NCBI RefSeq assembly: GCF_024158915.1
Contig: NZ_JAMZGF010000011.1
Span: forward strand, 1 to 64,000
Length of the DNA stretch: 64,000 nt
Direction of reading: 5' to 3'
Source of the DNA: Chryseobacterium sp. S0630
GTDB lineage: Bacteria; Bacteroidota; Bacteroidia; Flavobacteriales; Weeksellaceae
Shown here: positions 1-64,000 of the stretch, piece after piece
How the letters are laid out: every line of letters starts with the position of its first letter
Numbering within the stretch: the first letter of the stretch is position 1
Program-made: the position numbers and the translations under genes
The notes under the pieces: model-generated
The model's input: the letters and a program-made list of their open reading frames with translations, nothing else
Database searches by the model: none
What the model was told of the DNA's origin: nothing

Positions 1-44
1 AAAAAAAACAAATCAAAATATATAAAAATTATTTACTTTTTAAC

Positions 45-76
45 AAGAAAAACCGCCTCAGTTGTGAGACGGCTTC
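45..76 (-). terminator. Rho-independent terminator of serS
   Basis: On the minus strand, stem CCGTCTCA/TGAGGCGG (one mismatch, 4-nt loop) is followed by a T-run. It lies about 30 bases past the serS stop. Confidence 0.75.
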
Positions 77-104
77 TTTTTATATATTAAATCAAAAGAT
101 TCGC

Positions 105-1373
105 TTAGTTGATAACATCAAATCTCGCATATTCTGCAACCTTTTTAGGAAGCTTAATTCCTTCTGCTGTCTGGTTGTTCTCCAGCAATGCAGCCATAAT
201 TCTTGGTAATGCCATTGCTGATCCGTTTAAGGTATGAACCAACTGAGATTTACCATCTCCTTTGTAACGGCATTTCAATCTGTTAGCCTGGAAGGTTTCA
301 AAGTTAGATACAGAGCTTACTTCTAACCACATTTCCTGAGCAGCACTCCATACTTCAAAGTCATACGTCATTGCAGATGCAAAACCTGTATCACCTCCAC
401 AAAGTCTTAATACTCTGAACGGAAGCTCAAGATCGGTAAGGATTTCTTTGATGTGCTCTACCATTTCTTCCAGAACAGCATAAGAATTTTCCGGTTTTTC
501 AATTCTTACGATTTCTACTTTTTCAAACTGGTGAAGACGGTTCAATCCTCTTACGTGAGCTCCGTAGCTTCCCGCTTCTCTTCTGTAACACTGAGAGAAT
601 GCTGTATTTTTAATCGGAAGGTCTTTTTCCTCAAGCAATACATCACGGTAAAGGTTCGTTACAGGAACCTCTGCTGTAGGAATAAGATATAATCTATCTT
701 CGTTGATATAATACATCTGTCCTTCTTTATCTGGCAGCTGCCCGGTACCAAAACCTGAAGCCTCATTCACAACGTGAGGAGGATTCACTTCTGTATATCC
801 TTTTTCTACGTTTTTATCTAAGAAATACTGAACCAAAGCTCTCTGTAATCTCGCTCCTTTTCCTAAATAAACAGGAAAACCTGCTCCGGCAATTTTCACC
901 CCTAATTCAAAATCAATCAGGTTGTATTTTTTTGCCAGTTCCCAGTGAGGGATTGCACCTTCACCAAGGCCTTCTACAGGATGAGACTGGAAAATGATTT
1001 CGTTATCATCGGCAGAAGCACCACTCTTTACCAATTCATTTGGAATGTTGGGTAGCTGATACAGAATATTCAGTAAATCATTTTCTTTAACTTCTAGCTG
1101 GGATTTCAATTCTGAGCTCGACTCTTTGTATTGTGCTGTTTTAGATTTTGCTGATTCCGCTTCTTCTTTTTTCCCTTCTTTCATCAAAAGTCCGATTTCT
1201 TTCGAAATTTTGTTGATTTCGGAAAGTTGGGAATCTAGTTCAAACTGGATTCTTTTTCTTTCTTCGTCGGCAGCGATAGCCTCGTCTACCAACTCAAGAT
1301 TTTTGAATTGTCTTTTCTTAAGACCTTCTAAAACGCGTTCTTTATTGTCGCGCAAAAAATTGACTTGTAACAT
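105..1373 (-). CDS. serS: Serine--tRNA ligase
   Basis: Cytosolic class II aminoacyl-tRNA synthetase that charges tRNA-Ser (and tRNA-Sec where present) with serine. Residues about 30-105 form the charged antiparallel coiled-coil arm that grips the long variable arm of tRNA-Ser. The catalytic core follows, with the TAEVP serine-site motif near residue 233, motif 2 around FSQCYRREAGSYG (259-271) and motif 3 near the C-terminus (NGSAMALPR). The length of 422 residues is normal for the family. The start is an ATG, with a TAAATTTG -7 box about 55 bases upstream. It has its own terminator, so it is probably monocistronic or the last gene of its unit. Confidence 0.97.
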   Translation of the reverse strand: MLQVNFLRDNKERVLEGLKKRQFKNLELVDEAIAADEERKRIQFELDSQLSEINKISKEIGLLMKEGKKEEAESAKSKTAQYKESSSELKSQLEVKENDLLNILYQLPNIPNELVKSGASADDNEIIFQSHPVEGLGEGAIPHWELAKKYNLIDFELGVKIAGAGFPVYLGKGARLQRALVQYFLDKNVEKGYTEVNPPHVVNEASGFGTGQLPDKEGQMYYINEDRLYLIPTAEVPVTNLYRDVLLEEKDLPIKNTAFSQCYRREAGSYGAHVRGLNRLHQFEKVEIVRIEKPENSYAVLEEMVEHIKEILTDLELPFRVLRLCGGDTGFASAMTYDFEVWSAAQEMWLEVSSVSNFETFQANRLKCRYKGDGKSQLVHTLNGSAMALPRIMAALLENNQTAEGIKLPKKVAEYARFDVIN

Positions 1374-1427
1374 TTTATTTAGATGTTAAATATTAGATGT
1401 TTAGCTCATAATAAGCTAACAATTGTA

Positions 1428-1435
1428 CAAATTTA
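1428..1435 (-). promoter_or_regulatory. Putative -7 box of serS
   Basis: The minus strand reads TAAATTTG, matching the Bacteroidota -7 consensus TAnnTTTG, in the gap upstream of serS. No clear -33 TTG was found, so this is a single-motif call. Confidence 0.45.
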
Positions 1436-1439
1436 AAAA

Positions 1440-1958
1440 TTATTTTGTGATCGTAACGGTATTTATTGAAGTAGGTGCATCAGCATCTTTTGAAAACACT
1501 TCATTTCCGTCATACAATACCTTTGAAACCTGAAATGCAGTAGGTGTATTACGATATTGAACTTCCAATGTCCCGGTAACATTATCACTAACATTGGTAC
1601 TTTTTGTAAAGGTAATCAACATTTTGGAATGGAAAGAAGTTCCTGTTCCTGGTTGATCCGGGCTGATAGAATCCAGTCTTCTTCTTTTTGCTCCTGCAAG
1701 ATATTCCATATAGTATAATGACTCGGGTGATGTTTTTAACGAAATACTTACCGGAGCAATATCTTTCGTTCCAAAAATATCATTCACGGAATATCCTGTA
1801 TAAGATCCTGTAAGTTTACTGTTCAGAAGATCCTGACCAGCACTGTTTTTCATATAGATATTAAGTACCTGATCTATTCTCTGCAAAGAATCATCATCAC
1901 TTTTACAACTGATGAGTGCAAAAACCGCTACAAAAATGCCCCAAAAATATTTCATCAT
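1440..1958 (-). CDS. Hypothetical lipoprotein
   Basis: A 172-residue protein with a short hydrophobic N-terminus and a lipobox ending in Cys near residue 18 (ALISC-KSDDD), so it is predicted to be a lipoprotein in the cell envelope. The acidic residues right after the Cys resemble the surface-export signal described for some Bacteroidota lipoproteins, so outer-surface location is possible. The rest is Ser/Thr-rich and beta-prone, with no motif I recognise. It starts 38 bases downstream of the asparagine synthase gene on the same strand and may be the last gene of that unit. Function unknown. Confidence 0.8.
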   Translation of the reverse strand: MMKYFWGIFVAVFALISCKSDDDSLQRIDQVLNIYMKNSAGQDLLNSKLTGSYTGYSVNDIFGTKDIAPVSISLKTSPESLYYMEYLAGAKRRRLDSISPDQPGTGTSFHSKMLITFTKSTNVSDNVTGTLEVQYRNTPTAFQVSKVLYDGNEVFSKDADAPTSINTVTITK

Positions 1959-1996
1959 AAATACAAAGGTAAAATATTAATCTTTAGACTGCTTCT

Positions 1997-3895
1997 TTAT
2001 TTTTCAAAATATTTCTGATACCAGAGCTCAAAGGTAGCCAGCTGCCATATTTTCACCCAATCATACTCATACTCCTGATGATTCCACCACTCATCAATTA
2101 CGGCTGGATTAAAGAAATTTCTCTTTTTCAAGCGTTCAAGATTTTCAGTAATAAAGTCTCTTACTTTTTGCTCATTTTTAATGAAATAATTAACCGGAAA
2201 TGAAAATCCTTTCTTGGGCATATTCAAAACTTCCTGAGGAAGATATTTTTCAGCTGTTTTACGTAATAAAGGTTTATTCTGAACTCCATTAAATCTAATA
2301 TTCTGCGGAAGTGCTGATACATAATCTATCAGGCTGTTACTCAGATAAGGATAACGAAATTCCACACTATACTTCATCGCACTCAGATCATCCCGGAAAA
2401 CGTGATGGGAAGAAAGTGAATATTTCATATCATATTCAAAATACCCGCTATAATTTTTTCCTTCTGAAAGATGATAATTTGAAAGGTCCGAATCAATTTT
2501 ACTGTAAATATCTGGGTTTATAAGACTTTTAACTTCCAGCGGTCTCATACTGATCTGGCTTTGTCTGAAAAAATCAAACATATGATCCTGGGAAAAGTAG
2601 TTTTTTACCCGCTGTGAAAATTTATCTTTTGTAAAAATAAGAGGGTTTACAAAATTGAAGTTCCGCATCAACAGCCATTTATTTAGCTTTAGGGTATGGG
2701 AATAGCCGGCAAAAAGTTCATCGGCACCGTTTCCGCTTAATACGACTTTAAAGTTTTTATCATGAGCGTATTTTGCTGCATTGATTAAGACTTCAAAGCT
2801 GCTGTAAGGTTCTTCAAAATGCTGGATATTTTCTGTAAGGTGTTCCAGTGCTTCTTCATCACTCACCTCTTTTATCTCATGCAAAACATCAAAATGTCTG
2901 GCGGCTATAGCGGCATTTGTAACTTCTTCTTCAGAAAACGGATAAGAGATAGTGTATGCATTAATATCAGCGTTAAAAGGTTTTGATTTTGAAGCAATTA
3001 ACGTCGAATCAATTCCACCACTCATCATAATAGCAACAGGAACATCGGCAAATAATTGTTCTGAAATACTTTCAGAAAGAAGTTCATCTATTTTTTTTAC
3101 TGCTTCTTCTTCAGAAATACTTTTTGCAGGCTGTGAAGGAAGTTTCCAGAATTTTTTTGTGGTGATTTTCTGATCTTTTAAATCAATGGTCATAAAGGAA
3201 GCAGGTTCTAGGGAAAAAATATGCTGAAAACAGGTTTGAGGTGCTAATGTTGTCTGAAAAAGAAAATTGGTATACACTCCATCCCAGTTGATTTCAGGTT
3301 TTACCAGTTCATTTTTCAATAATGCTTTTATTTCTGAAGCCCAAACCAACCCTTCTTCATTTTGATGGTAGAAAAGAGGCTTCATCCCTACTCTGTCTCT
3401 TGCCAGTATCAGTTTTTGAGAGATAAGATCTACAATACAGATCGCAAACATCCCATCCAGTTTTGCAAAAGCAGAGTTTCCCCACTCCTGATACGCTTTG
3501 AGAATAACTTCTGTATCCGAAGTACTGTGGAAAGAGTACCCTAAAGATTCAAGTTCTTTCCTTAATTTTTTAAAATTATAAATCTCTCCGTTAAACGTGA
3601 TAATAATTTGTTCATTTTCTGAGAGCATAGGCTGGTGCCCTTTTTCAGACAAATCTATAATGGATAATCTGCGGAAACCTAAAGCAATATTAGAATTTCC
3701 ATCTTTTAAAACCGGAAACTGGTCTTTAATTTTTTGTGTGGAATCGCCCCCTGAAAAAGAAACTCCTTCGCCGGCATTGTATAACCAGAACCCTTCATCA
3801 TCCGGACCGCGATGTTTGATTGCCTGATTCATTTCCAGAATATTTGTAGAGGAAATACTTTTATGGAATGAATAATAACCGCTGATTCCGCACAT
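1997..3895 (-). CDS. asnB: Asparagine synthase (glutamine-hydrolysing)
   Basis: Transfers glutamine-derived amide nitrogen to an adenylated acid, normally aspartate. Cys2 (MCGISG) is the N-terminal nucleophile of the class II glutaminase domain (about 1-200), with RHRGPD-type and FNGEIYN motifs. The C-terminal synthetase domain has the PP-loop SGGIDST near residue 290 and an SGNGADELFAGY motif. The 632 residues fit the bacterial AsnB family. It lies next to a flippase and a glycosyltransferase on the same strand. AsnB-like enzymes in surface-polysaccharide loci often amidate sugar acids, so the substrate here could be a glycan precursor rather than aspartate; the sequence cannot decide. Confidence 0.9.
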   Translation of the reverse strand: MCGISGYYSFHKSISSTNILEMNQAIKHRGPDDEGFWLYNAGEGVSFSGGDSTQKIKDQFPVLKDGNSNIALGFRRLSIIDLSEKGHQPMLSENEQIIITFNGEIYNFKKLRKELESLGYSFHSTSDTEVILKAYQEWGNSAFAKLDGMFAICIVDLISQKLILARDRVGMKPLFYHQNEEGLVWASEIKALLKNELVKPEINWDGVYTNFLFQTTLAPQTCFQHIFSLEPASFMTIDLKDQKITTKKFWKLPSQPAKSISEEEAVKKIDELLSESISEQLFADVPVAIMMSGGIDSTLIASKSKPFNADINAYTISYPFSEEEVTNAAIAARHFDVLHEIKEVSDEEALEHLTENIQHFEEPYSSFEVLINAAKYAHDKNFKVVLSGNGADELFAGYSHTLKLNKWLLMRNFNFVNPLIFTKDKFSQRVKNYFSQDHMFDFFRQSQISMRPLEVKSLINPDIYSKIDSDLSNYHLSEGKNYSGYFEYDMKYSLSSHHVFRDDLSAMKYSVEFRYPYLSNSLIDYVSALPQNIRFNGVQNKPLLRKTAEKYLPQEVLNMPKKGFSFPVNYFIKNEQKVRDFITENLERLKKRNFFNPAVIDEWWNHQEYEYDWVKIWQLATFELWYQKYFEK

Positions 3896-3961
3896 AGTAA
3901 AGACTTAATAGATTTGTAAAAATAGGAAAATGACTTTGTTTTCTGTATGTGTCCGAAACAA

Positions 3962-5215
3962 TTATTTCTTTAAAAATTTTTGCCTGAAAACCTGGATTTC
4001 TTCTTTTGTAACCATATAGTCTTTCAAACTAAAGGGAGTAGAAGCGTAAAATTTTCTGAATAACAGGAAAGATGAAACAAAATAGGATGATGTAGTGGCA
4101 ATACAAGCTCCTAAAATTCCCCATCTAGGTATGGCAATAAAAGAAAATACAACTGTGACCACCAATCCAACAATAGATTTTATATTGAGAATTTTTAAAT
4201 CTCTCATTCCCGAAAAGTAATGTCCCACCATATCACTTACTGCAATGGCAAAAATTCCCGGTGATAAAAGGAGCATGATTTCTTTGGTGTCTCTGAACTC
4301 TTTTCCGAAGATCATCTCATAAACCTGAGCAGGTATAATAATGATTCCCAGCACAAAACCTATCATCAGAAAAAAAGTCAGCTTTAAAGATTCTTTGGTT
4401 TTTCCTATGGATTCTTCCCTGCTTTTACTATTCACCACATCTGAATATAAAATAACAGCAATGCTGCGGGTAATAGTCCATATAGCTTCCGAGAAAGTAA
4501 CTCCGATGGAGAATATTCCTACACTGGCAATGCCTTCAAAATATTCTAAGAAATAAAATGAAAGCCTGTAATTGAGAAACTGTACAAAAGCACTCAATTG
4601 AGTTTTCCAGCCATATTCAAACATATTTCTACCCACCTCTTTACAGAATGATATTTCGGAAAGATTACATTTTTTGATAATCTGAAAAAAACTGGTAAGG
4701 AAAAGAAGTGCCAGACATCCAATCTGGGCAAGAAAATACACTGAAACATCTTTCTTTCTGAACAGATACACCAATATTCCTATAAAGATAATATGAACCA
4801 GCTGCTGTAAAACAGTATAAACATTAAACTTCTTAATATTCTGTGTTCCAATAAACAAGCTGATATTGGTTGATAAAAGTGAAGAAAAAACAGATATCCC
4901 GATCAGATAGAATAGATATTCACTCTGGATAGAAGCTATACTGAATAAAAAAGGGATTAAAAGCCCTGTTAAGAGAGACCACAGATAGGCATATAACAAA
5001 ACCTTTTCTATTTTAAACCTCGAGGCGAAATAAGAAGCACTGCTTCCGGAAAAGATACTACTGAAAAAACTTACTGCTGCTGCATTGGCAACCACAATAG
5101 AAATGGTTCCCTTACCTTCACTTCCCCACATATTCGTAGAATAGATCACCAGGCCGAAACTCAGGATCAGAATAAGAAAGCGTGAGACAAATGTTTTAAT
5201 GATAGTAAGCTGCAT
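3962..5215 (-). CDS. Polysaccharide flippase (Wzx/MATE-like)
   Basis: A 417-residue, very hydrophobic protein with about 12 predicted membrane segments and short polar loops, the profile of the MOP superfamily oligosaccharide flippases (RfbX/Wzx). These move undecaprenyl-linked sugar repeat units across the inner membrane. The start codon lies 5 bases after the stop of the upstream glycosyltransferase, so the two are almost certainly co-transcribed. The neighbouring asnB-like and glycosyltransferase genes support a surface-glycan role. No conserved catalytic motif is expected. Family assignment is good; the exact cargo is unknown. Confidence 0.82.
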   Translation of the reverse strand: MQLTIIKTFVSRFLILILSFGLVIYSTNMWGSEGKGTISIVVANAAAVSFFSSIFSGSSASYFASRFKIEKVLLYAYLWSLLTGLLIPFLFSIASIQSEYLFYLIGISVFSSLLSTNISLFIGTQNIKKFNVYTVLQQLVHIIFIGILVYLFRKKDVSVYFLAQIGCLALLFLTSFFQIIKKCNLSEISFCKEVGRNMFEYGWKTQLSAFVQFLNYRLSFYFLEYFEGIASVGIFSIGVTFSEAIWTITRSIAVILYSDVVNSKSREESIGKTKESLKLTFFLMIGFVLGIIIIPAQVYEMIFGKEFRDTKEIMLLLSPGIFAIAVSDMVGHYFSGMRDLKILNIKSIVGLVVTVVFSFIAIPRWGILGACIATTSSYFVSSFLLFRKFYASTPFSLKDYMVTKEEIQVFRQKFLKK

Positions 5216-5220
5216 GGTGA

Positions 5221-6354
5221 TTATTTATCAATAGATTTTTTTACAAAATCAACAAAGGAATCTTTTATAAGTTCCCAATTATATTTTTCTTTAAATTCTT
5301 TTCTGGCACTGAGCGCATGAGAACGATACAATTCAGGATTTCTAATATAGTTAATGATCACATCCGAGACTGCTTCAGCATTCTGAGGATCTACCAGACT
5401 TCCAAATGAAAGTTCCTTCATATGTTTTCGGATACCTTTTAAATTTGAGTAAATAACAGGTTTTCCCGCTCCCATAAAATAGAACAGCTTTATCGGCAAA
5501 GAATGGTTGTTTTCAAAGTTAATTTCCCTGAGATCAAAACATAAATCTGCATCTGCAAATGCTTCTGTAAATGTTTCAAAACTCGTTGGTTTTCTGATCT
5601 CAATATCATCAAAAGAATATTTCTTCAATAATGATGAAAAGTAGAATTCATCGCTTTCCTGTACCGTTGAACCAATAATCAGAATCCTGATATGAAGTGC
5701 AGGCAGTTTTTGACGAAGCCTATCTATTGCATTGAAAAAGTTTTCAATTCCTTTATCTTTAGAAATCTGACCTGTATAGCATACCTTGATAACGTTCGGA
5801 TCGAGCTGTTTTATACTTTCCCTGATGTAAAGAGAATCTGGATAATAAGGAACAACGGTCTGTTTTTTGAATCCAAAAAAATAAGCTAAAGGAAACTTCT
5901 TAGTGGTTTCACCAAAAATGAAATGAGTACTTAAAAATCCAGTATACAGCTGGATAAGAGAAAACTTTATAGCCTGAAAAATGGTAGCCGGAAATCTATA
6001 CTTTTGAAGCATTGACATGGAAGGATACCATTCTGTAACGTCATAGATACAACTTATCTTATGCTCTTTTACAAATTTCTTTACTGCTACAACGGCCAAT
6101 GGTTCAGAACAAATGATACATTCGGGATGAAAAGTATTGCAAACTTTACTGAAAGTTTCCATTTTCATTTCTATACTTTCTTCAAGAACGGCAAAAGATT
6201 CTATTTCAATCCCATCAATACAACCTTTATACTCTGCATATAAACTGCATATTTTCACTTCATACCCATTATCTCTAAGAGCTTTCGCCTGATGATAAAA
6301 AATGCGGTCATCATTATAGCTGTGGGAAGTCGTTAAAAAAAGTACTTTAGGCAT
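5221..6354 (-). CDS. Glycosyltransferase, GT4-like
   Basis: A 377-residue GT-B fold glycosyltransferase without membrane segments. The N-terminus (VLFLTTSHSYNDDRIFYHQAKAL) is the typical opening of a GT4 acceptor domain, including the DxR motif seen in many Bacteroidota members. The donor half carries ICYTGQISKDKGIE-like and SLPIKLFYFMGAGKPVI motifs (about residues 305-325). It is expected to add a sugar from a nucleotide donor to a lipid-linked glycan at the cytoplasmic face of the inner membrane. It is followed immediately by the flippase. Donor and acceptor cannot be told from the sequence. Confidence 0.88.
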   Translation of the reverse strand: MPKVLFLTTSHSYNDDRIFYHQAKALRDNGYEVKICSLYAEYKGCIDGIEIESFAVLEESIEMKMETFSKVCNTFHPECIICSEPLAVVAVKKFVKEHKISCIYDVTEWYPSMSMLQKYRFPATIFQAIKFSLIQLYTGFLSTHFIFGETTKKFPLAYFFGFKKQTVVPYYPDSLYIRESIKQLDPNVIKVCYTGQISKDKGIENFFNAIDRLRQKLPALHIRILIIGSTVQESDEFYFSSLLKKYSFDDIEIRKPTSFETFTEAFADADLCFDLREINFENNHSLPIKLFYFMGAGKPVIYSNLKGIRKHMKELSFGSLVDPQNAEAVSDVIINYIRNPELYRSHALSARKEFKEKYNWELIKDSFVDFVKKSIDK

Positions 6355-6395
6355 TAGTCACTGCTCGAATCTATACAAATATACATTAAAACAAA

Positions 6396-6420
6396 AAAGT
6401 GGAAATATATTTTCCACTTT
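6396..6420 (-). terminator. Terminator, 10-bp perfect stem
   Basis: AAAGTGGAAA/TTTCCACTTT with a 5-nt loop, followed on the minus strand by a T-rich run. It ends the 6453-6941 gene and separates it from the glycosyltransferase downstream. Confidence 0.75.
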
Positions 6421-6452
6421 ATGATTATTCTTTTGTATCAGCTTAACAGCGA

Positions 6453-6941
6453 TTATTTTATAGAAGCCGCCCAACTTTTCTCCAAAGGAAGAAGGAAGTG
6501 GCTTAAAAAGTCCAGATACGTATTTTTAGAGAAGTCAAAAACCTGGATATCTTCTGCAAGTTCTCCGTTTCTCAACTTCGTTTTAAAATCAATTAATTTT
6601 AAAGTTTTCACTTCACCGTTCTCAACAAAGCTTGCCTTCATTCTATCAAAAAGGCCTAATTGATATTCTTCATCAATTTCTCTCATTACCTTTCCTAAAG
6701 CATCAATGCTGCATCCTGAAGCCATTTCTTTTTCTTCATCTACACACACGATGATAAACTGATTCTTCTCAATTTTAAATGAAGAAGAAAGCGGTTTTCC
6801 ATGAGCTGCCCATGTTGCAAGGAAATCAAATAGTTTCTCAGTAATAGCTTTTGCTTCTTTTGTTTCAAAAGGTCTTGAAGCCGGGTATATAATGACTCTG
6901 TAGTCGTTGGTTTCTACAATATTAGATTCTTCGATTTTCAT
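6453..6941 (-). CDS. Conserved hypothetical protein (no Walker motifs)
   Basis: A 162-residue soluble protein with mixed alpha/beta character and no signal peptide or membrane segment. From memory, flavobacterial homologues are often labelled ABC transporter ATPase, but no Walker A, Walker B or LSGGQ signature is present and it is too short for an ATPase domain, so that label looks wrong. It has its own terminator and about 100-base gaps on both sides, consistent with a separate transcription unit. Function unknown. Confidence 0.75.
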   Translation of the reverse strand: MKIEESNIVETNDYRVIIYPASRPFETKEAKAITEKLFDFLATWAAHGKPLSSSFKIEKNQFIIVCVDEEKEMASGCSIDALGKVMREIDEEYQLGLFDRMKASFVENGEVKTLKLIDFKTKLRNGELAEDIQVFDFSKNTYLDFLSHFLLPLEKSWAASIK

Positions 6942-7050
6942 AATGTAAATATTTATTTATCAAGGATTTATCAAACAAAATAAATTCTGATCACTGACCA
7001 GAATATTAATTTAACGGTGATTGAATATCCTTATCATCTTGAATACAAAA

Positions 7051-8187
7051 TTACGCAATTTTCTCGAGTTTAAGATCATTGTATTTTTTGCTCAGCACAT
7101 AGAGCATCATAATGAAAAGCGGGAAGATAAAAGGGAAGAAAAACCTTAATGCTGCCGACTGCGGGAAGAAGAAAAATTTGATATAAAGATTCACCACGAA
7201 AAGAACGGAAATCATTCTTACCCATACATCTTTGGAACGCCAGAAAATTACTCCCATCATAATGGCTACCGATAAAGTGACCTTTTTGAAATAAATAATC
7301 TTGATGTAAATGATACTCAGATAGTCCATTAAACTAACGTTTATCGGATGTGTGGAAATAATCGGTCTTCTATCGATAAAGGTATCATAAAAGAGATCTT
7401 TCCATCCCGGATAGTGATAAAACTTAATAATGATCAGATACATGACCAGAAGAACTGTTCCCTGTGCAATAAAAGAAACATCAATTTTCTTTTCCTGAAA
7501 ATATTGGAAAAAGAAAACAGCGACAATATAAGTAAGCGTGAATGTAATATAATCCGGCCGGATAAAGGTAATCCCAAACAGAAGTACAAATATGGCCCAT
7601 TTGCTCCATTTTTTAATTAAGCCAATCATAAAGATCAGCATAAACTGAAAGATGAACATATCCGGCGTAGAAACCCTGGACATGTAGGTCATTGGTGGCA
7701 AAAGCATGGCGGCAATCGTTAATAGTATGGCAAGCCAGTATTTCTTTGGAAACAGGAGTTTCAGAATATAAAATAATAATACTCCAGAAAAAAAGTAAGA
7801 AATAAGACTGGTAAACAGTACAGCCATTGGCGATGATAAACCAAGCTTATAAAAAAGTGTGATTACAAGAATATACCCTACTTTGATCTGAAAATAGGGT
7901 AATTGTTCTGTAAAAGATTGTGTATTTTTTACGAAATACTGCCTGGGAATGTCCCACTGCTTTATTCCGATAATGTCTGTATAATGTTCTGCAGGAGCCT
8001 CTTTTTTTATTTCCTCATAGGTAAGGATTCGAACTTTATCCGGAGAATCTGGAAATTCCGAAGTATACATACATCCCAGATACCCTGGCATGTCCCAATC
8101 ATATACTCTGTTTTGATAATTCCAGAATGTAAGAAGAGCAAGTATCGAAATGATAAACAAAAAGGAGAGTCTCCATTTCAGCTTCAT
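7051..8187 (-). CDS. Multispanning membrane protein, GT-C-like
   Basis: A 378-residue protein with about ten predicted membrane helices, starting with one near residues 8-23. The first outside loop begins with an acidic-aromatic segment (YDWDMPGYLG). An Asp in the first long loop of a multispanning protein is typical of GT-C glycosyltransferases such as the GT39/ArnT group, so a lipid-sugar transferase is a reasonable guess, though no family-specific motif proves it. It begins 20 bases after the stop of the Fe-S gene upstream and could be co-transcribed with it. Without a profile search it stays an unassigned membrane protein. Confidence 0.7.
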   Translation of the reverse strand: MKLKWRLSFLFIISILALLTFWNYQNRVYDWDMPGYLGCMYTSEFPDSPDKVRILTYEEIKKEAPAEHYTDIIGIKQWDIPRQYFVKNTQSFTEQLPYFQIKVGYILVITLFYKLGLSSPMAVLFTSLISYFFSGVLLFYILKLLFPKKYWLAILLTIAAMLLPPMTYMSRVSTPDMFIFQFMLIFMIGLIKKWSKWAIFVLLFGITFIRPDYITFTLTYIVAVFFFQYFQEKKIDVSFIAQGTVLLVMYLIIIKFYHYPGWKDLFYDTFIDRRPIISTHPINVSLMDYLSIIYIKIIYFKKVTLSVAIMMGVIFWRSKDVWVRMISVLFVVNLYIKFFFFPQSAALRFFFPFIFPLFIMMLYVLSKKYNDLKLEKIA

Positions 8188-8207
8188 AAACCTGTATAAG
8201 ATGTCAA

Positions 8208-8993
8208 TTATAAGTCTTCTGCTTCAGCAAGAAGTTCAACGATATCTTTTACGGCAACTTCTGTATTTTTGTTAAAGTGTTTTACGCCATCCGTCATCAT
8301 GGTATTACAGAAAGGACATCCTGTAGCAATTACCTTAGGTTCAAAGGATAAAGCTTCTTCTGTTCTTTCAATATTGATGTCTTTCTTTCCTTTTTCTGGT
8401 TCTTTAAACATCTGTGCACCACCTGCTCCACAGCAAAGACCATTGGTTTTGCAACGTTTCATTTCTACAAGTTCGGCATCCAGCTTTTCAAGAAGCATTC
8501 TTGGCGCTTCATATTCGTCATTGGCACGTCCCAGATAACATGGATCATGGAAAGTAATTTTTTTCCCTCTGAATGCACCTCCTTCAATCTTCAGTCTTCC
8601 TTCTTCCATTAAGGTTTTAAGGAACTGAGTATGGTGTACTACATCAAAGTGCCCGCCAAGGCTTGGATATTCATTTTTAAGCGTATTAAAACAGTGTGGA
8701 CAAGCCGTTACGATTTTCTTTACTTCGTAAGCATTCAATACTTCAATATTGGTAAGAGCCATCATCTGGAATACAAATTCGTTTCCTGCTCTTTTCGCAG
8801 GATCTCCGGTACAGCTTTCTTCCTGTCCCAGAACTGCAAATTCAACCCCTATTTTATTTAATATCTTGCAAAATGCTTTTGTAATTTTTTTGGCACGGTC
8901 ATCAAAACTTCCCGCACATCCAACCCAGAATAAAACTTCCGGAGCTTTTCCTTCGGCAGCATACTCTGCCATTGTTTTTATAGTGAAATCCAT
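8208..8993 (-). CDS. (Fe-S)-binding protein with CCG domains (HdrB/LutA-like)
   Basis: A 261-residue soluble protein with two cysteine-rich CCG-type domains. The first has WVGCAGSFD, ESCTGDP and ACPHC; the second has HDPCYLGR, GLCCGAGG and GCPFC. This is the heterodisulfide-reductase B/LutA architecture, which binds special Fe-S clusters. It follows the membrane Fe-S gene at 9083-10420 on the same strand with an 89-base gap. The pair resembles a split HdrD plus membrane partner, taking electrons from the quinone pool or delivering them to it. The redox partner is not identifiable. Confidence 0.88.
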   Translation of the reverse strand: MDFTIKTMAEYAAEGKAPEVLFWVGCAGSFDDRAKKITKAFCKILNKIGVEFAVLGQEESCTGDPAKRAGNEFVFQMMALTNIEVLNAYEVKKIVTACPHCFNTLKNEYPSLGGHFDVVHHTQFLKTLMEEGRLKIEGGAFRGKKITFHDPCYLGRANDEYEAPRMLLEKLDAELVEMKRCKTNGLCCGAGGAQMFKEPEKGKKDINIERTEEALSFEPKVIATGCPFCNTMMTDGVKHFNKNTEVAVKDIVELLAEAEDL

Positions 8994-9049
8994 TTCTTTT
9001 TCAATTTGAAAATGTGAGAATTTGGAAATTTGAAAGTGATGTAGACTGT

Positions 9050-9076
9050 AATCAATTTCAAATTTTCAAATTGATT
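9050..9076. repeat. AT-rich palindrome inside the Fe-S operon
   Basis: AATCAATTT and AAATTGATT form a 9-bp perfect inverted repeat in the gap between the two Fe-S genes. The preceding 50 bases contain further degenerate TTTGAAA/TTTCAAA copies. It looks like a dispersed intergenic palindrome. Confidence 0.5.
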
Positions 9077-9082
9077 AATTAT

Positions 9083-10420
9083 CTAGTTTTCCGATGCCCA
9101 GTTCAGACGGTCAGCCTGATTATACTGCCAAGGGGCTGCGTTGTTTTCCACATTGGTCATCATCAGGTTCAGTTCCTGTGGAGCAGCAGACTGTTCCATC
9201 ACCAGGAATCTTCTCATTTCAAAGATAATGGAAAGCGGGTCAAGCAATACCGGACAAGCGTCTGTACATGCATTACAAGTGGTACAAGCCCAAAGTTCTT
9301 CTTTCGTGATATAATCGTTCAACAGTTTTTTACCGTCATCAACGAATTTTCCGTTTTGATCAATATTTCTTCCTACTTCTTCCAATCGGTCTCTGGTTTT
9401 CATCAGAATCAATCTCGGAGAAAGTTTTTTACCGGTAATATTAGCCGGGCAAACAGAAGTACAGCGTCCGCATTCTGTACATGAATAAGCATTCAGCAAT
9501 TGTACCTGATTCAGATCGAAGATATCTTCTGCTCCAAATTTAGACGGTACATCAGCCTCAGCTCCTTCAGCTGGTGCAGCATATGGATCTGCATTAGGGT
9601 CCATCATTAATTTGATTTCCTTTGTTACAGACTCAAGGTTATTGAATTTTCCTTTTCTATCAAGATTTGCATACCATGTACTTGGAAATGCAAGGATAAT
9701 ATGTAAATGCTTTGAGTAATAAAGATAGTTCATGAAGAAAAGAATCCCTACAAAGTGGAACCACCAAGCAGCTTTCTCTGTGAACATCAAAAATCCGCTA
9801 TCAAAGCTGAAGATTTCCAAGAACGGAACAAATGTCATCTCACTGATCGGGAAGCTTCCATGCTCTGGTAAAACTCCTCTTGACTGTAAAATAAAATCTG
9901 AAGCATTCATCATAAAGAAAGCCATCATTAAGGCGAACTCAATAATCAAAATCCAGTTGGCATCATTTTTTGGCCAACCGAAAAGTTCTTTCATCGTCAA
10001 TCTCTTCACTCCGTAAAAATTTCTACGAATAAAGAAAATGACAACCCCAACCACTACTAGAAGTGCTAAAACTTCTAATGTTGCTGTAAAGAAATTATAA
10101 AATGTATGCCCGAAAATGATTGATAAAAAACGGTGTGTACCAAATATTCCATCAACAACAATTTCTATTAATTCAATATTAATAATCACAAAACCTACAT
10201 ATACAAAAAGGTGTAAAACTCCTGCAACAGGACGTGCTGTCATTTTACTCTGTCCCATGGCCACACGAGCCATCGTTTCCCAGCGTTCTCCTTTTCTGTC
10301 GTTTCTATTGATTTCGTGACCTAACCTGATATTTCTATAGATCTTCTGGAGACTTTTGGCAAACAGCCCAAATCCCGCCACTAATAAAATCAGGAAAATA
10401 ATGTTATCGATGTACTGCAT
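9083..10420 (-). CDS. Membrane-bound 4Fe-4S protein (HdrE/HdrC-like fusion)
   Basis: A 445-residue protein whose N-terminal half has about five or six membrane helices, resembling the cytochrome b/HdrE-type domain. The C-terminal half has two 4Fe-4S ferredoxin motifs, CTECGRCTSVCP and CTTCNACTDACP (about residues 305-375). It probably passes electrons between membrane quinones and the CCG-domain protein encoded next. The start ATG lies 8 bases after the stop of the MCE gene, so MCE, this gene and the CCG gene probably share a transcript, although no functional link between lipid transport and this redox module is known to me. Confidence 0.86.
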   Translation of the reverse strand: MQYIDNIIFLILLVAGFGLFAKSLQKIYRNIRLGHEINRNDRKGERWETMARVAMGQSKMTARPVAGVLHLFVYVGFVIINIELIEIVVDGIFGTHRFLSIIFGHTFYNFFTATLEVLALLVVVGVVIFFIRRNFYGVKRLTMKELFGWPKNDANWILIIEFALMMAFFMMNASDFILQSRGVLPEHGSFPISEMTFVPFLEIFSFDSGFLMFTEKAAWWFHFVGILFFMNYLYYSKHLHIILAFPSTWYANLDRKGKFNNLESVTKEIKLMMDPNADPYAAPAEGAEADVPSKFGAEDIFDLNQVQLLNAYSCTECGRCTSVCPANITGKKLSPRLILMKTRDRLEEVGRNIDQNGKFVDDGKKLLNDYITKEELWACTTCNACTDACPVLLDPLSIIFEMRRFLVMEQSAAPQELNLMMTNVENNAAPWQYNQADRLNWASEN

Positions 10421-10428
10421 AAGGCGTA

Positions 10429-11379
10429 TTAGTCTTTGTTATTTTTACCGAAAACCGAGAAGTTGATATATCTCTTCGGATTCGCTTTCATATCTTCAAT
10501 CAATGAATTCAAATTGGAAGATGCTGAATTCAGGTTGTTGTAAAGTTGTTCATCCTTCATCAGTTTACCTAAACTTCCTTCTCCTTTATCTATACCACCA
10601 ATCACCTGATTTAATTTTCCTACGGTAGCATCCAAATTGGCAATCGTAGCATTCAACTGTTTCGTATCAATGCTCTGAGCCAGATTTCCATATTTATCCA
10701 GAGTAACTTTTCCACTCTGCATGGTAAGACTTGCATCGTCCAGCACCTTTTGCAGTTTTGGATCATTGTGCCCTACCAGTGTATTTACACTTCCTGCTGT
10801 AGTCTGTAATGCTCCAACTGTTTTATTAAGGTTCGCTAATAAAGCTTTTATTTCCGCTCTGTTCTGAGCATCAAAAACCTGGTTGGCATTGGCCATTAAA
10901 GAGTCTACTCTATGTAAAACCACCTGTAGCTGATCTTTTACCGGACCAACCTGAGAAGAAAGACTTCCCAATGTTCCCAGTTTAAAAGCTCCTTTTAAGG
11001 TATCACCGTCTTTTGCAGTCGGTCCTCCATACATAAGGTTTACTCTCATTTCTTTACCGGACATTAATCCCGGTTCAAAGATCTCCAGTGATGAGTTTTT
11101 TGAAAATTCGAATTTGTTATCAACGGTAATTTTTACGACGAAATTAATTTTTCCATCTTTTGAGGTGATAGGAATAATTTTATCTACCTGCCCTACTTTC
11201 AATCCATTAATAGAGACTGCCGCAGACTGCGCCAGACCTTCCACATTGTCATATTTTGCGTAAAATATATTGTCGGTAGTAAAAAGGCTTTTCCCTTTCA
11301 TAAACTGAAACAACACCACAAAGCCTACGATAGCTAGAAGTGCAATCACACCAGCTTTTAATTCTTTACTGAACTTCAC
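10429..11379 (-). CDS. MlaD/MCE family lipid-transport protein
   Basis: A 316-residue protein with one N-terminal membrane anchor (about 8-25) followed by a single MCE domain (about 38-115). MCE proteins form periplasmic rings that carry phospholipid between inner and outer membranes with an MlaE permease and MlaF ATPase. The remainder is helical, with heptad-like stretches, and probably forms a coiled-coil extension. The start is GTG. The likely permease and ATPase partners are encoded 17 kb away at 28209-29776, so the transporter seems to be split between loci. Confidence 0.88.
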   Translation of the reverse strand: MKFSKELKAGVIALLAIVGFVVLFQFMKGKSLFTTDNIFYAKYDNVEGLAQSAAVSINGLKVGQVDKIIPITSKDGKINFVVKITVDNKFEFSKNSSLEIFEPGLMSGKEMRVNLMYGGPTAKDGDTLKGAFKLGTLGSLSSQVGPVKDQLQVVLHRVDSLMANANQVFDAQNRAEIKALLANLNKTVGALQTTAGSVNTLVGHNDPKLQKVLDDASLTMQSGKVTLDKYGNLAQSIDTKQLNATIANLDATVGKLNQVIGGIDKGEGSLGKLMKDEQLYNNLNSASSNLNSLIEDMKANPKRYINFSVFGKNNKD

Positions 11380-11458
11380 TTGCTAATTTTTTTCTAATAA
11401 GCAAATATAATACATTTTAAATAAATCTTTTCCTTTATTGTTCTGCGTTAAATACAAA

Positions 11459-11488
11459 AAAAGCGACAAAAAAATTTGTCGCTTTTTA
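11459..11488 (-). terminator. Terminator of the PpiD-like gene
   Basis: Perfect 11-bp stem AAAGCGACAAA/TTTGTCGCTTT with a 4-nt loop, ending in a T-run on the minus strand. It separates the chaperone gene from the MCE operon. Confidence 0.85.
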
Positions 11489-11507
11489 TATCATTGAAAT
11501 GATTTTC

Positions 11508-13661
11508 TTATTGTTGCTGATTTCCCAGCTTGTTCCAGATCTCGATTCTGTAATCTTCGATATCTGCGTTGTCCTGAAGACTCTTCATCCAAGCCTGTCC
11601 GAACATTCCAGCACTTCTCTGAGTAAGAGATTCTGTAAACTGCTTAAGATCTCCAGGCTGTTTGTTTACAGTTTCTGATTTTTTGATCAAAACATAAACT
11701 CCTGTTCCACCTTCAACCGGGTTAGAAAGTTTACCTTTTGCAACACCGAATGCTGCACCGGCAACTTTAGGTTCCATAGCACCTGCTACTGAAGGATTCA
11801 ATAGGTTCACCTGAGCAGATTGTTTTGGAGCGGCAAACAATTTAGCAATCTGATCTAAGCTGGAAGCTTTTGCTGCTGCAATTTTATCAGAAATTTGTTT
11901 TGCTGCCAATTTATTTTTAACGATAACTTCGATCTGATCTCTCACTGATTCCGGATCAGCAAGACCTGCTTCCTGTTTTCCGTTCAGATACACTACAATT
12001 TTATCACCAGTTCCGTCTACTGTAAATAATTCAGTATCTCCTTTTTCTCTTTTCTTATCAAAAGCCCATGTAAGGATATCAGCATCTTTTTCAGTACCTA
12101 AGCCCTGAAGCTGACCTTCAAATCTTTTCGCTGCTTTTGGATTGGAGAACTGATAGTTTCCTTTTTTAGCAATGTTCACGAAATCGTTGAAAGATTTTCC
12201 TTGAACCTGCTGAATGAATTTTCTAGAGTTTTTGTCTGTCTCAGCCTCAGTAGCATCTGAAGGTTTGATTGCTTTCACAAGGTTAGCAACTTTATACCCC
12301 ATTGATCCTGATTTTTTATCTTCAATATTGATGATATGGTAACCAAACTGTGTTTCTACTACCCCTGTAGCTCCTTTAGGATTGCTTGCAAGATAAGCAA
12401 GGAATTCAGGAACGAAAGGCGTCTCTGGTGTTGTCCAACCAAGGCTACCTCCCTGAGCTGCAGAATTTGGATCGCTTGAAAGCTTAAGGAATTCTGTAAA
12501 TTTAGCAGGACTTGCTTTTACAATTGCACCAATTGAGTCTGCCAATTTCTTAGCCTGCTCTTTAGTTCTTGTTACTCCTTCACCTGCAGGGCTTCCTTTG
12601 AATGCAATTAGGATATGTCTGGATAAAGTAGAATCTGAAGGTCTTTTACCTACCAATTTAGAAACTACATATACATCTTGTTCTTTATAAGGACCAAAAG
12701 TCTGACCTACTGCAGCTGCAGCGACCTGATCTTTGATTGTTGGAGGCAATTGAGCAGGATTCAAATACTGAGGATTGAATGGTGCATCAGAATTTGCCGC
12801 TACAAACATAGAATCGTTTTTAGTATTCTGGAAGTTTTCAGTTCCTCCACTTGCATCTGTACCTCCTGAATATAATTTTGTAATTTCTTTCAAGGCTGCT
12901 GCATCATCTGCTGCACTTGGTTTAGATGGGAAAAATACAATACCGATATTTCTGCTAGGCTCAGCTTTGAACATTACAGGGTGCTTCTTGATGTAATCAG
13001 CAAGATCCTGTGTTGTCACATTGATCTTTGTTTTTTGAAGATAAGCTGCGTAATCTACTTTTACAAAGTCGATGTCTGCAAGCTGATCTCTCTGCTTCAT
13101 CAATTCTTCAGCTTCTTTCTTACCTGTAGTGATACCTGCTGAAAGATTAGTAAACACCTGTCTTGCCATCAGTCTGTACTCGATAGTCTTTCTCGTTTTC
13201 AACCATTGAGTATATCCTTGAGGATTGGTGTTTTGTAATGTTTCAATTTCTTTTTTAAGCTCTTGAGTTTTAAAGTTACCTTTCTCATCAAAGAACTGTT
13301 GATTCTGAGCAAACATCTGATCGTACTGGATTTGATTCCAGAAATAATCATCAGTCATTTCAAAGCCCAATTTCTCAAACTGTTGTTTGATAAGTTTAGA
13401 TTGTACAAGTAACTGCCAAGCCTGCTCTTCAAGACCGTTTTTCGGACGACCTTGCTGTTCAGCCTGCTGCTGCAACACGAAAAGCTGATCATTGAACTCT
13501 TCGCGGGTGATTTTCTCACCGTTTACTTTTCCTAAAACGTCAGGATTCTTACCAAAAACCTTGTCGATACTATCTGGGTTCACCAGGAACGCCAAAAGCG
13601 CTAAGGCTATTACTCCCATTAAAAGCCAAGGCTTACTCCTAATCTGTCCTAAAATTGCCAT
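11508..13661 (-). CDS. PpiD-like peptidyl-prolyl isomerase
   Basis: A 717-residue periplasmic folding factor anchored by one N-terminal helix (about 12-30). It has a SurA/PpiD N-terminal chaperone region (about 35-190), one clear parvulin domain (about 340-450, with SRHILIAFKG and GSLGW...FVPEF...GVVETQFGYHII), then a second, degenerate PPIase-like region. The order and length match PpiD, which helps newly exported proteins leave the Sec channel. It appears monocistronic, bounded by a terminator downstream and by the divergent lon gene upstream. The molecular role is inferred from the family. Confidence 0.9.
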   Translation of the reverse strand: MAILGQIRSKPWLLMGVIALALLAFLVNPDSIDKVFGKNPDVLGKVNGEKITREEFNDQLFVLQQQAEQQGRPKNGLEEQAWQLLVQSKLIKQQFEKLGFEMTDDYFWNQIQYDQMFAQNQQFFDEKGNFKTQELKKEIETLQNTNPQGYTQWLKTRKTIEYRLMARQVFTNLSAGITTGKKEAEELMKQRDQLADIDFVKVDYAAYLQKTKINVTTQDLADYIKKHPVMFKAEPSRNIGIVFFPSKPSAADDAAALKEITKLYSGGTDASGGTENFQNTKNDSMFVAANSDAPFNPQYLNPAQLPPTIKDQVAAAAVGQTFGPYKEQDVYVVSKLVGKRPSDSTLSRHILIAFKGSPAGEGVTRTKEQAKKLADSIGAIVKASPAKFTEFLKLSSDPNSAAQGGSLGWTTPETPFVPEFLAYLASNPKGATGVVETQFGYHIINIEDKKSGSMGYKVANLVKAIKPSDATEAETDKNSRKFIQQVQGKSFNDFVNIAKKGNYQFSNPKAAKRFEGQLQGLGTEKDADILTWAFDKKREKGDTELFTVDGTGDKIVVYLNGKQEAGLADPESVRDQIEVIVKNKLAAKQISDKIAAAKASSLDQIAKLFAAPKQSAQVNLLNPSVAGAMEPKVAGAAFGVAKGKLSNPVEGGTGVYVLIKKSETVNKQPGDLKQFTESLTQRSAGMFGQAWMKSLQDNADIEDYRIEIWNKLGNQQQ

Positions 13662-13803
13662 TTTATAAATTATAGTTTTTTATCAGTTTGCGAAAATACA
13701 CATTTTTAAGAAATTACAGAAACAGAACTGCTTAATTTTGATTTTTAATGCAAAGATTATCTAAAAAAGGAAATTTTGACCGTATTTTTAAGTAAAAAAC
13801 AAA

Positions 13804-13819
13804 TGGCATAAGTATTGTG
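13804..13819 (+). promoter_or_regulatory. Possible sigma-54-like promoter upstream of lon
   Basis: TGGCATAAGTATTGT resembles the -24/-12 sigma-54 consensus TGGCACG-N4-TTGC with three mismatches, about 105 bases before the lon start. Weak, single-site evidence. Confidence 0.25.
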
Positions 13820-13922
13820 CATTTTTAAAACATTATAATATGCCGCACGTTTTCAGAGTATATTATATAAAAATCCCTTTAACGATAAAAAACGAAAATG
13901 ACAATTTGTCATTCGATTGACT

Positions 13923-16328
13923 ATGACAGAATTTGAAGATATTAGTTTAGAAGAAATGATCAGTGACGGATTTGATATCGTAACTGAAGAAATCAATCTT
14001 TCCGACTTCGCAGAGACTGATAAAAATTCCGAACAGAAAATATTCCCTATACTTCCCGTAAGAAATATGGTTATGTTCCCCAATGTAGTAATTCCTATTA
14101 CTGCAGGGAGAAAAACCTCTATACAGCTTCTTGAAGAAGCACAGAAGAACGGAGATTTTATTGGAATTGTAAGCCAGAAAAATTCGGATCTGGAACAACC
14201 TTCCGAAAAAGATATTTATTCTACCGGTACCTTGGCAAAAATCATTAAGATTATTAAACTGCCAGAAGGTAATATTACTGCTATCACTAAAGGTTTCCAC
14301 AGATTTAAGATTAAAAAAATCATAGATAATAAACCTTACTTCAAAGCAGAAATATCAAAATTAAAAGACAGCCGACCTAAAGATCAGGAAGAGTATGAAG
14401 CATTATTGGAGAACATCAAAGATCTCGCTTTAAAGATCATTGAACTTGATCCCAATATTCCTAATGCTGCAAATTTCGCGATCAAAAATATTAACAATAA
14501 TGATGATCTTCTGAATTTCATCTGCACGAATGCTAATTTTTCTTCCATTGCAAAACAAAAACTTCTTGAAGAGAAAAGCCTGATGATCAGAGCCAATCAG
14601 TGCTATGAGATGATGCATGAGGATTTCAGGAAGCTGGAGCTGAGAAATCAGATTCATCAGAAAACCTCAAAGGATCTTGATAAACAGCAGAGAGAATACT
14701 TCCTGAATCAACAAATCAGAACAATCCAGGAAGAACTGGGCGGTGGACCTGAAAGTGATGTGGAAGATCTTATTGCTAAGGCTAAAACAAAAAAATGGAG
14801 TCAGGAGGTAGAAGACCATTTCCAGAAAGAAATCAGCAGACTTCAGCGTCAGAATCCTAATTCTCCGGACTATAACGTACAGAGAAACTACCTGGATTTC
14901 TTTACAGATCTACCTTGGGAAACTTATACAAAAGATATTTTTGATATTGCTAAGGCTGAAAAAGTACTTGACAAAGCACACTTCGGTCTGGAAGATATCA
15001 AGAAAAGAATTCTTGAGCACATGGCTGTTTTAAAATTAAAAAACAACATGAAGTCTCCTATCCTATTATTGGTAGGACCTCCGGGTGTGGGTAAGACCTC
15101 TTTAGGAAAATCTATTGCTGATGCTTTAGGGAGAAAATATGTAAGATTATCATTGGGAGGACTTCATGACGAGAGTGAAATCCGCGGACATAGAAAAACG
15201 TATATCGGTGCTATGGCGGGAAGAATTTTACAATCTATCAAAAAATCCGGCACTTCAAATCCGGTAATTGTTCTTGATGAGATTGATAAAATCGGACAAG
15301 GTCTTCATGGGGATCCAAGCTCAGCACTCTTAGAAGTTCTTGATCCTGAACAAAATAAGTCTTTCTATGATAATTTCCTGGAGATGGGCTATGACCTTTC
15401 AAAAGTAATGTTCATTGCTACAGCCAATTCACTTTCAACGATACAGACTCCTCTTTTAGACAGAACGGAAATCATTCAGATTGCCGGTTATACTTTGGAG
15501 GAAAAGATTGAGATTGCCAAAAGACATTTAATCAAAAAGCAACAGGAAGAAAATGGTCTGGATGCAAAATCATTCAAACTTGGAAATGCAGAACTTAAGC
15601 ATATTGTAGAAGCACATACTTCTGAAAGTGGTGTAAGAACTTTGGAAAAAAGAATTGCAGCCATTGGAAGATGGGTAGCACTACAGACAGCTTTGGTAAA
15701 AGAATATGACCCAAAAATTTCAGTGGAAAAAGTAGATGAAATCCTTGGAGTTCCAAGACCTAAAAGCTTATCTGAAATCACTGGAGTTCCGGGTGTGGTA
15801 ACCGGTCTTGCATGGACAAGCGTAGGAGGAGATATCCTTTATATTGAAAGTATTTTAAGCAATGGTAAAGGGGCATTAACGATGACTGGAAACCTGGGAA
15901 CAGTAATGAAAGAATCGGCTACTATTGCGCTGGAATATATAAAAGCGAAACATGATGAGCTGGGAATACCACAAGAAGACCTGGATAAGAAAAACATTCA
16001 CGTACACGTTCCTGAAGGAGCAACGCCTAAAGACGGACCGTCTGCTGGTATTGCTATGCTGACATCAATGGTTTCTTCGTTTAAAAACAAGAAAATAAAA
16101 CCTCACCTGGCAATGACCGGAGAGATTACATTAAGAGGAAAAGTACTACCTGTAGGGGGAATCAAAGAAAAGCTTCTTGCCGCAACAAGAGCAGGGATCA
16201 AAGATGTTATTCTTTGTGAGGCTAACAGAAAAGATGTGGAGGAAATCAAAAAAGATTATCTGAAAAATCTGAGAGTACATTACGTTAACAGAATGGAAGA
16301 AGTCATTGACATCGCCATTGAAGAATAA
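13923..16328 (+). CDS. lon: ATP-dependent protease Lon
   Basis: Cytoplasmic serine protease that degrades misfolded and regulatory proteins. It has an N-terminal substrate-binding LON domain (about 40-235), an AAA+ module with Walker [14 protein letters not shown] near residue 385 and Walker [11 protein letters not shown], and a C-terminal peptidase with catalytic Ser in [10 protein letters not shown] and Lys in [15 protein letters not shown] chose the ATG at 13923 (801 residues) rather than the in-frame TTG two codons upstream. It is divergent from the PpiD-like gene and followed by a hairpin terminator, so it is probably monocistronic. Confidence 0.97.
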
Positions 16329-16360
16329 AACAATTTATAACATATTAACTTCTCAATAAA

Positions 16361-16396
16361 GAAACACGTTCTGATATTCAGGGCGTGTTTCTGTTT
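16361..16396 (+). terminator. Terminator of lon
   Basis: GAAACACG/CGTGTTTC stem with a 15-nt loop, then TGTTTT, 33 bases after the lon stop. Confidence 0.6.
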
Positions 16397-16427
16397 TAGG
16401 TAAAAAAATCACAATCAACCTGGCTGG

Positions 16428-16518
16428 GTGGAATAAAATTTGATACTATCCAGGAAAATCCTGAAGGATTGAATAAAAAATTTTTCAATTCAGAAGGGTT
16501 TTCTTATTTTTATTCCAC
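16428..16518 (+). other. Nested inverted repeat, candidate structured RNA
   Basis: An outer 11-bp perfect repeat (GTGGAATAAAA at 16428, TTTTATTCCAC at 16508) encloses a GAAAATCC/GGGTTTTC stem (one G-U pair) and an ATTGAA/TTCAAT stem, all nested in order. It sits just upstream of the AI-2E family permease gene. It could be a 5' leader structure or an intergenic palindromic repeat. Confidence 0.45.
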
Positions 16519-16536
16519 ACTGCATATTTTTAGATT

Positions 16537-17649
16537 ATGAATTTCCTTAGACTTCCTTTCCTTGTCAAGCTTACCCTCGTGGTAGTTTCCATCATTGGAC
16601 TTGGCTACCTTCTGGCATTAGGACAGAGTATTTTAGCTCCGTTTTTCCTGGCATTCCTGATGGCGATGCTGTTTTTGCCTGCAGCCACTTTTATGGAAAG
16701 AAAGCTAAGATTTCCAAGATCTATGTCTACCATGACTTCAGTATTTATTATGCTGATGATTTTAAGCGGTATTATTTATTTCTTTACCAATCAGCTGTCT
16801 GATTTCAGTAAGGATCTTCCGCATCTCAAGGAACAGTTTACCACTGTTTTTAACAGCCTTCAGCATTGGGTTTCCAAAACATTTAATGTGAAAGTGGATG
16901 AACAGGTGGATTACATTAACCAAGGATTAACTAAACTTCTGTCTTCTTCGGGAGTAATTTTAGGATTTACTTTTGGAATTTTTTCAACGGGATTCGGCTT
17001 CATTATATTTTTCACCCTGTTTTTTATCTTTATTTTAAATTACAGAAGACTTTTAAATAATTTTATCGTTACTGTTTTCAACGAAAGACATAAAGCCAGT
17101 GTACAGGAAGCTGTGAACGAGATTCGGATCATGACTAAGAAATACATCTTTGGGCTTTTCCTTCAGGTGATTATTGTTTCTGTTTTAACATCCACTCTCC
17201 TTACCATTCTTGGAGTGAAATATGCTATTCTTCTGGGAGTTCTGACAGGATTATTAAATGTTATTCCGTATCTGGGAATCTTTATTTCTCTTCTCATTTC
17301 CTGTTTTATAGCATTTGCTACTTCTACACCTTCAACCTGTATTTATGTTGCCTTAGGGTATATTGCCATTCATGCTGTAGATGGAAATATTGTTCTACCA
17401 TTTGTGGTGGGTTCTAAAGTTAAAATCAACGCTTTATTTTCTTTTATTGGAATCCTTTTAGGAGAACATCTTTGGGGAATTGCAGGAATGTTCCTGTGTA
17501 TTCCGGCCATTGCGATTATAAAAATCATCTGTGAAAGAGTGGATGATCTCAAACCTTGGGGAAGATTGCTGGGAGAAGAGCCCAAACCTCATAAGAAGAA
17601 AAAAAGCTACAAAATTTCCAAGAATATCACTTTGAAGGAAATGGACTAG
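16537..17649 (+). CDS. AI-2E family transporter (PerM/TqsA-like)
   Basis: A 370-residue inner-membrane protein with about eight predicted helices arranged in the AI-2E family (formerly UPF0118) pattern: two N-terminal pairs, an amphipathic soluble section near residues 90-140, then the C-terminal helical group with LLGVLTGLLNVIPYLGI and HAVDGNIVLPFVVGSKVKINAL. The C-terminal tail is very basic. Members include exporters and Na+/H+ antiporters, so the name does not prove autoinducer transport. It starts 19 bases after a nested inverted repeat and stands alone. Confidence 0.88.
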   Translation: MNFLRLPFLVKLTLVVVSIIGLGYLLALGQSILAPFFLAFLMAMLFLPAATFMERKLRFPRSMSTMTSVFIMLMILSGIIYFFTNQLSDFSKDLPHLKEQFTTVFNSLQHWVSKTFNVKVDEQVDYINQGLTKLLSSSGVILGFTFGIFSTGFGFIIFFTLFFIFILNYRRLLNNFIVTVFNERHKASVQEAVNEIRIMTKKYIFGLFLQVIIVSVLTSTLLTILGVKYAILLGVLTGLLNVIPYLGIFISLLISCFIAFATSTPSTCIYVALGYIAIHAVDGNIVLPFVVGSKVKINALFSFIGILLGEHLWGIAGMFLCIPAIAIIKIICERVDDLKPWGRLLGEEPKPHKKKKSYKISKNITLKEMD

Positions 17650-17652
17650 AAT

Positions 17653-17690
17653 ATGAGTAATGAGTAATAAGCAATGGGTAATGGGTAATA
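17653..17690. repeat. Degenerate 7-bp tandem repeat
   Basis: About five units of ATGAGTA/ATGGGTA follow one another after the permease stop. It is a short microsatellite-like tract that could vary in copy number. Confidence 0.6.
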
Positions 17691-17736
17691 ATTGACCTAA
17701 TCCTAACTTTGAATGCTTACATATTAAACTTTAAAT

Positions 17737-17770
17737 AAAAAGACTGCCTTTTTAGAGACAGTCTTTTTTT
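17737..17770. terminator. Bidirectional terminator
   Basis: AAAAGACTG/CAGTCTTTT stem with T-rich flanks on both strands, between the convergent permease and GG-leader peptide genes. Confidence 0.75.
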
Positions 17771-17774
17771 ATTG

Positions 17775-18014
17775 TTATGACGCAGCGCACCAAGGACTCA
17801 TTCCATTTGGACAGGTATCTGTGCACAGGATATAAGTTTGGCTATCCGGACAGTATCCTTTATCCGGCTCCGGAGTTCCTCCTCCACCTCCAATACAAGG
17901 ATGACCTGCAGGAATTTTACATGGACAATCTATGGGTCCAATATCACATTTTTCAATTCCTCCCTGGATTTCTCTCAAATTTGTACGGTTTAATTTTTTA
18001 AGATTTTTCAACAT
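17775..18014 (-). CDS. Bacteriocin-like peptide with GG leader, eight cysteines
   Basis: A 79-residue peptide. The N-terminal leader (KNLKKLNRTNLREIQGG) is basic and amphipathic and ends in a double glycine at residues 18-19, the cleavage-type signal of Bacteroidota natural-product and bacteriocin-like precursors. The core has eight Cys, a run of five Gly and several Pro. It shares the leader style but not the core pattern of the two peptides at 62.6-63.0 kb. A flavobacterial -7 box precedes it. No modification enzyme, peptidase-transporter or immunity gene is recognisable nearby, so processing would have to be done elsewhere. Function unknown. Confidence 0.8.
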   Translation of the reverse strand: MLKNLKKLNRTNLREIQGGIEKCDIGPIDCPCKIPAGHPCIGGGGGTPEPDKGYCPDSQTYILCTDTCPNGMSPWCAAS

Positions 18015-18039
18015 AATATTATTAGTTTAGTTTGAATTT

Positions 18040-18072
18040 CAAATATAAACAATGAAATTATTCAAAACACAA
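18040..18072 (-). promoter_or_regulatory. Promoter of the GG-leader peptide gene
   Basis: The minus strand has -7 TATATTTG (18040-18047) and a TTG about 22 bases upstream (18070-18072), in the flavobacterial promoter arrangement. Confidence 0.5.
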
Positions 18073-18142
18073 CATTAACCTATCATTAACATTAATTATA
18101 TATTTTTTATAAAAACACAATCAACGAATCCTATTTTTATTT

Positions 18143-18150
18143 TACATTTG
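18143..18150 (+). promoter_or_regulatory. -7 box of the DoxX gene
   Basis: TACATTTG matches TAnnTTTG 17 bases before the DoxX start codon. Confidence 0.5.
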
Positions 18151-18167
18151 ATATAAAATCATCAATC

Positions 18168-18545
18168 ATGAAAACAGTAAAATTCATTTTATGTTTACTT
18201 TTCGGGCTTATGTTTATTAATGCCGGGTTAAACAAGTTTTTTAACTATATGCCCATGGAAAAACCTACTCCTGAACAAATGAAACTTTTCGCTGCTTTTG
18301 GAGAAATCAGCTGGCTAATGCCTTTAGTGGGGATTGTAGAAGTCATTGGCGGATTATTATTTATTTTCCCAAAAACAAGAGCGTTGGGCGCCATTGTTAT
18401 TTTACCTGTCATGGTAGGAATTGTTACCCATGTTTTCACAATGGATAAATCTCCTATGGGAATGGGTATCGCCGGCGTGATGTTTCTGATCAACCTTTGG
18501 ATGATTATTGACAACAAGGAAAAATATAAACATTTAGTTTCGTAA
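18168..18545 (+). CDS. DoxX-like membrane protein
   Basis: A 125-residue protein with four predicted membrane helices and the FGLMFINAGLNKFFNYMP opening typical of small DoxX/SURF4-type proteins in Bacteroidota. It contains VGIVEVIGGLLFI and ends in a short charged tail. Larger family members take part in membrane redox reactions (thiosulfate:quinone oxidoreductase subunit, MhqP-type quinone detoxification), but small stand-alone members have no firm role. It has its own -7 box and converges on the acyl-CoA dehydrogenase gene across a palindrome. Confidence 0.82.
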   Translation: MKTVKFILCLLFGLMFINAGLNKFFNYMPMEKPTPEQMKLFAAFGEISWLMPLVGIVEVIGGLLFIFPKTRALGAIVILPVMVGIVTHVFTMDKSPMGMGIAGVMFLINLWMIIDNKEKYKHLVS

Positions 18546-18620
18546 GGTAGCAGGCAATAGATTGCAGGTTGCAGTAGTCTAGTTCTGCTTTTTACTACCC
18601 ATAACCTATTATCTGCTACC
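18546..18620. repeat. Intergenic palindrome between convergent genes
   Basis: GGTAGCAGGCAATAG and CTATTATCTGCTACC are complementary at 13 of 15 positions, with more imperfect pairing inside. It fills the gap between DoxX and the acyl-CoA dehydrogenase and may serve as a two-way transcription end. Confidence 0.6.
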
Positions 18621-18633
18621 TGCCACCTATTTC

Positions 18634-19992
18634 CTATACAAAAGCACTGAAACCTGTAATCGATCGTCCTACGATGAGCGAGTTGATTTCTTTTGTTCCT
18701 TCGTAAGAATAAATGGCTTCTGCATCGGCAACAAATCTGGCCACATCATACTCGAGCAGAATTCCGTTTCCTCCCATTACTTCTCTTGCTCTGGAAACAA
18801 TATCTCTTGTTCTGAGGGTACAGAAAACTTTGGCTAAAGAAGCATGTTCATCTTTTAAAATTCCTTCATCCTGCATTTCAGACAGTCTGAAAACCATCGT
18901 CTGCATGGCAGTAAGGTTAGACAACATTTCCACCAGATGTCCCTGAATCATTTGGAATGAGGCGATAGGTCTTCCAAACTGTTCTCTTTTTTGGGTATAA
19001 TCCAACGCGCTTTCATAAGCTCCGCGTGCACAGCCTGTAGCCATCCATGCTACTCCAGCTCTTGTCATTCTCAGCACTTTTCCTGTATCTTTAAAGGAAT
19101 TAGCATTCTGCAAACGGTTTTCTTCGGTAACGAGACAATCTTTTAAGGTAATCAATCCGTTCTGGACAATTCTTAACGCCATTTTCCCTTTAATTTTTTC
19201 TACGGAATATCCAGGATTGTCTTTTTCTACAATAAATCCTTTTACTTCTCCGCTATCAAGATCTCTGGCCCAGATAATAATCAGATCAGCGAAAGTAGCA
19301 TTTCCAATCCATTTTTTCTGGCCATTCAGGACCCAGCCTTCCGGTGTTTTTTTACAGGTTACTGTAAGTCCGCCTGCTGCTCCGGATCCAACTTCCGGTT
19401 CAGTAAGCCCAAAGGCACCAATTTTTTCAAATTTCTGCATCTGCGGAAGCCATTTTTGCTTCTGTTCTTCAGATCCGCAGATATAAATAGAACCCATTGC
19501 CAGTCCGGATTGTACTCCGAAAAAAGTAGCAATAGAAGCATCTACTCTTGCCATTTCCATAGCAATAACACCTTCCATCAGGAAAGGCATTCCCGGACAG
19601 CCATAGCCTTCATAAGTAACACCACAAATATCCAGTTTTTGAAATTTTGGAATCAGCTCAAAAGGAAATTCATCTCTGAGCCAGTAATGATTGACCAGAG
19701 GTTTGACTTCTTTTTCCATGAATGCTCTTACTTTCAGCTGAATTTCGCGCTGTTCCGGAGTAAGAGTATGGTAGATATCATAAAAATCTCCGTCAATGGG
19801 CGGAAGTTCTTTCTTTTTCTTTTCCGGATCAAGCATTTTCATAAGCCCGGAAAGCTGTTTATCATCCAGTTTTGAGAAATTTTGCATCAGTTTTGGCAGA
19901 TCTACCTTTTGAGAAATAGTGCTCAACTGATCAAAATCTATGGATCTAAATAACTCTATTGCGTTTCTGATTTTGGAAAAAGTATTCGACAT
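18634..19992 (-). CDS. Acyl-CoA dehydrogenase (glutaryl-CoA dehydrogenase-like)
   Basis: FAD enzyme that oxidises acyl-CoA thioesters and passes electrons to ETF. The 452-residue form starts at ATG 19992; a TTG-started extension was rejected. After a 60-residue helical extension come the N-terminal domain, the flavin-binding GAFGLTEPEVGSG segment and WVLNGQKKWIGNA in the middle domain, and the C-terminal helical bundle ending in YSYEGTKEINSLIVGRSITG, with the catalytic Glu expected in YEGT. This motif and overall similarity point to the GcdH/acyl-CoA oxidase branch; the chain length of the substrate is not certain. Confidence 0.9.
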   Translation of the reverse strand: MSNTFSKIRNAIELFRSIDFDQLSTISQKVDLPKLMQNFSKLDDKQLSGLMKMLDPEKKKKELPPIDGDFYDIYHTLTPEQREIQLKVRAFMEKEVKPLVNHYWLRDEFPFELIPKFQKLDICGVTYEGYGCPGMPFLMEGVIAMEMARVDASIATFFGVQSGLAMGSIYICGSEEQKQKWLPQMQKFEKIGAFGLTEPEVGSGAAGGLTVTCKKTPEGWVLNGQKKWIGNATFADLIIIWARDLDSGEVKGFIVEKDNPGYSVEKIKGKMALRIVQNGLITLKDCLVTEENRLQNANSFKDTGKVLRMTRAGVAWMATGCARGAYESALDYTQKREQFGRPIASFQMIQGHLVEMLSNLTAMQTMVFRLSEMQDEGILKDEHASLAKVFCTLRTRDIVSRAREVMGGNGILLEYDVARFVADAEAIYSYEGTKEINSLIVGRSITGFSAFV

Positions 19993-20057
19993 AGTGATAG
20001 ATTGTAGTTTTGGTTTGTAAAAGATAAGCAAAAATTGCTCCGAAAGCTATGACTGAG

Positions 20058-20153
20058 GTTCAAGCGCATTTTACAAAACACTCAAATTCAACTTATTAAA
20101 ACTGAAAATTCCGTTTACAAGCTTTTTACTTTTGATTTTCAAGCGTTACAAAA
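20058..20153. repeat. Direct repeat upstream of the DUF4349 gene
   Basis: TTCAAGCG followed by TTACAAAA occurs twice (from 20059 with a 4-base insert, and at 20138), each near a GACTGA copy. It might be a pair of protein-binding sites. Confidence 0.35.
20127..20134 (+). promoter_or_regulatory. -7 box of the DUF4349 gene
   Basis: TACTTTTG matches TAnnTTTG, about 68 bases before the chosen start. It lies between the two direct-repeat copies. Confidence 0.45.
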
Positions 20154-20201
20154 GATCCTGACTGAACTTTGACTCAAGCAAAAACATTAAAAATCAACGT
20201 T

Positions 20202-21113
20202 ATGAAAACTACTTACATTAAATTATCACTAGCTGCTGTTCTTTTACTAGGAATTTATTCGTGTAAAAAGGGAGAAGTTTCCTCTAAAGATCTTGAAGCG
20301 TATGCCACTACCGATTCAGCTGCTGTTGTAGTTTCGGATAGTATTTCATCTGTTGCAGACATGAAAGTAAAAGACAAGCAGTTTATCAAGACTGCAGATG
20401 TGAATATGGAAGTAAAAGATGTGTATAATGCAACGATTGCTATTGAAAAATCTGTACAGGAGCTTGGAGGTTTTGTTACCAATAGTAATCTTCAAAGCAA
20501 CGTGGTTTCTGAGAACACTTATAACACATCTAATGAAGAGGCGATGCTGGTTAAAAAATACAAGACAGAGAACAGAATGCAGGTACGTATTCCTACGGAA
20601 AAGCTTGGTGAACTATTGACTGCCATCAATACAAACAAATTATTTCTTAATTCAAGAGCTATCAATGCAGAAGATGTAACAGCCAACATCAAGTATTCTG
20701 AACTGGAAGGAAAAAGAAATCAAAAAACTTCCGAGAACATCAGTAAGCTGAAAACAAATAAAGATAAAGTAACGTTGGATGACGAGAATATGTCTGAAGG
20801 AAATCTTCAAAAGCTGTCCAGCATGAACATGACAGATGATTTAAAATACAGCACGATTGACATTTACATCAAAGAGCCTCAGTTGCGCATTGCTGAAATT
20901 GCTGTTACCAACACTACAAATATTGATAATAAGTACAAATACAATTTCATCTATGATGCAAAAGACGGGTTTGTATACGGATTCTACCTGATTCAGAGAA
21001 TTATCGTTGGCCTTATCAATGTATGGCCTCTTGTATTAATTGCTGCTGCAATCATCTATTTTTTAAGAAAAAGAAAAATCACAAAACCTGAGTATTCAAA
21101 AAATCAGGAATAA
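20202..21113 (+). CDS. DUF4349 domain lipoprotein
   Basis: A 303-residue protein that begins at ATG 20202 with a lipoprotein signal (lipobox LGIYSC, Cys about 21). The DUF4349 region starts near FIKTADVNMEVKDVYNA and continues through the QVRIPTEKLGELL segment, with a charged helical stretch in the middle. One membrane helix near the C-terminus (VWPLVLIAAAIIYFL) is followed by a basic tail. Lipid anchor plus C-terminal helix suggest an envelope protein held at both ends. Function of the domain is unknown. It has a strong terminator of its own. Confidence 0.85.
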   Translation: MKTTYIKLSLAAVLLLGIYSCKKGEVSSKDLEAYATTDSAAVVVSDSISSVADMKVKDKQFIKTADVNMEVKDVYNATIAIEKSVQELGGFVTNSNLQSNVVSENTYNTSNEEAMLVKKYKTENRMQVRIPTEKLGELLTAINTNKLFLNSRAINAEDVTANIKYSELEGKRNQKTSENISKLKTNKDKVTLDDENMSEGNLQKLSSMNMTDDLKYSTIDIYIKEPQLRIAEIAVTNTTNIDNKYKYNFIYDAKDGFVYGFYLIQRIIVGLINVWPLVLIAAAIIYFLRKRKITKPEYSKNQE

Positions 21114-21162
21114 AAAAACCATCCTAACCAATTGGTTATCATCATAATTTTAGATTTTACAG

Positions 21163-21191
21163 CCTCCTGTTTTCAGGAGGTTTTTATTTTT
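21163..21191 (+). terminator. Terminator of the DUF4349 gene
   Basis: CCTCCTG/CAGGAGG stem with a 4-nt loop and a long T-run. Confidence 0.85.
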
Positions 21192-21204
21192 TTTGAAAAA
21201 AAAC

Positions 21205-21233
21205 TGTAACGATTGTAATGCCTGCTTTACCTA
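21205..21233 (+). promoter_or_regulatory. Possible ECF-type promoter of the TraB-sigma operon
   Basis: TGTAAC (21205-21210), then 17 bases, then TACCTA. It resembles the TGTAAC-N17-CGTCTA form of autoregulated ECF promoters in the -35 part; the -10 match is weak. Confidence 0.35.
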
Positions 21234-21270
21234 CTGTTTAAAAGAACAGAAAATCAAAAAAATCAATACT

Positions 21271-22146
21271 ATGAAAAATTTAATAAAACTTGGATTCGCA
21301 GCATTATTATCACTGAACTCCATAACTGCCAACGCACAAAGTAAAAGTAACAACAAGGAAAACAGTCTGCTTTGGGAAGTCTCCGGAAACGGACTTTCGA
21401 AGCCTTCTTATATTACCGGAACTTTTCATATCTTATGCAGTAAAGATTTTGAGATCAAACCGAAGGTATTAAAAGCACTTGAGAAATCTGACAACTTTGT
21501 TATGGAAATCAATTATACAGATCCCGCTGAAATGATGTCATTACAGAAAATGTTTAAAGCAGATAAAAAAATATCGGATCAGCTTTCTCCCGAAGAAGCT
21601 AAAGAACTGAATACTATTCTTGCCAATTACGGAACAGATCTGAAAAGTATAGATTCTTCAAGCCCTCAGGCTCTGTATGCACTGCTTTCTACCAAAGCAA
21701 TCCCCTGTCCTCAGACCGAAGTAAAACTTTACGAAATGGAACTTCTTCAGAAAGCAATGAAAGATAAAAAAAGCATCAAAGGACTCGAAAAAGTAGAAGA
21801 TCAGATGAAATCAATCAATGAAGCGTATGATCTGAAAAGCACGATCTCTCAGCTTAAAATGGACAAGGAGTATCAAGTATTGTTCAGACAGATGATTGAT
21901 GCTTTTAAAAATGAAAATGTACAATCTCTTTACAGTCTTTTTAAGGATGAAAGATTCATGAATGCCCAGCAGGAAAAGGCTATGCTTACCAACAGAAATC
22001 AAAACTGGGTAAAAGTAATGCCGGACATGATGAAAAAAGAAAGTTCTTTCTTTGCCGTTGGCGGCTCTCATCTTATGGGTGAAAACGGAATTATTCCTCT
22101 TCTACAGGCAAAAGGCTACACGGTAAAACCTGTATCAAGCTTATAA
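21271..22146 (+). CDS. TraB/GumN family protein
   Basis: A 291-residue exported protein starting at ATG 21271 with a signal peptide (about 1-22, ending near NAQS); a TTG-started extension upstream was rejected. It has the N-terminal GTFH motif (KPSYITGTFHIL) and the C-terminal FFAVGGSHLMGENGIIPLLQAKGYTVKPV, the two hallmark blocks of the TraB/PrgY/GumN fold, whose putative active site uses those GxxH and GxxHL elements. Biochemical role is uncertain; some relatives are proposed proteases. It is followed 24 bases later by a sigma-factor gene and is likely in the same operon. Confidence 0.88.
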   Translation: MKNLIKLGFAALLSLNSITANAQSKSNNKENSLLWEVSGNGLSKPSYITGTFHILCSKDFEIKPKVLKALEKSDNFVMEINYTDPAEMMSLQKMFKADKKISDQLSPEEAKELNTILANYGTDLKSIDSSSPQALYALLSTKAIPCPQTEVKLYEMELLQKAMKDKKSIKGLEKVEDQMKSINEAYDLKSTISQLKMDKEYQVLFRQMIDAFKNENVQSLYSLFKDERFMNAQQEKAMLTNRNQNWVKVMPDMMKKESSFFAVGGSHLMGENGIIPLLQAKGYTVKPVSSL

Positions 22147-22170
22147 TAATAACCAAACCATGAAACGATT

Positions 22171-22680
22171 GTGAGCAATCCAACTGAAACTGCTTTTTTA
22201 AAGCTCGTCAACCAGCACAAAGGTATCTTATACAAAGCCTCACGGATCTATGCCGATTCCGTAGAAGATCGGGAAGACCTTCAGCAGGAAATTCTTATCC
22301 AGCTTTGGAAGTCCTACCAGAATTTCAAAGGAAACAGTGAGTTTTCCACGTGGATGTATCGGGTTGCGATCAATACTGCAATTACATATTTAAAAAAGGA
22401 AAAGCAAAGATCCAATAATCATACAGATGCTCCTTCGCATTTTGAAGTACAGCAGGAAGATTATAATCCCACAAAAGACAGGCAGCTGGAAATTTTCTAC
22501 AGTGCCGTTCAGGAGCTTAATTCTTTAGAAAAAGCCGTCATATTTTATTTCATGGAAGGGATGTCACATAAAGAAATTGGAAATAATTTAGGCCTAAGTG
22601 AAGGTAATGCCCGTGTAAAACTCAACAGAACAAAAGAAAAAATACAGCAAATCATAAAAAAATCAGGTTATGAATTTTGA
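22171..22680 (+). CDS. RNA polymerase sigma factor, sigma-70 family (ECF)
   Basis: A 169-residue ECF-type sigma factor. Region 2 is around residues 10-80 (DREDLQQEILIQLWKSYQNF...FSTWMYRVAINTAI) and region 4 around 110-165 (LNSLEKAVIFYFMEGMSHKEIGNNLGLSEGNARVKLNRTKEKI). The best start is GTG 22171; an ATG just upstream leads to a stop after four codons. It overlaps the following membrane-protein gene by 11 bases, the classical sigma/anti-sigma arrangement. The target genes are unknown; its own operon is a likely one. Confidence 0.9.
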   Translation: MSNPTETAFLKLVNQHKGILYKASRIYADSVEDREDLQQEILIQLWKSYQNFKGNSEFSTWMYRVAINTAITYLKKEKQRSNNHTDAPSHFEVQQEDYNPTKDRQLEIFYSAVQELNSLEKAVIFYFMEGMSHKEIGNNLGLSEGNARVKLNRTKEKIQQIIKKSGYEF

Positions 22681-23275
22681 TCAATTAAAAGAACAGTGGA
22701 ATAAGGAAGACAGCGACGTCCATATTCCTGATACGATAGAACAATTAAAGGAAAGCAAGCACCCTATAGAAAAAATCCAGAAAAACATGAAGAAAGAATT
22801 TCCTATGCAGGTTCTGGCCATCATTCTGATCGCTTTTTTCCCTCTTCAGTTTAAATTTCCTCATTCACAATACATTATTTATTATGTATCCTATACGATG
22901 ATGGTCGTTATATCTTCGTACTATCTGCTAGGATTTTATAAATTCTACAAACAGACGGAACTTTATACCGGAAACACCAAAAACAGCCTTTGGAAAATAT
23001 ACCATGAACTTCGGCTGAATATGGAAAGATACCAGTCTTTCGGATTTCTGTTACTTCCTCATTTCCTTGTAACGATAGGTATGGTGATTTATAATACGAT
23101 GAAAGAACATGGAAAATCTTTAACAGAACTTACCACTGCTCATCAACAAGGTTTAATCATTGCAGTTCTTATCGGAACTTTAGGACTGATAACAAGCATC
23201 GTTCTATGGACAAAATACGTCTATGGAAGGAGTGCCAAACAACTGGAAACAATTCTGAACGAAATGGAAGAATAA
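22670..23275 (+). CDS. Membrane protein, probable anti-sigma partner
   Basis: A 201-residue protein with a soluble acidic N-terminus of about 45 residues (FDQLKEQWNKEDSD) followed by four predicted membrane helices. The first ORF residues overlap the end of the sigma gene, which implies translational coupling. A cytoplasmic N-terminal tail plus membrane anchor is what an anti-sigma factor of this kind would need, but no zinc-binding ZAS motif is present, so the function is inferred from position only. Confidence 0.75.
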   Translation: MNFDQLKEQWNKEDSDVHIPDTIEQLKESKHPIEKIQKNMKKEFPMQVLAIILIAFFPLQFKFPHSQYIIYYVSYTMMVVISSYYLLGFYKFYKQTELYTGNTKNSLWKIYHELRLNMERYQSFGFLLLPHFLVTIGMVIYNTMKEHGKSLTELTTAHQQGLIIAVLIGTLGLITSIVLWTKYVYGRSAKQLETILNEMEE

Positions 23276-23310
23276 CCTTGAAAACTCCTGTCACAAAACA
23301 TTTTTCATAC

Positions 23311-23340
23311 AACCTCAGATAAACTCTGAGGTTTTGTTTT
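23311..23340 (+). terminator. Terminator of the sigma operon
   Basis: Perfect 9-bp stem AACCTCAGA/TCTGAGGTT with a 5-nt loop, then TTTGTTTTTT. Confidence 0.85.
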
Positions 23341-23393
23341 TTAAAAAATCGTTATTTATTATCTTCAAATTTATCTGAGGTTTTATTTTTCCG

Positions 23394-23401
23394 TAAATTT
23401 G
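23394..23401 (+). promoter_or_regulatory. -7 box of pgi
   Basis: TAAATTTG followed by C matches the TAnnTTTG consensus 80 bases upstream of pgi. Confidence 0.5.
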
Positions 23402-23481
23402 CAAATCAGAAATAAATCATTATGGATTATGAGCTCTTCTCATCCGATACATGATCTTCTGAGCGATAAAAATTCTGTAAT

Positions 23482-25122
23482 ATGCTATCAAAAATAAATC
23501 CAACACAAACTAGCAGCTGGAAAGCACTTGACGAACACTTCGGTGGAAATGACTTTGATCTTAGAACTCTTTTCCAGTACAACCCGAACCGTTTTAATGA
23601 GTTTTCTCTACAAAAGGACAACTATCTTTTTGATTATTCTAAAAACCTGATTGATTCAAGAACCAAGGATCTTTTATTACAATTGGCAGAAGAAAGTCAG
23701 TTAAAAGATGCTATTTCCAGAATGTTCTCGGGAGATAAAATCAATGAAACTGAAGGAAGAGCAGTTCTTCATACAGCTTTAAGAGATTTTTCTGACCGTG
23801 AAATTATCGTAGATGGAGAAAACATCAAACCACAGATTAAAAGAGTTCTTGAGCATATGAAATCTTTTTCTGAAAAGATTATTTCAGGAGAACATAAAGG
23901 TTTCAGCGGAAAAGAGATTACAGATGTAGTCAACATCGGGATTGGAGGATCAGACTTAGGTCCTGTAATGGTTTGTTCAGCTTTAAAGCATTTTAAAACA
24001 AGATTAAGCGCTCACTTTGTTTCCAATGTGGACGGAAATCATATTGCAGAAGTAGTGAAAGATTTAAATCCTGAAACTACTTTATTCATCATTGCTTCCA
24101 AAACATTTACGACTCAGGAAACAATGACGAATGCCAATTCAGCTAAAGACTGGTTCCTGAAAGCAGGAAAACAGGAAGATGTAGCCAAGCATTTCGTTGC
24201 TTTATCTACTAATATTGAAGAAGTTAAGAAGTTCGGAATCGCAGAAGAAAATATTTTTGAGTTCTGGGACTGGGTAGGCGGAAGATATTCTCTTTGGAGC
24301 GCAATCGGATTAAGTATCGTACTTTCTGTAGGATATGAAAACTTCGAACAGCTTTTAAGAGGTGCTTTTGATACAGATCAGCACTTCCAGACAGCAGAAT
24401 TCTCTGAAAACGTTCCTGTATTAATGGGACTTTTGGGAATCTGGTACCGTAATTTCTATGCAGCAACTACTTATGCTATCTTACCTTATTCTCAATATCT
24501 GGACAGATTTGCAGCCTATCTTCAGCAGGGAGATATGGAAAGTAACGGAAAATGTGTAGACAGAAACGGCGAATTCGTAGAATATGAAACGGGGCCGATC
24601 ATCTGGGGAGAACCTGGAACAAACGGCCAGCACGCATTTTATCAGTTAATCCACCAGGGAACAGAATTGATTCCGGCAGATTTTATTGCCTATGCAAAAA
24701 GCCCGAACCATGTTTCTGATCACCAGGACAAGCTATTAGCTAACTTTTTCGCTCAGACTGAAGCACTTGCCTTCGGAAAACTGGAAGAAGAAGTGGAAGA
24801 AGAACTTAGAAATTCCGGAAAATCTGATGAAGAAATAAACAGACTGATCAATTTCAAAGTCTTCCATGGAAATACACCAACTAACTCTATATTATTCAAA
24901 GAATTAACTCCTTTTTCACTAGGCCAGCTGATTGCTCTTTACGAACACAAAATTTTCGTTCAAGGGGTAATCTGGAATATTTTCAGTTTTGACCAGTTTG
25001 GAGTGGAATTAGGAAAAGTATTAGCCAATAAAATCCTTCCGGAGCTTGAAAACAATGAGGCAATAAGCTCTCATGACAGCTCTACCAATGGATTGATCAA
25101 TTACTATAAGGAAAACAAATAG
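23482..25122 (+). CDS. pgi: Glucose-6-phosphate isomerase
   Basis: Interconverts glucose-6-phosphate and fructose-6-phosphate in glycolysis and gluconeogenesis. The 546-residue length is that of the long bacterial/eukaryotic type. Recognisable blocks are [11 protein letters not shown] near residue 153, the phosphate-binding [15 protein letters not shown] near 210, [15 protein letters not shown] near 262, the active-site [23 protein letters not shown] near 373 and the C-terminal [20 protein letters not shown]. Cytoplasmic. It heads a run of plus-strand genes (folD, queE) with a 47-base gap to folD. Confidence 0.97.
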
Positions 25123-25169
25123 TAAGTAAAAAGAAAGTAAAAGTAAATCTATAAAGTAAAAAAGTAAAA

Positions 25170-26054
25170 ATGGCAGAAATTCTTGACGGACTTAAAGTAT
25201 CCAAGGAAATTAAAGCAGAGATCAAGGTTGAAGTAGAAAAGATTCTCGCAAGCAAAAGAAGAGCTCCACATTTGGTGGCTATTCTTGTAGGAAATAATGG
25301 AGCTAGCAAGGCCTATGTAAACTCTAAAGTGAAAGACTGTGAGGAAGTAGGATTTCAATCCAGCTTAATCAAGTTTCCAAGCACTGTTTCTGAATCTGAA
25401 CTATTGGAAAAAATTGACGAGCTTAATAAGTCTAAAGCAGTAGACGGATTTATCGTTCAGCTGCCTTTACCAGATCAGATTGATCAGGAGAAAATCATCA
25501 ATGCTATTGACCCTAGAAAAGATGTGGATGGTTTCCACCCTGAAAACTTCGGAAAAATGGCTCTTGAAATGGATACTTTCTTACCGGCAACTCCTTTCGG
25601 AATTTTAACATTATTGGAAAGATATAATATTGAAACGAAAGGAAAAGACTGTGTAATTATCGGAAGAAGTAAAATTGTAGGAAGACCAATGAGTATTTTG
25701 ATGGGAAGAAAAGATTTCCCTGGAAACTCTACCGTTACCCTTACACACTCATACACAAAAGACATCGAAGAATACACAAGAAAAGCAGACATCGTTATTA
25801 CCGCTTTGGGAGATCCTCATTTCTTAAAAGGAGATATGATCAAGGAAGGAGCCGTAATTGTGGACGTGGGTATTACAAGAGTAGATAATGACTCTCCAAA
25901 AGGATATTACCTTGCAGGTGATGTAGATTTTGACAGCTGTGCTGCAAAAGCAAGCTGGATTACTCCGGTACCAGGAGGAGTAGGCCCAATGACAAGAGCG
26001 ATGTTGATGAAAAATACCATCATTGCTTATAAAACTTCGGTCTATAACGACTAA
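25170..26054 (+). CDS. folD: Bifunctional methylenetetrahydrofolate dehydrogenase/cyclohydrolase
   Basis: Makes 10-formyl-THF from 5,10-methylene-THF in one-carbon metabolism, cytoplasmic. The 294 residues carry the catalytic YVNSKVKDCEEVG segment (Tyr/Lys pair near residues 50-56), VDGFIVQLPLPDQID, the FolD signature CVIIGRSKIVGRPMS in the Rossmann half and the C-terminal ITPVPGGVGPMTRAMLM. The gap after pgi is full of short AAGTAAA repeats. queE follows 7 bases later, so the two are probably co-transcribed. Confidence 0.97.
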   Translation: MAEILDGLKVSKEIKAEIKVEVEKILASKRRAPHLVAILVGNNGASKAYVNSKVKDCEEVGFQSSLIKFPSTVSESELLEKIDELNKSKAVDGFIVQLPLPDQIDQEKIINAIDPRKDVDGFHPENFGKMALEMDTFLPATPFGILTLLERYNIETKGKDCVIIGRSKIVGRPMSILMGRKDFPGNSTVTLTHSYTKDIEEYTRKADIVITALGDPHFLKGDMIKEGAVIVDVGITRVDNDSPKGYYLAGDVDFDSCAAKASWITPVPGGVGPMTRAMLMKNTIIAYKTSVYND

Positions 26055-26061
26055 TTTTAAA

Positions 26062-26691
26062 ATGAATAAAGAAGAAGATATTTTATTAAAAGAAGGTAAA
26101 ATGCTCCCTGTAATGGAGCATTTTTACACTTTACAGGGAGAAGGAGCACACACAGGAAAAGCCGCATACTTTATCAGGCTGGGAGGGTGCGATGTAGGAT
26201 GTCACTGGTGTGATGTAAAAGAAAGCTGGGATCCGGAACTTCATCCCCTGATGAATGCAGAAGAAATTGCAGAAACTGCAGCTAAACACTGTAAAACAAT
26301 TGTGTTGACTGGTGGTGAGCCTTTAATGTGGAATTTAGATATCCTGACATCCAAACTAAAAGAACTAGGGTGTACAGTACATATCGAAACTTCCGGAGCT
26401 TATCCGATGAGCGGTCAACTGGACTGGATTACCCTTTCACCAAAGAAAACAGGGCTTCCTAAAGAAGAGATTTATCAAAAGGCCAATGAGCTTAAAGTCA
26501 TTATTTTCAACCAGCATGATTTTACATTTGCTCAGGAACAGGCTGCAAAAGTTTCTGAAAACTGTAAGCTTTATCTTCAGAGTGAATGGAGCAAAAGAGA
26601 TGATATGTATCCTAAGATTACAGATTTCATCCTGGAAAACCCTGAATGGCAGGCTTCTGTTCAGACGCACAAATATCTGAATATCCCGTAA
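26062..26691 (+). CDS. queE: 7-carboxy-7-deazaguanine synthase
   Basis: Radical SAM enzyme that converts CPH4 to 7-carboxy-7-deazaguanine in the queuosine/7-deazaguanine pathway. At 209 residues (start ATG 26062) it has the QueE-type short form. The radical SAM cluster cysteines are in GGCDVGCHWCD (C-x3-C-x2-C) near residue 45, preceded by FYTLQGEGAHTGKAAYFIRL. TGGEPLMW is the SAM-binding GGE motif. No other queuosine genes are in the window. A second in-frame ATG at 26101 is also possible. Confidence 0.93.
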   Translation: MNKEEDILLKEGKMLPVMEHFYTLQGEGAHTGKAAYFIRLGGCDVGCHWCDVKESWDPELHPLMNAEEIAETAAKHCKTIVLTGGEPLMWNLDILTSKLKELGCTVHIETSGAYPMSGQLDWITLSPKKTGLPKEEIYQKANELKVIIFNQHDFTFAQEQAAKVSENCKLYLQSEWSKRDDMYPKITDFILENPEWQASVQTHKYLNIP

Positions 26692-26734
26692 AAAAGTGTA
26701 AATTAGCCGGGCTTATCCACTATAATACCGATAG

Positions 26735-28105
26735 ATGCAGAGAATTCGATACTCTAGATACCTGAAATCAATCATTATGTTGCTTGACCTCATGGTTATT
26801 GCATCTATCTTCATATTCTTTTTTATAAGCAGAAACGAAAGTTTAAAATACAATAAAGAAACCTGGTATCAGAATAGTTTTTCTCTGGTTCTGTTGTTTT
26901 TGTTCTGGGTACTATTAAGTGGTAGGACAAAAATATACAATATTCCGAGGAACCTTACTTATACCCTGTTTCTTGAACGCCTCTTAATCCATTTCCTCTT
27001 TTTTATACTGGGAGTACTGCTTATAGGAAAGGTAAGTAATAATGTATTTTTCAATTCGGATATTTACTGGCTTTCACTTTATCTTTTTATTGCCATTTTC
27101 CTGGCGAAATCATTAGTCTATTTCGCAATCAAGTACCTGCGATCTCTTGGAGCCAACTACAGAAACGTAATGTTTTTGGGAGACAGCCACTCTACAGAGA
27201 TTCTTAAGAATATCTTTACAGAACGTAAAGATTATGGGTACAGAATATTTGAATACGATTATTCTGAGGTTAAGATTAATGAACTGGTTGCATTCTGGAA
27301 AAAGAACGGAATTCATACCTTGTTTTTATCTACAGAAAACTCTTATGATGAAACCATGGAAACTGAAATTTTCAGATTGGCTGAGGATAATAAGATTCAT
27401 ATTTCATTGATTCCAAGCATTACACAAAGTGATTTTTTCCTTTATGATCTTGGATATATACAAACCCAGCCGGTACTTAATCAGGCCAGATATCCGTTAG
27501 ATTATTATTCTAATTTCCTGATGAAAAGGACATTAGACATTTTCTTCTCTGCTATTATATTGGTTTTCATTTGCTCATGGGTATTTCCAATTATTGCCAT
27601 TTTAATCAAAACAACTTCTAAAGGTCCGGTATTTTTCATTCAGAAGAGATACGGTTTTCATGAAGAGGTTTTTAATTGTATTAAATTCAGAACAATGGTT
27701 GTTAATGATGAATCTACAACCAAAACCACCTCTGTAAATGATTCCAGAATTACCAGAGTGGGTAAATTTTTAAGAAAAACCAGTCTTGATGAACTTCCTC
27801 AATTCCTTAATGTGTTGAGAGGTGAAATGTCTGTAGTAGGTCCGCGTCCACATATGCTGGCTGTTGACAATTATTACAAACCCAAAATCGGAAGATACAG
27901 TCTGAGAAGTATGGTTAATCCGGGTATTACCGGACTGGCACAGGTGAATGGACTGCGTGGTGACTTCGGAGATGTGGAAGTAGAAATGAAAAAAAGAGTT
28001 CTGGCAGATGCTTTCTATGTAAGAAACTGGAGTTTCGTACTTGATGTGGTTATTATTTTAAAAACCGTTTTATTGGTGATTGGAGGAGATAAAAACGCAA
28101 AATAA
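26735..28105 (+). CDS. Polyprenyl glycosylphosphotransferase (initiating sugar transferase)
   Basis: A 456-residue inner-membrane enzyme of the WcaJ/WbaP type, which transfers a sugar-1-phosphate to undecaprenyl phosphate to start a glycan repeat unit. Four N-terminal helices (about 10-130) are followed by a Rossmann-like CoA-binding domain (NVMFLGDSHS near 145), a fifth helix near residue 270 and the bacterial sugar transferase domain, with KGPVFFIQKRYGF, FRTM, KTSLDELPQFLNVLRGEMSVVGPRPH and NPGITGLAQVNG. It would supply the lipid-linked precursor for genes such as the flippase at 3962-5215. Sugar specificity is unknown. Confidence 0.93.
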   Translation: MQRIRYSRYLKSIIMLLDLMVIASIFIFFFISRNESLKYNKETWYQNSFSLVLLFLFWVLLSGRTKIYNIPRNLTYTLFLERLLIHFLFFILGVLLIGKVSNNVFFNSDIYWLSLYLFIAIFLAKSLVYFAIKYLRSLGANYRNVMFLGDSHSTEILKNIFTERKDYGYRIFEYDYSEVKINELVAFWKKNGIHTLFLSTENSYDETMETEIFRLAEDNKIHISLIPSITQSDFFLYDLGYIQTQPVLNQARYPLDYYSNFLMKRTLDIFFSAIILVFICSWVFPIIAILIKTTSKGPVFFIQKRYGFHEEVFNCIKFRTMVVNDESTTKTTSVNDSRITRVGKFLRKTSLDELPQFLNVLRGEMSVVGPRPHMLAVDNYYKPKIGRYSLRSMVNPGITGLAQVNGLRGDFGDVEVEMKKRVLADAFYVRNWSFVLDVVIILKTVLLVIGGDKNAK

Positions 28106-28208
28106 AGAGCGGAATAAGATAAATATTGAAATAATTTTAACACAAAACCAAGCTTCGGTCTTATTCTTGACTGTAGTCCAATTAAATAAAAAAGTCTAAT
28201 TTAGCAGT

Positions 28209-28961
28209 ATGTTAAAAAAGTTTTTCACAGCGATAGGGGAATACATTATCCTCTTGGGAAAATCCCTGCAGAAACCTCAGAAAATGAGAGTGTTCTGGAA
28301 GCTGTTCATGAGAGAAATTAATGATTTGGGAGTAAATTCTTTCGGGCTTGTCATCTTCACATCCATCTTCGTGGGAGCTGTAGTTGCTATTCAGATGTTC
28401 AATAACTTTGATGCTTCTTCCTTTCCTATTCCGCCATCATTTGTAGGATATGCTACAAAAGCGGTATTGGTGTTGGAATTTGCACCTACTATTATCAGCC
28501 TTATTCTGGCGGGTAAAGTAGGATCATATATTGCTTCCAGTATCGGAACAATGAGGGTTTCAGAACAGATTGATGCCTTGGATATTATGGGAGTAAACTC
28601 ACCCAATTTCCTGATATTTCCTAAAATCATTGCCTGTATGCTGTTTAATCCTCTCCTTATTGCCATCAGTATTGTATTTGGTATTGGTGGAGGCTATATT
28701 GCCGGGATTCTAACAGGAAACTGGACAGAGAACGATTATATTGTTGGTATTCAAATGTATATGCCGAATTTATTCATTTACTATGCATTTACCAAAACAA
28801 TCGTTTTTGCTTTTATCATTGCAACCGTACCTTCTTATTTCGGATACAATGTAAAAGGAGGATCTTTGGAAGTAGGTAGAGCCAGTACACAGGCCGTAGT
28901 ATGGACAATGGTGTTCATTATTATCTCTGAATTAATTTTAACCCAATTAATATTAAGCTGA
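28209..28961 (+). CDS. MlaE family ABC transporter permease
   Basis: A 250-residue inner-membrane permease of the YrbE/MlaE family, with an N-terminal amphipathic helix, about five hydrophobic segments and the family blocks GSYIASSIGTMRVSEQIDALDIMG and PNLFIYYAFTKTIVFAFIIATV. It works with an MlaF ATPase (next gene, sharing one base of the stop/start TGATG) and an MCE substrate-binding protein, here most likely the one at 10429-11379. Function: phospholipid traffic between inner and outer membranes. Confidence 0.92.
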   Translation: MLKKFFTAIGEYIILLGKSLQKPQKMRVFWKLFMREINDLGVNSFGLVIFTSIFVGAVVAIQMFNNFDASSFPIPPSFVGYATKAVLVLEFAPTIISLILAGKVGSYIASSIGTMRVSEQIDALDIMGVNSPNFLIFPKIIACMLFNPLLIAISIVFGIGGGYIAGILTGNWTENDYIVGIQMYMPNLFIYYAFTKTIVFAFIIATVPSYFGYNVKGGSLEVGRASTQAVVWTMVFIIISELILTQLILS

Positions 28962-29776
28962 TGATTGAGGTAAAAGATCTTAAGAAAAGTTTTGATGATG
29001 TTGAAGTGCTTAAGGGAATTTCAACTTCATTTGATAAAGGAAAAGTAAACTTAATCATTGGGCAGAGTGGTTCCGGGAAAACCGTTTTTCTAAAAAGTTT
29101 ATTGAATGTTTATATGCCTTCATCAGGAGAAATTCTGTTTGACGGAAAAGATATCAATACTATGACCAGAGATGAAAAACAACATCTCCGTTCAGAAATC
29201 GGAACCGTTTTCCAGGGAAGTGCCTTATTTGACTCTCTAACAGTGGAAGAAAATATCATGTTCCCTCTTGACATGTTTACCAATCTTACCTACAGAGAAA
29301 AAAAGAAAAGAGTTTTTGAAGTAATAGGAAGAGTACATCTTGATAAAGCAGAAAAAAAATATCCTTCCGAAATTTCAGGAGGTATGCAGAAAAGGGTGGC
29401 TATTGCAAGAGCTATTGTCAACAATCCTAAGTATCTGTTTTGTGATGAGCCCAATTCCGGGCTGGATCCCTATACCTCTAAGATTATTGATGATCTTCTT
29501 TACGAAATCACAAAAGAATATAATACTACCACCATCATCAATACCCATGATATGAACTCTGTAATGACGATTGGCGAGAAAATTGTATACCTAAGACTGG
29601 GAATTAAAGAATGGGAAGGTAACAAAGACATTCTGATTACAGCAGGCAATAAAAATCTGATTGATTTCGTTTATTCTTCAGAACTGTTTAAAGAGCTGAG
29701 AGAATATTTACTTGAGAATAATAAAACGATTGAAACGACAAATACAAAAATAGACGATAATGAAAAAGGTACTTAG
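28961..29776 (+). CDS. MlaF family ABC transporter ATP-binding protein
   Basis: A 271-residue ATPase that powers the MlaE permease. Walker A is GQSGSGKT near residue 35, the signature is SGGMQKR near 140 and Walker B is LFCDEPNSGLDP near 162, followed by the switch His in INTHDMNSV. The start overlaps the permease stop, and its end overlaps the outer-membrane barrel gene by 17 bases, so the three are translationally coupled. A short C-terminal extension of about 30 residues is charged. Confidence 0.94.
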   Translation: MIEVKDLKKSFDDVEVLKGISTSFDKGKVNLIIGQSGSGKTVFLKSLLNVYMPSSGEILFDGKDINTMTRDEKQHLRSEIGTVFQGSALFDSLTVEENIMFPLDMFTNLTYREKKKRVFEVIGRVHLDKAEKKYPSEISGGMQKRVAIARAIVNNPKYLFCDEPNSGLDPYTSKIIDDLLYEITKEYNTTTIINTHDMNSVMTIGEKIVYLRLGIKEWEGNKDILITAGNKNLIDFVYSSELFKELREYLLENNKTIETTNTKIDDNEKGT

Positions 29777-30371
29777 TATAGCGTTATTAGGGTTTTCAAT
29801 ATGGGCTTCTGCACAGATTTCACTGGCAGGTAAAGCCAACTTAATTTTTCCAACAGGCTCACCTTCATGGTCCAATATTAAAGGAACAGTGAATGATGCT
29901 ATTGCAGGAACAGGTAAAAATAATGTAGGTTTCAATGTAGGGCTTTCCTTAAAAGTAGGTCTTCCTACTTCATTGTTTGTAATGCCGGAAATCTATTATA
30001 CTCATTTCAAAAATGAGTTTACGACAGAGAACACTACTTTTGACGTAAAAAGCAACCGTATTGATGTTCCGGTTCTTTTAGGATATAATCTTTTAGGGAA
30101 TATGCTTGGAGTTTTTGTAGGACCTGTAGGAAGTTTTAACTTAAACAAAGACAATACTTACAACGATTTCAAAGAAAATGCTAAAAATGACTTTACAGTA
30201 GGATACCAGTTTGGGGCACAGCTTGAAATTAAAAAGCTTATTGTAAATGCAAGATATGAAGGTGCTTTCAGTAAAGACGAAAGAAACTTCATCAACAAAG
30301 TTTCTGGTTCAGAAATCAGATATGATAACAGACCTAACCTGTTTATGGTAGGTTTAGGATATAAATTCTAA
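29760..30371 (+). CDS. Outer membrane beta-barrel protein (porin-like)
   Basis: A 203-residue protein with a signal peptide (about 1-18, cut near SAQ) and alternating beta-strand pattern, ending in an aromatic strand (LFMVGLGYKF) as expected for the C-terminal strand of a small outer-membrane barrel, roughly eight strands. It overlaps the mlaF-like gene by 17 bases. Bacteroidota generally lack an obvious MlaA, so this barrel is a candidate outer-membrane partner of the lipid transporter, but that is inference from gene order only. Confidence 0.82.
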   Translation: MKKVLSIALLGFSIWASAQISLAGKANLIFPTGSPSWSNIKGTVNDAIAGTGKNNVGFNVGLSLKVGLPTSLFVMPEIYYTHFKNEFTTENTTFDVKSNRIDVPVLLGYNLLGNMLGVFVGPVGSFNLNKDNTYNDFKENAKNDFTVGYQFGAQLEIKKLIVNARYEGAFSKDERNFINKVSGSEIRYDNRPNLFMVGLGYKF

Positions 30372-30395
30372 TAAATTATCGAAAATAACAACTTT

Positions 30396-30426
30396 AAACC
30401 CTCAAATTTAAATTTGAGGGTTTTTA
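30396..30426. terminator. Bidirectional terminator overlapping a stop codon
   Basis: A perfect 28-base palindrome AAACCCTCAAATTT/AAATTTGAGGGTTT (14-bp stem) followed by TTATTTT. It includes the last codons and stop of the minus-strand gene at 30408. Confidence 0.8.
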
Positions 30427-30719
30427 TTTTGATTTTCAAGTTCAGCCTGACGTTTTGCAATTTCTGCAGCCTGTTTTTCAAGATCTTCTTTGTCTTTTTG
30501 TAACTGCTTGAATTCTTTTTTCTTCTGCTCTTCTTTTATAGCGCTTCCTTTACTTACATAGCCTACCATTCCTCCAATGATAAGCCCTATTCCAACTCCC
30601 GCCATGATTCCCATAATATGAGAAATTTTTATCTGCTCTACGGCAAAATCAGTTGTCAAATAGAAAAGTAATGCAGAAACAGCCAAAAGTATAAGTCCGG
30701 TAATTGATAAACTCTTCAT
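30408..30719 (-). CDS. Small membrane protein with coiled-coil tail
   Basis: A 103-residue protein with two predicted membrane helices (about 5-25 and 34-58, the latter rich in Gly, GIMAGVGIGLIIGGMVGYV). A strongly charged helical C-terminus of about 40 residues follows, with E, K, Q and heptad-like leucines that probably form a coiled coil. The glycine-zipper-like second helix resembles YtxH-type stress proteins, but that is weak evidence. Its stop lies inside the shared terminator palindrome. Function unknown. Confidence 0.7.
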   Translation of the reverse strand: MKSLSITGLILLAVSALLFYLTTDFAVEQIKISHIMGIMAGVGIGLIIGGMVGYVSKGSAIKEEQKKKEFKQLQKDKEDLEKQAAEIAKRQAELENQNKNPQI

Positions 30720-30743
30720 AATATTGTGTTTAGGTGGTTACAT

Positions 30744-30784
30744 AAAAAAAGCCTTACCAAATTTACTAAAAATTTAATAAGGCT
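30744..30784 (-). terminator. Terminator of the M48 protease gene
   Basis: AGCCTTA/TAAGGCT stem with a long AT-rich loop and a run of seven T on the minus strand. Confidence 0.65.
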
Positions 30785-30806
30785 ATATTCAAGATTAAAA
30801 TTCTAA

Positions 30807-31613
30807 TTATATTTTTCCTCCCGCAGCCTTATAATATTCTAAAGCTTTCGGAAGATCTTTATTGATATCTGAAATTCTTGTTTCCGGATTCGGGTGGGTA
30901 GATAAGAATTCAGGTTGTCTTGATCCTGTAGATGCTGCTTCCATTCTGTTCCAGAAAGGAATTGCTGCTCTTGGATCATATCCAGCCATAGACATCAGGT
31001 AAAGTCCCATTTCATCTGCCTCAGATTCCTGGCCTCTTCCGTATTTCAATAAAGCAACCTGTGAACCGATAGGGTAAACCTTCTGGAAAACACTTGCCCA
31101 TTGTGAATTTGAGATTGTTCCTCCCAGGATTGCCCCTCCATACTGAGCTACCATTGCCTGAGAAATTCTTTCATTTCCGTGGCCTGCCAGTGCGTGAGAA
31201 ACTTCATGTCCCATTACTACTGCAAGTCCGTTATCGTCTTTTGTTACCGGTAATATTCCGGTATAGACTGCTACTTTTCCACCAGGCATACACCAGGCGT
31301 TTAGCTCGTTGCTCTGCAAAAGATTAAATTCCCAGCTGTAGCTTGCAAGATCTGCTGATCTTCCAATACTCTGATAATATCTTTCTGCTGCATTTTTAAT
31401 TCTGTTTCCTACATTTACCACTCTCTTTGCATCTGCTGTACCGGTAATCACTTTACCTTTAGACAATGTCGTTCTATATTCCTGTGAAGACATTGTTAAA
31501 ATTTCCGAATTGTTGGCCAGCTGTAAAGAAGACCTCCCCGTAATCGGGTTTGTAGTACAGGCAACAGCCGACAGAGCAATAGCTCCCATTCCAAATAGAT
31601 GTGTAACTTTCAT
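30807..31613 (-). CDS. M48 family metalloprotease, lipoprotein
   Basis: A 268-residue zinc peptidase with a lipoprotein signal (Cys about 19, VAC-TTNP). The catalytic HExxH is in VVMGHEVSHALAGH near residue 145 and the third zinc ligand is the Glu in ESEADEMGLYLM near 195. The NPITGRSSLQL motif after the lipid anchor is shared with LoiP/YcaL-type and BepA-related outer-membrane quality-control proteases. It probably trims or degrades misassembled envelope proteins; the substrate is unknown. It has its own terminator and is divergent from the DUF4251 gene. Confidence 0.92.
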   Translation of the reverse strand: MKVTHLFGMGAIALSAVACTTNPITGRSSLQLANNSEILTMSSQEYRTTLSKGKVITGTADAKRVVNVGNRIKNAAERYYQSIGRSADLASYSWEFNLLQSNELNAWCMPGGKVAVYTGILPVTKDDNGLAVVMGHEVSHALAGHGNERISQAMVAQYGGAILGGTISNSQWASVFQKVYPIGSQVALLKYGRGQESEADEMGLYLMSMAGYDPRAAIPFWNRMEAASTGSRQPEFLSTHPNPETRISDINKDLPKALEYYKAAGGKI

Positions 31614-31672
31614 AGTTTGAGTGTTAATAATTCAACCTTAACAATTTTTATTCCAAAATATTTCGGAAAGAA

Positions 31673-31680
31673 TATATTTG
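31673..31680 (+). promoter_or_regulatory. -7 box of the DUF4251 gene
   Basis: TATATTTG (then C) matches TAnnTTTG 38 bases before the chosen start. Confidence 0.55.
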
Positions 31681-31718
31681 CATACATTTTGCTATCTAAA
31701 TTTAATAATTATCTCATT

Positions 31719-32267
31719 ATGAAAAAGTATATTTCTTTACTGATGATGTTTGGATTCCTGTTCTTCTTTCAGAGCTGTGCTTCACAAGGTTCATTAGATC
31801 CGAAAACAGTGGACACTTTGGTAGATTCTCAGGAGTTTACTTTTTATGCACAAAGAGCCAATCCTACAAATTATGATGTCATTAATGTTTTAAACTCAAT
31901 GCCTAATTCTACTGCAACGAGGGTACTTAATCTGAATGGAGATTATACCATTGATGTCAGTAAAAATACACTGGATGTAGTGTTGCCTTATTTTGGAAGG
32001 ATGTTCAATCCAACTTTTGGAAGTGCCAGTGATAACAGCTACCGATTTACTTCAAAAGATTTTACGGTAACTAAAACTCAGAATAAAAAAGGAACCTGGA
32101 CTTTTAAGTTCAAACCTAAAGATGTAAGAAACGTAGACGAAGTTAATATTGAAGTATTTAAAAACGGAAAAGCTTTCGTTTCTATGAGGAGTAATGACAG
32201 ACAGCCGATTACTTATGATGGATACATTTCTAAAACTGAAGTAAAAAAGGAAAAAGAGAAACTTTAA
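31719..32267 (+). CDS. DUF4251 domain lipoprotein
   Basis: A 182-residue protein starting at ATG 31719; the longer open frame upstream runs through the promoter and was discarded. The signal ends in a lipobox (FFQSC-ASQ, Cys about 19). The body matches the DUF4251 pattern: EFTFYAQRANPTNYDVIN, LPYFGRMFNPTFG, and a beta-rich end. Location is probably the periplasmic face or outer membrane. Function unknown. Its stop codon overlaps the stop codon of meaB on the other strand by two bases within a 4-base overlap, so no terminator separates the convergent genes. Confidence 0.88.
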   Translation: MKKYISLLMMFGFLFFFQSCASQGSLDPKTVDTLVDSQEFTFYAQRANPTNYDVINVLNSMPNSTATRVLNLNGDYTIDVSKNTLDVVLPYFGRMFNPTFGSASDNSYRFTSKDFTVTKTQNKKGTWTFKFKPKDVRNVDEVNIEVFKNGKAFVSMRSNDRQPITYDGYISKTEVKKEKEKL

Positions 32268-33256
32268 TCCCTGTTTTCGTTCGATAAAAATTTTTCAACA
32301 AATAATTTTGCTTCAGTACTTGGATTAGAAACCATGGCTGAAGCATTTTTTTTGTGCATGTGATAAGCTTCTTCTATAGCATTGCTCTTTTTCATCAGGG
32401 ATAAAATATATTCCTGAACCCAATATTCAAATCGTTTTTCAGCCTGCTGAACACGAATTTCTTCAAAACGGCCGCTTTTCTTTTTCAGATCAATAAATTC
32501 GAATATTGTATCATAGACTTCCTGTAATCCTTGATTATGAAGTGCAGAACCTAGTAAAACAGGAATCTTCCATCCTTTTTCTTTAGGCGGAATAAAGTCT
32601 AGGGCTCTTTTTAATTCAAGTCTTGTATTTTTTGCTTTCTGAAGATTGTCCTGGTCTACTTTATTGATGAATATAAGATCTACCATTTCCATGATCCCTC
32701 GTTTTATTCCCTGAAGTTCATCTCCTCCTCCAATGATTTTAAGGAACAAAAAAACATCGGTAATATCGGCTACCAGAACTTCTGATTGCCCTACTCCCAC
32801 AGTTTCAATTAAAATATAGTCATAGCCTGCAGCTTCGCAGATCATCATGGTTTCAAAAGTAGTATTGGCTACTCCTCCCAGAAATCCTGAGCTTGGAGAA
32901 GGGCGTATAAATGCGTTTTCTTCTTTGGCCAATTCTTCCATTCTGGTTTTATCACCCAATATACTTCCTTTATTGATTGCAGAGCTTGGATCTATCGCCA
33001 GAACCGCTACTTTTTTGCCTTGAGCAATAACCAATCGTCCGAAATTTTCTATAAAAGTGGATTTTCCGGCTCCGGGAACTCCCGTTACTCCTACCCTCAC
33101 AGAGTTTCCGGTAAGGGGCATAATCTTCTTAAGAAGCTCTTCTGCCTGTACTCTGTGTTCTGCTTTTTTACTTTCAACCAATGTAATAGCTTTTGCAATC
33201 AGGCGTTTGTTTCCTGACTGTATTCCGTCTATTAGCTCTTCTGTAGAAAATTTCAT
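32264..33256 (-). CDS. meaB: Methylmalonyl-CoA mutase-associated GTPase MeaB
   Basis: P-loop GTPase (330 residues from ATG 33256; an ATG at 33304 would add 16) that protects and reloads the B12 cofactor of methylmalonyl-CoA mutase. G1 is GVPGAGKSTFIE near residue 48, followed by DPSSAINKGSILGDKTRM, a TVGVGQSE G3 segment and NKVD (G4), as in ArgK/MeaB. The partner mutase is encoded 6 kb upstream on the same strand at 39546-41666, with the rtcB-prfH block between them. Confidence 0.95.
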   Translation of the reverse strand: MKFSTEELIDGIQSGNKRLIAKAITLVESKKAEHRVQAEELLKKIMPLTGNSVRVGVTGVPGAGKSTFIENFGRLVIAQGKKVAVLAIDPSSAINKGSILGDKTRMEELAKEENAFIRPSPSSGFLGGVANTTFETMMICEAAGYDYILIETVGVGQSEVLVADITDVFLFLKIIGGGDELQGIKRGIMEMVDLIFINKVDQDNLQKAKNTRLELKRALDFIPPKEKGWKIPVLLGSALHNQGLQEVYDTIFEFIDLKKKSGRFEEIRVQQAEKRFEYWVQEYILSLMKKSNAIEEAYHMHKKNASAMVSNPSTEAKLFVEKFLSNENRD

Positions 33257-33425
33257 TGATTCAAAATTAATAATTAAAAAGGGAATGGTCAATACTTCGA
33301 TCATAATGATGATACAAAAGACCTAAATTGTCTTTGTTTGATATTATCAATTTTTCATGAATTTAATTTTTATTTCTTCTAAATTAAAACTAGAATGCCC
33401 TGTATCAAGGGCTTAAGGAATTTAT

Positions 33426-33433
33426 TACATTTG
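33426..33433 (+). promoter_or_regulatory. -7 box of the cytochrome pair
   Basis: TACATTTG matches TAnnTTTG 23 bases before the first cytochrome start. Confidence 0.55.
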
Positions 33434-33455
33434 TTATATCTCAAAAAGAAGAAAC

Positions 33456-33749
33456 ATGAAAAAACTCATCGCTGCGGCTTCGTTTACTGCTATTTTGCTG
33501 GTTTCCTGTACGCCGAAAGCTTCTACATCCGCTGCTACTGCAGGAACCTCTACATCTACTGCAGAACAGATTGCTCAGGGGAAAACAATTTTTGAAAACT
33601 CCTGTGGAAGATGTCATAAACTTCCGGATCCTGCTTCGCACAATCCTGTACAATGGGTAGGAATCATGAATTCTATGGCTCCAAAAGCAAAACTGACGGA
33701 TGAACAGCACCAATGGGTTTATGATTACATTGTTTCTGTGAAGAAATAA
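33456..33749 (+). CDS. Small c-type cytochrome lipoprotein (copy 1)
   Basis: A 97-residue exported lipoprotein (signal 1-17, Cys in LLVSC-TPK) with one haem-binding CGRCH motif near residue 50 and a candidate distal ligand Met in MNSMAPKAKLTD near 72. It has the minimal class I cytochrome c size. It is likely an envelope-attached electron carrier, but the donor and acceptor are unknown. It lies 21 bases before a close paralogue, and the pair is framed by a -7 box and a terminator, so it forms a two-gene operon. Confidence 0.85.
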   Translation: MKKLIAAASFTAILLVSCTPKASTSAATAGTSTSTAEQIAQGKTIFENSCGRCHKLPDPASHNPVQWVGIMNSMAPKAKLTDEQHQWVYDYIVSVKK

Positions 33750-33770
33750 CCATCAAACAAAAAAATAGGT

Positions 33771-34058
33771 ATGAAAAAACTTATCTTAAGCGGCATTGCA
33801 GCATCAGCATTTCTGGTGTCATGCGGACCAAAAAGTGTGGCTGTAACAGGCCCAAAGTATACTTCATCTGAGCAATTAACACAAGGAAAGACCATTTTTG
33901 AGAACTCCTGCGCAAAGTGTCATAAGCTTCCAGAACCAACCAAGCATGACGATAAGGGATGGATCAACACTTTAAGCCGAATGGCTCCAAAGGCTAAGCT
34001 TACTGATGATCAGCATCAAATGGTGTATGATTATCTGATCTCTGTGAATAAAAAATAA
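33771..34058 (+). CDS. Small c-type cytochrome lipoprotein (copy 2)
   Basis: A 95-residue paralogue of the preceding gene with the same plan: lipoprotein signal (LVSC-GPK), short linker, QGKTIFENSCAKCHKLPEP haem site and an SRMAPKAKLTDDQHQ segment with the probable Met ligand. The shared blocks point to tandem duplication; the linker after the lipid Cys is shorter and less Thr/Ser-rich than in copy 1. The stop codon lies inside the terminator stem. Confidence 0.85.
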   Translation: MKKLILSGIAASAFLVSCGPKSVAVTGPKYTSSEQLTQGKTIFENSCAKCHKLPEPTKHDDKGWINTLSRMAPKAKLTDDQHQMVYDYLISVNKK

Positions 34059-34085
34059 GCTTTCTAACGAAAGCTTATTTCTTTT
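34053..34085. terminator. Bidirectional terminator
   Basis: AAATAAGCTTTC/GAAAGCTTATTT, 12-bp perfect stem with a 4-nt loop. The minus strand exits into TTTTTTATT and the plus strand into TTTCTTTT. It ends the cytochrome pair and the rtcB-prfH operon. Confidence 0.85.
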
Positions 34086-34106
34086 AATTAAGTAACTCAA
34101 AACAGA

Positions 34107-34634
34107 TTATTCTGTCTTTTTTACGGTTCTTGTTCTGGTTACTTTTCCTTTGACTAATTTTTCCCTGTCTTCAATGATTTCAAGTGCAGCTCTGTTATAA
34201 GCAAATTTTTTAGCTTCTTTAAGGGCGGCCAAAGCCTGTTTGTATTCAAATTTTCTTTCCTGAAGAAGGGACAGACAGTTCAGGATTTCCGACTTATCAA
34301 TTCCTTTTATCTTTAAAGCGAATTCAATTAATTTTTCTGCTTCTTTGTAATCTTCATTACTCAAAAGACACTCAATGTAATATTTAGGAGTATTGATATT
34401 TCCGATATTACTCTGCATGGCTTCATCAAAGTATCTTTTTGCAGTTTCATAATCTTTCAATTCCTCCGAATACACTCTTCCCATCAGACAAAGGCTGTCT
34501 GCATCTTCTGGTTCGTAGGATAAAGCATAGTTTAGCGCATCCATGCATTCAGAAAGATTGAATGGGAAGTAGTCCAGCGCTTCAAAATAATATTTACTTT
34601 TAGTTAAGGTCATTTCTGTAGTTTTTGAGTTCAT
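34107..34634 (-). CDS. TPR repeat protein, last gene of the rtcB-prfH block
   Basis: A 175-residue soluble protein with tetratricopeptide-like helical repeats (ALNYALSYEPEDADSLCLMGRVYSEELKDYETAKRYFDEAM and two further degenerate units) and a basic C-terminal tail (VKGKVTRTRTVKKTE). Its start overlaps the end of prfH by 35 bases (or 14 if the second ATG at 34613 is used), so it is translationally coupled to the release factor. TPRs are protein-docking modules; what it binds is unknown. It is the last gene before a strong terminator. Confidence 0.8.
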   Translation of the reverse strand: MNSKTTEMTLTKSKYYFEALDYFPFNLSECMDALNYALSYEPEDADSLCLMGRVYSEELKDYETAKRYFDEAMQSNIGNINTPKYYIECLLSNEDYKEAEKLIEFALKIKGIDKSEILNCLSLLQERKFEYKQALAALKEAKKFAYNRAALEIIEDREKLVKGKVTRTRTVKKTE

Positions 34635-35298
34635 TTTTCAAGGCATTTCTTTGTTTTTTGAATGTCCTGTCTTCGTAATTCTTTTTAAAATCTGTTCCTG
34701 AAAATGTACGAACCGGATTTCCGCGCTCTACCTGCATCTGGAGAGACCAGGTTTCTTTCAGTTTTCTTTCCAGTTGCTGGATATAAACTGCCATTACCTT
34801 TTCTTTAAGTCTGATAATGGATAGTTTTTTATTATCCAGCTGTGAACGGGAATCCTGTACAAAAACAGTCTCGTTGGTAGGGATATAAGTGGCACGTACA
34901 GCGGTATTCACCTTATTTACGTTTTGTCCTCCGCTTCCCTGGCTTCTTGCGGTCTGAAACCGGATATCTTTTTCATTGAAATCAATCATTTTTATATTTT
35001 CAAGTTCAAAAATTCCGATAAACCAATTGCTTCTTTTATGAAGTTTCCTGAATGTACTTTTTCCTATCCAGCAAACGCTTCCCAGCCAGCTTTTTAAAAA
35101 CGAGGTCAAGTCTTTTCCTTTTAAAAGAAGGGTAACTGATTTTAGTGTCAGATTTTCATCCCCGTTTTCCCGATGTATGATTTCGTATTCTATTGTATTG
35201 TGTTTTGCCTCTTCAAGAAAGGTCTTCAGAACCTTGGCTACTACCCACTGGCATTCTAAAGGACCTCTTCCTGAAGTGATCTGTATTAATTTTTCCAT
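34600..35298 (-). CDS. prfH: Peptide chain release factor H
   Basis: A 232-residue release-factor homologue without the stop-codon recognition domain. The N-terminal part (ITSGRGPLECQWVVAKVL, GSVCWIG, NWFIGIFE) matches PrfH rather than PrfA/B. The catalytic peptidyl-hydrolysis motif [20 protein letters not shown] is near residue 121, and RGNPVRTFSG near the C-terminus is also a PrfH feature. PrfH releases nascent chains from ribosomes damaged in the 16S decoding centre so that RtcB can reseal the RNA (known from the E. coli RtcB2-PrfH pair). The start is 3 bases after the stop of the nucleotidyltransferase-like gene. Confidence 0.93.
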   Translation of the reverse strand: MEKLIQITSGRGPLECQWVVAKVLKTFLEEAKHNTIEYEIIHRENGDENLTLKSVTLLLKGKDLTSFLKSWLGSVCWIGKSTFRKLHKRSNWFIGIFELENIKMIDFNEKDIRFQTARSQGSGGQNVNKVNTAVRATYIPTNETVFVQDSRSQLDNKKLSIIRLKEKVMAVYIQQLERKLKETWSLQMQVERGNPVRTFSGTDFKKNYEDRTFKKQRNALKNELKNYRNDLN

Positions 35299-35301
35299 TT
35301 T

Positions 35302-35847
35302 TTATATTGGCATTTTGCTTAATAAAGGGCTTCCTACCGGATTTATTCCCTTTTCTAATAGTTCTTTTGCGGCCATCACTGCCCAGCACTTATCACTGGA
35401 GTGGATATTTCTGTAAAAAGAAAGTAAAATATCAGGCCTCACAACGGTAAAACCATTGGCTTCAATTGTCTTTAGATCATCTCTTTCAAAGAAGTCTATG
35501 GTAATTCTGTGGAATTTTTCATTTTCCAGCTCAACAGTCTTTTCATATCTGCGAAAGTTTTCTTCACTCGGCAGATGGTCATATCGGGTCCAGACTTTCT
35601 GGAATCCTTCCTGCTGAAGAATGATCACTACTTCTGCAACATTTTCTTTTTTTACAAAAACATCAATATCCTTGTGGTCATGGGCATGTTTGTATTCTGT
35701 ATGTTCTTTTTCTGACATGAAATGCCAAGCCCAGCCACCTGATATAATGACTTTATCTTTTAATATATTTAAAATTTCGAGCCCTAACCGAATTCTGAAT
35801 TCCGGCCAGACTTCACCATATCGTTTTATGTTATGTGGTGCTCCCAT
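35302..35847 (-). CDS. Nucleotidyltransferase-like protein
   Basis: A 181-residue soluble protein with the signature of a minimal nucleotidyltransferase fold: ISGGWAWHF near residue 35 (the GG motif), then HKDIDVFV near 59 with the two metal-binding Asp, and a third acidic position possible in ITIDFFERDD near 118. Similar patterns occur in lincosamide/aminoglycoside nucleotidyltransferases and in tRNA-type NTases. It sits between rtcB and prfH, 3 bases before prfH, so an RNA- or nucleotide-end-modifying role in RNA repair is an attractive inference. An antibiotic-resistance or toxin/antitoxin NTase role is also possible. Confidence 0.75.
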   Translation of the reverse strand: MGAPHNIKRYGEVWPEFRIRLGLEILNILKDKVIISGGWAWHFMSEKEHTEYKHAHDHKDIDVFVKKENVAEVVIILQQEGFQKVWTRYDHLPSEENFRRYEKTVELENEKFHRITIDFFERDDLKTIEANGFTVVRPDILLSFYRNIHSSDKCWAVMAAKELLEKGINPVGSPLLSKMPI

Positions 35848-35908
35848 TTTTTTGTTTTTTTAAATTGAATATTCAAAACCTTATAGACTTTAAAATATTT
35901 CTTTGTTA

Positions 35909-35939
35909 AACCTTATAGGTTTTTGAAACCTATAAGGTT
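35909..35939. repeat. Intra-operon palindrome
   Basis: AACCTTATAGGTTT/AAACCTATAAGGTT, 14-bp perfect stem with a 3-nt loop, between rtcB and the nucleotidyltransferase gene. A partial copy (ACCTTATAGACTTT) precedes it. No T-run follows, so it is not a standard terminator; it may be an RNA-processing or mobile-repeat element. Confidence 0.7.
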
Positions 35940-35956
35940 GTAAAGTATAAGGCTAA

Positions 35957-37348
35957 TTACTTATCCATTCTCACAATTCTCGGCTGGAATGTTCCCAGAA
36001 TATCTACCAGCTCACTCTGCGCATTCATCACCTCATTAATGTCTTTGTAGGCCATTGGTGCTTCTTCTGCATTTCCGCCCATCAATGTGACATTTTTCAG
36101 TTTCAGTTCTTTTTTGATATCATGCTGAGTGAAAAGACTTCTGCATTCTCCTCTTGAATGGGCTCTTCCTGCACCATGTGATGCTGAATTCAAAGATTCA
36201 GGATTTCCTTTTCCGCGAACGATAAATCCTTTTGCAGTCATCGATCCTGGAATCATTCCCAATTCGTTTTCATTAGCAGGAGTAGCTCCTTTTCGATGAA
36301 CAATCACTTCTTTTCCGTTATGAATTTCTTTCCACGCAAAATTGTGATGGTTCTCAATTCTCGCTTTTACTCTTCCACCGACTGCTTTTACAAGCCTTCT
36401 GTGAATATCATCGTGACAGGCTGAAGCATAATCTCCGGCAAGGTTCATTGCGGTCCAGTATTCCAGTCCAAGATGGGTACTAAGGTCCAGCCATGCGAAG
36501 TTTTGAGCTTCTTTCGGTAAAGGACATTGTTCCGTTGCCATTCTTGAATAATACTGTGCGATTTCTGCTCCCAGACCTCTCGAGCCACTGTGAGAAAGTA
36601 TTCCCAGATATTTTCCTTTTGGAAGGCCAATTTGTTCGTCTTCTTCAGTGATTTCCACTTCCCCGAATTCTACAAAGTGATTTCCTCCACCTGAGGATCC
36701 CATCTGTTTGATGGCTTTTCCCTTTAATCTTCTTAGGATCGGGATCATATCGAATGTATCTCTGTCGAAAATCTCATGATCTATGTGAGATTTATGAGTT
36801 TCATACATTCCAAATTTTGTATGTTCAGCAAGCGCTTTTTCATATTTATCTCTTGCTCCTTCAAGATATGAAACTGGTGTATCCAAAATACTGAGGCTCA
36901 TTCTGCAGCCAATATCCATTCCTACTCCATAAGGGATTACGGCATTTTCTACGGCCAGAACTCCTCCTATGGGAAGCCCATACCCGCTGTGGGCATCCGG
37001 CATTAATGCTCCCTGAGTAGAGATAGGCAGTTTCAAAGCTGTGTATAACTGATTTTTTGCCTCTTCTGAAATATTGTTTCCAAAAATCTGAAAGGAAGCA
37101 CGCTGTGAATTCAGCATTCTTTTTTCTGTTTTTTTGGATGAAAGCAGGGTTTCTGCGATTTGTCCGAAAGTCAGATCTTTTTCAAATTCTTCCGGATTCA
37201 GCAGAATTTCCTTTAAAAGAGATTTTACGTGGTGAATATTTTTCGTTGCAAAATTTCTTTTCATGACTTCCAATGCTACGTTTACGCTTTGGTTATTGGG
37301 ATAGCCCAGTTTTAATATATCTTTTCCTTTTAGTTTTAAATTTCCCAT
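35957..37348 (-). CDS. rtcB: RNA-splicing ligase RtcB
   Basis: A 463-residue GTP/Mn2+-dependent ligase that joins a 2',3'-cyclic phosphate or 3'-phosphate to a 5'-OH RNA end. Visible family blocks are MPDAHSGYGLPIGGV, PYGVGMDIGCRM with the metal Cys, GSSGGGNHFVEFG, GILSHSGSRGLG, VHRKGATPA, and SASHGAGRAHSR, which holds the guanylated His. The length fits the family. It is followed by the NTase-like gene and prfH on the same strand; this RtcB-PrfH pairing is the known ribosome-repair arrangement. Confidence 0.97.
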   Translation of the reverse strand: MGNLKLKGKDILKLGYPNNQSVNVALEVMKRNFATKNIHHVKSLLKEILLNPEEFEKDLTFGQIAETLLSSKKTEKRMLNSQRASFQIFGNNISEEAKNQLYTALKLPISTQGALMPDAHSGYGLPIGGVLAVENAVIPYGVGMDIGCRMSLSILDTPVSYLEGARDKYEKALAEHTKFGMYETHKSHIDHEIFDRDTFDMIPILRRLKGKAIKQMGSSGGGNHFVEFGEVEITEEDEQIGLPKGKYLGILSHSGSRGLGAEIAQYYSRMATEQCPLPKEAQNFAWLDLSTHLGLEYWTAMNLAGDYASACHDDIHRRLVKAVGGRVKARIENHHNFAWKEIHNGKEVIVHRKGATPANENELGMIPGSMTAKGFIVRGKGNPESLNSASHGAGRAHSRGECRSLFTQHDIKKELKLKNVTLMGGNAEEAPMAYKDINEVMNAQSELVDILGTFQPRIVRMDK

Positions 37349-37375
37349 TGTTTTTGTTTTAAATAACAGTTGGAC

Positions 37376-38110
37376 TTATTCGTCCTGTAAGCTTTCTGCA
37401 ATTTCTGTTGCAGACATTGTGCAGGTTGCATATTTCCTGCTTTTGATAAGTTTTCTTTGATACTTTTCTTTCCATGGATTCGACTTACCTAGAATAGTCT
37501 TGTGCATAATCCCTATCACCTTATACTGTCCCAAATAGGAATCCAGCGCTGCATATTCTTTTTCCAGCTCCAAATCCAAGGGTTTGTAATGGGTAATCAT
37601 ATTGGGTTTTACCCTCAAAGTAAACCTCCATGGTTCAGTAAATTTGTAGTAGATTCCGAATATCTTATTGACAGGACAATAATCTTCTTTCTTTTCAAAA
37701 TATTGTCTTTCTCTGTCGGTAAACTCTAATTTTGGATAATTCCAGGAAAATGAAGTAATATACCTGAGCTTCTGCTCTCTTTCTACATATATCTTTCTTC
37801 CGAACTTTCTTTTCTTTTTCAGAAATCTTCGGTTATCAGAATACATATAGGTATTTATCTTCTTTAAAATACCTTCGAAAAAATCTCCGTCTTTGGATTG
37901 TTTTACATCCTCTCTTACAACAAAGAATCTTACAAATCCTTTTTGATAGGGTTTATCCAATGGTATCAACGGAAGATTTCTTCTCATTTTCCAGAGTTCT
38001 CTACTACGTTTGTATTTTGTTCTTATCTGCTTTTCTACATCTTTTCTAATTGTTCTTTTTCTGCTTCTTACGCTTCTCAGGCGGAAATGCAGAAGGTTAT
38101 CATTTTCCAT
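37376..38110 (-). CDS. Highly basic protein of unknown function, first gene of the rtcB block
   Basis: A 244-residue protein (ATG 38110; a TTG start at 38167 would add 19 residues) very rich in Lys and Arg, especially the first 35 residues (RLRSVRSRKRTIRKDVEK) and the C-terminal KEKYQRKLIKSRK. There is no signal peptide, membrane segment or recognised motif, and only scattered Cys. The base-rich composition suggests RNA or ribosome binding. It ends 27 bases before rtcB on the same strand. It is not among the genes I know from described RtcB-PrfH pairs, so it is a candidate extra component. Function unknown. Confidence 0.7.
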   Translation of the reverse strand: MENDNLLHFRLRSVRSRKRTIRKDVEKQIRTKYKRSRELWKMRRNLPLIPLDKPYQKGFVRFFVVREDVKQSKDGDFFEGILKKINTYMYSDNRRFLKKKRKFGRKIYVEREQKLRYITSFSWNYPKLEFTDRERQYFEKKEDYCPVNKIFGIYYKFTEPWRFTLRVKPNMITHYKPLDLELEKEYAALDSYLGQYKVIGIMHKTILGKSNPWKEKYQRKLIKSRKYATCTMSATEIAESLQDE

Positions 38111-38221
38111 TGTGAACAGAAGTCTGATGTGAGATCGTAGAAACCAGGTTCTTTTTTTCTCACACAACTTTTAATCAACTAAAATATTAGTTGAATGGAT
38201 TAATAATAGACGGAATAGTTC

Positions 38222-38238
38222 TGAGGAATGAACCTCAT
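38222..38238 (-). other. Short hairpin in the leader of the rtcB block
   Basis: TGAGG/CCTCA stem with a 6-nt loop between the terminator at 38304-38337 and the basic-protein gene. A second one, CAACTAA/TTAGTTG, follows at 38176-38193. They could belong to a leader RNA. Confidence 0.35.
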
Positions 38239-38303
38239 CCTATTTTGCCTTTAATGACACTAAAAAAGATTTCGGGGAAACTTGAAGTTTGAAATATTGC
38301 GCA

Positions 38304-38337
38304 ATAAAAAACCCGAAATCTCTACGACTTCGGGTTC
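38304..38337 (-). terminator. Strong terminator, end of small RNA unit
   Basis: ACCCGAAGTC/GATTTCGGGT (10 bp with one mismatch, 5-nt loop), followed on the minus strand by TTTTTTATT. Confidence 0.85.
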
Positions 38338-38478
38338 TGATATTTCATTGTACTGTTATTCTAAGAATGTACCAAACCGCGAAGCCTTACCACCATAAGT
38401 GGCAATCCAACTGTAGAATTCTGTTTTGTTCTGAACATTGCTTCGTCGTTTTTTATTGGTTAAACTTGATTTTCAGGT
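38305..38478 (-). ncRNA. Candidate structured small RNA or leader, about 170 nt
   Basis: A minus-strand unit with its own promoter and terminator and no gene of normal size. Inside, TTGCCAC-TTATG-GTGGTAA makes a perfect 7-bp hairpin (one G-U), CGAAGC upstream can pair with GCTTCG downstream, and GTACATTCT/AGAATAACAGTAC makes another stem. It also contains a 25-codon ORF (38364-38438, start ATG, stop TAG) rich in Val and Leu, reading MFRTKQNSTVG at its start. This could be a stand-alone sRNA, or an attenuator leader for the basic-protein/rtcB operon downstream. Exact ends are estimates. Confidence 0.55.
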
Positions 38479-38479
38479 G

Positions 38480-38509
38480 CAAATATATACATTTTTCTGA
38501 TAATCAAAA
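38480..38509 (-). promoter_or_regulatory. Promoter of the small RNA unit
   Basis: The minus strand has -33 TTTTG (38505-38509), 17 bases, then -7 TATATTTG (38480-38487) and C. This is one of the best flavobacterial promoter matches in the window. Confidence 0.75.
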
Positions 38510-38518
38510 TATTTTTTT

Positions 38519-39502
38519 TCACTTAAGGTGAATAATACTGAGAAAAATGGCATCAATTACCTTCGTCATTCGTTTTGTATCCAGCGTTTCCAAAGTATCG
38601 GTAGGTTCATGATAGTTTTTGTTTCTGAAGAAGGATGTGTCGGTGATCATGAGTGCAGGAAAGTCGAAATTCCAATAATTCAGATGGTCAGAATAGTCTA
38701 TTCCTGCTACGAATTTGGGTGCTGAGAACGTTTCTGTTTTGATCTGTTGGGAATCTTTGAAGTTTCCTATAAAGTTTCTTACAAAAGGTCCTGCGCCAGT
38801 TATTTTTTTAACCAGAGTAATAAAATTTCCCTGATCACCATATATCCAGGAAAGAATACTTATAGGAAAACTCTGAGAACCTTTTTCATCACGGAAATAA
38901 CCTATCATTTCTACGCTTGCCATTCCATAGACATCAATTTTGTTGTCTTTTAAATATTTTGCATGGATATAGCTTCCCATATTTTCGGTTCTGAAATAAG
39001 GTGGCTCTTCCAGCGTATAAGCAACTAAATCTACTCTGTACTTCAGCTTCTGTCCTTTGAGCATTCTTGCAAGCTCCAGAAGAGCAGTAACTCCGGTTGC
39101 GTTGTCGTCTGCTCCCTGCTGATCGCCACAAACATCATAATGAGCACCTATAATAATCCGTTTGGCATTTTCCGGACCAAAAGAAGTAATTACATTTTTA
39201 TATACTTTACCGTCAACTTTATATTCCTGAAAAGTGGTACTGTCTCCATAAGTAGCAAACGTCTGATGAATATAATCTGCAACAGCATTTAGCTGATCAA
39301 TATTTTTATGATTTCTAAACTGTGGAGTTTGGGTAAGTGCCGTCAAATGTTTTTTAACAAGACTGGTATCCGCAATTATTGTGGAACTGGGTACTGATCT
39401 GTTTTTCTTTATTGAACCTAGCAAAAAAACTCCTGTAATAACAAATAAGCCTACGAAAAGAAACAGTTTTTTCCTCGTAGGCTTTATATTTTTAAAATTC
39501 AC
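38519..39502 (-). CDS. M28 family metallopeptidase
   Basis: A 327-residue exported aminopeptidase-type enzyme with an N-terminal signal anchor (about 11-30). The di-zinc site is seen as GAHYDVCGDQQGADDNATG (His-x-Asp and the following Asp) near residue 147-165, the Glu pair in YTLEEPPYF near 188, an Asp/Glu in ASVEMIGYF and the last His in DYSDHLNYW near 275. The start is GTG. It probably hydrolyses peptides in the periplasm or at the surface. The next gene downstream on the strand is separated by a promoter and the small RNA unit. Confidence 0.92.
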   Translation of the reverse strand: MNFKNIKPTRKKLFLFVGLFVITGVFLLGSIKKNRSVPSSTIIADTSLVKKHLTALTQTPQFRNHKNIDQLNAVADYIHQTFATYGDSTTFQEYKVDGKVYKNVITSFGPENAKRIIIGAHYDVCGDQQGADDNATGVTALLELARMLKGQKLKYRVDLVAYTLEEPPYFRTENMGSYIHAKYLKDNKIDVYGMASVEMIGYFRDEKGSQSFPISILSWIYGDQGNFITLVKKITGAGPFVRNFIGNFKDSQQIKTETFSAPKFVAGIDYSDHLNYWNFDFPALMITDTSFFRNKNYHEPTDTLETLDTKRMTKVIDAIFLSIIHLK

Positions 39503-39545
39503 GGATATATTTTTAATCTCTGTCCTGAAATTAAAACTTTTTTAT

Positions 39546-41666
39546 TTATTTTTCTAAAAATCTTTCCAGAATTTCCACTGCGCATTTCGGAAGGTTGGTC
39601 CCAGGTCCGAAAATAAAGTCAGCACCATTGGCATAAAGGAACTCATAATCCTGTTGTGGAATTACTCCTCCTACAACGATGGTAATATCGTCTGCTCCCA
39701 GTTTGGACAGTTCTTCCACTACCTGAGGAACTAATGTTTTGTGTCCTGCGGCCAATGAAGAAACACCTAAAATGTGAATATCATTTTCTACCGCTTGCTT
39801 AGCTACTTCTTCCGGTGTCTGAAACAATGGAGCAACGTCTACGTCAAATCCCATATCAGCAAATGCTGTTGCTACTACTTTCGCACCTCTGTCGTGCCCA
39901 TCCTGCCCCATTTTAGCGACCATTAGCCTTGGGCGGCGTCCTTCTTCTTCTTCAAATTTCTGAGTCAGATTAAGGGCTTTTTCAAAGTATTCGTTTTTAC
40001 CGGCATTCATTGCGTATACACCAGAGATTGTTTTAATGTTTGCTTTATATCTTCCAAAGGTTTCTTCCATGGCATCACTCATTTCACCAAGGGTAACTCT
40101 TCTTCTTGCGGCTTCAATACATAGAGCCAGAAGGTTTCCTTTTCCTGTTTTGGCGCTTTCGCGGATGTCATTCAGGATTTGCTCGACAGCTTCTGTATTT
40201 CTTTCTGCTTTGATCGTATTTAACCTTTCAATCTGTTTTCTACGAACTTCTGTATTGTCAATGTCCAGGATTTCTATTTGATCCTGTTTCAATGAGGATT
40301 TAAATGAATTGACTCCAATAATGAATTCCTCACCACTGTCGATCTTAGCCTGTTTTTTTGCTGCGGCTTCTTCAATTCTCATTTTTGGAATTCCGGCTTC
40401 GATCGCCTTCGTCATTCCGCCTTCCTGTTCTACCTCATCAATATACCTCATTGCTTCCTCGATCATTTGCTGAGTAAGGCTTTCTACAAGGTTACTTCCT
40501 CCCATTGGATCTACTACATCGCATATTCCGCTTTCCTGCTGAAGAATGATTTGTGTATTTCTTGCAATTTTTGCAGAGTAATCTGTAGGAAGGGCAATGG
40601 CTTCATCCAGTGCGTTGGTGTGAAGAGACTGTGTTCCTCCTAATGCTGAAGACAGCGCTTCTATTGCTGTTCTTGTGATATTATTGAAAGGTTCCTGCTC
40701 TGTTAAAGACCATCCTGAAGTTTGAGAATGGGTTCTTAACGCCAGAGATTTTGGATTCTGAGGATTAAATTGTTTTAAAAGGGTTGCCCAGATATATCTT
40801 GCAGCACGCATTTTCGCAATTTCCATGAAATGATTCATTCCGATTGCCCAGAAGAAAGAAAGTCTTGGAGCGAAATCGTCTACGTTCATTCCTGCTTTTA
40901 TCCCTGTTCTTACATATTCAAGACCATCTGCCAATGTGTAAGCCATTTCAAGTACAGGCGTTGCACCAGCTTCCTGCATATGGTATCCGGAAATGGAAAT
41001 GGAATTGAATTTGGGAATATTTTGCGAAGTGTATTCAAAAATATCTGCAATGATCTTCATGGAAGGTGCCGGCGGATAGATATAAGTATTTCTTACCATG
41101 AATTCTTTCAAAATATCATTCTGAATGGTTCCGGAAAGCAATTCCTGCTTTACTCCCTGCTCTTCTGCCGCTACAATATAGAAAGACAAAATAGGAAGTA
41201 CAGCTCCGTTCATGGTCATGGAAACTGAAATCTGATCTAATGGAATTTCATTGAAAAGGATTTTCATGTCTTCCACAGAGTCTATGGCAACTCCTGCTTT
41301 TCCTACATCTCCCACCACTCTTGAGTGGTCAGAATCATATCCTCTATGCGTCGCAAGGTCAAATGCTACGGAAAGTCCTTTCTGACCTGCGGCAAGGTTT
41401 CTTCTGTAGAAAGCATTGGATTCTTCAGCGGTAGAAAATCCGGCATACTGACGGATTGTCCATGGCTTCTGAACATACATGGTGGAATACGGTCCTCTCA
41501 GATAGGGAGCAATTCCTGGAGAAGTCTGCGTTAATGATTCATCTTTTACATCTTTTTTTTCATAGGATGATTTGAGTTCAAGGCCGTCTTTTTCAAAATT
41601 GTAAATCTCTCTTTCCTGAGATGATACACTAAAATCCGGTTTTTTCACAGAAATTGTCTTTCGCAT
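39546..41666 (-). CDS. scpA: Methylmalonyl-CoA mutase
   Basis: Adenosylcobalamin enzyme that interconverts methylmalonyl-CoA and succinyl-CoA. The 706-residue chain has the N-terminal TIM-barrel with the substrate segment [28 protein letters not shown] and the C-terminal B12 domain with the cofactor-binding DGHDRG ([14 protein letters not shown], about residue 590). It is the large-subunit/homodimer (Sbm-like) type; no small subunit gene is adjacent. The mutase GTPase MeaB is encoded at 32264-33256. It likely serves propionate/branched-chain catabolism or succinate-to-propionyl-CoA conversion. Confidence 0.96.
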
Positions 41667-41758
41667 TCCAATTATTTTTGTCCCCGTAAAGTTAATTTTT
41701 TTGAGCGAAACATGAAACTTATGTTAACGTTCTGTTTTTCTAAGTTTTAGCAAAAGAA

Positions 41759-41784
41759 AAAGGCCGGGCAAATGCCCGACCTTT
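41759..41784 (-). terminator. Terminator of the prolyl oligopeptidase gene
   Basis: AAAGGTCGGGC/GCCCGGCCTTT stem (one mismatch) with TTTTCTTTTG following on the minus strand. Confidence 0.8.
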
Positions 41785-41804
41785 CTTATTGGTATCAATT
41801 TAAA

Positions 41805-43907
41805 TTATTTCTTTATTCCCATCTCAAATAAAGCAAATGATATAAGATCTGCATTCTCACTGATCACCTGATCTGTAGATCTTCCTGCTCCGTGGCCTGC
41901 ATTCTTCTCAATTCTTAAAAGAATAGGGTTTTTACATCCCTGTTTTTCCTGAAGTTCTGCTCCAAATTTGAATGAGTGTGCCGGAACCACTCTGTCATCA
42001 TGATCACTGGTAATGATCATTGTAGATGGATAGCAAGTTCCTGCTTTTACATTATGTACAGGAGAATAGGATTTCAGATATTCAAACATTTCTTTGCTGT
42101 CCTCGGCAGTACCATAGTCGTAAGACCATCCTGCTCCGGCAGTAAATTTATTATACCTCAACATGTCCAAAACTCCAACTCCAGGGAAGGCTACTCTCGC
42201 AAGATCCGGCCTCATTGTCATTGTTGCTCCTACTAATAATCCTCCGTTTGATCTTCCTGACAGCGCCATATATTCTTTTGAAGTATAGCCTTTACTTTGA
42301 AGGTATTCTCCGGCAGCAATAAAGTCTTCAAAAACATTTTTCTTCTGCTGCTTTGTTCCTGCATCATGCCATTTTTTACCATATTCTCCACCACCACGGA
42401 TGTTTGGAACAGCGTAAATACCACCATTTTCCATCCAGATAGCGTTTACTACAGAGAATGACGGCTGCAGACTGATATTGAAACCTCCATAAGAGTAAAG
42501 AATAGTAGGATTTTTACCGTCCAGTTTAGTTCCTTTCTTATAGTTGATCATCATAGGAACTTTTGTGCCGTCTTTTGAAGTATAGAATACCTGTTCCGAA
42601 ACATAATCATCCGGATTAAACTTCACTTTAGGTTTTTGATAGACTTCAGATTTTCCTGAGTCTACATTGAATTTATAGGTCGTTCCCGGTGTAATATAAT
42701 TGCTGAAAGAGAAGTAAACATCTTTCTCTTTTTCTTTTCCTCCGAATCCTGAGATATTTCCTTTACCAGGAAGAGTAATTTCTCTCACCAGTTTTCCGGT
42801 TTTATCAAACTGTTTTACCTGATCTATGGCATCAATCATATAGGTTGCAAAGAAATATCCTCCCCCTGAAGAGATCCCTAATACGTTTTCAGTTTGTGGA
42901 ATCACGTCTTTCCATGTTGATGGAGACGGATTGGCAATTGTTGTTTTTACTAGACGCATATTGGGAGCATCTTTATCTGTAAAAATGAAAAGATCATCAC
43001 CTTGTGTATCTACAATGTTGGCATTGATATCAAATCCGCTCATAATTTGTACAAAGTCTCCTCCTTTTTTAAGGTCTTTTATATACAATTCATTACCATT
43101 GGTAGCATTAGCAGCAGAAATGATAAGGTATCTCTGATCTTCAGAAACTCCGGCACTAAGATATCTTCTTGGGGTTTTATCTCCTCCGAAAATCAATTTA
43201 TCTTCAGACTGTTTTGTTCCCAACTTGTGAAAATATACTTTGTGCTTATCCGTCATTCCGGAAAGTACTGTTCCCTCTTTAGGTTTGTCGTAGCTTGAAT
43301 AATAAAACCCTTCATCTCCCTGCCATGAAATTCCGCTGAATTTTACATCCAGTATCGTTTCATCAATCTGTTTTTTGGTAACAGCATCAATGATGATGAT
43401 CTTATTCCAGTCGCTTCCTCCTTCAGAAATAGAGTAAGCAGCAAGGTTTCCTTTTTTATTGAATGAAAGATTGGAAAGAGAGGTCGTTCCTTTCTCTGAA
43501 AATTTATTAGGATCTAAAAATACTTCTGTAGCATTGGTCTTATTGTTGGTTCTGTACAAAACAGATTGCGCCTGTAGACCATCATTTTTATAATAATAGG
43601 TATAATCTCCTTCTTTGAAAGGTGCTGAAATTTTTTCATAATTCCAGATATCTTTCAGCTGGCTTTTGATTTTATCCCTGAACGGAATTTTTGAAAGATA
43701 ATTCTGGCTGTAAGCGACTTCTTCATCTACCCATTTTTTTGTAGGTTCAGAATCGTTTTCCAGATCTCTGAAAGGATCAGAAACAGCGTTTCCGAAATAG
43801 GTATCTGTCTGGCTTCCTTTTAATGCTTTAGGATAAATCATTTTCTGAGAGTAAAAAGATGCTGAAAATAATACTCCAGCGGTTAACAATATAGGTTTAA
43901 AATTCAT
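41805..43907 (-). CDS. Prolyl oligopeptidase (S9A family)
   Basis: A 700-residue serine peptidase that cleaves short peptides after proline, with a signal peptide (about 1-20) so exported to the periplasm. The N-terminal part is the seven-bladed propeller. The alpha/beta-hydrolase part has the catalytic Ser in ALSGRSNGGLLVG near residue 545, Asp in ITSDHDDRVVPAHSFKF and His in NAGHGAGRS near 675. It is flanked by a terminator and transcribed in the same direction as the following mutase gene. Confidence 0.95.
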   Translation of the reverse strand: MNFKPILLTAGVLFSASFYSQKMIYPKALKGSQTDTYFGNAVSDPFRDLENDSEPTKKWVDEEVAYSQNYLSKIPFRDKIKSQLKDIWNYEKISAPFKEGDYTYYYKNDGLQAQSVLYRTNNKTNATEVFLDPNKFSEKGTTSLSNLSFNKKGNLAAYSISEGGSDWNKIIIIDAVTKKQIDETILDVKFSGISWQGDEGFYYSSYDKPKEGTVLSGMTDKHKVYFHKLGTKQSEDKLIFGGDKTPRRYLSAGVSEDQRYLIISAANATNGNELYIKDLKKGGDFVQIMSGFDINANIVDTQGDDLFIFTDKDAPNMRLVKTTIANPSPSTWKDVIPQTENVLGISSGGGYFFATYMIDAIDQVKQFDKTGKLVREITLPGKGNISGFGGKEKEKDVYFSFSNYITPGTTYKFNVDSGKSEVYQKPKVKFNPDDYVSEQVFYTSKDGTKVPMMINYKKGTKLDGKNPTILYSYGGFNISLQPSFSVVNAIWMENGGIYAVPNIRGGGEYGKKWHDAGTKQQKKNVFEDFIAAGEYLQSKGYTSKEYMALSGRSNGGLLVGATMTMRPDLARVAFPGVGVLDMLRYNKFTAGAGWSYDYGTAEDSKEMFEYLKSYSPVHNVKAGTCYPSTMIITSDHDDRVVPAHSFKFGAELQEKQGCKNPILLRIEKNAGHGAGRSTDQVISENADLISFALFEMGIKK

Positions 43908-43950
43908 ACTGATCGGTTTTTCTCAAAAATACGCAAAGTATATGAAATAA

Positions 43951-43980
43951 AAAAAGTCCCGTTATATTGGGACTTTTTTA
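43951..43980 (-). terminator. Terminator of the gene at 44004
   Basis: AAAAAGTCCC/GGGACTTTTT, 10-bp stem with an 8-nt loop, T-run on the minus strand. Confidence 0.85.
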
Positions 43981-44003
43981 TTCTTTATGAAGATATTTTT
44001 CAA

Positions 44004-44681
44004 TTATTCATTAGCTCCGAAGCTTTCAAAATAGAAATCGGTAAGATTGGAAACAATCTCATCAGGGCTTCCATTCCAATAGTATATTTTATCTCCTTCT
44101 TTAAGTTCATATAAACTAAAGTTTTGATCTGTTGTTACAGTCTTATTGGCATTTTTAAAATCCTGAACGGCCTGAATTAAATATTTTTTAAGGTCTTCCG
44201 TTTTAATTTTGTTCAGATCTCCTTTTGGTCCGGAAGTCAGTTTTGATGGAACAAGGAAGCTTACAGAATAGCTTATTTCAGCAATTTTTTGTCCTTCCAC
44301 ATGCTCATTCGGCACTACTTTTACATCTTTAACGGTAAGTTTTCCCGTTTTAAAGTTTCCAAACATAGCTCTGAAATAATCTTCAGCTTCTTTTTTACAT
44401 GCTGCTGCCGTAGCTTTAGGGAAAGCAGCAAGAAAATTCTCTACACTGCCATTGATCATTTCCTGTGACGTTTCTTTAAAATCTACCTGATAAGCAATCT
44501 GTCCGTCTACTGTAGGTTTTAAATAATCATTGAGTTTATTCAATGCTGCATCATCATTGCTCACAAACGTACCAAAAAAGAGTTCAAAGGCTTCTTTAGG
44601 TTTCTTTACTTCTGTCTGAGCCATCAGTTGCTGTCCCATCATGGTAAGCAACAGCAGGAAAATAATTTTGTAGTTTTTCAT
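44004..44681 (-). CDS. Hypothetical secreted protein
   Basis: A 225-residue protein with a clear signal peptide (about 1-21, cut after LMAQ). The mature part is helical, with Lys/Glu-rich segments and a conserved-looking KEAEDYFRAMFGNFKTGKLTVKDV region, and ends in a short acidic tail. There is no recognised domain and no Cys pattern beyond one residue. It stands alone between the prolyl oligopeptidase gene and prfA, each boundary having a terminator. Function unknown; an envelope or periplasmic protein is likely. Confidence 0.8.
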   Translation of the reverse strand: MKNYKIIFLLLLTMMGQQLMAQTEVKKPKEAFELFFGTFVSNDDAALNKLNDYLKPTVDGQIAYQVDFKETSQEMINGSVENFLAAFPKATAAACKKEAEDYFRAMFGNFKTGKLTVKDVKVVPNEHVEGQKIAEISYSVSFLVPSKLTSGPKGDLNKIKTEDLKKYLIQAVQDFKNANKTVTTDQNFSLYELKEGDKIYYWNGSPDEIVSNLTDFYFESFGANE

Positions 44682-44711
44682 AGTTGATATTTTGTTTTGT
44701 TATTGGGAAAA

Positions 44712-44745
44712 ACAAAGCCCCTGAAAAGTCAGAGGCTTTGTTTTT
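44712..44745 (-). terminator. Terminator of prfA
   Basis: ACAAAGCCTCTGA/TCAGGGGCTTTGT stem with one mismatch and a 4-nt loop, then TTTTTCCC on the minus strand. Confidence 0.8.
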
Positions 44746-44752
44746 ATTTATC

Positions 44753-45844
44753 TTAATTATAATAATTCTCTTCTTCCCCTTTCATCTTCTCTGCATTTTC
44801 TGCCATGATTACAGCGTCAATCATTTCAGAAATATCACCATTCATATAAGCATCAAGGTTGTACATAGACTTATTGATTCTGTGATCTGTAACTCTACCT
44901 TGTGGATAGTTGTACGTTTTAATTTTTGCAGAACGGTCTCCTGTAGATACCATAGATTTACGTTGTGCAGCGATATCTCCCTGTACTTTCTGTAATTCAA
45001 TATCATATAGTTTTGTTCTTAGCATTTCCATTGCCAATTCACGGTTAGCAAGCTGAGAACGAGCCTGTTGACAAACTACAACAAGTCCTGAAGGTTTGTG
45101 GGTAAGCTGAACTTTAGTTTCAACCTTGTTTACGTTCTGACCACCGGCACCTCCTGAACGGGAAGTCTGCATTTCAATATCTGCAGGATTCAGTTCAAAA
45201 TCTACTTCTTCAGCTTCCGGAAGAACAGCAATAGTGATAGCGGAAGTATGCACTCTTCCCTGAGATTCAGTTTCAGGTACACGTTGTACACGGTGAACTC
45301 CGGATTCGAACTTCATAATTCCGTAAACACCTTCTCCTTCCACTTTCATGATCAGTTCCTTGTACCCTTTTGCGGCTTCGTTAGAATCTGTTACTTCATG
45401 TCTCCATCCTTTTGTTTTGAAATACATGGTATACATTCTGTACACATCTTCCACAAAGATAGCTGCTTCATCACCACCTGTACCGGCACGTAATTCCACG
45501 ATAACGTTTTTGTCATCTGCAGGATCTTTAGGGATCAGTAATACTTTCAGCTCTTCTTCCAAACCAGGAATTTTAGCCTGAGCTTCCAGTTTTTCTTCTT
45601 TAGCCAGATCTACCAGGTCTCTGTCTGAACCATCTGCAATGATTTCTTCAGATTCTGCGATACTATCCAAAGCGCCTTTGTACTGATCGTAAACTCTTAC
45701 AATTTTCCCCAAATCACTATATTCTTTGTTCAAAGAAGAATATCTTTTTTGGTCTGAAATGACATCAGGCTGTATAATAAGGTCTGCAACCTCATTATAT
45801 CTTTGTTTTATAGCTTCTAATTTTGGAATTAATGATTTAGACAT
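44753..45844 (-). CDS. prfA: Peptide chain release factor 1
   Basis: Class I release factor that reads UAA and UAG and hydrolyses peptidyl-tRNA in the ribosome. The 363-residue chain has the RF1 anticodon-like tripeptide region in the middle ([18 protein letters not shown]) and the catalytic [18 protein letters not shown] near residue 232. The end is [15 protein letters not shown]. It is the housekeeping factor, distinct from PrfH in this window. A -7 box TATCTTTG lies 20 bases upstream of the start. Confidence 0.97.
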
Positions 45845-45863
45845 TGTAGAAATTTTGTGGGTG

Positions 45864-45871
45864 CAAAGATA
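45864..45871 (-). promoter_or_regulatory. -7 box of prfA
   Basis: The minus strand reads TATCTTTG then C, matching TAnnTTTG. Confidence 0.5.
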
Positions 45872-45951
45872 AGGATTATTAATTCAAAATTAAAATTCCG
45901 AATCATCATAAATTTTTGAGCATTAGGGATAAAGGATGCAAAACCACAAAA

Positions 45952-45972
45952 AGACAGATTTGCCAATCTGTT
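45952..45972 (-). terminator. Terminator of the permease-TonB operon
   Basis: ACAGATT/AATCTGT stem with a 4-nt loop and CTTTTTG on the minus strand, 26 bases after the permease stop. Confidence 0.65.
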
Positions 45973-45997
45973 TATTCCCCTTTCTGAATCATCAAAA

Positions 45998-47302
45998 TTA
46001 AGTTTGAGATCCTTTAGAAAGTCTTCTGTCTATTAAATATAAAGCAATTCCTACCGCAATAATTCCCAATCCTATCAAGCTTTCTTTAGGGTTATGAATG
46101 AATGTAAAATAGAGAATATAAAAACTGAACAATAGAAAAACTGCCGGAAAAATATGGAATGCATTCGACTTAAAGATTTTCCTGTCTTTTTTCTTCAGGA
46201 AGAATACAGTTGAAATCGCCAGACTTGCAAAAAGCTGCAAAATAAAGGCTGTATAGACAAAAATTTCTTTAAAACTTCCGGTTAGAATAATAACAGCTGC
46301 AATGACAGCATGAGCGAAAATAGCTCTTACCGGAATTCCTTTTGCATTTCCGGCGGATAATGGTCTCCAAATGGAGGTATGTTTTGCAAAAGCCTGTGTT
46401 AATCTTGATCCTACCCACAGATAACCACTGATGGTTGCAATGAGCTGCAGCGCAATAAAAATATTGACGATCTTTCCAAAAGCCGGTCCCAGCATATTGA
46501 CAGCCGCTTCTCCCATTACATCTTCTTTTCCTGCCAGTTGACTTACAGGTGCATGTTTCAGCATAATATAATTCACCAGAATATAGCTTACCGTTACGAA
46601 AACAGTTCCGATGATGAGTGATTTGGGAAGATTTTTCTGAACATCTTTTATTTCTCCAGCGATATAAGATGCCGAATTCCAGCCTGTGTAGGAATAGGTT
46701 ACAAATACCAGAGACGTAGCAAATGCGGGAAGCATGATCTCATTCTGCCAGCTGTCACTGAAATTGATACTGTTGCCTATCTGTGGTGAATCTGAAATTC
46801 CTACCCCAAGAATAACCAGTACAATAATAAAGGCTATCTTAATGAATGTAAAAAAGTTATGAAATCTGCTGGATGTTTTCAGGCTGAACGATAACGCAAT
46901 GGCAACCAGGAAAATAGCTGCAATTGCAAATCCGTTTCCAAAAGAATACTCAAATACGGAAAGGTATTTCGACATGGCCAATGCAGCCAGCGCTACCGGA
47001 GAGGAAAACCCGATGATGAGTGAAACCCAGCTTATCAGATATCCGAATATGGGATGATAGGTTTCTGTGAGATAAATAAAATCGCCTCCGTTTCCTTTAA
47101 AATGGGAGCCCAATTCTGCGTAGCAAAATGCTCCAAATAAAGCGAGAACTCCTCCTATACTCCATAGCAGGAATATGCTGTAGGTATTGGTGATATCGGA
47201 TAACTGAAATCCCAGGGTGGTAAAAATCCCTGTTCCGATCATATTGGAAACGACGATGGCTGCTGCTGTTTTCCAGCCAATCTGATGTGAGGTAGTACTC
47301 AT
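45998..47302 (-). CDS. APC superfamily amino acid permease
   Basis: A 434-residue inner-membrane transporter with 12 predicted helices and the APC opening IGWKTAAAIVVSNMIGTGIFTTLGF. Its start lies 7 bases after the TonB receptor stop, so both are on one transcript behind a SAM-I riboswitch. SAM riboswitches control methionine or SAM supply, so methionine or a methionine-containing compound is the most likely substrate. The family itself covers many amino acids, so the substrate is inferred from regulation only. Confidence 0.85.
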   Translation of the reverse strand: MSTTSHQIGWKTAAAIVVSNMIGTGIFTTLGFQLSDITNTYSIFLLWSIGGVLALFGAFCYAELGSHFKGNGGDFIYLTETYHPIFGYLISWVSLIIGFSSPVALAALAMSKYLSVFEYSFGNGFAIAAIFLVAIALSFSLKTSSRFHNFFTFIKIAFIIVLVILGVGISDSPQIGNSINFSDSWQNEIMLPAFATSLVFVTYSYTGWNSASYIAGEIKDVQKNLPKSLIIGTVFVTVSYILVNYIMLKHAPVSQLAGKEDVMGEAAVNMLGPAFGKIVNIFIALQLIATISGYLWVGSRLTQAFAKHTSIWRPLSAGNAKGIPVRAIFAHAVIAAVIILTGSFKEIFVYTAFILQLFASLAISTVFFLKKKDRKIFKSNAFHIFPAVFLLFSFYILYFTFIHNPKESLIGLGIIAVGIALYLIDRRLSKGSQT

Positions 47303-47309
47303 TTACTGA

Positions 47310-49763
47310 TTAAAAATTAAAATTAAGCCTTCCGAAGAAATAATTCCCCAGTGTTCCCATCTGGACCGGTGCATATTTGAATACTCCATAATATGAATTT
47401 TCATAAATCTGGCGGTCCGGGAAGACATCAAATACATTGTTAGCTCCTACCGTAAAATTGATGTTTTTTGTGAAATCATACCCAACACTAATGTCAGTAA
47501 CTATCTTTGGTGAGAATTCCTGCACGTCTCCAAACGGATAGCCATCTCTTATTACTTTACCAAAATAGGTATTTCTTACGAGAAAATTGAACTTCCCGAT
47601 TCCATAATTTAATCCTAATGAAGCTTTTGTTTTGGGTGAAAGGGTTTCAATGATGTTGATCTGATCCGGACCAAAAAACTGGTTCTGCGGAGTTCCTAAG
47701 TTTTCCGGAAAATGGAAATCTGTGATTTTGGTTTGAGTATAGTTTCCAGCAAGATTGATATTTAATTTTCCATTGCCAAGAATCCAGTCATAGGTTACTA
47801 CGACATCAACTCCTTTTGTTTCGGTATCGATAGCATTGGCAAAAAATCTTCCGCTCTCTACCTCATTTCCCTGTCCTACTATCGCTGGATCTGACAATCT
47901 TGGATCTGTTATATTTCCGGTAATAACGATTCTGTCTTTTACTTTAATGATATATCCATCTACGGTTATCAACAGTCCTTTTACAGGTTTTAAAGTAAAT
48001 CCGGCACTTCCGTTTACAGAGGTTTCCTGTTTAAGTTTATCAAATCCGAGAATTTCAGCAGCTTTGCTGTCATTGCTAAAGATTCCCTTTGTGACAATCT
48101 TCTCGCCTGAAGTAGAAATATCAGCATAAGAGTTATTAAAATACTGCTGTTGCAATGATGGTGCTCTGAATCCTGTTCCTACCGCAGCTCTTACCGCATA
48201 GTTTTTTACAAATTCATATCGTACCGCAAGTTTTCCGTTCAGTGTATTTCCAAAATCTGAATAATTTTCAAATCTTGCCGCCGCATCAATATTTAATTTT
48301 TTATCTAAATCATAGGAAACATCTGCATATACTGCGGTGGAATGCCTGTCTTTCTTCAATGCATTATTGGGAGAAAATCCGATAAAAGATTGAGATCCTC
48401 CCGCACCAAGCACTGTTGATCCTTCAGTGGCAACGTTTCCATTGATGTCATATTGGGTATAAGAAGCTTCATCACCTGCCTTGATCTGGTATTGTTCAAA
48501 TCTGAATTCTCCTCCAAATGCAATATTGAAACGGTTTATATTTTTGGAAACATCAAGATTAATAGTATTTTGAAGAAAGCTATGCGCTCCGGCATAAAAA
48601 CGGGTTGGAGATTTTGCTCCCAAAGAAGCATTATTCGTATTGTTTACATTATAATTGAAGGTATTGCTTCCAAAGGTATTACTAAGGTCAAAAAACCAGT
48701 CGTTAACATTATATTTTGCTCCTACAGCATAAGAAACATCGTATACCTGAGAGGCCAGAGTAGCCTGAAATCCGTTCGGGTAAATGGACGAAACTACATT
48801 AGATTTTTCGCTCGGAAGTCTTCTGAAACCAAAACCATTTCCTTCTTTGATGCTGAATCCTCCAAAAGAATACACTTTAAAATTGTCATTAAAAGGATAT
48901 TCTGAATTGAAAAACAGCTGTCCCTGTCTGATCTGGGCATCTCCGATCTGAAAATTAAAATCATCACGCGTTAATCCTCTTTTTGCAAGTTCTGCATCAT
49001 CTGCGGCTCTGGCAGCTTTTATGGCTTCTGCGTCCCCTGCAAATTCATAGGCAAAATTATCTCCGAAAATATCCAGGTCGTGATTTTGCGTTCTAGTGGT
49101 TTTTCCTCTGTGACTTAGCTGTAATGAAAGATTAATATAGCCTTCTTTCTTTCCTAATGAGGCTCCATAATTAACTCCTGCCTGGTAAGTATCACCATCA
49201 TTTCTTCCGGTTAATCCATAGGTAAGGCTTGCCGAAGCTCCCGTATTTTTCTTAAGAATTATATTGATTACTCCTGCAATGGCATCAGAACCATATTGTG
49301 CAGCTGCTCCGTCTCTTAACACTTCTATCCTATCAATTGCAATTACGGGAATAGTGCTCAGATCTGTTCCTACAGAGCCATTTCCTACCGTATTCTGATA
49401 ATTTACCAAAGACGTAGAATGCCTTCTTTTTCCGTTAAGCAAAACCAAAACCTGATCGGGTCCCATTCCTCTTAAAGTTACGGGATCAATATGTTCTGTA
49501 CCATCTGAAGCAGACTGTCTCACTGCATTAAACGATGGAATCACATAATTCAGAAGATCCTGAGCAGTCATTTGCGGAGAACTTCTCTGGATTTTATCGA
49601 TGTTGATTACATCTACAGGAACTGGTGTCTCCAGTTTTGTTCTTTTGACATTACGGTTTCCGACGATGATAATATCTTCGATCTCTTTTCCTTTTTCCTC
49701 ACTTTCCTGAGCAGCGACCAGAATTGCTCCAAGCAATAATACAGCTGTGCTTAATTTTTTCAT
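47310..49763 (-). CDS. TonB-dependent receptor
   Basis: An 817-residue outer-membrane transporter (start ATG 49763; a TTG 15 bases earlier was rejected). A signal peptide of about 18 residues is followed by a plug domain (PVPVDVINIDKIQRSS...AQDLLNYVIPSF near 50-90) and the 22-strand barrel, ending in the aromatic LNFNF. Early in the chain is IEDIIIVGNRNVKRT, a TonB-box-like segment. There is no SusD partner gene, so it is not a Sus-type glycan uptake pair. Co-transcription with an amino acid permease under a SAM-I riboswitch suggests uptake of methionine or methionine-containing peptides. Confidence 0.9.
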   Translation of the reverse strand: MKKLSTAVLLLGAILVAAQESEEKGKEIEDIIIVGNRNVKRTKLETPVPVDVINIDKIQRSSPQMTAQDLLNYVIPSFNAVRQSASDGTEHIDPVTLRGMGPDQVLVLLNGKRRHSTSLVNYQNTVGNGSVGTDLSTIPVIAIDRIEVLRDGAAAQYGSDAIAGVINIILKKNTGASASLTYGLTGRNDGDTYQAGVNYGASLGKKEGYINLSLQLSHRGKTTRTQNHDLDIFGDNFAYEFAGDAEAIKAARAADDAELAKRGLTRDDFNFQIGDAQIRQGQLFFNSEYPFNDNFKVYSFGGFSIKEGNGFGFRRLPSEKSNVVSSIYPNGFQATLASQVYDVSYAVGAKYNVNDWFFDLSNTFGSNTFNYNVNNTNNASLGAKSPTRFYAGAHSFLQNTINLDVSKNINRFNIAFGGEFRFEQYQIKAGDEASYTQYDINGNVATEGSTVLGAGGSQSFIGFSPNNALKKDRHSTAVYADVSYDLDKKLNIDAAARFENYSDFGNTLNGKLAVRYEFVKNYAVRAAVGTGFRAPSLQQQYFNNSYADISTSGEKIVTKGIFSNDSKAAEILGFDKLKQETSVNGSAGFTLKPVKGLLITVDGYIIKVKDRIVITGNITDPRLSDPAIVGQGNEVESGRFFANAIDTETKGVDVVVTYDWILGNGKLNINLAGNYTQTKITDFHFPENLGTPQNQFFGPDQINIIETLSPKTKASLGLNYGIGKFNFLVRNTYFGKVIRDGYPFGDVQEFSPKIVTDISVGYDFTKNINFTVGANNVFDVFPDRQIYENSYYGVFKYAPVQMGTLGNYFFGRLNFNF

Positions 49764-49790
49764 TTTTGTTCTTGCCAATTAATAATACGA

Positions 49791-49813
49791 ATCTGACGGA
49801 TCTTTCCGCAGAT
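49791..49813 (-). promoter_or_regulatory. Possible expression-platform hairpin of the riboswitch
   Basis: ATCTGCGGA/TCCGTCAGAT stem with one bulge and a 4-nt loop, between the SAM-I aptamer and the TonB start. It lacks a proper T-run, so control may be at translation or by an alternative pairing. Confidence 0.35.
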
Positions 49814-49859
49814 ACACAAGACATCAAGAAATGGAATTCATATAGAGTATTGACTTCAC

Positions 49860-49960
49860 TTATCTCCCCCAAAGGGTTGGAATTAGCACCTTTACACTCC
49901 TGGAAACGTGTAGGTTGCTAAGGTTTCACCGGGCCAAATCCCTCCACCTTTCTTGATAAA
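49860..49960 (-). promoter_or_regulatory. SAM-I (S-box) riboswitch
   Basis: The minus strand shows the S-box core: P1 strand TTTATC, AAGAAAGGTGGAGGGA, GGCCCGGTGAAACC, TTAGCAACC, AGGTGCTAATTCC, then GAGATAAG closing P1. The order and spacing match the SAM-I riboswitch. It precedes the TonB receptor/permease operon. In Bacteroidota these usually govern methionine genes. Confidence 0.9.
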
Positions 49961-49966
49961 TCTACT

Positions 49967-49997
49967 GCAAAAGTAGACTATTTTTTTAAATGTACAA
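49967..49997 (-). promoter_or_regulatory. Promoter of the riboswitch operon
   Basis: The minus strand has -33 TTG (49995-49997), 19 bases, then -7 TACTTTTG (49968-49975) and C. The -33 element abuts the terminator of the upstream gene. Confidence 0.75.
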
Positions 49998-49998
49998 A

Positions 49999-50034
49999 AA
50001 AAGGCAAATCTGCTCTGCTGCAAATTTGCCTTTT
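49999..50034 (-). terminator. Terminator of the amylase-family gene
   Basis: AAAAGGCAAAT/ATTTGCCTTTT perfect stem with a 14-nt loop, then TTTTTTTG on the minus strand. It lies 188 bases beyond the stop at 50222. Confidence 0.75.
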
Positions 50035-50040
50035 ATTATT

Positions 50041-50221
50041 TTATAGAACTTGTTTACACTTTTATTTTTGAACCATTAAGGTTTAATAAGAGTTTAAGAG
50101 TATTAAGATAAGCTTCGCTTTAAGCTTAAAAATCAGAATGATCCATCTTAACGATACTTTATTTCTCAAATAGCTCTTAATGGATCAATACACTATAAAT
50201 CAACAACTTTATAATTTTTTT
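50041..50221. repeat. Intergenic repeat-rich stretch
   Basis: No gene is visible. It contains ACCATTAAGGTTTAATAAGAG, an AAGCTTCGCTTTAAGCTT palindrome and the inverted pair GATCCAT/ATGGATC. It looks like a degenerate dispersed intergenic repeat. Confidence 0.4.
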
Positions 50222-53059
50222 TTATTGAATCATCATCTTTTGAATGGCTATTCCTGTATCTGATTTCAGCTGTACCAGATAGGTTCCTGCCGGATAACTA
50301 ACTTTCATATTATAAGCTCCGTTCTCTTTATCCAGTTTAAAAGAATCCATTCTTTTACCGGTCATATCAAAAATTGAAATCTCACCATTTTTTGCTTTAC
50401 TGAAAACCAGTTTAGCGATTCCGTTTCGAACCGGATTATCTGCAATCTGAAGGGATAATTTGTTGGCCGCATTGGTATCTACAGTTGATAGAGCGCCAGC
50501 ATAATTTCCAAAGATCCTGAATTCTCCTGGCTGTAAAGTGATCGGAGTTGTTGTGGAAGCTATATTCGAAATACTGTTGTCCATCAGATTCTGCCATTGA
50601 CCTGTGTAAGGAAAATAAGGCACAACATTCTGCGCGGAAGTAGTATAATTGGCCAACACTACCACATTCTTTATTCCTGTTGTAATAGCGGCATCATACA
50701 CATAAATTCTTGTGATCAGGCCGGTAGGATCGTTCGTAAGGTTATTGGATTCTATACTGTAGGTTTTAGATTTAAAAACCTGATGGGTATTTCTGATATT
50801 GATGATTTTTGCCCATGTATCATATACTGCCTTTCTGTTTGCATTGGTATCATATCCTAAAGTGAATGCAACAGGTTTCTCATCGGTTCTACATCCATTG
50901 TCTATAGTACCATTCGCACATCTGTTGATACTGAATTCATATCCTAATTCTCCAAACTGCCAGATCATTTTCGGACCAGGAATGGTAAAGAAGGTTGCAC
51001 CGAAAGTTTTCATTCTTTCAAGAGCGGTATTCAGATCTTTCACATTATAACTTCCATTGATTGCGCCATAGGCAAGGTTTTTAAACATCAATCTTTCTTC
51101 GTCATGGCTTTCTCCATAGCCTACAGCACTCATATTGGTGAAGCCGTGAAGACTGTGATTCATGCGGTCATAATTGCTATTTTCCTGATATCCCATTGTA
51201 TTCTGATTGTAAGGGTCTGTCTGTTTATTCCAAAGCATAACTCCTTTTCCTTCTGCAATTCTGTAGTTGGCCCATTGCTGCTCTTCTGCATCTGTTCCCA
51301 GGTGTTCGAAGATCATATAAGAATTGGGGTCAATGGCCCATTGTTTGTCAGCATAATTTTTCATGATATCCACTCTGTCCTGCTGATAGGCATTGGTACA
51401 GGCCTCATCGTTTTCAGAACAGCTTTGCGTAAACCCTTTGGTTAAATCCCAACGGAAGCCGTCTATGTGGTATTCTGTCAGCCATTGTTGAAGGCATCTT
51501 TCAACGTAATATTGCGTTGAAGGGCTTGTGTGGTTAAAATCATTGAAGACATTGTAAGAATGTTTCGGAACCTGATTAAAGTAAGGATTGTTCGGTGCAA
51601 CATCGCCATAGCCATCGCCATCCGGATCTACATTCCAAAGTCTTACTAAAGGAGAACGTCCTGTAGCGTGGTTAAAAGCCACATCCAGAATCACTGCAAT
51701 TCCGTTCTGATGGCATAGATCTACAAATTCTTTGAATTTTTCCGGAGTTCCATACGCTTTATCTAAGGCATAATGGAAAGAAGTATTGTATCCCCATGAA
51801 AGATTTCCATCAAATTCCATGATGGGAAGCAATTCTATAGCATTGATTTTTAAGTTCTTTAAATACGGGATTTTATCAATCAACGACTGCCAGTTCTTTT
51901 CCTGTGTAAAGTCTCTCAATAATAATTCATAGACTACCAGATCTTGTTTTGCAGGTCTCTGAAAATTGGTTACCTGCCAGTTATAAGCGGTCTGTCCGGT
52001 TTTAAATGTTGAGACTTCAAAACCCTGTCCGGCAGGAAATGCTGGTAAGTTCGGATAAGTAGAAGCTGAAATCCACTGATCATCGTAAGAAGATAGAATT
52101 TGTGGAGAATAAGGATCTGCTACTTTCCTCAAATCATTGGTTCTGTATTGGAAGGTATACAGCTGCTGAGGAGTGATTCCATTGAGCTCAATCCAGTACA
52201 GATCAGGATTTGTGGTATCTTTTTTCATTAAATAAGTATCATTCACCGCCCAGTTATTGAAACTTCCGATGACATGTACAAAGCTTTTGCCCGGAGCATA
52301 TAGTGCTAATCCCACTTTGGTAGGATCTGTGGGGTGATAATTGATTCCCTGTCTGATCCAGTTTGGTATTGCTTCAGAAACCACATTTCTAGGAACCTGT
52401 AAGATAAATGTTGCCGTTTTAGAATTGGTTCCCTGTGTTGCTACAAGCTCCATGCTGGCATCCTGAGTGACTGTATAATTATAAGAATAAGATTGTGAAG
52501 GAGTTGTTGTAGAATTAATAACAGCTCCGTTGGCTTTTAACTGAAATATAGCATTGTTATTGGCTGTAGCTGTAATATTGATAGAATTCCCAACAGGAAC
52601 AGTAGTAAGGCTATTGGCCAGTGGATTGGTAAGGCTTAAACTTAAAGTCCCTACGTTTACAAAAATGTCAGGTGAAGTCTGATGGGAACCTGTTTTATCT
52701 TTTAATAAAAATCCAAATCTTCCGATTCCTGTTCTTCCGAAGAATGTTGTTGGAGTAAAAGTAAGTGAATAGCTGTCTGTTGCAGCATTATAATTCAGCT
52801 TATTCAAATCATTGGAATTATTCCAGCTGCCATTAGTAGGACAGTTCTGACTATTCTGATAATTGGTATCAAACGACCAGGTCCACATATAAATGGCATT
52901 ATTGGAAACTCCCCATGCAGATTCATCAATCTGATCCCCAGGAACCGTAAGCGTAATGGCATCTGTTTCATTGAATGGATTAGGAGAAATTGTATAGTTA
53001 ATCTGCCCAAAAACGTACATTGTAATCAGCAGAAAAACAACGGAATAAAATTTTCTCAT
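50222..53059 (-). CDS. Secreted alpha-amylase family (GH13) enzyme with T9SS sorting domain
   Basis: A 945-residue exported glycosidase. The signal peptide is about 1-20. Beta-sandwich and E-set/CBM48-like modules cover about 20-370, the latter with FVHVIGSFNNWAVND. The GH13 barrel (about 375-780) has NHATGRSP near 465, DGFRWDLTKGF (nucleophile Asp) near 540, MIFEHLGTD (acid/base Glu) and YGESHDEERLM (third acid). The last 75 residues (NPVRNG...IFDMTGKRMDSFKL...AGTYLVQLKSDTG) are a type A T9SS sorting tail. It should act on starch, glycogen or related alpha-glucans outside the cell. Confidence 0.93.
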   Translation of the reverse strand: MRKFYSVVFLLITMYVFGQINYTISPNPFNETDAITLTVPGDQIDESAWGVSNNAIYMWTWSFDTNYQNSQNCPTNGSWNNSNDLNKLNYNAATDSYSLTFTPTTFFGRTGIGRFGFLLKDKTGSHQTSPDIFVNVGTLSLSLTNPLANSLTTVPVGNSINITATANNNAIFQLKANGAVINSTTTPSQSYSYNYTVTQDASMELVATQGTNSKTATFILQVPRNVVSEAIPNWIRQGINYHPTDPTKVGLALYAPGKSFVHVIGSFNNWAVNDTYLMKKDTTNPDLYWIELNGITPQQLYTFQYRTNDLRKVADPYSPQILSSYDDQWISASTYPNLPAFPAGQGFEVSTFKTGQTAYNWQVTNFQRPAKQDLVVYELLLRDFTQEKNWQSLIDKIPYLKNLKINAIELLPIMEFDGNLSWGYNTSFHYALDKAYGTPEKFKEFVDLCHQNGIAVILDVAFNHATGRSPLVRLWNVDPDGDGYGDVAPNNPYFNQVPKHSYNVFNDFNHTSPSTQYYVERCLQQWLTEYHIDGFRWDLTKGFTQSCSENDEACTNAYQQDRVDIMKNYADKQWAIDPNSYMIFEHLGTDAEEQQWANYRIAEGKGVMLWNKQTDPYNQNTMGYQENSNYDRMNHSLHGFTNMSAVGYGESHDEERLMFKNLAYGAINGSYNVKDLNTALERMKTFGATFFTIPGPKMIWQFGELGYEFSINRCANGTIDNGCRTDEKPVAFTLGYDTNANRKAVYDTWAKIINIRNTHQVFKSKTYSIESNNLTNDPTGLITRIYVYDAAITTGIKNVVVLANYTTSAQNVVPYFPYTGQWQNLMDNSISNIASTTTPITLQPGEFRIFGNYAGALSTVDTNAANKLSLQIADNPVRNGIAKLVFSKAKNGEISIFDMTGKRMDSFKLDKENGAYNMKVSYPAGTYLVQLKSDTGIAIQKMMIQ

Positions 53060-53162
53060 GTCTTATTTTTTATCGAATATAGTGTTATTTTTTATTCATA
53101 ACCTTTATTTTGAGCCAGTTTTTGTTAAATATTTCCATTTTTCGGGAAAAACAAAATAAAAA

Positions 53163-53188
53163 AAGACTCATGAAATTTCATGAGCCTT
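53163..53188 (-). terminator. Terminator of the FISUMP gene
   Basis: CTCATGAAATTTCATGAG perfect palindrome with AAG/CTT extension, followed by TTTTTTTATTTT on the minus strand. Confidence 0.8.
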
Positions 53189-53251
53189 CCAATAAAAGTA
53201 ATTGTAATGAACTAATTCCTTTTGGCAAAAATCTTTGGTATTGAATTTCGC

Positions 53252-55330
53252 TTAATTTTTTATAATCTTTTTAGAAATGGATTGTCCATTCTTTAATTTT
53301 AATTCTACAATATACAATCCTGAAGGAAGTTCAGTCATGTTGATCTGATTATCTGAGAACTGTACATTCATTCTTTGTCCTACTGCGTTGACAACATTTA
53401 CTTTTTCAATTCCTGAATCAGCTTTAACCATAAGAATTCCTTTTGTAGGGTTAGGATACATTCCAATTACAGATTGATTCAGTTTGGTTTCTGAAGTACT
53501 CAAAGAAGAGGTAGGCTTGATACATCTTACTGAAGCACCCTGCCCTCTCATAGCACCAGCAGATGGATTGGCAATCGTGGATCCGATATACAGATATTTC
53601 CCTCCTAAACTTGATGTATCAGAGCTCCAGAAATACCCTCTTTGCCCTACAAAAGTAAAGTTCCCATCACTGGAGCTTCTATAACCTCCTGCAGGTAATT
53701 TAAGATGACTGTTATAAGCAGCTGTAGGGTTAGAAATACTTTCTGCTCCTATTAAAGTTGTCCAGTCTGCCTGAGAAGGCATTTTCCAGTCTGCACCTAT
53801 TGCTTTACAAGGATCTATACCTGCAGAAGCATTTACATCTGCAAGTGATGTCTCATTCCATGTATCTCCACTTGCAAAATTTGCCCACCATGCCGGAGAT
53901 CCTGCAACATAGCCACCCACGGTGGTACTTGTTCCTTCCGGAGTGTTAGGTGATGGTGCCTGCACGATCTGAGAACTTCTAAGTTGATGCCCGTCATCCC
54001 ATCTTCCCCATTGGAAAAGGTCTCCATAAGAATTCGCATCCGCTACTGATGAAGCCACCTGCGTACTTCCAAGGTTCTGCTGAAGCCAGATTTTTCCGTC
54101 TGCTCCTCTTACCGTCGTATAAGCAACCTGCTGTCCGCGATACATAAAACTTACACAACCAATATCACCTACATTGGCTCCTGGATCTGTATTGCTGCAT
54201 GTTTGTGGATTAAGGTTCAGAGAAATTCTTTTCACCTTTGTTGTATTGTCAGAATAAGCCAAAACAAGATAATTTTGTGCCTTATCTATTGCCAAATCAT
54301 TGTATTTTGCTTCGCCATCTGAAACAAAATCTCCTCCAAATGGAGCCCAGTTCTGAGTGTCATCTAGTTTATAAACCGTATTTCTCAGGAAGTTATCATT
54401 TTCAAAACGACTGGCCACTACATAAGGTTTTCCGGATTCTGTTACGGCTAACGCAACATGCTGTACTCTTCCCTCTGAAAAGTTGGCATTTCCAACCTGT
54501 ACCCAGGAGTTTCCGTCAAATTTCTTGACATTCACTTTTTTTCCTCCCCAAGAGTTGGATACATACGCTACATAGATTCTGTTCGCCCCATCCAAAGCAA
54601 TATCAGCATTGTACTGTTCCCCTGACGAAGAAGCATCAGCTGCCGCTCCTCCTACCAAACTCCAGTTTTGTGTTGAACTTGCATCCGTACTGTTCTGATA
54701 TACTTTTATCCCTCCGGAAACATTGCAGGTATACACCGTATTATTGGTTCCTATTACCATTTCAGCAAATTCAGCACCTCCTGAAAAACCTGCATTTCCT
54801 ACCTGTTCCCATGCACCTCCGGAATATTTTTTTACTGTTCCGGAACCGTAAGATCCATAAGTGAATATAATATTATCTGAGGATACTGCAGAAGCCTGAT
54901 AATTTACCGAGCTGTCTGTAGCATTAGGAAGCTGAGACCATAAAGAGCCTGTAAATAAACGTACTTCCATCCCGGAGCCTGGATAACCAAGCTGATTGGT
55001 ATAATAAATACTGTTTCCGTTTGGACTTATAGATAAGGAATTGTAAGTGGCAGTTCCTGTAGTAACTCCGGGTGTTCCCCCTAAGTAAGACCATGAGTTC
55101 CCGTTAAATTTCTGAACGGAGCCTTTAGCTACTGAAACATCATAATATGACAGATAATAGTTTCCTGAGTTATCAATAACAAGATTGTTAAAACTGCTTC
55201 CTCCTGCAGATACATCCTGAATGCCTCCTACATTTTCCCATTGCTGGGCATACATATAGCTTCCAGCAACGGTTAGCAGCACTAATCCCGTTCTGATTTT
55301 CTGAATTGCAAAATGTAAATCTTTAAACAT
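53252..55330 (-). CDS. T9SS-exported FISUMP domain protein
   Basis: A 692-residue secreted protein. After a signal peptide (about 1-29), about 350 residues show repeating units with LDGANRIYVAYVSN- and SVSSDNIIFTYGS-like blocks, probably a beta-propeller. A Fibrobacter-succinogenes major paralogous (FISUMP) domain follows (IWLQQNLGS, YGDLFQWGRWDDGHQLR, GADWKMPSQADWTTLI, GQRGYFWSS, GASVRCIK, about 400-610). The last 80 residues are the T9SS type A sorting signal (YPNPTKGILMV). Role unknown; adhesion or surface binding is possible. Confidence 0.88.
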   Translation of the reverse strand: MFKDLHFAIQKIRTGLVLLTVAGSYMYAQQWENVGGIQDVSAGGSSFNNLVIDNSGNYYLSYYDVSVAKGSVQKFNGNSWSYLGGTPGVTTGTATYNSLSISPNGNSIYYTNQLGYPGSGMEVRLFTGSLWSQLPNATDSSVNYQASAVSSDNIIFTYGSYGSGTVKKYSGGAWEQVGNAGFSGGAEFAEMVIGTNNTVYTCNVSGGIKVYQNSTDASSTQNWSLVGGAAADASSSGEQYNADIALDGANRIYVAYVSNSWGGKKVNVKKFDGNSWVQVGNANFSEGRVQHVALAVTESGKPYVVASRFENDNFLRNTVYKLDDTQNWAPFGGDFVSDGEAKYNDLAIDKAQNYLVLAYSDNTTKVKRISLNLNPQTCSNTDPGANVGDIGCVSFMYRGQQVAYTTVRGADGKIWLQQNLGSTQVASSVADANSYGDLFQWGRWDDGHQLRSSQIVQAPSPNTPEGTSTTVGGYVAGSPAWWANFASGDTWNETSLADVNASAGIDPCKAIGADWKMPSQADWTTLIGAESISNPTAAYNSHLKLPAGGYRSSSDGNFTFVGQRGYFWSSDTSSLGGKYLYIGSTIANPSAGAMRGQGASVRCIKPTSSLSTSETKLNQSVIGMYPNPTKGILMVKADSGIEKVNVVNAVGQRMNVQFSDNQINMTELPSGLYIVELKLKNGQSISKKIIKN

Positions 55331-55375
55331 ATGAAATATTATTTTTAATTATTCTAAATTTAATTTAATTTTGCG

Positions 55376-55383
55376 CAAAAGTA
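55376..55383 (-). promoter_or_regulatory. -7 box of the FISUMP gene
   Basis: The minus strand reads TACTTTTG then C, matching TAnnTTTG, about 46 bases before the start. Confidence 0.5.
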
Positions 55384-55463
55384 CCTCACATTATTAACCC
55401 CGAGTTATCATTTTCGAACTTTTGGTTATCCTGCGAAGGACTTTTATCTTAAGAAGTTGTACC

Positions 55464-56357
55464 ATGGCTGTAAAAATGTGTTGTATGAGGAGTCAATCAA
55501 AAAGTGGACATTTGTTCATATCCGAGGACATCAAAATCATCATGCAGGAAGACCTGTGTCCTGATCAATCCTTCAAGTCTCATATGCTGGAGGGGAAGTC
55601 AAGTTTTAATCTTATTTTCCTGTTGAGTGATGGCATTAATTTAGAAGGCCATGATTGCGGCACCCAGTTTTTATTCAAGAAAAATCAATATATCCTCCAT
55701 TATTCTCCTAAAGAAAGTATTGCTGAACTATGGACAGAAAATCAGGAAATTCTGAGGTATCTCCAGATTCAGATTAATTATCAATATATTTTTAACCTCA
55801 TCAATCCGGAACTAAATCGTGAGAATGCTGAGATTCTGGAAAACATGATCCATAATAATTTTATATTCCTTCATAAAGAAACTCCGCCGGATATGACGGT
55901 TGAGATGCATATGATTGTAAAAGAGATTCTGGATTATAATAAGAAAGGAATCATGCAGAAGTTATTTATAGAAGCAAAGATTATCAAACTTCTTATCCTG
56001 ATCTTTGAGCAATTTAATGAGAAAAACATTCTCGAGGATACTCCAAAGACTCCCGAAATGATCAGGAAATTCATTGATGAGAATTATCACAGGAATATAA
56101 AAGCGGAAGAAATAGGAAAATATTTTGGTCTGAACCAGAATATCATCAGAAAGGAATTTAAAACTCAGTACCATACAACGATTGCTCATTATATTTCGGA
56201 GCTCAGAATGTTGAAAGCAAAGAAACTGATCACTAATAAAGAAATTATGATCAAAGAGATTGCTATTGAATGCGGTTATGAGTACCTCCAGAACTTTACA
56301 CGCGCTTTCAAAAAGAAATTTGGGGTATCTCCTGAAAGTCTGAGGAATAATAAATAG
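55464..56357 (+). CDS. AraC family transcriptional regulator
   Basis: A 297-residue regulator (start ATG 55464; other ATGs at 55476 and 55485 and an upstream TTG are possible). The C-terminal 100 residues form the AraC/XylS double helix-turn-helix: NIKAEEIGKYFGLNQNIIRKEFKTQYHTT and IMIKEIAIECGYEYLQNFTRAFKKKFGVSPESLR. The N-terminal part resembles a sensing domain without recognised ligand motifs. It is divergent from the FISUMP gene and could regulate it. Effector unknown. Confidence 0.88.
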   Translation: MAVKMCCMRSQSKSGHLFISEDIKIIMQEDLCPDQSFKSHMLEGKSSFNLIFLLSDGINLEGHDCGTQFLFKKNQYILHYSPKESIAELWTENQEILRYLQIQINYQYIFNLINPELNRENAEILENMIHNNFIFLHKETPPDMTVEMHMIVKEILDYNKKGIMQKLFIEAKIIKLLILIFEQFNEKNILEDTPKTPEMIRKFIDENYHRNIKAEEIGKYFGLNQNIIRKEFKTQYHTTIAHYISELRMLKAKKLITNKEIMIKEIAIECGYEYLQNFTRAFKKKFGVSPESLRNNK

Positions 56358-56359
56358 AA

Positions 56360-56388
56360 AAACCGCTTAATTGCTTAAGCGGTTTATA
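56360..56388 (+). terminator. Terminator of the AraC gene
   Basis: AAACCGCTTAA/TTAAGCGGTTT, 11-bp perfect stem with a 4-nt loop and an AT-rich tail. Confidence 0.7.
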
Positions 56389-56449
56389 TATGTTGTTTTG
56401 CTTTGATATTACTTTTTCAGAATTCAGGTGAAAAAGCAATGACAATCAA

Positions 56450-56734
56450 TTAATGATGATGTCCGTGATCGTGAAGGAAAGGTCCGTTTCCTTTAGGCTC
56501 GCTATAGATAACTTCTACACCTTCCTGCTCAGAAATAAGCTTTCTTCTGATATCTTCAGGATCGAAAGGCTTTACTTTTCCGAAATACTCTTTCAAACCT
56601 TCAGTTAGCCACATTGGGATTACTAATCCGAAGAACATAAAAATACACCAGAATCCTACTAAGAACATAGTAATGAAGAATATAGTCCAAAGGAACTGGT
56701 AGAACGGCCAAAATGCTGATAATATCGTTATCAT
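56450..56734 (-). CDS. Small membrane protein with His-rich tail
   Basis: A 94-residue protein from ATG 56734 (a TTG start would add seven residues). Two hydrophobic segments (about 3-20 and 20-45) are followed by a soluble tail with KPFDPEDIRRKLISEQEGVEVIY and the C-terminal HDHGHHH. The histidine cluster could bind a metal ion such as Zn or Ni, or be incidental. It sits downstream of the class I fumarase on the same strand with a 93-base gap. Function unknown. Confidence 0.7.
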   Translation of the reverse strand: MITILSAFWPFYQFLWTIFFITMFLVGFWCIFMFFGLVIPMWLTEGLKEYFGKVKPFDPEDIRRKLISEQEGVEVIYSEPKGNGPFLHDHGHHH

Positions 56735-56827
56735 TCTCTTAAAGATTTTAGGCAAAAATAGAACTTTTTTCCTTTTTACACAAAAGATCAGCGCTCTATT
56801 TTCTTATTTATTTTAATTTTAAACTAA

Positions 56828-58435
56828 TTAGTGGGCCAGATTTGCGAAGAAATCATTGCCTTTATCATCGGAAATGATGAATGCAGGGAAGTCTTTTACT
56901 TCAATTTTTCTTACCGCTTCCATTCCTAATTCCGGGAAGTCTACTACATCTACAGACACAATATTGTCTTTCGCAAGAATAGCAGCCGGTCCTCCGATTG
57001 ATCCAAGATAGAAACCTCCGTATTTGTGACATGCATTGGTAACATCTTTACTTCTGTTTCCTTTTGCCAGCATAATCATACTTCCACCATGGCTCTGGAA
57101 CTCGTCTACGTAAACGTCCATCCTTCCGGCAGTAGTAGGTCCGAAACTTCCTGAAGCCATTCCCTCCGGAGTTTTTGCAGGTCCAGCGTAATAGATTGGG
57201 TGATTTTTGAAATATTCAGGCATTGGTTTCCCGCTGTCGATAATTTCTTTGATTTTTGCGTGAGCAATATCTCTCGCTACGATCAGTGTTCCGTTCAGTT
57301 TTAATCTTGTTTTGATCGGATATTTGGAAAGTTCAGCAAGAATTTCAGGCATTGGCTTGTTCAGGTTAACCTCAACAGCTTCTTCTAAATGTGGAGGAGT
57401 ATCTGGTAAGAATCTTTTTGGATCCTGCTCTAATTGTTCAAGGAAGATTCCTTCTTTTGTAATTTTTCCTTTGATATTTCTGTCTGCGGAACAGGAAACA
57501 CCCATTCCTACCGGACAAGATGCAGCATGCCTTGGAAGTCTGATCACTCTTACGTCGTGTGTAAGATATTTTCCTCCAAACTGAGCTCCGATAGCACTTT
57601 CCTGACAGATTTTCTGAACTTTAGCTTCCCATTCAAGGTCTCTGAATGCCTGTCCGGCCTCATTTCCTTCTGTCGGAAGATTATCGTAATATTTTGCAGA
57701 TGCTTTTTTCACTGCTGCAAGGTTGGCTTCTGCTGAAGTACCTCCGATTACCAATGCTAAGTGATATGGTGGACATGCAGCTGTTCCAAGGTCTGAAATT
57801 CTTTCTTTAACAAATGCTTCAAGAGATTTTTCGTTCAATAAGGATTTCGTTTTCTGATATAAGAATGTCTTATTCGCAGAACCTCCTCCTTTTGTCAAGA
57901 ATAAGAATTCGTAATAATCTCCTTTTTTAGCATAGATATCGATCTGTGCAGGAAGGTTAGATCCCGAATTCTTCTCATCAAACATCGTCAAAGGAACTAC
58001 CTGAGAATATCTTAGGTTTCTTTTCTGATACGTATTGAAGATTCCCTTGCTCAGGTATTCTCCATCATCCACTCCTGTGTATACATTTTCTCCTTTCTTT
58101 CCCATTACGATAGCTGTTCCAGTATCCTGACACGAAGGAAGCGCTCCCTCTACAGCTACTGCAGCATTTTGTAAAAGGTTGTAAGCAACAAATCTGTCGT
58201 TATCTGTAGCTTCAGGATCATCAATAATTCTTCTAAGGCTTTCTAAGTGCGAAGAACGAAGCATGAAAGAAACATCTGCCATCGCTTCTTCAGCTAACAG
58301 TTCCAATCCTTTCGGGTCTACTGTTAAAATTTCTCTCTCACCTAGTTTTTCAACCTTTACATAGTCTGATGTAAGCTTCTTGTACACCGTATCATCTTTC
58401 TGAATAGGATACGGATCCTGATATCTAAAATCCAT
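56828..58435 (-). CDS. Fumarate hydratase, class I (4Fe-4S)
   Basis: A 535-residue fused-type class I fumarase that hydrates fumarate to malate in the TCA cycle. The [4Fe-4S] ligands are expected at Cys in [10 protein letters not shown] near residue 101, [11 protein letters not shown] near 219 and [10 protein letters not shown] near 310; the oxygen-labile cluster is directly used in catalysis. The C-terminal fumarase domain has GPTTAGRMD and [10 protein letters not shown]. It is divergent from fumC, the iron-free isozyme. A -7 box TACTTTTG lies 16 bases upstream. Confidence 0.94.
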
Positions 58436-58451
58436 TCAATTTTTGTTTGTA

Positions 58452-58459
58452 CAAAAGTA
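58452..58459 (-). promoter_or_regulatory. -7 box of class I fumarase
   Basis: The minus strand reads TACTTTTG, matching TAnnTTTG, about 16 bases before the start. Confidence 0.5.
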
Positions 58460-58507
58460 CGCCTCCTTTAAAAAAATATGAGTAAAATCAGTCATTTATA
58501 TTGATAT

Positions 58508-58522
58508 TTATAATGATTATAA
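58508..58522. promoter_or_regulatory. PerR-type operator
   Basis: TTATAATGATTATAA is an exact match to the 7-1-7 PerR box consensus TTATAATNATTATAA, and the palindrome continues by two more bases on each side. It lies between the divergent fumarases and directly before the -33 element of the fumC promoter. Confidence 0.7.
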
Positions 58523-58523
58523 A

Positions 58524-58554
58524 TTGGAGGTTTCTGAGTTTATAAGTACCTTTA
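58524..58554 (+). promoter_or_regulatory. Promoter of fumC
   Basis: -33 TTG (58524-58526), 20 bases, then -7 TACCTTTA (58547-58554; last base differs from G). A bound PerR at 58508-58522 would touch the -33 element. Confidence 0.55.
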
Positions 58555-58577
58555 TAGAAGCTAAATAAACAAAGCCA

Positions 58578-58613
58578 AAACATTATTTTTTTCATCAAAC
58601 ATAAATAATGTTT
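58578..58613 (+). repeat. Inverted repeat in the fumC leader
   Basis: AAACATTATTT and AAATAATGTTT form an 11-bp perfect stem with a 14-nt loop, between the fumC promoter and start. It could be a leader hairpin. Confidence 0.5.
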
Positions 58614-58661
58614 ACAATTTTTATGGCTTAAAATAAAAAGATCATACAAATTTCAACCACT

Positions 58662-60056
58662 ATGAATTACAGAATTGAAAAAGACACCATGGGAGAAGTG
58701 CAGGTACCTGCAGATAAACTTTGGGGTGCACAGACGGAACGTTCCAGAAACAATTTTAAAATAGGACCTGAAGGTTCAATGCCACATGAAATTATCGAAG
58801 CTTTTGCTTATCTGAAAAAGGCTGCTGCTTATACCAACACTGATCTGGGAGTACTTTCTGCAGAAAAAAGAGATATGATCGCTAAGGTATGTGATGAAAT
58901 TCTGGAAGGAAAACTTAACGATCAGTTTCCTTTGGTAATCTGGCAGACAGGTTCCGGAACTCAGTCGAACATGAATGTGAATGAAGTTGTTTCCAACAGA
59001 GCTCATGTGAATAACGGAGGTACATTAGGTGAAAAATCTGAAATTCACCCGAATGATGATGTGAATAAATCCCAATCTTCCAATGATACTTATCCTACTG
59101 CGATGCATATCGCTGCGTATACAAAAGTGGTGGAAGTAACTATTCCAGCCGTGGAAAAATTAAAAAATACGTTGGCTGAAAAGTCAAAAGCTTTCAAAGA
59201 TGTTGTAAAGATTGGTAGAACTCACCTGATGGATGCCACTCCACTTACTCTTGGACAGGAATTTTCAGGATATGTAGCTCAGTTGGAATTCGGATTGAGA
59301 GCTTTAAAAAATACATTACCTCACCTTTCTGAGCTTGCATTAGGAGGAACTGCTGTAGGTACAGGATTAAATACGCCTAACGGTTATGATGTAAAAGTAG
59401 CTGAATATATCGCCCAATTTACCAATCATCCTTTCGTTACCGCAGAAAATAAATTTGAAGCCCTTGCTGCGCATGATGCGATTGTGGAATCTCACGGAGC
59501 ATTAAAGCAACTGGCTGTTTCTTTATATAAAATTGCTCAGGATGTGAGATTACTGGCCTCTGGTCCACGTTCCGGAATCGGGGAAATTCATATTCCTGAG
59601 AATGAACCGGGATCTTCTATTATGCCGGGGAAAGTAAATCCTACTCAGAATGAAGCGATGACCATGGTTTGCGCACAGGTTTTAGGAAACGATACGACCA
59701 TTTCATTTGCCGGAACTCAGGGGAATTACGAGCTGAATGTCTTCAAACCGGTAATGGCTTACAACTTCTTACAATCTGCCCAATTGATTGCTGATGCATG
59801 TATTTCCTTCAACGATCATTGTGCTGTAGGTATTGAGCCAAACCATGAAAGAATTAAAGAGCTGGTAGACAAATCTTTAATGCTTGTAACCGCTTTAAAT
59901 ACTCATATCGGATATGAAAATGCAGCTAAGATTGCAAAAACAGCCCATAAAAATGGGACAACATTAAAAGAAGAAGCCATTAATCTTGGCTTGTTAACTG
60001 CTGAACAGTTTGACGAATGGGTGAAACCTGAAGACATGGTGGGAAGTTTAAAATAA
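58662..60056 (+). CDS. fumC: Fumarate hydratase, class II
   Basis: A 464-residue iron-independent fumarase of the aspartase/fumarase superfamily, cytoplasmic. Diagnostic blocks are [37 protein letters not shown]-like segment near 185 and the signature [19 protein letters not shown] near residue 318, with catalytic Ser in GSSIMP. It has a promoter next to a PerR-type box and a terminator shortly after the stop. It would replace the oxygen-labile class I enzyme when iron or redox balance is poor. Confidence 0.97.
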
Positions 60057-60080
60057 TGATTCTATAACTGATACAAAGCA

Positions 60081-60112
60081 AAAACTCCGGGAACTATTTC
60101 CGGAGTTTTTCA
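60081..60112. terminator. Bidirectional terminator
   Basis: AAAACTCCGG/CCGGAGTTTT, 10-bp perfect stem with a 9-nt loop, T-run on the plus strand; also ends the minus-strand gene at 60132. Confidence 0.8.
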
Positions 60113-60131
60113 TTTTACTGTCAAAATATAT

Positions 60132-61172
60132 TTAATCTAATCCAATGGCCAAGCCAAATATCAGTGCTTTATCATTTTTGAAATAACTGTCTTTAAAGAA
60201 GTTGCTGAAATCTTTTTTCACAAACACGCTGAAACTGTTGTATGAGAAAGTTATCTGCGCTCCATACACAAAAGGATTCACCTGATAGTTTCCGCGGTCT
60301 CTGGTTTCACCATCATTTCCTTTTACAATATTGTTCGTAGACATTTTTACCCCTCCATAAACATTGGCTCCAATTTTAAAACCAGTATAATAGCTTCTGT
60401 ACTGGATATCCATTCCGGCATTTTTAAGTTTTGAGAAATTATACTGCATCCCAAGGGGAACCATGATATATCCGGTTCTCAATTTGCTTTTATCAAGGTT
60501 TCCGTTGTATTGCGCCAAAGCGACTCCCTGATCTGCACTTCTTGTAAACAGCATATTATTATCTGCCCGTACCGTTCTCCAGGAAAATCCTAATCCGGAA
60601 ATTACCGCCCACGGGCTTGTTCTGCTGAGCTGATAGTTCAGTTTCAAACCAAACTCCAGGTTATTGGCGTATCCAATGTTTTTATCCAGGACATTATCGG
60701 GTGCACTGTTTGTAAGTGTCATGATTCCATAAGAGAAATATCCTGTAAAGCTTCTGCTGGGACGGAATTTTTTCAATAATTTTTCTTTAAGCTCTTCTTT
60801 AGAGGTAACATCGGTATTCAAGAGGGAATATCTTACCTGCTTTTGAATAACATCATCCAGATCAAATCCAAGTTCCTCAATTCTTTTATCCATTTTCTCA
60901 GAATAACGGTCTGCAATCTGAGCTTTTTCTCTGTCGAAATCTGCTTTATCAAGATTTCTTGCCTGCAAAACAACCAGTTCATCTTCCATCAGCTTTTTTT
61001 CTTCCTGAATGATGTTATTGATCTTTGCAGCATATTCTTCTACTTTTTCTTTTACAATAGGACTTACCTCTGTATCTTTTTTAGAAGACAGGTTAATATT
61101 GAATGTCTTTTGTGCATAGAATGATGCTGAAAAAGAGCACAGCAATCCCATTACGATTAATTTCTTGATCAT
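60132..61172 (-). CDS. Predicted outer-membrane barrel protein of the sigma operon
   Basis: A 346-residue protein with a signal peptide (about 1-20, cut near YAQ), a Lys/Glu-rich helical middle part (about 30-135) with coiled-coil character, and a beta-rich C-terminal half ending in FGLAIGL, consistent with an outer-membrane barrel. It lies 30 bases after the anti-sigma-like gene. The helical domain could contact periplasmic partners. Function unknown; position suggests that it is a target or sensor of the adjacent ECF system. Confidence 0.75.
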   Translation of the reverse strand: MIKKLIVMGLLCSFSASFYAQKTFNINLSSKKDTEVSPIVKEKVEEYAAKINNIIQEEKKLMEDELVVLQARNLDKADFDREKAQIADRYSEKMDKRIEELGFDLDDVIQKQVRYSLLNTDVTSKEELKEKLLKKFRPSRSFTGYFSYGIMTLTNSAPDNVLDKNIGYANNLEFGLKLNYQLSRTSPWAVISGLGFSWRTVRADNNMLFTRSADQGVALAQYNGNLDKSKLRTGYIMVPLGMQYNFSKLKNAGMDIQYRSYYTGFKIGANVYGGVKMSTNNIVKGNDGETRDRGNYQVNPFVYGAQITFSYNSFSVFVKKDFSNFFKDSYFKNDKALIFGLAIGLD

Positions 61173-61202
61173 ATTATTAATTTTTAAATTTTTACGGATA
61201 CG

Positions 61203-61811
61203 TTATCTGGCATTCAAATCAATAGTAGCCACGTTACTTCCATCCTTTGTTTTTTCGATAACATCTTTATGCTCTACTGAGAAAAGAAGTGTGGATGGGT
61301 CTACATATTTTTTCTTTTTAACCGGAGTTTTTATAGAATCGGCTTTTGCCATGAGTTTAGGATTAGAAATCTGAGTGATATCCAGTTTCTTCAAAGGAAG
61401 AGTTTCTTTAGGGATAAGTTTATTCTGGTCCATTGCCATAGGAGAAATCGCTTCTTGCTTATCCTGAGAAAGAGTTTTTTTCACCTCCTTTTTATCGTTA
61501 TTTTCAACTGCCAGCGGGACATGATTCTGAACCGGATCTTTTACCATTTCTTCTGTAGTATTTTTTCCGGTTTGCGTTACAATTTCCGGCTGAGTTTCGG
61601 AAGGTTGATTCAGGAAAAAAAGAACGCTTCCCAAGCTGAATGTCAAAATCAAACATGCTGCTACTAAAAACCAGTTCATTTTTGATTTGGAACGGTTATT
61701 ATTGTTATTCTGAAGCTCAATTTCGGACCACAGATCTCTTGATGGAGCAATTTCTCTTTCCTCAATCTGCTTTTTGATCTGAAATTCAATATTATCTTTA
61801 GACATTTTCAT
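61203..61811 (-). CDS. Probable anti-sigma factor, single-helix membrane protein
   Basis: A 202-residue protein with a short cytoplasmic N-terminus (IEFQIKKQIEEREIAPSRDLWSEIE), one membrane helix (about 45-66, WFLVAACLILTFSLGSVLFFL) and a large, Lys/Pro-rich periplasmic part. The layout fits an anti-sigma factor. Its start overlaps the stop of the sigma gene by 14 bases, so they are translationally coupled. There is no ZAS zinc motif. An in-frame ATG two codons later (61805) is also possible. Confidence 0.8.
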   Translation of the reverse strand: MKMSKDNIEFQIKKQIEEREIAPSRDLWSEIELQNNNNNRSKSKMNWFLVAACLILTFSLGSVLFFLNQPSETQPEIVTQTGKNTTEEMVKDPVQNHVPLAVENNDKKEVKKTLSQDKQEAISPMAMDQNKLIPKETLPLKKLDITQISNPKLMAKADSIKTPVKKKKYVDPSTLLFSVEHKDVIEKTKDGSNVATIDLNAR

Positions 61812-62358
61812 TTTTCACTTTTTTTTGTTGTTGAAAGTAGATCTTTCTTAATTTTTCTTTTGCTCTGAACAGTTGTGTTTTGCTGACAGCCACTGAAATC
61901 TGCAAACTATCAGCAATTTCCTGATGAGAATATTCTTCCAGCACATACAGGTTAAAAACCATTCTGTAGGCATCGGGAAGCTGATCCAAAAGCTCTTGTG
62001 CATTAAAATCACAATCAATCTCTGCTTCATGGATATCTTCATGAAAAGATTGGTTAATCTCGTCCAGATAGAAAACAGTTTTATGACTCTTGATAAAATT
62101 CAGGCATTCATTTACGACAATTCTTCTTGCCCAGCTTTCCAGGTTCGACTCTCCTCTGAAGCTTTCTATGTGCTTAAAAATTTTACAGAATGCTTTAATG
62201 AGACAATCTTCGGCCTGATACAAATCGCTTACATAGCTTTTGCTTACACTCAGGAATCTCTTTACATTCTGTTCATAGAAAATCTTCTGTGCAGCCGGAT
62301 CCTGTTTCTTCAGGAGGCTTAACAAATCATTCTTTTTATTTCCGAACAAAAGTTTCAT
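61798..62358 (-). CDS. RNA polymerase ECF sigma factor
   Basis: A 186-residue sigma-70 family ECF factor. Region 2 is about 30-105 (YQAEDCLIKAFCKIFKHIESFRGESNLESWARRIVVNECLNFIK) and region 4 about 125-180 (LDQLPDAYRMVFNLYVLEEYSHQEIADSLQISVAVSKTQLFRAKEKLRKI). It heads an operon with the anti-sigma-like and barrel genes. An ECF-type promoter TGTAAC-N17-GTCTTT lies 20-48 bases upstream, which suggests autoregulation. Confidence 0.92.
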   Translation of the reverse strand: MKLLFGNKKNDLLSLLKKQDPAAQKIFYEQNVKRFLSVSKSYVSDLYQAEDCLIKAFCKIFKHIESFRGESNLESWARRIVVNECLNFIKSHKTVFYLDEINQSFHEDIHEAEIDCDFNAQELLDQLPDAYRMVFNLYVLEEYSHQEIADSLQISVAVSKTQLFRAKEKLRKIYFQQQKKVKNENV

Positions 62359-62378
62359 GCTTATGCTGTTTCTATACT

Positions 62379-62406
62379 AAAGACAATCAAAACAAAAAAA
62401 GGTTAC
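62379..62406 (-). promoter_or_regulatory. ECF-type promoter of the sigma operon
   Basis: The minus strand reads GTAAC (62402-62406, in TTGTAACC), exactly 17 bases, then GTCTTT (62379-62384). It fits the autoregulated ECF promoter pattern TGTAAC-N17-CGTCTA and leaves a very short 5' leader. Confidence 0.55.
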
Positions 62407-62606
62407 AACTTGAAAAAAAATATTTTATTATTTACTACAATAAGTTGATCTTTTTTGTCCAGAGTTACAAATTCCCACACTTTTTTATTTCGAGAAACAA
62501 AAGAAAAACCTTTAAATAAAAAACTGAATAGCAATATTTTAATTAAAGATATTCTGTATTCATTTTTTTCCTATATTAGGGATATAATTAATTTAAAACT
62601 AAATCC

Positions 62607-62804
62607 ATGAAAAATCTAAAAAAATTAGACAGAGAAAATCTAAAAGCAGTATTAGGAGGTGGCTTTACATGCCTTGGTAACCTTTACTTAATAGAGGTTA
62701 ACGGCTATTCTGCATGCTGTACAAAACCCGATGTAGATCCTTGCAACTCTTCTGCATTTTGTCTGACTCCTGTGGGTATGTGTGATACTGGCGGTCCAGC
62801 TTAA
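62607..62804 (+). CDS. Six-cysteine GG-leader peptide, copy 1
   Basis: A 65-residue peptide with the leader MKNLKKLDRENLKAVLGG (double Gly at 17-18) and a core with six Cys in the order C-x14-CC-x7-C-x5-C-x6-C. Shared core blocks with copy 2 are the NGY-x-ACC and GMCD segments. It is a bacteriocin-like or natural-product-type precursor; whether the Cys form disulfides or are modified is unknown. It is transcribed away from the ECF sigma operon, with a TATATTAG -7-like sequence about 35 bases upstream. There are no biosynthesis genes nearby. Confidence 0.82.
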   Translation: MKNLKKLDRENLKAVLGGGFTCLGNLYLIEVNGYSACCTKPDVDPCNSSAFCLTPVGMCDTGGPA

Positions 62805-62829
62805 TTCTAAGCTCAATTAAGACAGTACC

Positions 62830-63036
62830 ATGAAACAACTAAAAAAGTTAAAAAGAGAGAACCTGAAAACAATTAAGGGAGGAAACACACCACTATGCGA
62901 CATGTATCTGGTACATTACAACGGATATTATGCGTGTTGCAGTGTACCTACTACCAATCCCTGTGAACTGAAAAAAAGGGAATGTCTGGTGGAAAACGGA
63001 ATGTGTGATTCATACAATCCTGATAATCTGACATAA
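62830..63036 (+). CDS. Six-cysteine GG-leader peptide, copy 2
   Basis: A 68-residue paralogue 26 bases after copy 1. The leader MKQLKKLKRENLKTIKGG matches copy 1 at 13 of 18 positions; the core pattern is C-x12-CC-x7-C-x6-C-x6-C. The core is more charged and has diverged more than the leader while keeping all six Cys, as expected if the leader is held constant by a shared processing enzyme and the core by its own target. A shared terminator follows. Function unknown. Confidence 0.82.
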   Translation: MKQLKKLKRENLKTIKGGNTPLCDMYLVHYNGYYACCSVPTTNPCELKKRECLVENGMCDSYNPDNLT

Positions 63037-63057
63037 TTCCTCTAAAAAAACTGATAA

Positions 63058-63092
63058 AAAAGGCTGCCTTGAATGAGACAGCCTTTTATTTT
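63058..63092. terminator. Bidirectional terminator
   Basis: AAAAGGCTG/CAGCCTTTT stem with a 12-nt loop, T-rich on both strands, between copy 2 and the convergent DyP gene. Confidence 0.8.
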
Positions 63093-64000
63093 ATCCTGAG
63101 AATTCATCAAGCATATTTCTGGTAGGAACAAAGAAAAGTGTTCCGGTAACTGCTGTGCTGAAATCTAAAATTCTGTCATAATTTCCCGGAGGATCGCCTA
63201 TAAACATATTCGTCAACATTTTTTTTGTTGTTTCAAATGTACTTGAATAGGCAATAAAGTAAGTTCCAAACTCATTGGTAGAAGGATTCCCAAAAGGCAT
63301 ATTATCTCTGACGATTTTCAATTCTTCACCATTCTCGCCTTCTATATTGGCTAAAGCAATGTGTGAATTCGAAGGTTTTACATCATCAGACATTTCAATA
63401 TCATTTTCCTTTGACCTTCCAATTACTTTCTCCTGATCTTCTGTTGACAAACTCTTCCAGGCATCCATATTGTGAAGATATTTCTGAACAAAAAGGTAAC
63501 TTCCTCCTTTATACTGAGAATCTTCATCGCCTATTTTCCCAAAATAATCACGATCGTCCCCGTGAGGGTTTTCCGTTCCGTCTACAAAACCAAGAATAGA
63601 ACGTGCATCCCAATATTTGAATCCATGAATCTCCAGAATACTTTCAGCTACAGAACTTAACAATCCGGATATTTCAACCGCCATATCGAAAATAAGGCTC
63701 TTGTTGTCTGCTCTCAGATGAAAATGAAGATCTCCGGGAGTAGAAACAGCAGTATGTTTTGTTCCTTTTATTTCTTTAAAATTGACTAATTCTTTTGGCA
63801 GAGGCTTTGGTAGTTCCAGTTTACTCCATGCATCTGCACCAATTCCCATGACACAACTTGCTCTGCTGTCCGGAAAACGGTTAAACACCGAATTGTTAAG
63901 ATTTAACACCAACGCGCATAATTCCTGAAAAACATCTTTCAGCTGTGGACTGTCATTAAGTTTCCAGACCATGAAAATAGTATTGCTGTTGGGATAATCT
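63091..64000 (-). CDS. DyP-type peroxidase (partial, 5' end outside the window)
   Basis: Haem peroxidase of the dye-decolourising family. The open frame continues through the window edge (DYPNSNTIFMVWKL precedes the first internal ATG), so the N-terminus is missing. Visible motifs are the GFVDGTENP hallmark (GxxDG with catalytic Asp), the proximal-His region in PSNSHIALAN, and the distal Arg likely in IVRDNMPFG. There is no signal peptide in the visible part, so location is undetermined. The gene is convergent with the GG-leader pair. Confidence 0.9.
   Translation of the reverse strand, partial: DYPNSNTIFMVWKLNDSPQLKDVFQELCALVLNLNNSVFNRFPDSRASCVMGIGADAWSKLELPKPLPKELVNFKEIKGTKHTAVSTPGDLHFHLRADNKSLIFDMAVEISGLLSSVAESILEIHGFKYWDARSILGFVDGTENPHGDDRDYFGKIGDEDSQYKGGSYLFVQKYLHNMDAWKSLSTEDQEKVIGRSKENDIEMSDDVKPSNSHIALANIEGENGEELKIVRDNMPFGNPSTNEFGTYFIAYSSTFETTKKMLTNMFIGDPPGNYDRILDFSTAVTGTLFFVPTRNMLDEFSG

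Follow-up and report, generated by a model that had tools for sequence, protein, structure and literature searches.

Locus and gene order

The window analysed comprised positions 1 to 64,000 of contig NZ_JAMZGF010000011.1 of Chryseobacterium sp. S0630 (GCF_024158915.1). Five minus-strand ORFs were found in the order basic protein, rtcB, nucleotidyltransferase (NTase)-like gene, prfH and TPR protein, as the first-pass annotation of this DNA had described, and the intergenic spacings of 27, 109 and 3 nt that it had listed were correct. The overlap between prfH and the TPR gene was also present, and amounted to 35 nt with the first ATG of the TPR gene (34634) and to 14 nt with the start usual in relatives (34613). 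The strong terminator assigned to the operon end was real. The operon bounds originally drawn (34107–38110) were too short, since a conserved leader at 38306–38508, which had been missed, belongs to the operon. The genes and the terminator at the operon end were as follows:

37376–38110, minus strand: basic (charged) protein of 244 aa without a significant family match
35957–37348, minus strand: rtcB, encoding a 463-aa RNA ligase of the RtcB family (PF01139, 270 bits, 4.6e-80)
35302–35847, minus strand: Pol-beta-fold NTase, 181 aa, acids D60, D62 and D118
34600–35298, minus strand: prfH, release factor H, 232 aa, GGQ present, C-terminal tail basic
34107–34613, minus strand: TPR protein, 168 aa with the start that relatives usually have (34107–34634 and 175 aa with the first ATG)
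34053–34080: convergent terminator at the operon end, listed on the plus strand, stem near-symmetrical

On one strand prfH follows rtcB, which is the arrangement of an RtcB-PrfH operon. A search for the same gene order elsewhere, proposed in the first-pass annotation, showed that it is kept in other genera and families more than by chance; the locus sets used for this comparison partly repeat the same genomes. A strict five-gene unit was contradicted, as only 28 of the 39 loci of the genus had the NTase gene and only 24 had the basic gene.

Proteins encoded by the operon

The RtcB sequence contained the motifs DIGC, GGGNHF, SGSRG, HRKGAT and HGAGR, which we take to be catalytic. PrfH scored 204.3 bits against the equivalog model TIGR03072 (cut-off 166.65) and matched the RF2 model from position 119. 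The order RtcB then PrfH is shared with the RtcB2-PrfH pair of E. coli, reportedly described by Tian et al. in 2022. Unlike the locus studied here, the E. coli record consists of two genes and has no accessory genes; furthermore, RtcB of the present locus scored below the NCBIfam cut-off for RtcB2 (TIGR03073, release_rtcB; 141.2 bits vs. a cut-off of 271.8) and its PrfH carries a basic C-terminal tail. We considered this tail as a partner of the TPR protein. It was found in all 116 TPR-positive loci measured, but also in five of the seven TPR-negative ones (14 loci without the anchor motif were set aside), so that the tail alone does not predict the TPR gene and the candidate was rejected.

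The NTase gene was located between rtcB, on its upstream side, and prfH, on its downstream side, in 80/80 listed loci, from 157 confirmed relatives, bearing out the earlier proposal that the extra genes are conserved partners of rtcB and prfH. Among 395 Bacteroidota genomes, all eight clear NTase matches stood beside rtcB and prfH; two weak partial matches (2.5e-4 and 8.2e-4) were not beside prfH. The gene was absent from 11 of the 39 genus loci, one of them truncated by a contig end, and is thus dispensable; its absence shows nothing more. The conservation of the catalytic acids, a check suggested earlier, was confirmed, as the Pol-beta motifs S36-G37-G38 (GG), D60 and D62 (DxD) and the third acid, D118, were invariant in 28/28 aligned sequences. 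Pfam scores of the NTase were below cut-off and no PDB match was obtained by sequence profile. The suggested fold search recovered Pol-beta relatives for the NTase and no clear match for the basic protein. The nearest folds of the NTase were the antibiotic nucleotidyltransferases LnuA (Z 11.4) and ANT(2'')-Ia (Z 11.1), which would suit an enzyme acting not on RNA ends but on a protein partner or on a small molecule, such as an antibiotic that targets the ribosome. MenT1 and MenT3, which modify tRNA, were almost as close (Z 9.9 and 9.6, respectively), and the gene is linked to rtcB-prfH; both points make this alternative doubtful. The most likely substrates of the NTase are trimmed RNA 3' ends, on which it would act ahead of ligation.

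The predicted model of the basic protein had a mean pLDDT of 73.3. It yielded no Foldseek match at E ≤ 0.001 (best E 0.34), a best Z of 5.1 with VIA and no PDB match by sequence profile. As these negative results come from match searches, a known fold for this protein is still conceivable.

Accessory genes of these classes have been described before. In 2019, Burroughs and Aravind (PMC6514570) listed TPR, Pol-beta NTase, ZnR plus charged-helix and a further charged protein as accessories of RFH-RtcB operons and proposed scaffold and RNA-end-repair roles, much like those of the first-pass annotation. The core rtcB-prfH, the NTase, the TPR protein and the charged helical protein of the present locus, together with a ZnR-like protein in relatives (L133, L137 and others), agree with that set by class, families being matched by description only. 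The available text of PMC6514570 mentions no leader in front of RFH-RtcB operons, and among the literature matches listed we found no report of an attenuator leader before such operons in Bacteroidota. The earlier suggestion of an undescribed variant thus holds only in part: the accessory gene classes were known, and what is apparently unreported is the upstream leader, a putative RNA switch.

Leader upstream of the operon

The features upstream of the basic gene were:

38480–38508, minus strand: Bacteroidota-type promoter of the leader, TTTG (38505–38508), 17 nt, TATATTTG (38480–38487)
38441–38446, minus strand: region 1 (ACGAAG), just 5' of the leader start codon, partner of region 2
38361–38438, minus strand: leader peptide ORF, 25 codons, MFRTKQNSTVGLPLMVVRLRGLVHS
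38374–38386, minus strand: region 2 (GGCTTCG-C-GGTTT, Leu-Arg-Gly codons), antiterminator strand inside the ORF
38326–38336, minus strand: region 3 (AACCCGAAGTC), 5' arm of the terminator and alternative partner of region 2
38306–38336, minus strand: attenuator terminator hairpin and T-run (regions 3 and 4)
38175–38194, minus strand: palindrome TCAACTAA-N4-TTAGTTGA in the stretch that separates the attenuator from the basic gene, either an operator or an RNA hairpin

The best reading of the sequence at 38306–38508 is a leader-peptide transcription attenuator, whose regulation of the operon we infer. The promoter was named from what we presume to be the Bacteroidota consensus. Among 119 distinct leader upstreams, [TAG]AnnTTTG was present in 116, in 114 of these 43–52 nt before the leader ATG; the stricter TAnnTTTG occurred in 105/119 vs. 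5/119 shuffled sequences, and a TTG 15–25 nt further upstream in 96/119.

Of 139 leader hits, three of which are the window's own locus, 138 contained a short ORF, with 25 codons in 116 and the stop codon TAG in 133 of the 138; its length among relatives ranged from 24 to 29 codons. Variability at the three codon positions was 0.125, 0.127 and 0.220, and pN/pS was 0.60 in frame (0.70 for codons 2–17) compared to 0.85–0.97 in the other frames. Together, the ORF counts, codon periodicity and pN/pS suggest that the ORF is translated. Purifying selection on its codons is moderate, which counts against the attenuator reading.

The same architecture could belong to an ordinary amino-acid attenuator that senses the charging of one particular tRNA. 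There are clues for such attenuators in Flavobacterium psychrophilum in the available text of PMC9723704, where a leader ORF and terminator likewise occur in a flavobacterium, and a sub-threshold Thr_leader match fell on the leader terminator in L092 and L099. Those elements precede amino-acid operons, whereas the genes downstream of the present leader are not biosynthetic. Moreover, by inspection, no run of one codon was common to the 77 distinct leader peptides; Phe at codon 2 (69/77) and Leu-Arg at the pairing site (75/77, with Leu-Arg-Gly in 71) were kept instead. We regard amino-acid sensing as highly improbable.

Alternative helices of the leader

The leader combines an intrinsic terminator with a mutually exclusive antiterminator that shares one strand with it, and the whole leader had a folding z of −3.71. 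The terminator was not listed by a simple terminator scan. In minimum free energy folds of segments cut at regions 1 and 2, at least three of the four GAAG:CTTC pairs formed in 94/94 distinct segments (mean z −1.96).

Covariation was evaluated for the two competing helices. In the 2:3 helix, 91.2% of the cells were paired and 24 cells had changed on both sides vs. a shuffle mean of 9.6 (0/500); the corresponding values for the 3:4 terminator helix were 97.7% and 19 vs. 4.8 (0/500). The covariation score of region 3 exceeded 500/500 shuffles both with region 2 and with region 4. Two of five measures (pairs with double changes and pair types) were not above the shuffles in either helix. A coarse count on 22 distinct triples gave a weak signal, with 91/110 cells paired vs. 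a shuffled mean of 83.5 and maximum of 93. Rows dropped from the leader analyses were three leaders whose regions 3 and 4 could not be placed and leader L059, which has no region-1 motif.

A conserved rRNA decoy in the terminator was also considered. Terminators of the Chryseobacterium type contain GAAGTCGTA, presumably a 16S decoding-centre sequence. The decoy was unsupported and rejected, because terminators of the Flavobacterium type carry other letters at this site.

Palindrome between leader and first gene

The attenuator terminator and the first gene are separated by 195 nt. Of 30 genus genomes, 21 have TCAACT-N8-AGTTGA immediately 5' of the operon, and the motif occurs at seven other places in those 30. 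Across 43 distinct sequences, the 20-mer at 38175–38194 showed 18 pairing-keeping and six pairing-breaking transitions, a suggestive hint that the substitutions favour pairing. An alignment fold of the palindrome part of the leader gave four pairs and no covariation. The stretch 3' of the palindrome had a mean z of −2.61 (58 leaders) compared to −0.30 for 192 controls, and −2.27 for its reverse complement; since the sequence there varies so much, no single structure was assigned.

A promoter downstream of the terminator, in the palindrome region, is possible and speaks against attenuation of the operon. The upstream element might then be an independent gene for a small RNA that ends at this terminator, the operon being driven by a second promoter, perhaps at 38175–38194. 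The strength of the terminator, its distance from the first gene and the recurrence of the palindrome directly upstream of the operon are compatible with this. A small RNA with a plain terminator would have no need for a region 2 inside the ORF that covaries with a terminator arm, and the leader follows the operon across two families, which makes a separate gene unlikely. Taking these observations together, we consider the locus to be, probably, a flavobacterial RtcB-PrfH ribosome-rescue-and-repair operon under ribosome-mediated transcription attenuation.

Distribution of the leader

In a search with a profile built iteratively from the same operon loci, the leader was found upstream in 136/141 of these loci (33/34, 4/4, 21/21, 0/2 and 78/80 in the individual sets), and each of 36 genus genomes had one match. 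By BLAST in Flavobacterium-like genomes, a full-length leader match was obtained in 13/13 prfH-positive and 0/7 prfH-negative genomes. Covariance model R1 gave 26 strong matches in 395 Bacteroidota genomes, exactly the 26 genomes with the same gene order and prfH over cut-off, 13 of which had contributed a row to the model. Three prfH-negative genomes had weaker R1 matches, two of them real-looking, so that the link between leader and prfH is not strict. Leader-like elements without prfH preceded the same gene set, namely basic-rtcB (G003), a TPR gene (L208) and PcfJ-like-rtcB-TPR (L209). The 481-residue gene in L209 had been taken for a TROVE protein, which was wrong; Pfam identified it as PcfJ-like.

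The leader was absent from two prfH loci outside the usual order (L101 and L102), and in L186 and L188 another gene occupied the leader position and no leader match was found. Rfam matches in positions 34000–38600 of the window (BTnc005, bantam and Flavo-1) were all below cut-off. Four further loci had Flavo-1 matches, three of them reaching the cut-off or more, at sites other than the leader. L101, L102 and L191 are each preceded by short ORFs, which are leads for the leaders of other lineages.

Proposed regulation and relation to known systems

In a healthy cell, ribosomes would reach the leader stop codon and cover region 2, and the terminator would form. With no ribosome on the leader, the 1:2 helix would form and the terminator too. 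A ribosome stalled on the first codons would cover region 1, leaving region 2 free to capture region 3, and with the antiterminator 2:3 formed RNA polymerase would continue into the operon. As general background, damaged ribosomes would be expected to initiate and stall early. Because a ribosome with a colicin E3-type cut in the decoding centre should initiate yet elongate poorly, damage itself would induce repair. PrfH would then free the stalled chain and RtcB reseal the 16S rRNA, as in experiments on the E. coli pair, which releases stalled ribosomes and reseals colicin E3-cut 16S rRNA (PMC9223846). The basic, TPR and, elsewhere, zinc-ribbon proteins may bind rRNA or dock the parts.

A related arrangement is known from Pseudomonas aeruginosa, in which PA5471.1 attenuates the RtcB-like gene armZ, a neighbour of prfH; armZ is induced when translation of PA5471.1 stops or stalls early (PMC12057347; PMC13041342). 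Both systems place an RtcB-like gene adjoining prfH under a leader-peptide attenuator responsive to stalled ribosomes, a response reported there and proposed here. They differ in that, in the available text, the P. aeruginosa leader was studied for MexXY regulation through ArmZ, and in that the flavobacterial leader, compared by architecture, has 24–29 codons with mostly Leu-Arg-Gly as antiterminator codons. According to a 2025 review (PMC12057347), PA5471.1-type regulation appears unique to MexXY, and the available text of PMC9223846 does not state the signal that switches on the E. coli repair pair. We tentatively propose, with somewhat less than even confidence, that RtcB-PrfH operons are damage-inducible via the damaged ribosome, whose freeze in the first leader codons is the antitermination signal, and that the flavobacterial leader and PA5471.1 are two cases of one general design, other lineages having leaders of their own.

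The attenuation reading would fit the position of armZ beside prfH. The leader links two literatures, on ribosome repair and on the control of P. aeruginosa aminoglycoside tolerance by the PA5471.1 leader, and the mutually exclusive, covarying helices of the flavobacterial leader in two families offer a concrete and cheap test of RtcB-PrfH induction. If the proposal is true, the damaged ribosome itself would report ribosome damage, the broken machine being the sensor, and may call its own repair.

PrfH in plasmid and phage collections

The NTase had no match in the plasmid collection. PrfH matched 10 plasmid records at E ≤ 1e-30, eight of them from E. coli, and 68 phage records. Identity to the phage records was below 60% throughout, the best being 37% with 87% of the query covered, and at least one of these records was annotated as release factor 2.

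Operon organization and accessory genes

The five same-strand genes and closing terminator described in the first-pass annotation were borne out in the window:

37376-38110, minus: basic protein gene
35957-37348, minus: rtcB (Pfam PF01139 passed)
35302-35847, minus: nucleotidyltransferase (NTase) gene
34600-35298, minus: prfH (over the NCBIfam cut-off)
34107-34634, minus: TPR gene (usual start in relatives, 34613)
34053-34080: terminator closing the operon

PrfH scored 204.3 bits against the NCBIfam cut-off of 166.65 and closely matched a protein of solved structure named peptide chain release factor H (PDB 9mor and 9mq4; E 2.4e-97). RtcB scored 141.2 bits with the PrfH-linked model TIGR03073, below its cut-off of 271.8, and was therefore not called RtcB2. 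In E. coli, RtcB2-PrfH is reported to give protection against colicin E3 (PMC9223846). PrfH in these operons is extended at its C terminus by some 28 residues that form a basic tail (window 34600-34700, the prfH 3' end); PrfH of the TPR-less loci L101 and L102 had none. A hairpin between rtcB and the NTase gene (AACCTTATAGGTTT-n-AAACCTATAAGGTT, 35909-35939) was a dispersed repeat with six exact places in the genome and a sub-threshold Flavo-1 match.

The catalytic acids of the NTase were conserved, with GGW, D60, D62, and D118 kept in 28/28 aligned sequences. Fold neighbours of its predicted model (mean pLDDT 82.7) were LnuA (Z 11.4, 2.9 Å over 130), ANT(2'')-Ia (Z 11.1, 3.4 Å over 133), MenT1 (Z 9.9, 3.6 Å over 139), and MenT3 (Z 9.6, 4.2 Å over 157). 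The NTase resembles an intact enzyme of the Pol-beta type. For the basic protein (predicted model, mean pLDDT 73.3), a structure match search returned no convincing PDB match.

Scanning genome contigs with the NTase alignment yielded 157 confirmed relatives. Among the best 80 of these, 73 of them titled Chryseobacterium, rtcB lay upstream and prfH downstream in every case; a handful had a gene broken or cut (L126, L159, and L185, plus L156, which reaches a contig end). Across 395 Bacteroidota genomes, prfH was over the cut-off in 28 and a clear NTase match was present in 8, all adjoining prfH; two weaker matches (2.5e-4 and 8.2e-4) were partial and not beside prfH. The NTase is thus a conserved rtcB/prfH neighbour, as had been anticipated. 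The names Chryseobacterium, for the genus of the window, and Flavobacterium, for genus g3, are probable ones assigned from resemblance to named loci. PrfH was found in 35 of 36 genomes of the window's genus, split over two contigs in one (G004). The 39 genus loci (window, L031-L064, L080-L083) held prfH in 39, rtcB in 38 (one contig end), TPR in 38, NTase in 28, basic in 24, and a zinc-ribbon protein in 5; 23 loci belonging to other genera or other families held TPR in 20, basic in 10, zinc-ribbon in 6, and NTase in 4. The TPR gene is therefore the steadiest partner, and NTase, basic, and zinc-ribbon genes are variable. The expected five-gene order held in part: NTase, TPR, and basic genes recur in other genera and families, but NTase and basic genes come and go.

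The sole genus genome without PrfH (G003) kept the leader described below, the basic gene, and rtcB; a 12-kb stretch there gave no match to either the NTase or the TPR protein. Its intact rtcB is followed by a number of fragments repeating the 3' end of the gene (about codons 419-463; L194, G003:C2:2862000-2874000), which resemble scars left by genes gained and lost behind rtcB. Two Chryseobacterium operons carried a further gene between the NTase and zinc-ribbon genes (L139 6553-7182 and L184 6554-7174; products of 209 and 206 residues, the former without a Pfam match). At another locus (L058 7847-8209 minus; 7793-8155 on the reversed locus), the first NTase codons (MGAPHNIKRY) ran into a zinc-ribbon protein, probably a deletion fusion.

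The accessory genes had been proposed as an undescribed variant. The relevant part of Burroughs and Aravind (2019; PMC6514570) already lists TPR, Pol-beta NTase, a zinc ribbon with a charged helix, and one more charged protein with RFH-RtcB, and proposes scaffold and RNA-end-repair roles for them; this main claim of novelty therefore falls.

A conserved leader upstream of the operon

A conserved 190-nt element with the anatomy of a putative leader-peptide attenuator preceded the operon:

38480-38508, minus: promoter TTTG-N17-TATATTTG, from motif conservation
38291-38480: conserved element
Upstream of the leader ORF: region 1, ACGAAG
38361-38438, minus: leader ORF, 25 codons
38374-38386: region 2, in Leu-Arg-Gly codons of the ORF, 11-23 nt before the stop codon
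Then: region 3 (terminator 5' arm), region 4, and a T-run

When a profile was extended iteratively with the sequences that it matched, it found 139 sequences, once each (WINDOW, L069, and L192 being the same place). The leader was present in 136/141 operon loci: 33/34 of L031-L064 (the missing one a contig end), 4/4 of L065-L068, 21/21 of L080-L100, 0/2 of L101-L102, and 78/80 of L111-L190 (a different gene occupies this place in L186 and L188); these sets partly share genomes, and distinct leader sequences numbered 118 and distinct leader ORFs 95. The promoter motif [TAG]AnnTTTG occurred in 116/119 distinct upstreams. The ORF was present in 138 of the 139 matches, with 25 codons in 116, 27 in 14, 28 in 6, 29 in one, and 24 in one. 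Third codon positions were the most variable, and pN/pS in the reading frame was 0.60 (codons 2-17, 0.70) vs. 0.85-0.97 in other frames.

Mutually exclusive helices

Pairing was analyzed in an alignment of 24 leaders that spans several families, against 500 shuffles, which related sequences can exceed without structure. Region 2:3 was paired in 91.2% of cells, with both-side changes in 24 (shuffle mean 9.6; 0/500 as high) and a covariation score of 0.270 vs. 0.148 (0/500). Region 3:4 was paired in 97.7%, with both-side changes in 19 cells (shuffle 4.8; 0/500) and a score of 0.258 vs. 0.139 (0/500). Numbers of double-change pairs (4 and 3) and further pair types (10 and 5) in the two helices were not above shuffles (318, 83, 439, and 446 of 500). 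Kinship as the source of the signal is answered in part by the slide control, pairing of 2:3 falling to 57% when slid by one column, and by the three-way match of regions 2/3/4: GGTTT/CCAAA/GGTTT in Chryseobacterium, GGCTT/CCGAA/GGCTT in Flavobacterium, GACTT/CTGAA/GACTT in L067, and GATTA/CTAAT/GATTT in L068. Over the 22 distinct triples (135 leaders), 91/110 cells were paired (shuffled mean 83.5, maximum 93), which makes this coarse measure weak when taken by itself. In 94/94 distinct segments region 1:2 was paired, and the window leader folded with z -3.71.

Specificity and novelty of the leader

Each of 36 genus genomes had one leader match. Among 20 Flavobacterium-type genomes selected by prfH status, full-length BLAST matches occurred in 13/13 prfH-positive and 0/7 prfH-negative genomes; shorter, terminator-length matches occurred in both groups. 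A covariance model found matches in 29 of the same 395 Bacteroidota genomes. The 26 strong matches (E no higher than 1.5e-14) coincided one for one with the 26 genomes that keep the gene order and have prfH over the cut-off; 13 of these genomes had supplied a sequence to the model. The remaining two genomes with prfH (G074 and G177) had no match with it. Three weaker full-length matches fell in prfH-negative genomes. One (G280, L208; 9.0e-7) precedes a TPR gene of the operon's family, and another (G389, L209; 2.2e-6), in one of the seven genomes negative by BLAST, precedes a PcfJ-like gene, an rtcB of the operon's clade, and a TPR gene. The third (G084, L210; 3.5e-4), which falls where a coding region ends, was judged spurious. 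Further matches were a weak second full-length one in G052 (2.8e-4) and terminator-length ones in G299, G052, and G276.

No Rfam 15 family matched the leader over cut-off, and no report of it in Bacteroidota was found among the open-access papers listed, which is not proof of novelty. In F. psychrophilum, 64 structured 5' regions have been reported (PMC9723704); the main text of that paper, as far as available, does not mention rtcB.

Proposed switch

A ribosome that had reached the stop codon of the leader would cover region 2, and the terminator would form; with no ribosome on the leader, the 1:2 helix would again allow the terminator; a ribosome halted early, in the first codons, would cover region 1, and the antiterminator would form. 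Across these three states, the switch would thus be on only if ribosomes start and then stall early. We infer that such a switch would fit an operon releasing and mending ribosomes damaged in the decoding centre. A precedent for a stall-induced leader before an RtcB-like gene and prfH is PA5471.1 of P. aeruginosa: according to PMC12057347 and PMC13041342, stalling or an early amber codon in it induces armZ, an RtcB-like gene adjoining prfH. The leader described here suggests a broader occurrence of leader-peptide control in RtcB-PrfH operons.

Other upstream elements and loci

Between the attenuator and the first gene lay a palindrome (TCAACTAA-N4-TTAGTTGA, window 38175-38194) and a second inverted repeat (38128-38166). 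The 12-base palindrome core was exact in 23/30 genus genomes, directly upstream of the operon in 21 of those, and several Flavobacterium-type loci had an analogous hairpin, TTTATC[CT]-N4/5-[GA]GATAAA. Together, the elements at 38128-38194 may form a second control layer.

A second, divergent RtcB in the same genome (L079 6862-8244, G000:C11; 30% identity) adjoined genes for a WYL-domain regulator and a 584-residue protein without a Pfam match. The leader profile found no match at this locus, which is perhaps a separate RNA-repair locus. In other Bacteroidota, short ORFs preceded rtcB-prfH at L101 (MTEQFYISSLFIAA, about -249 from the first operon gene), L102 (MKHLTSISPLSLIA, about -223), and L191 (MLVYHSNIAL, about -208), and are possible leaders of another type.
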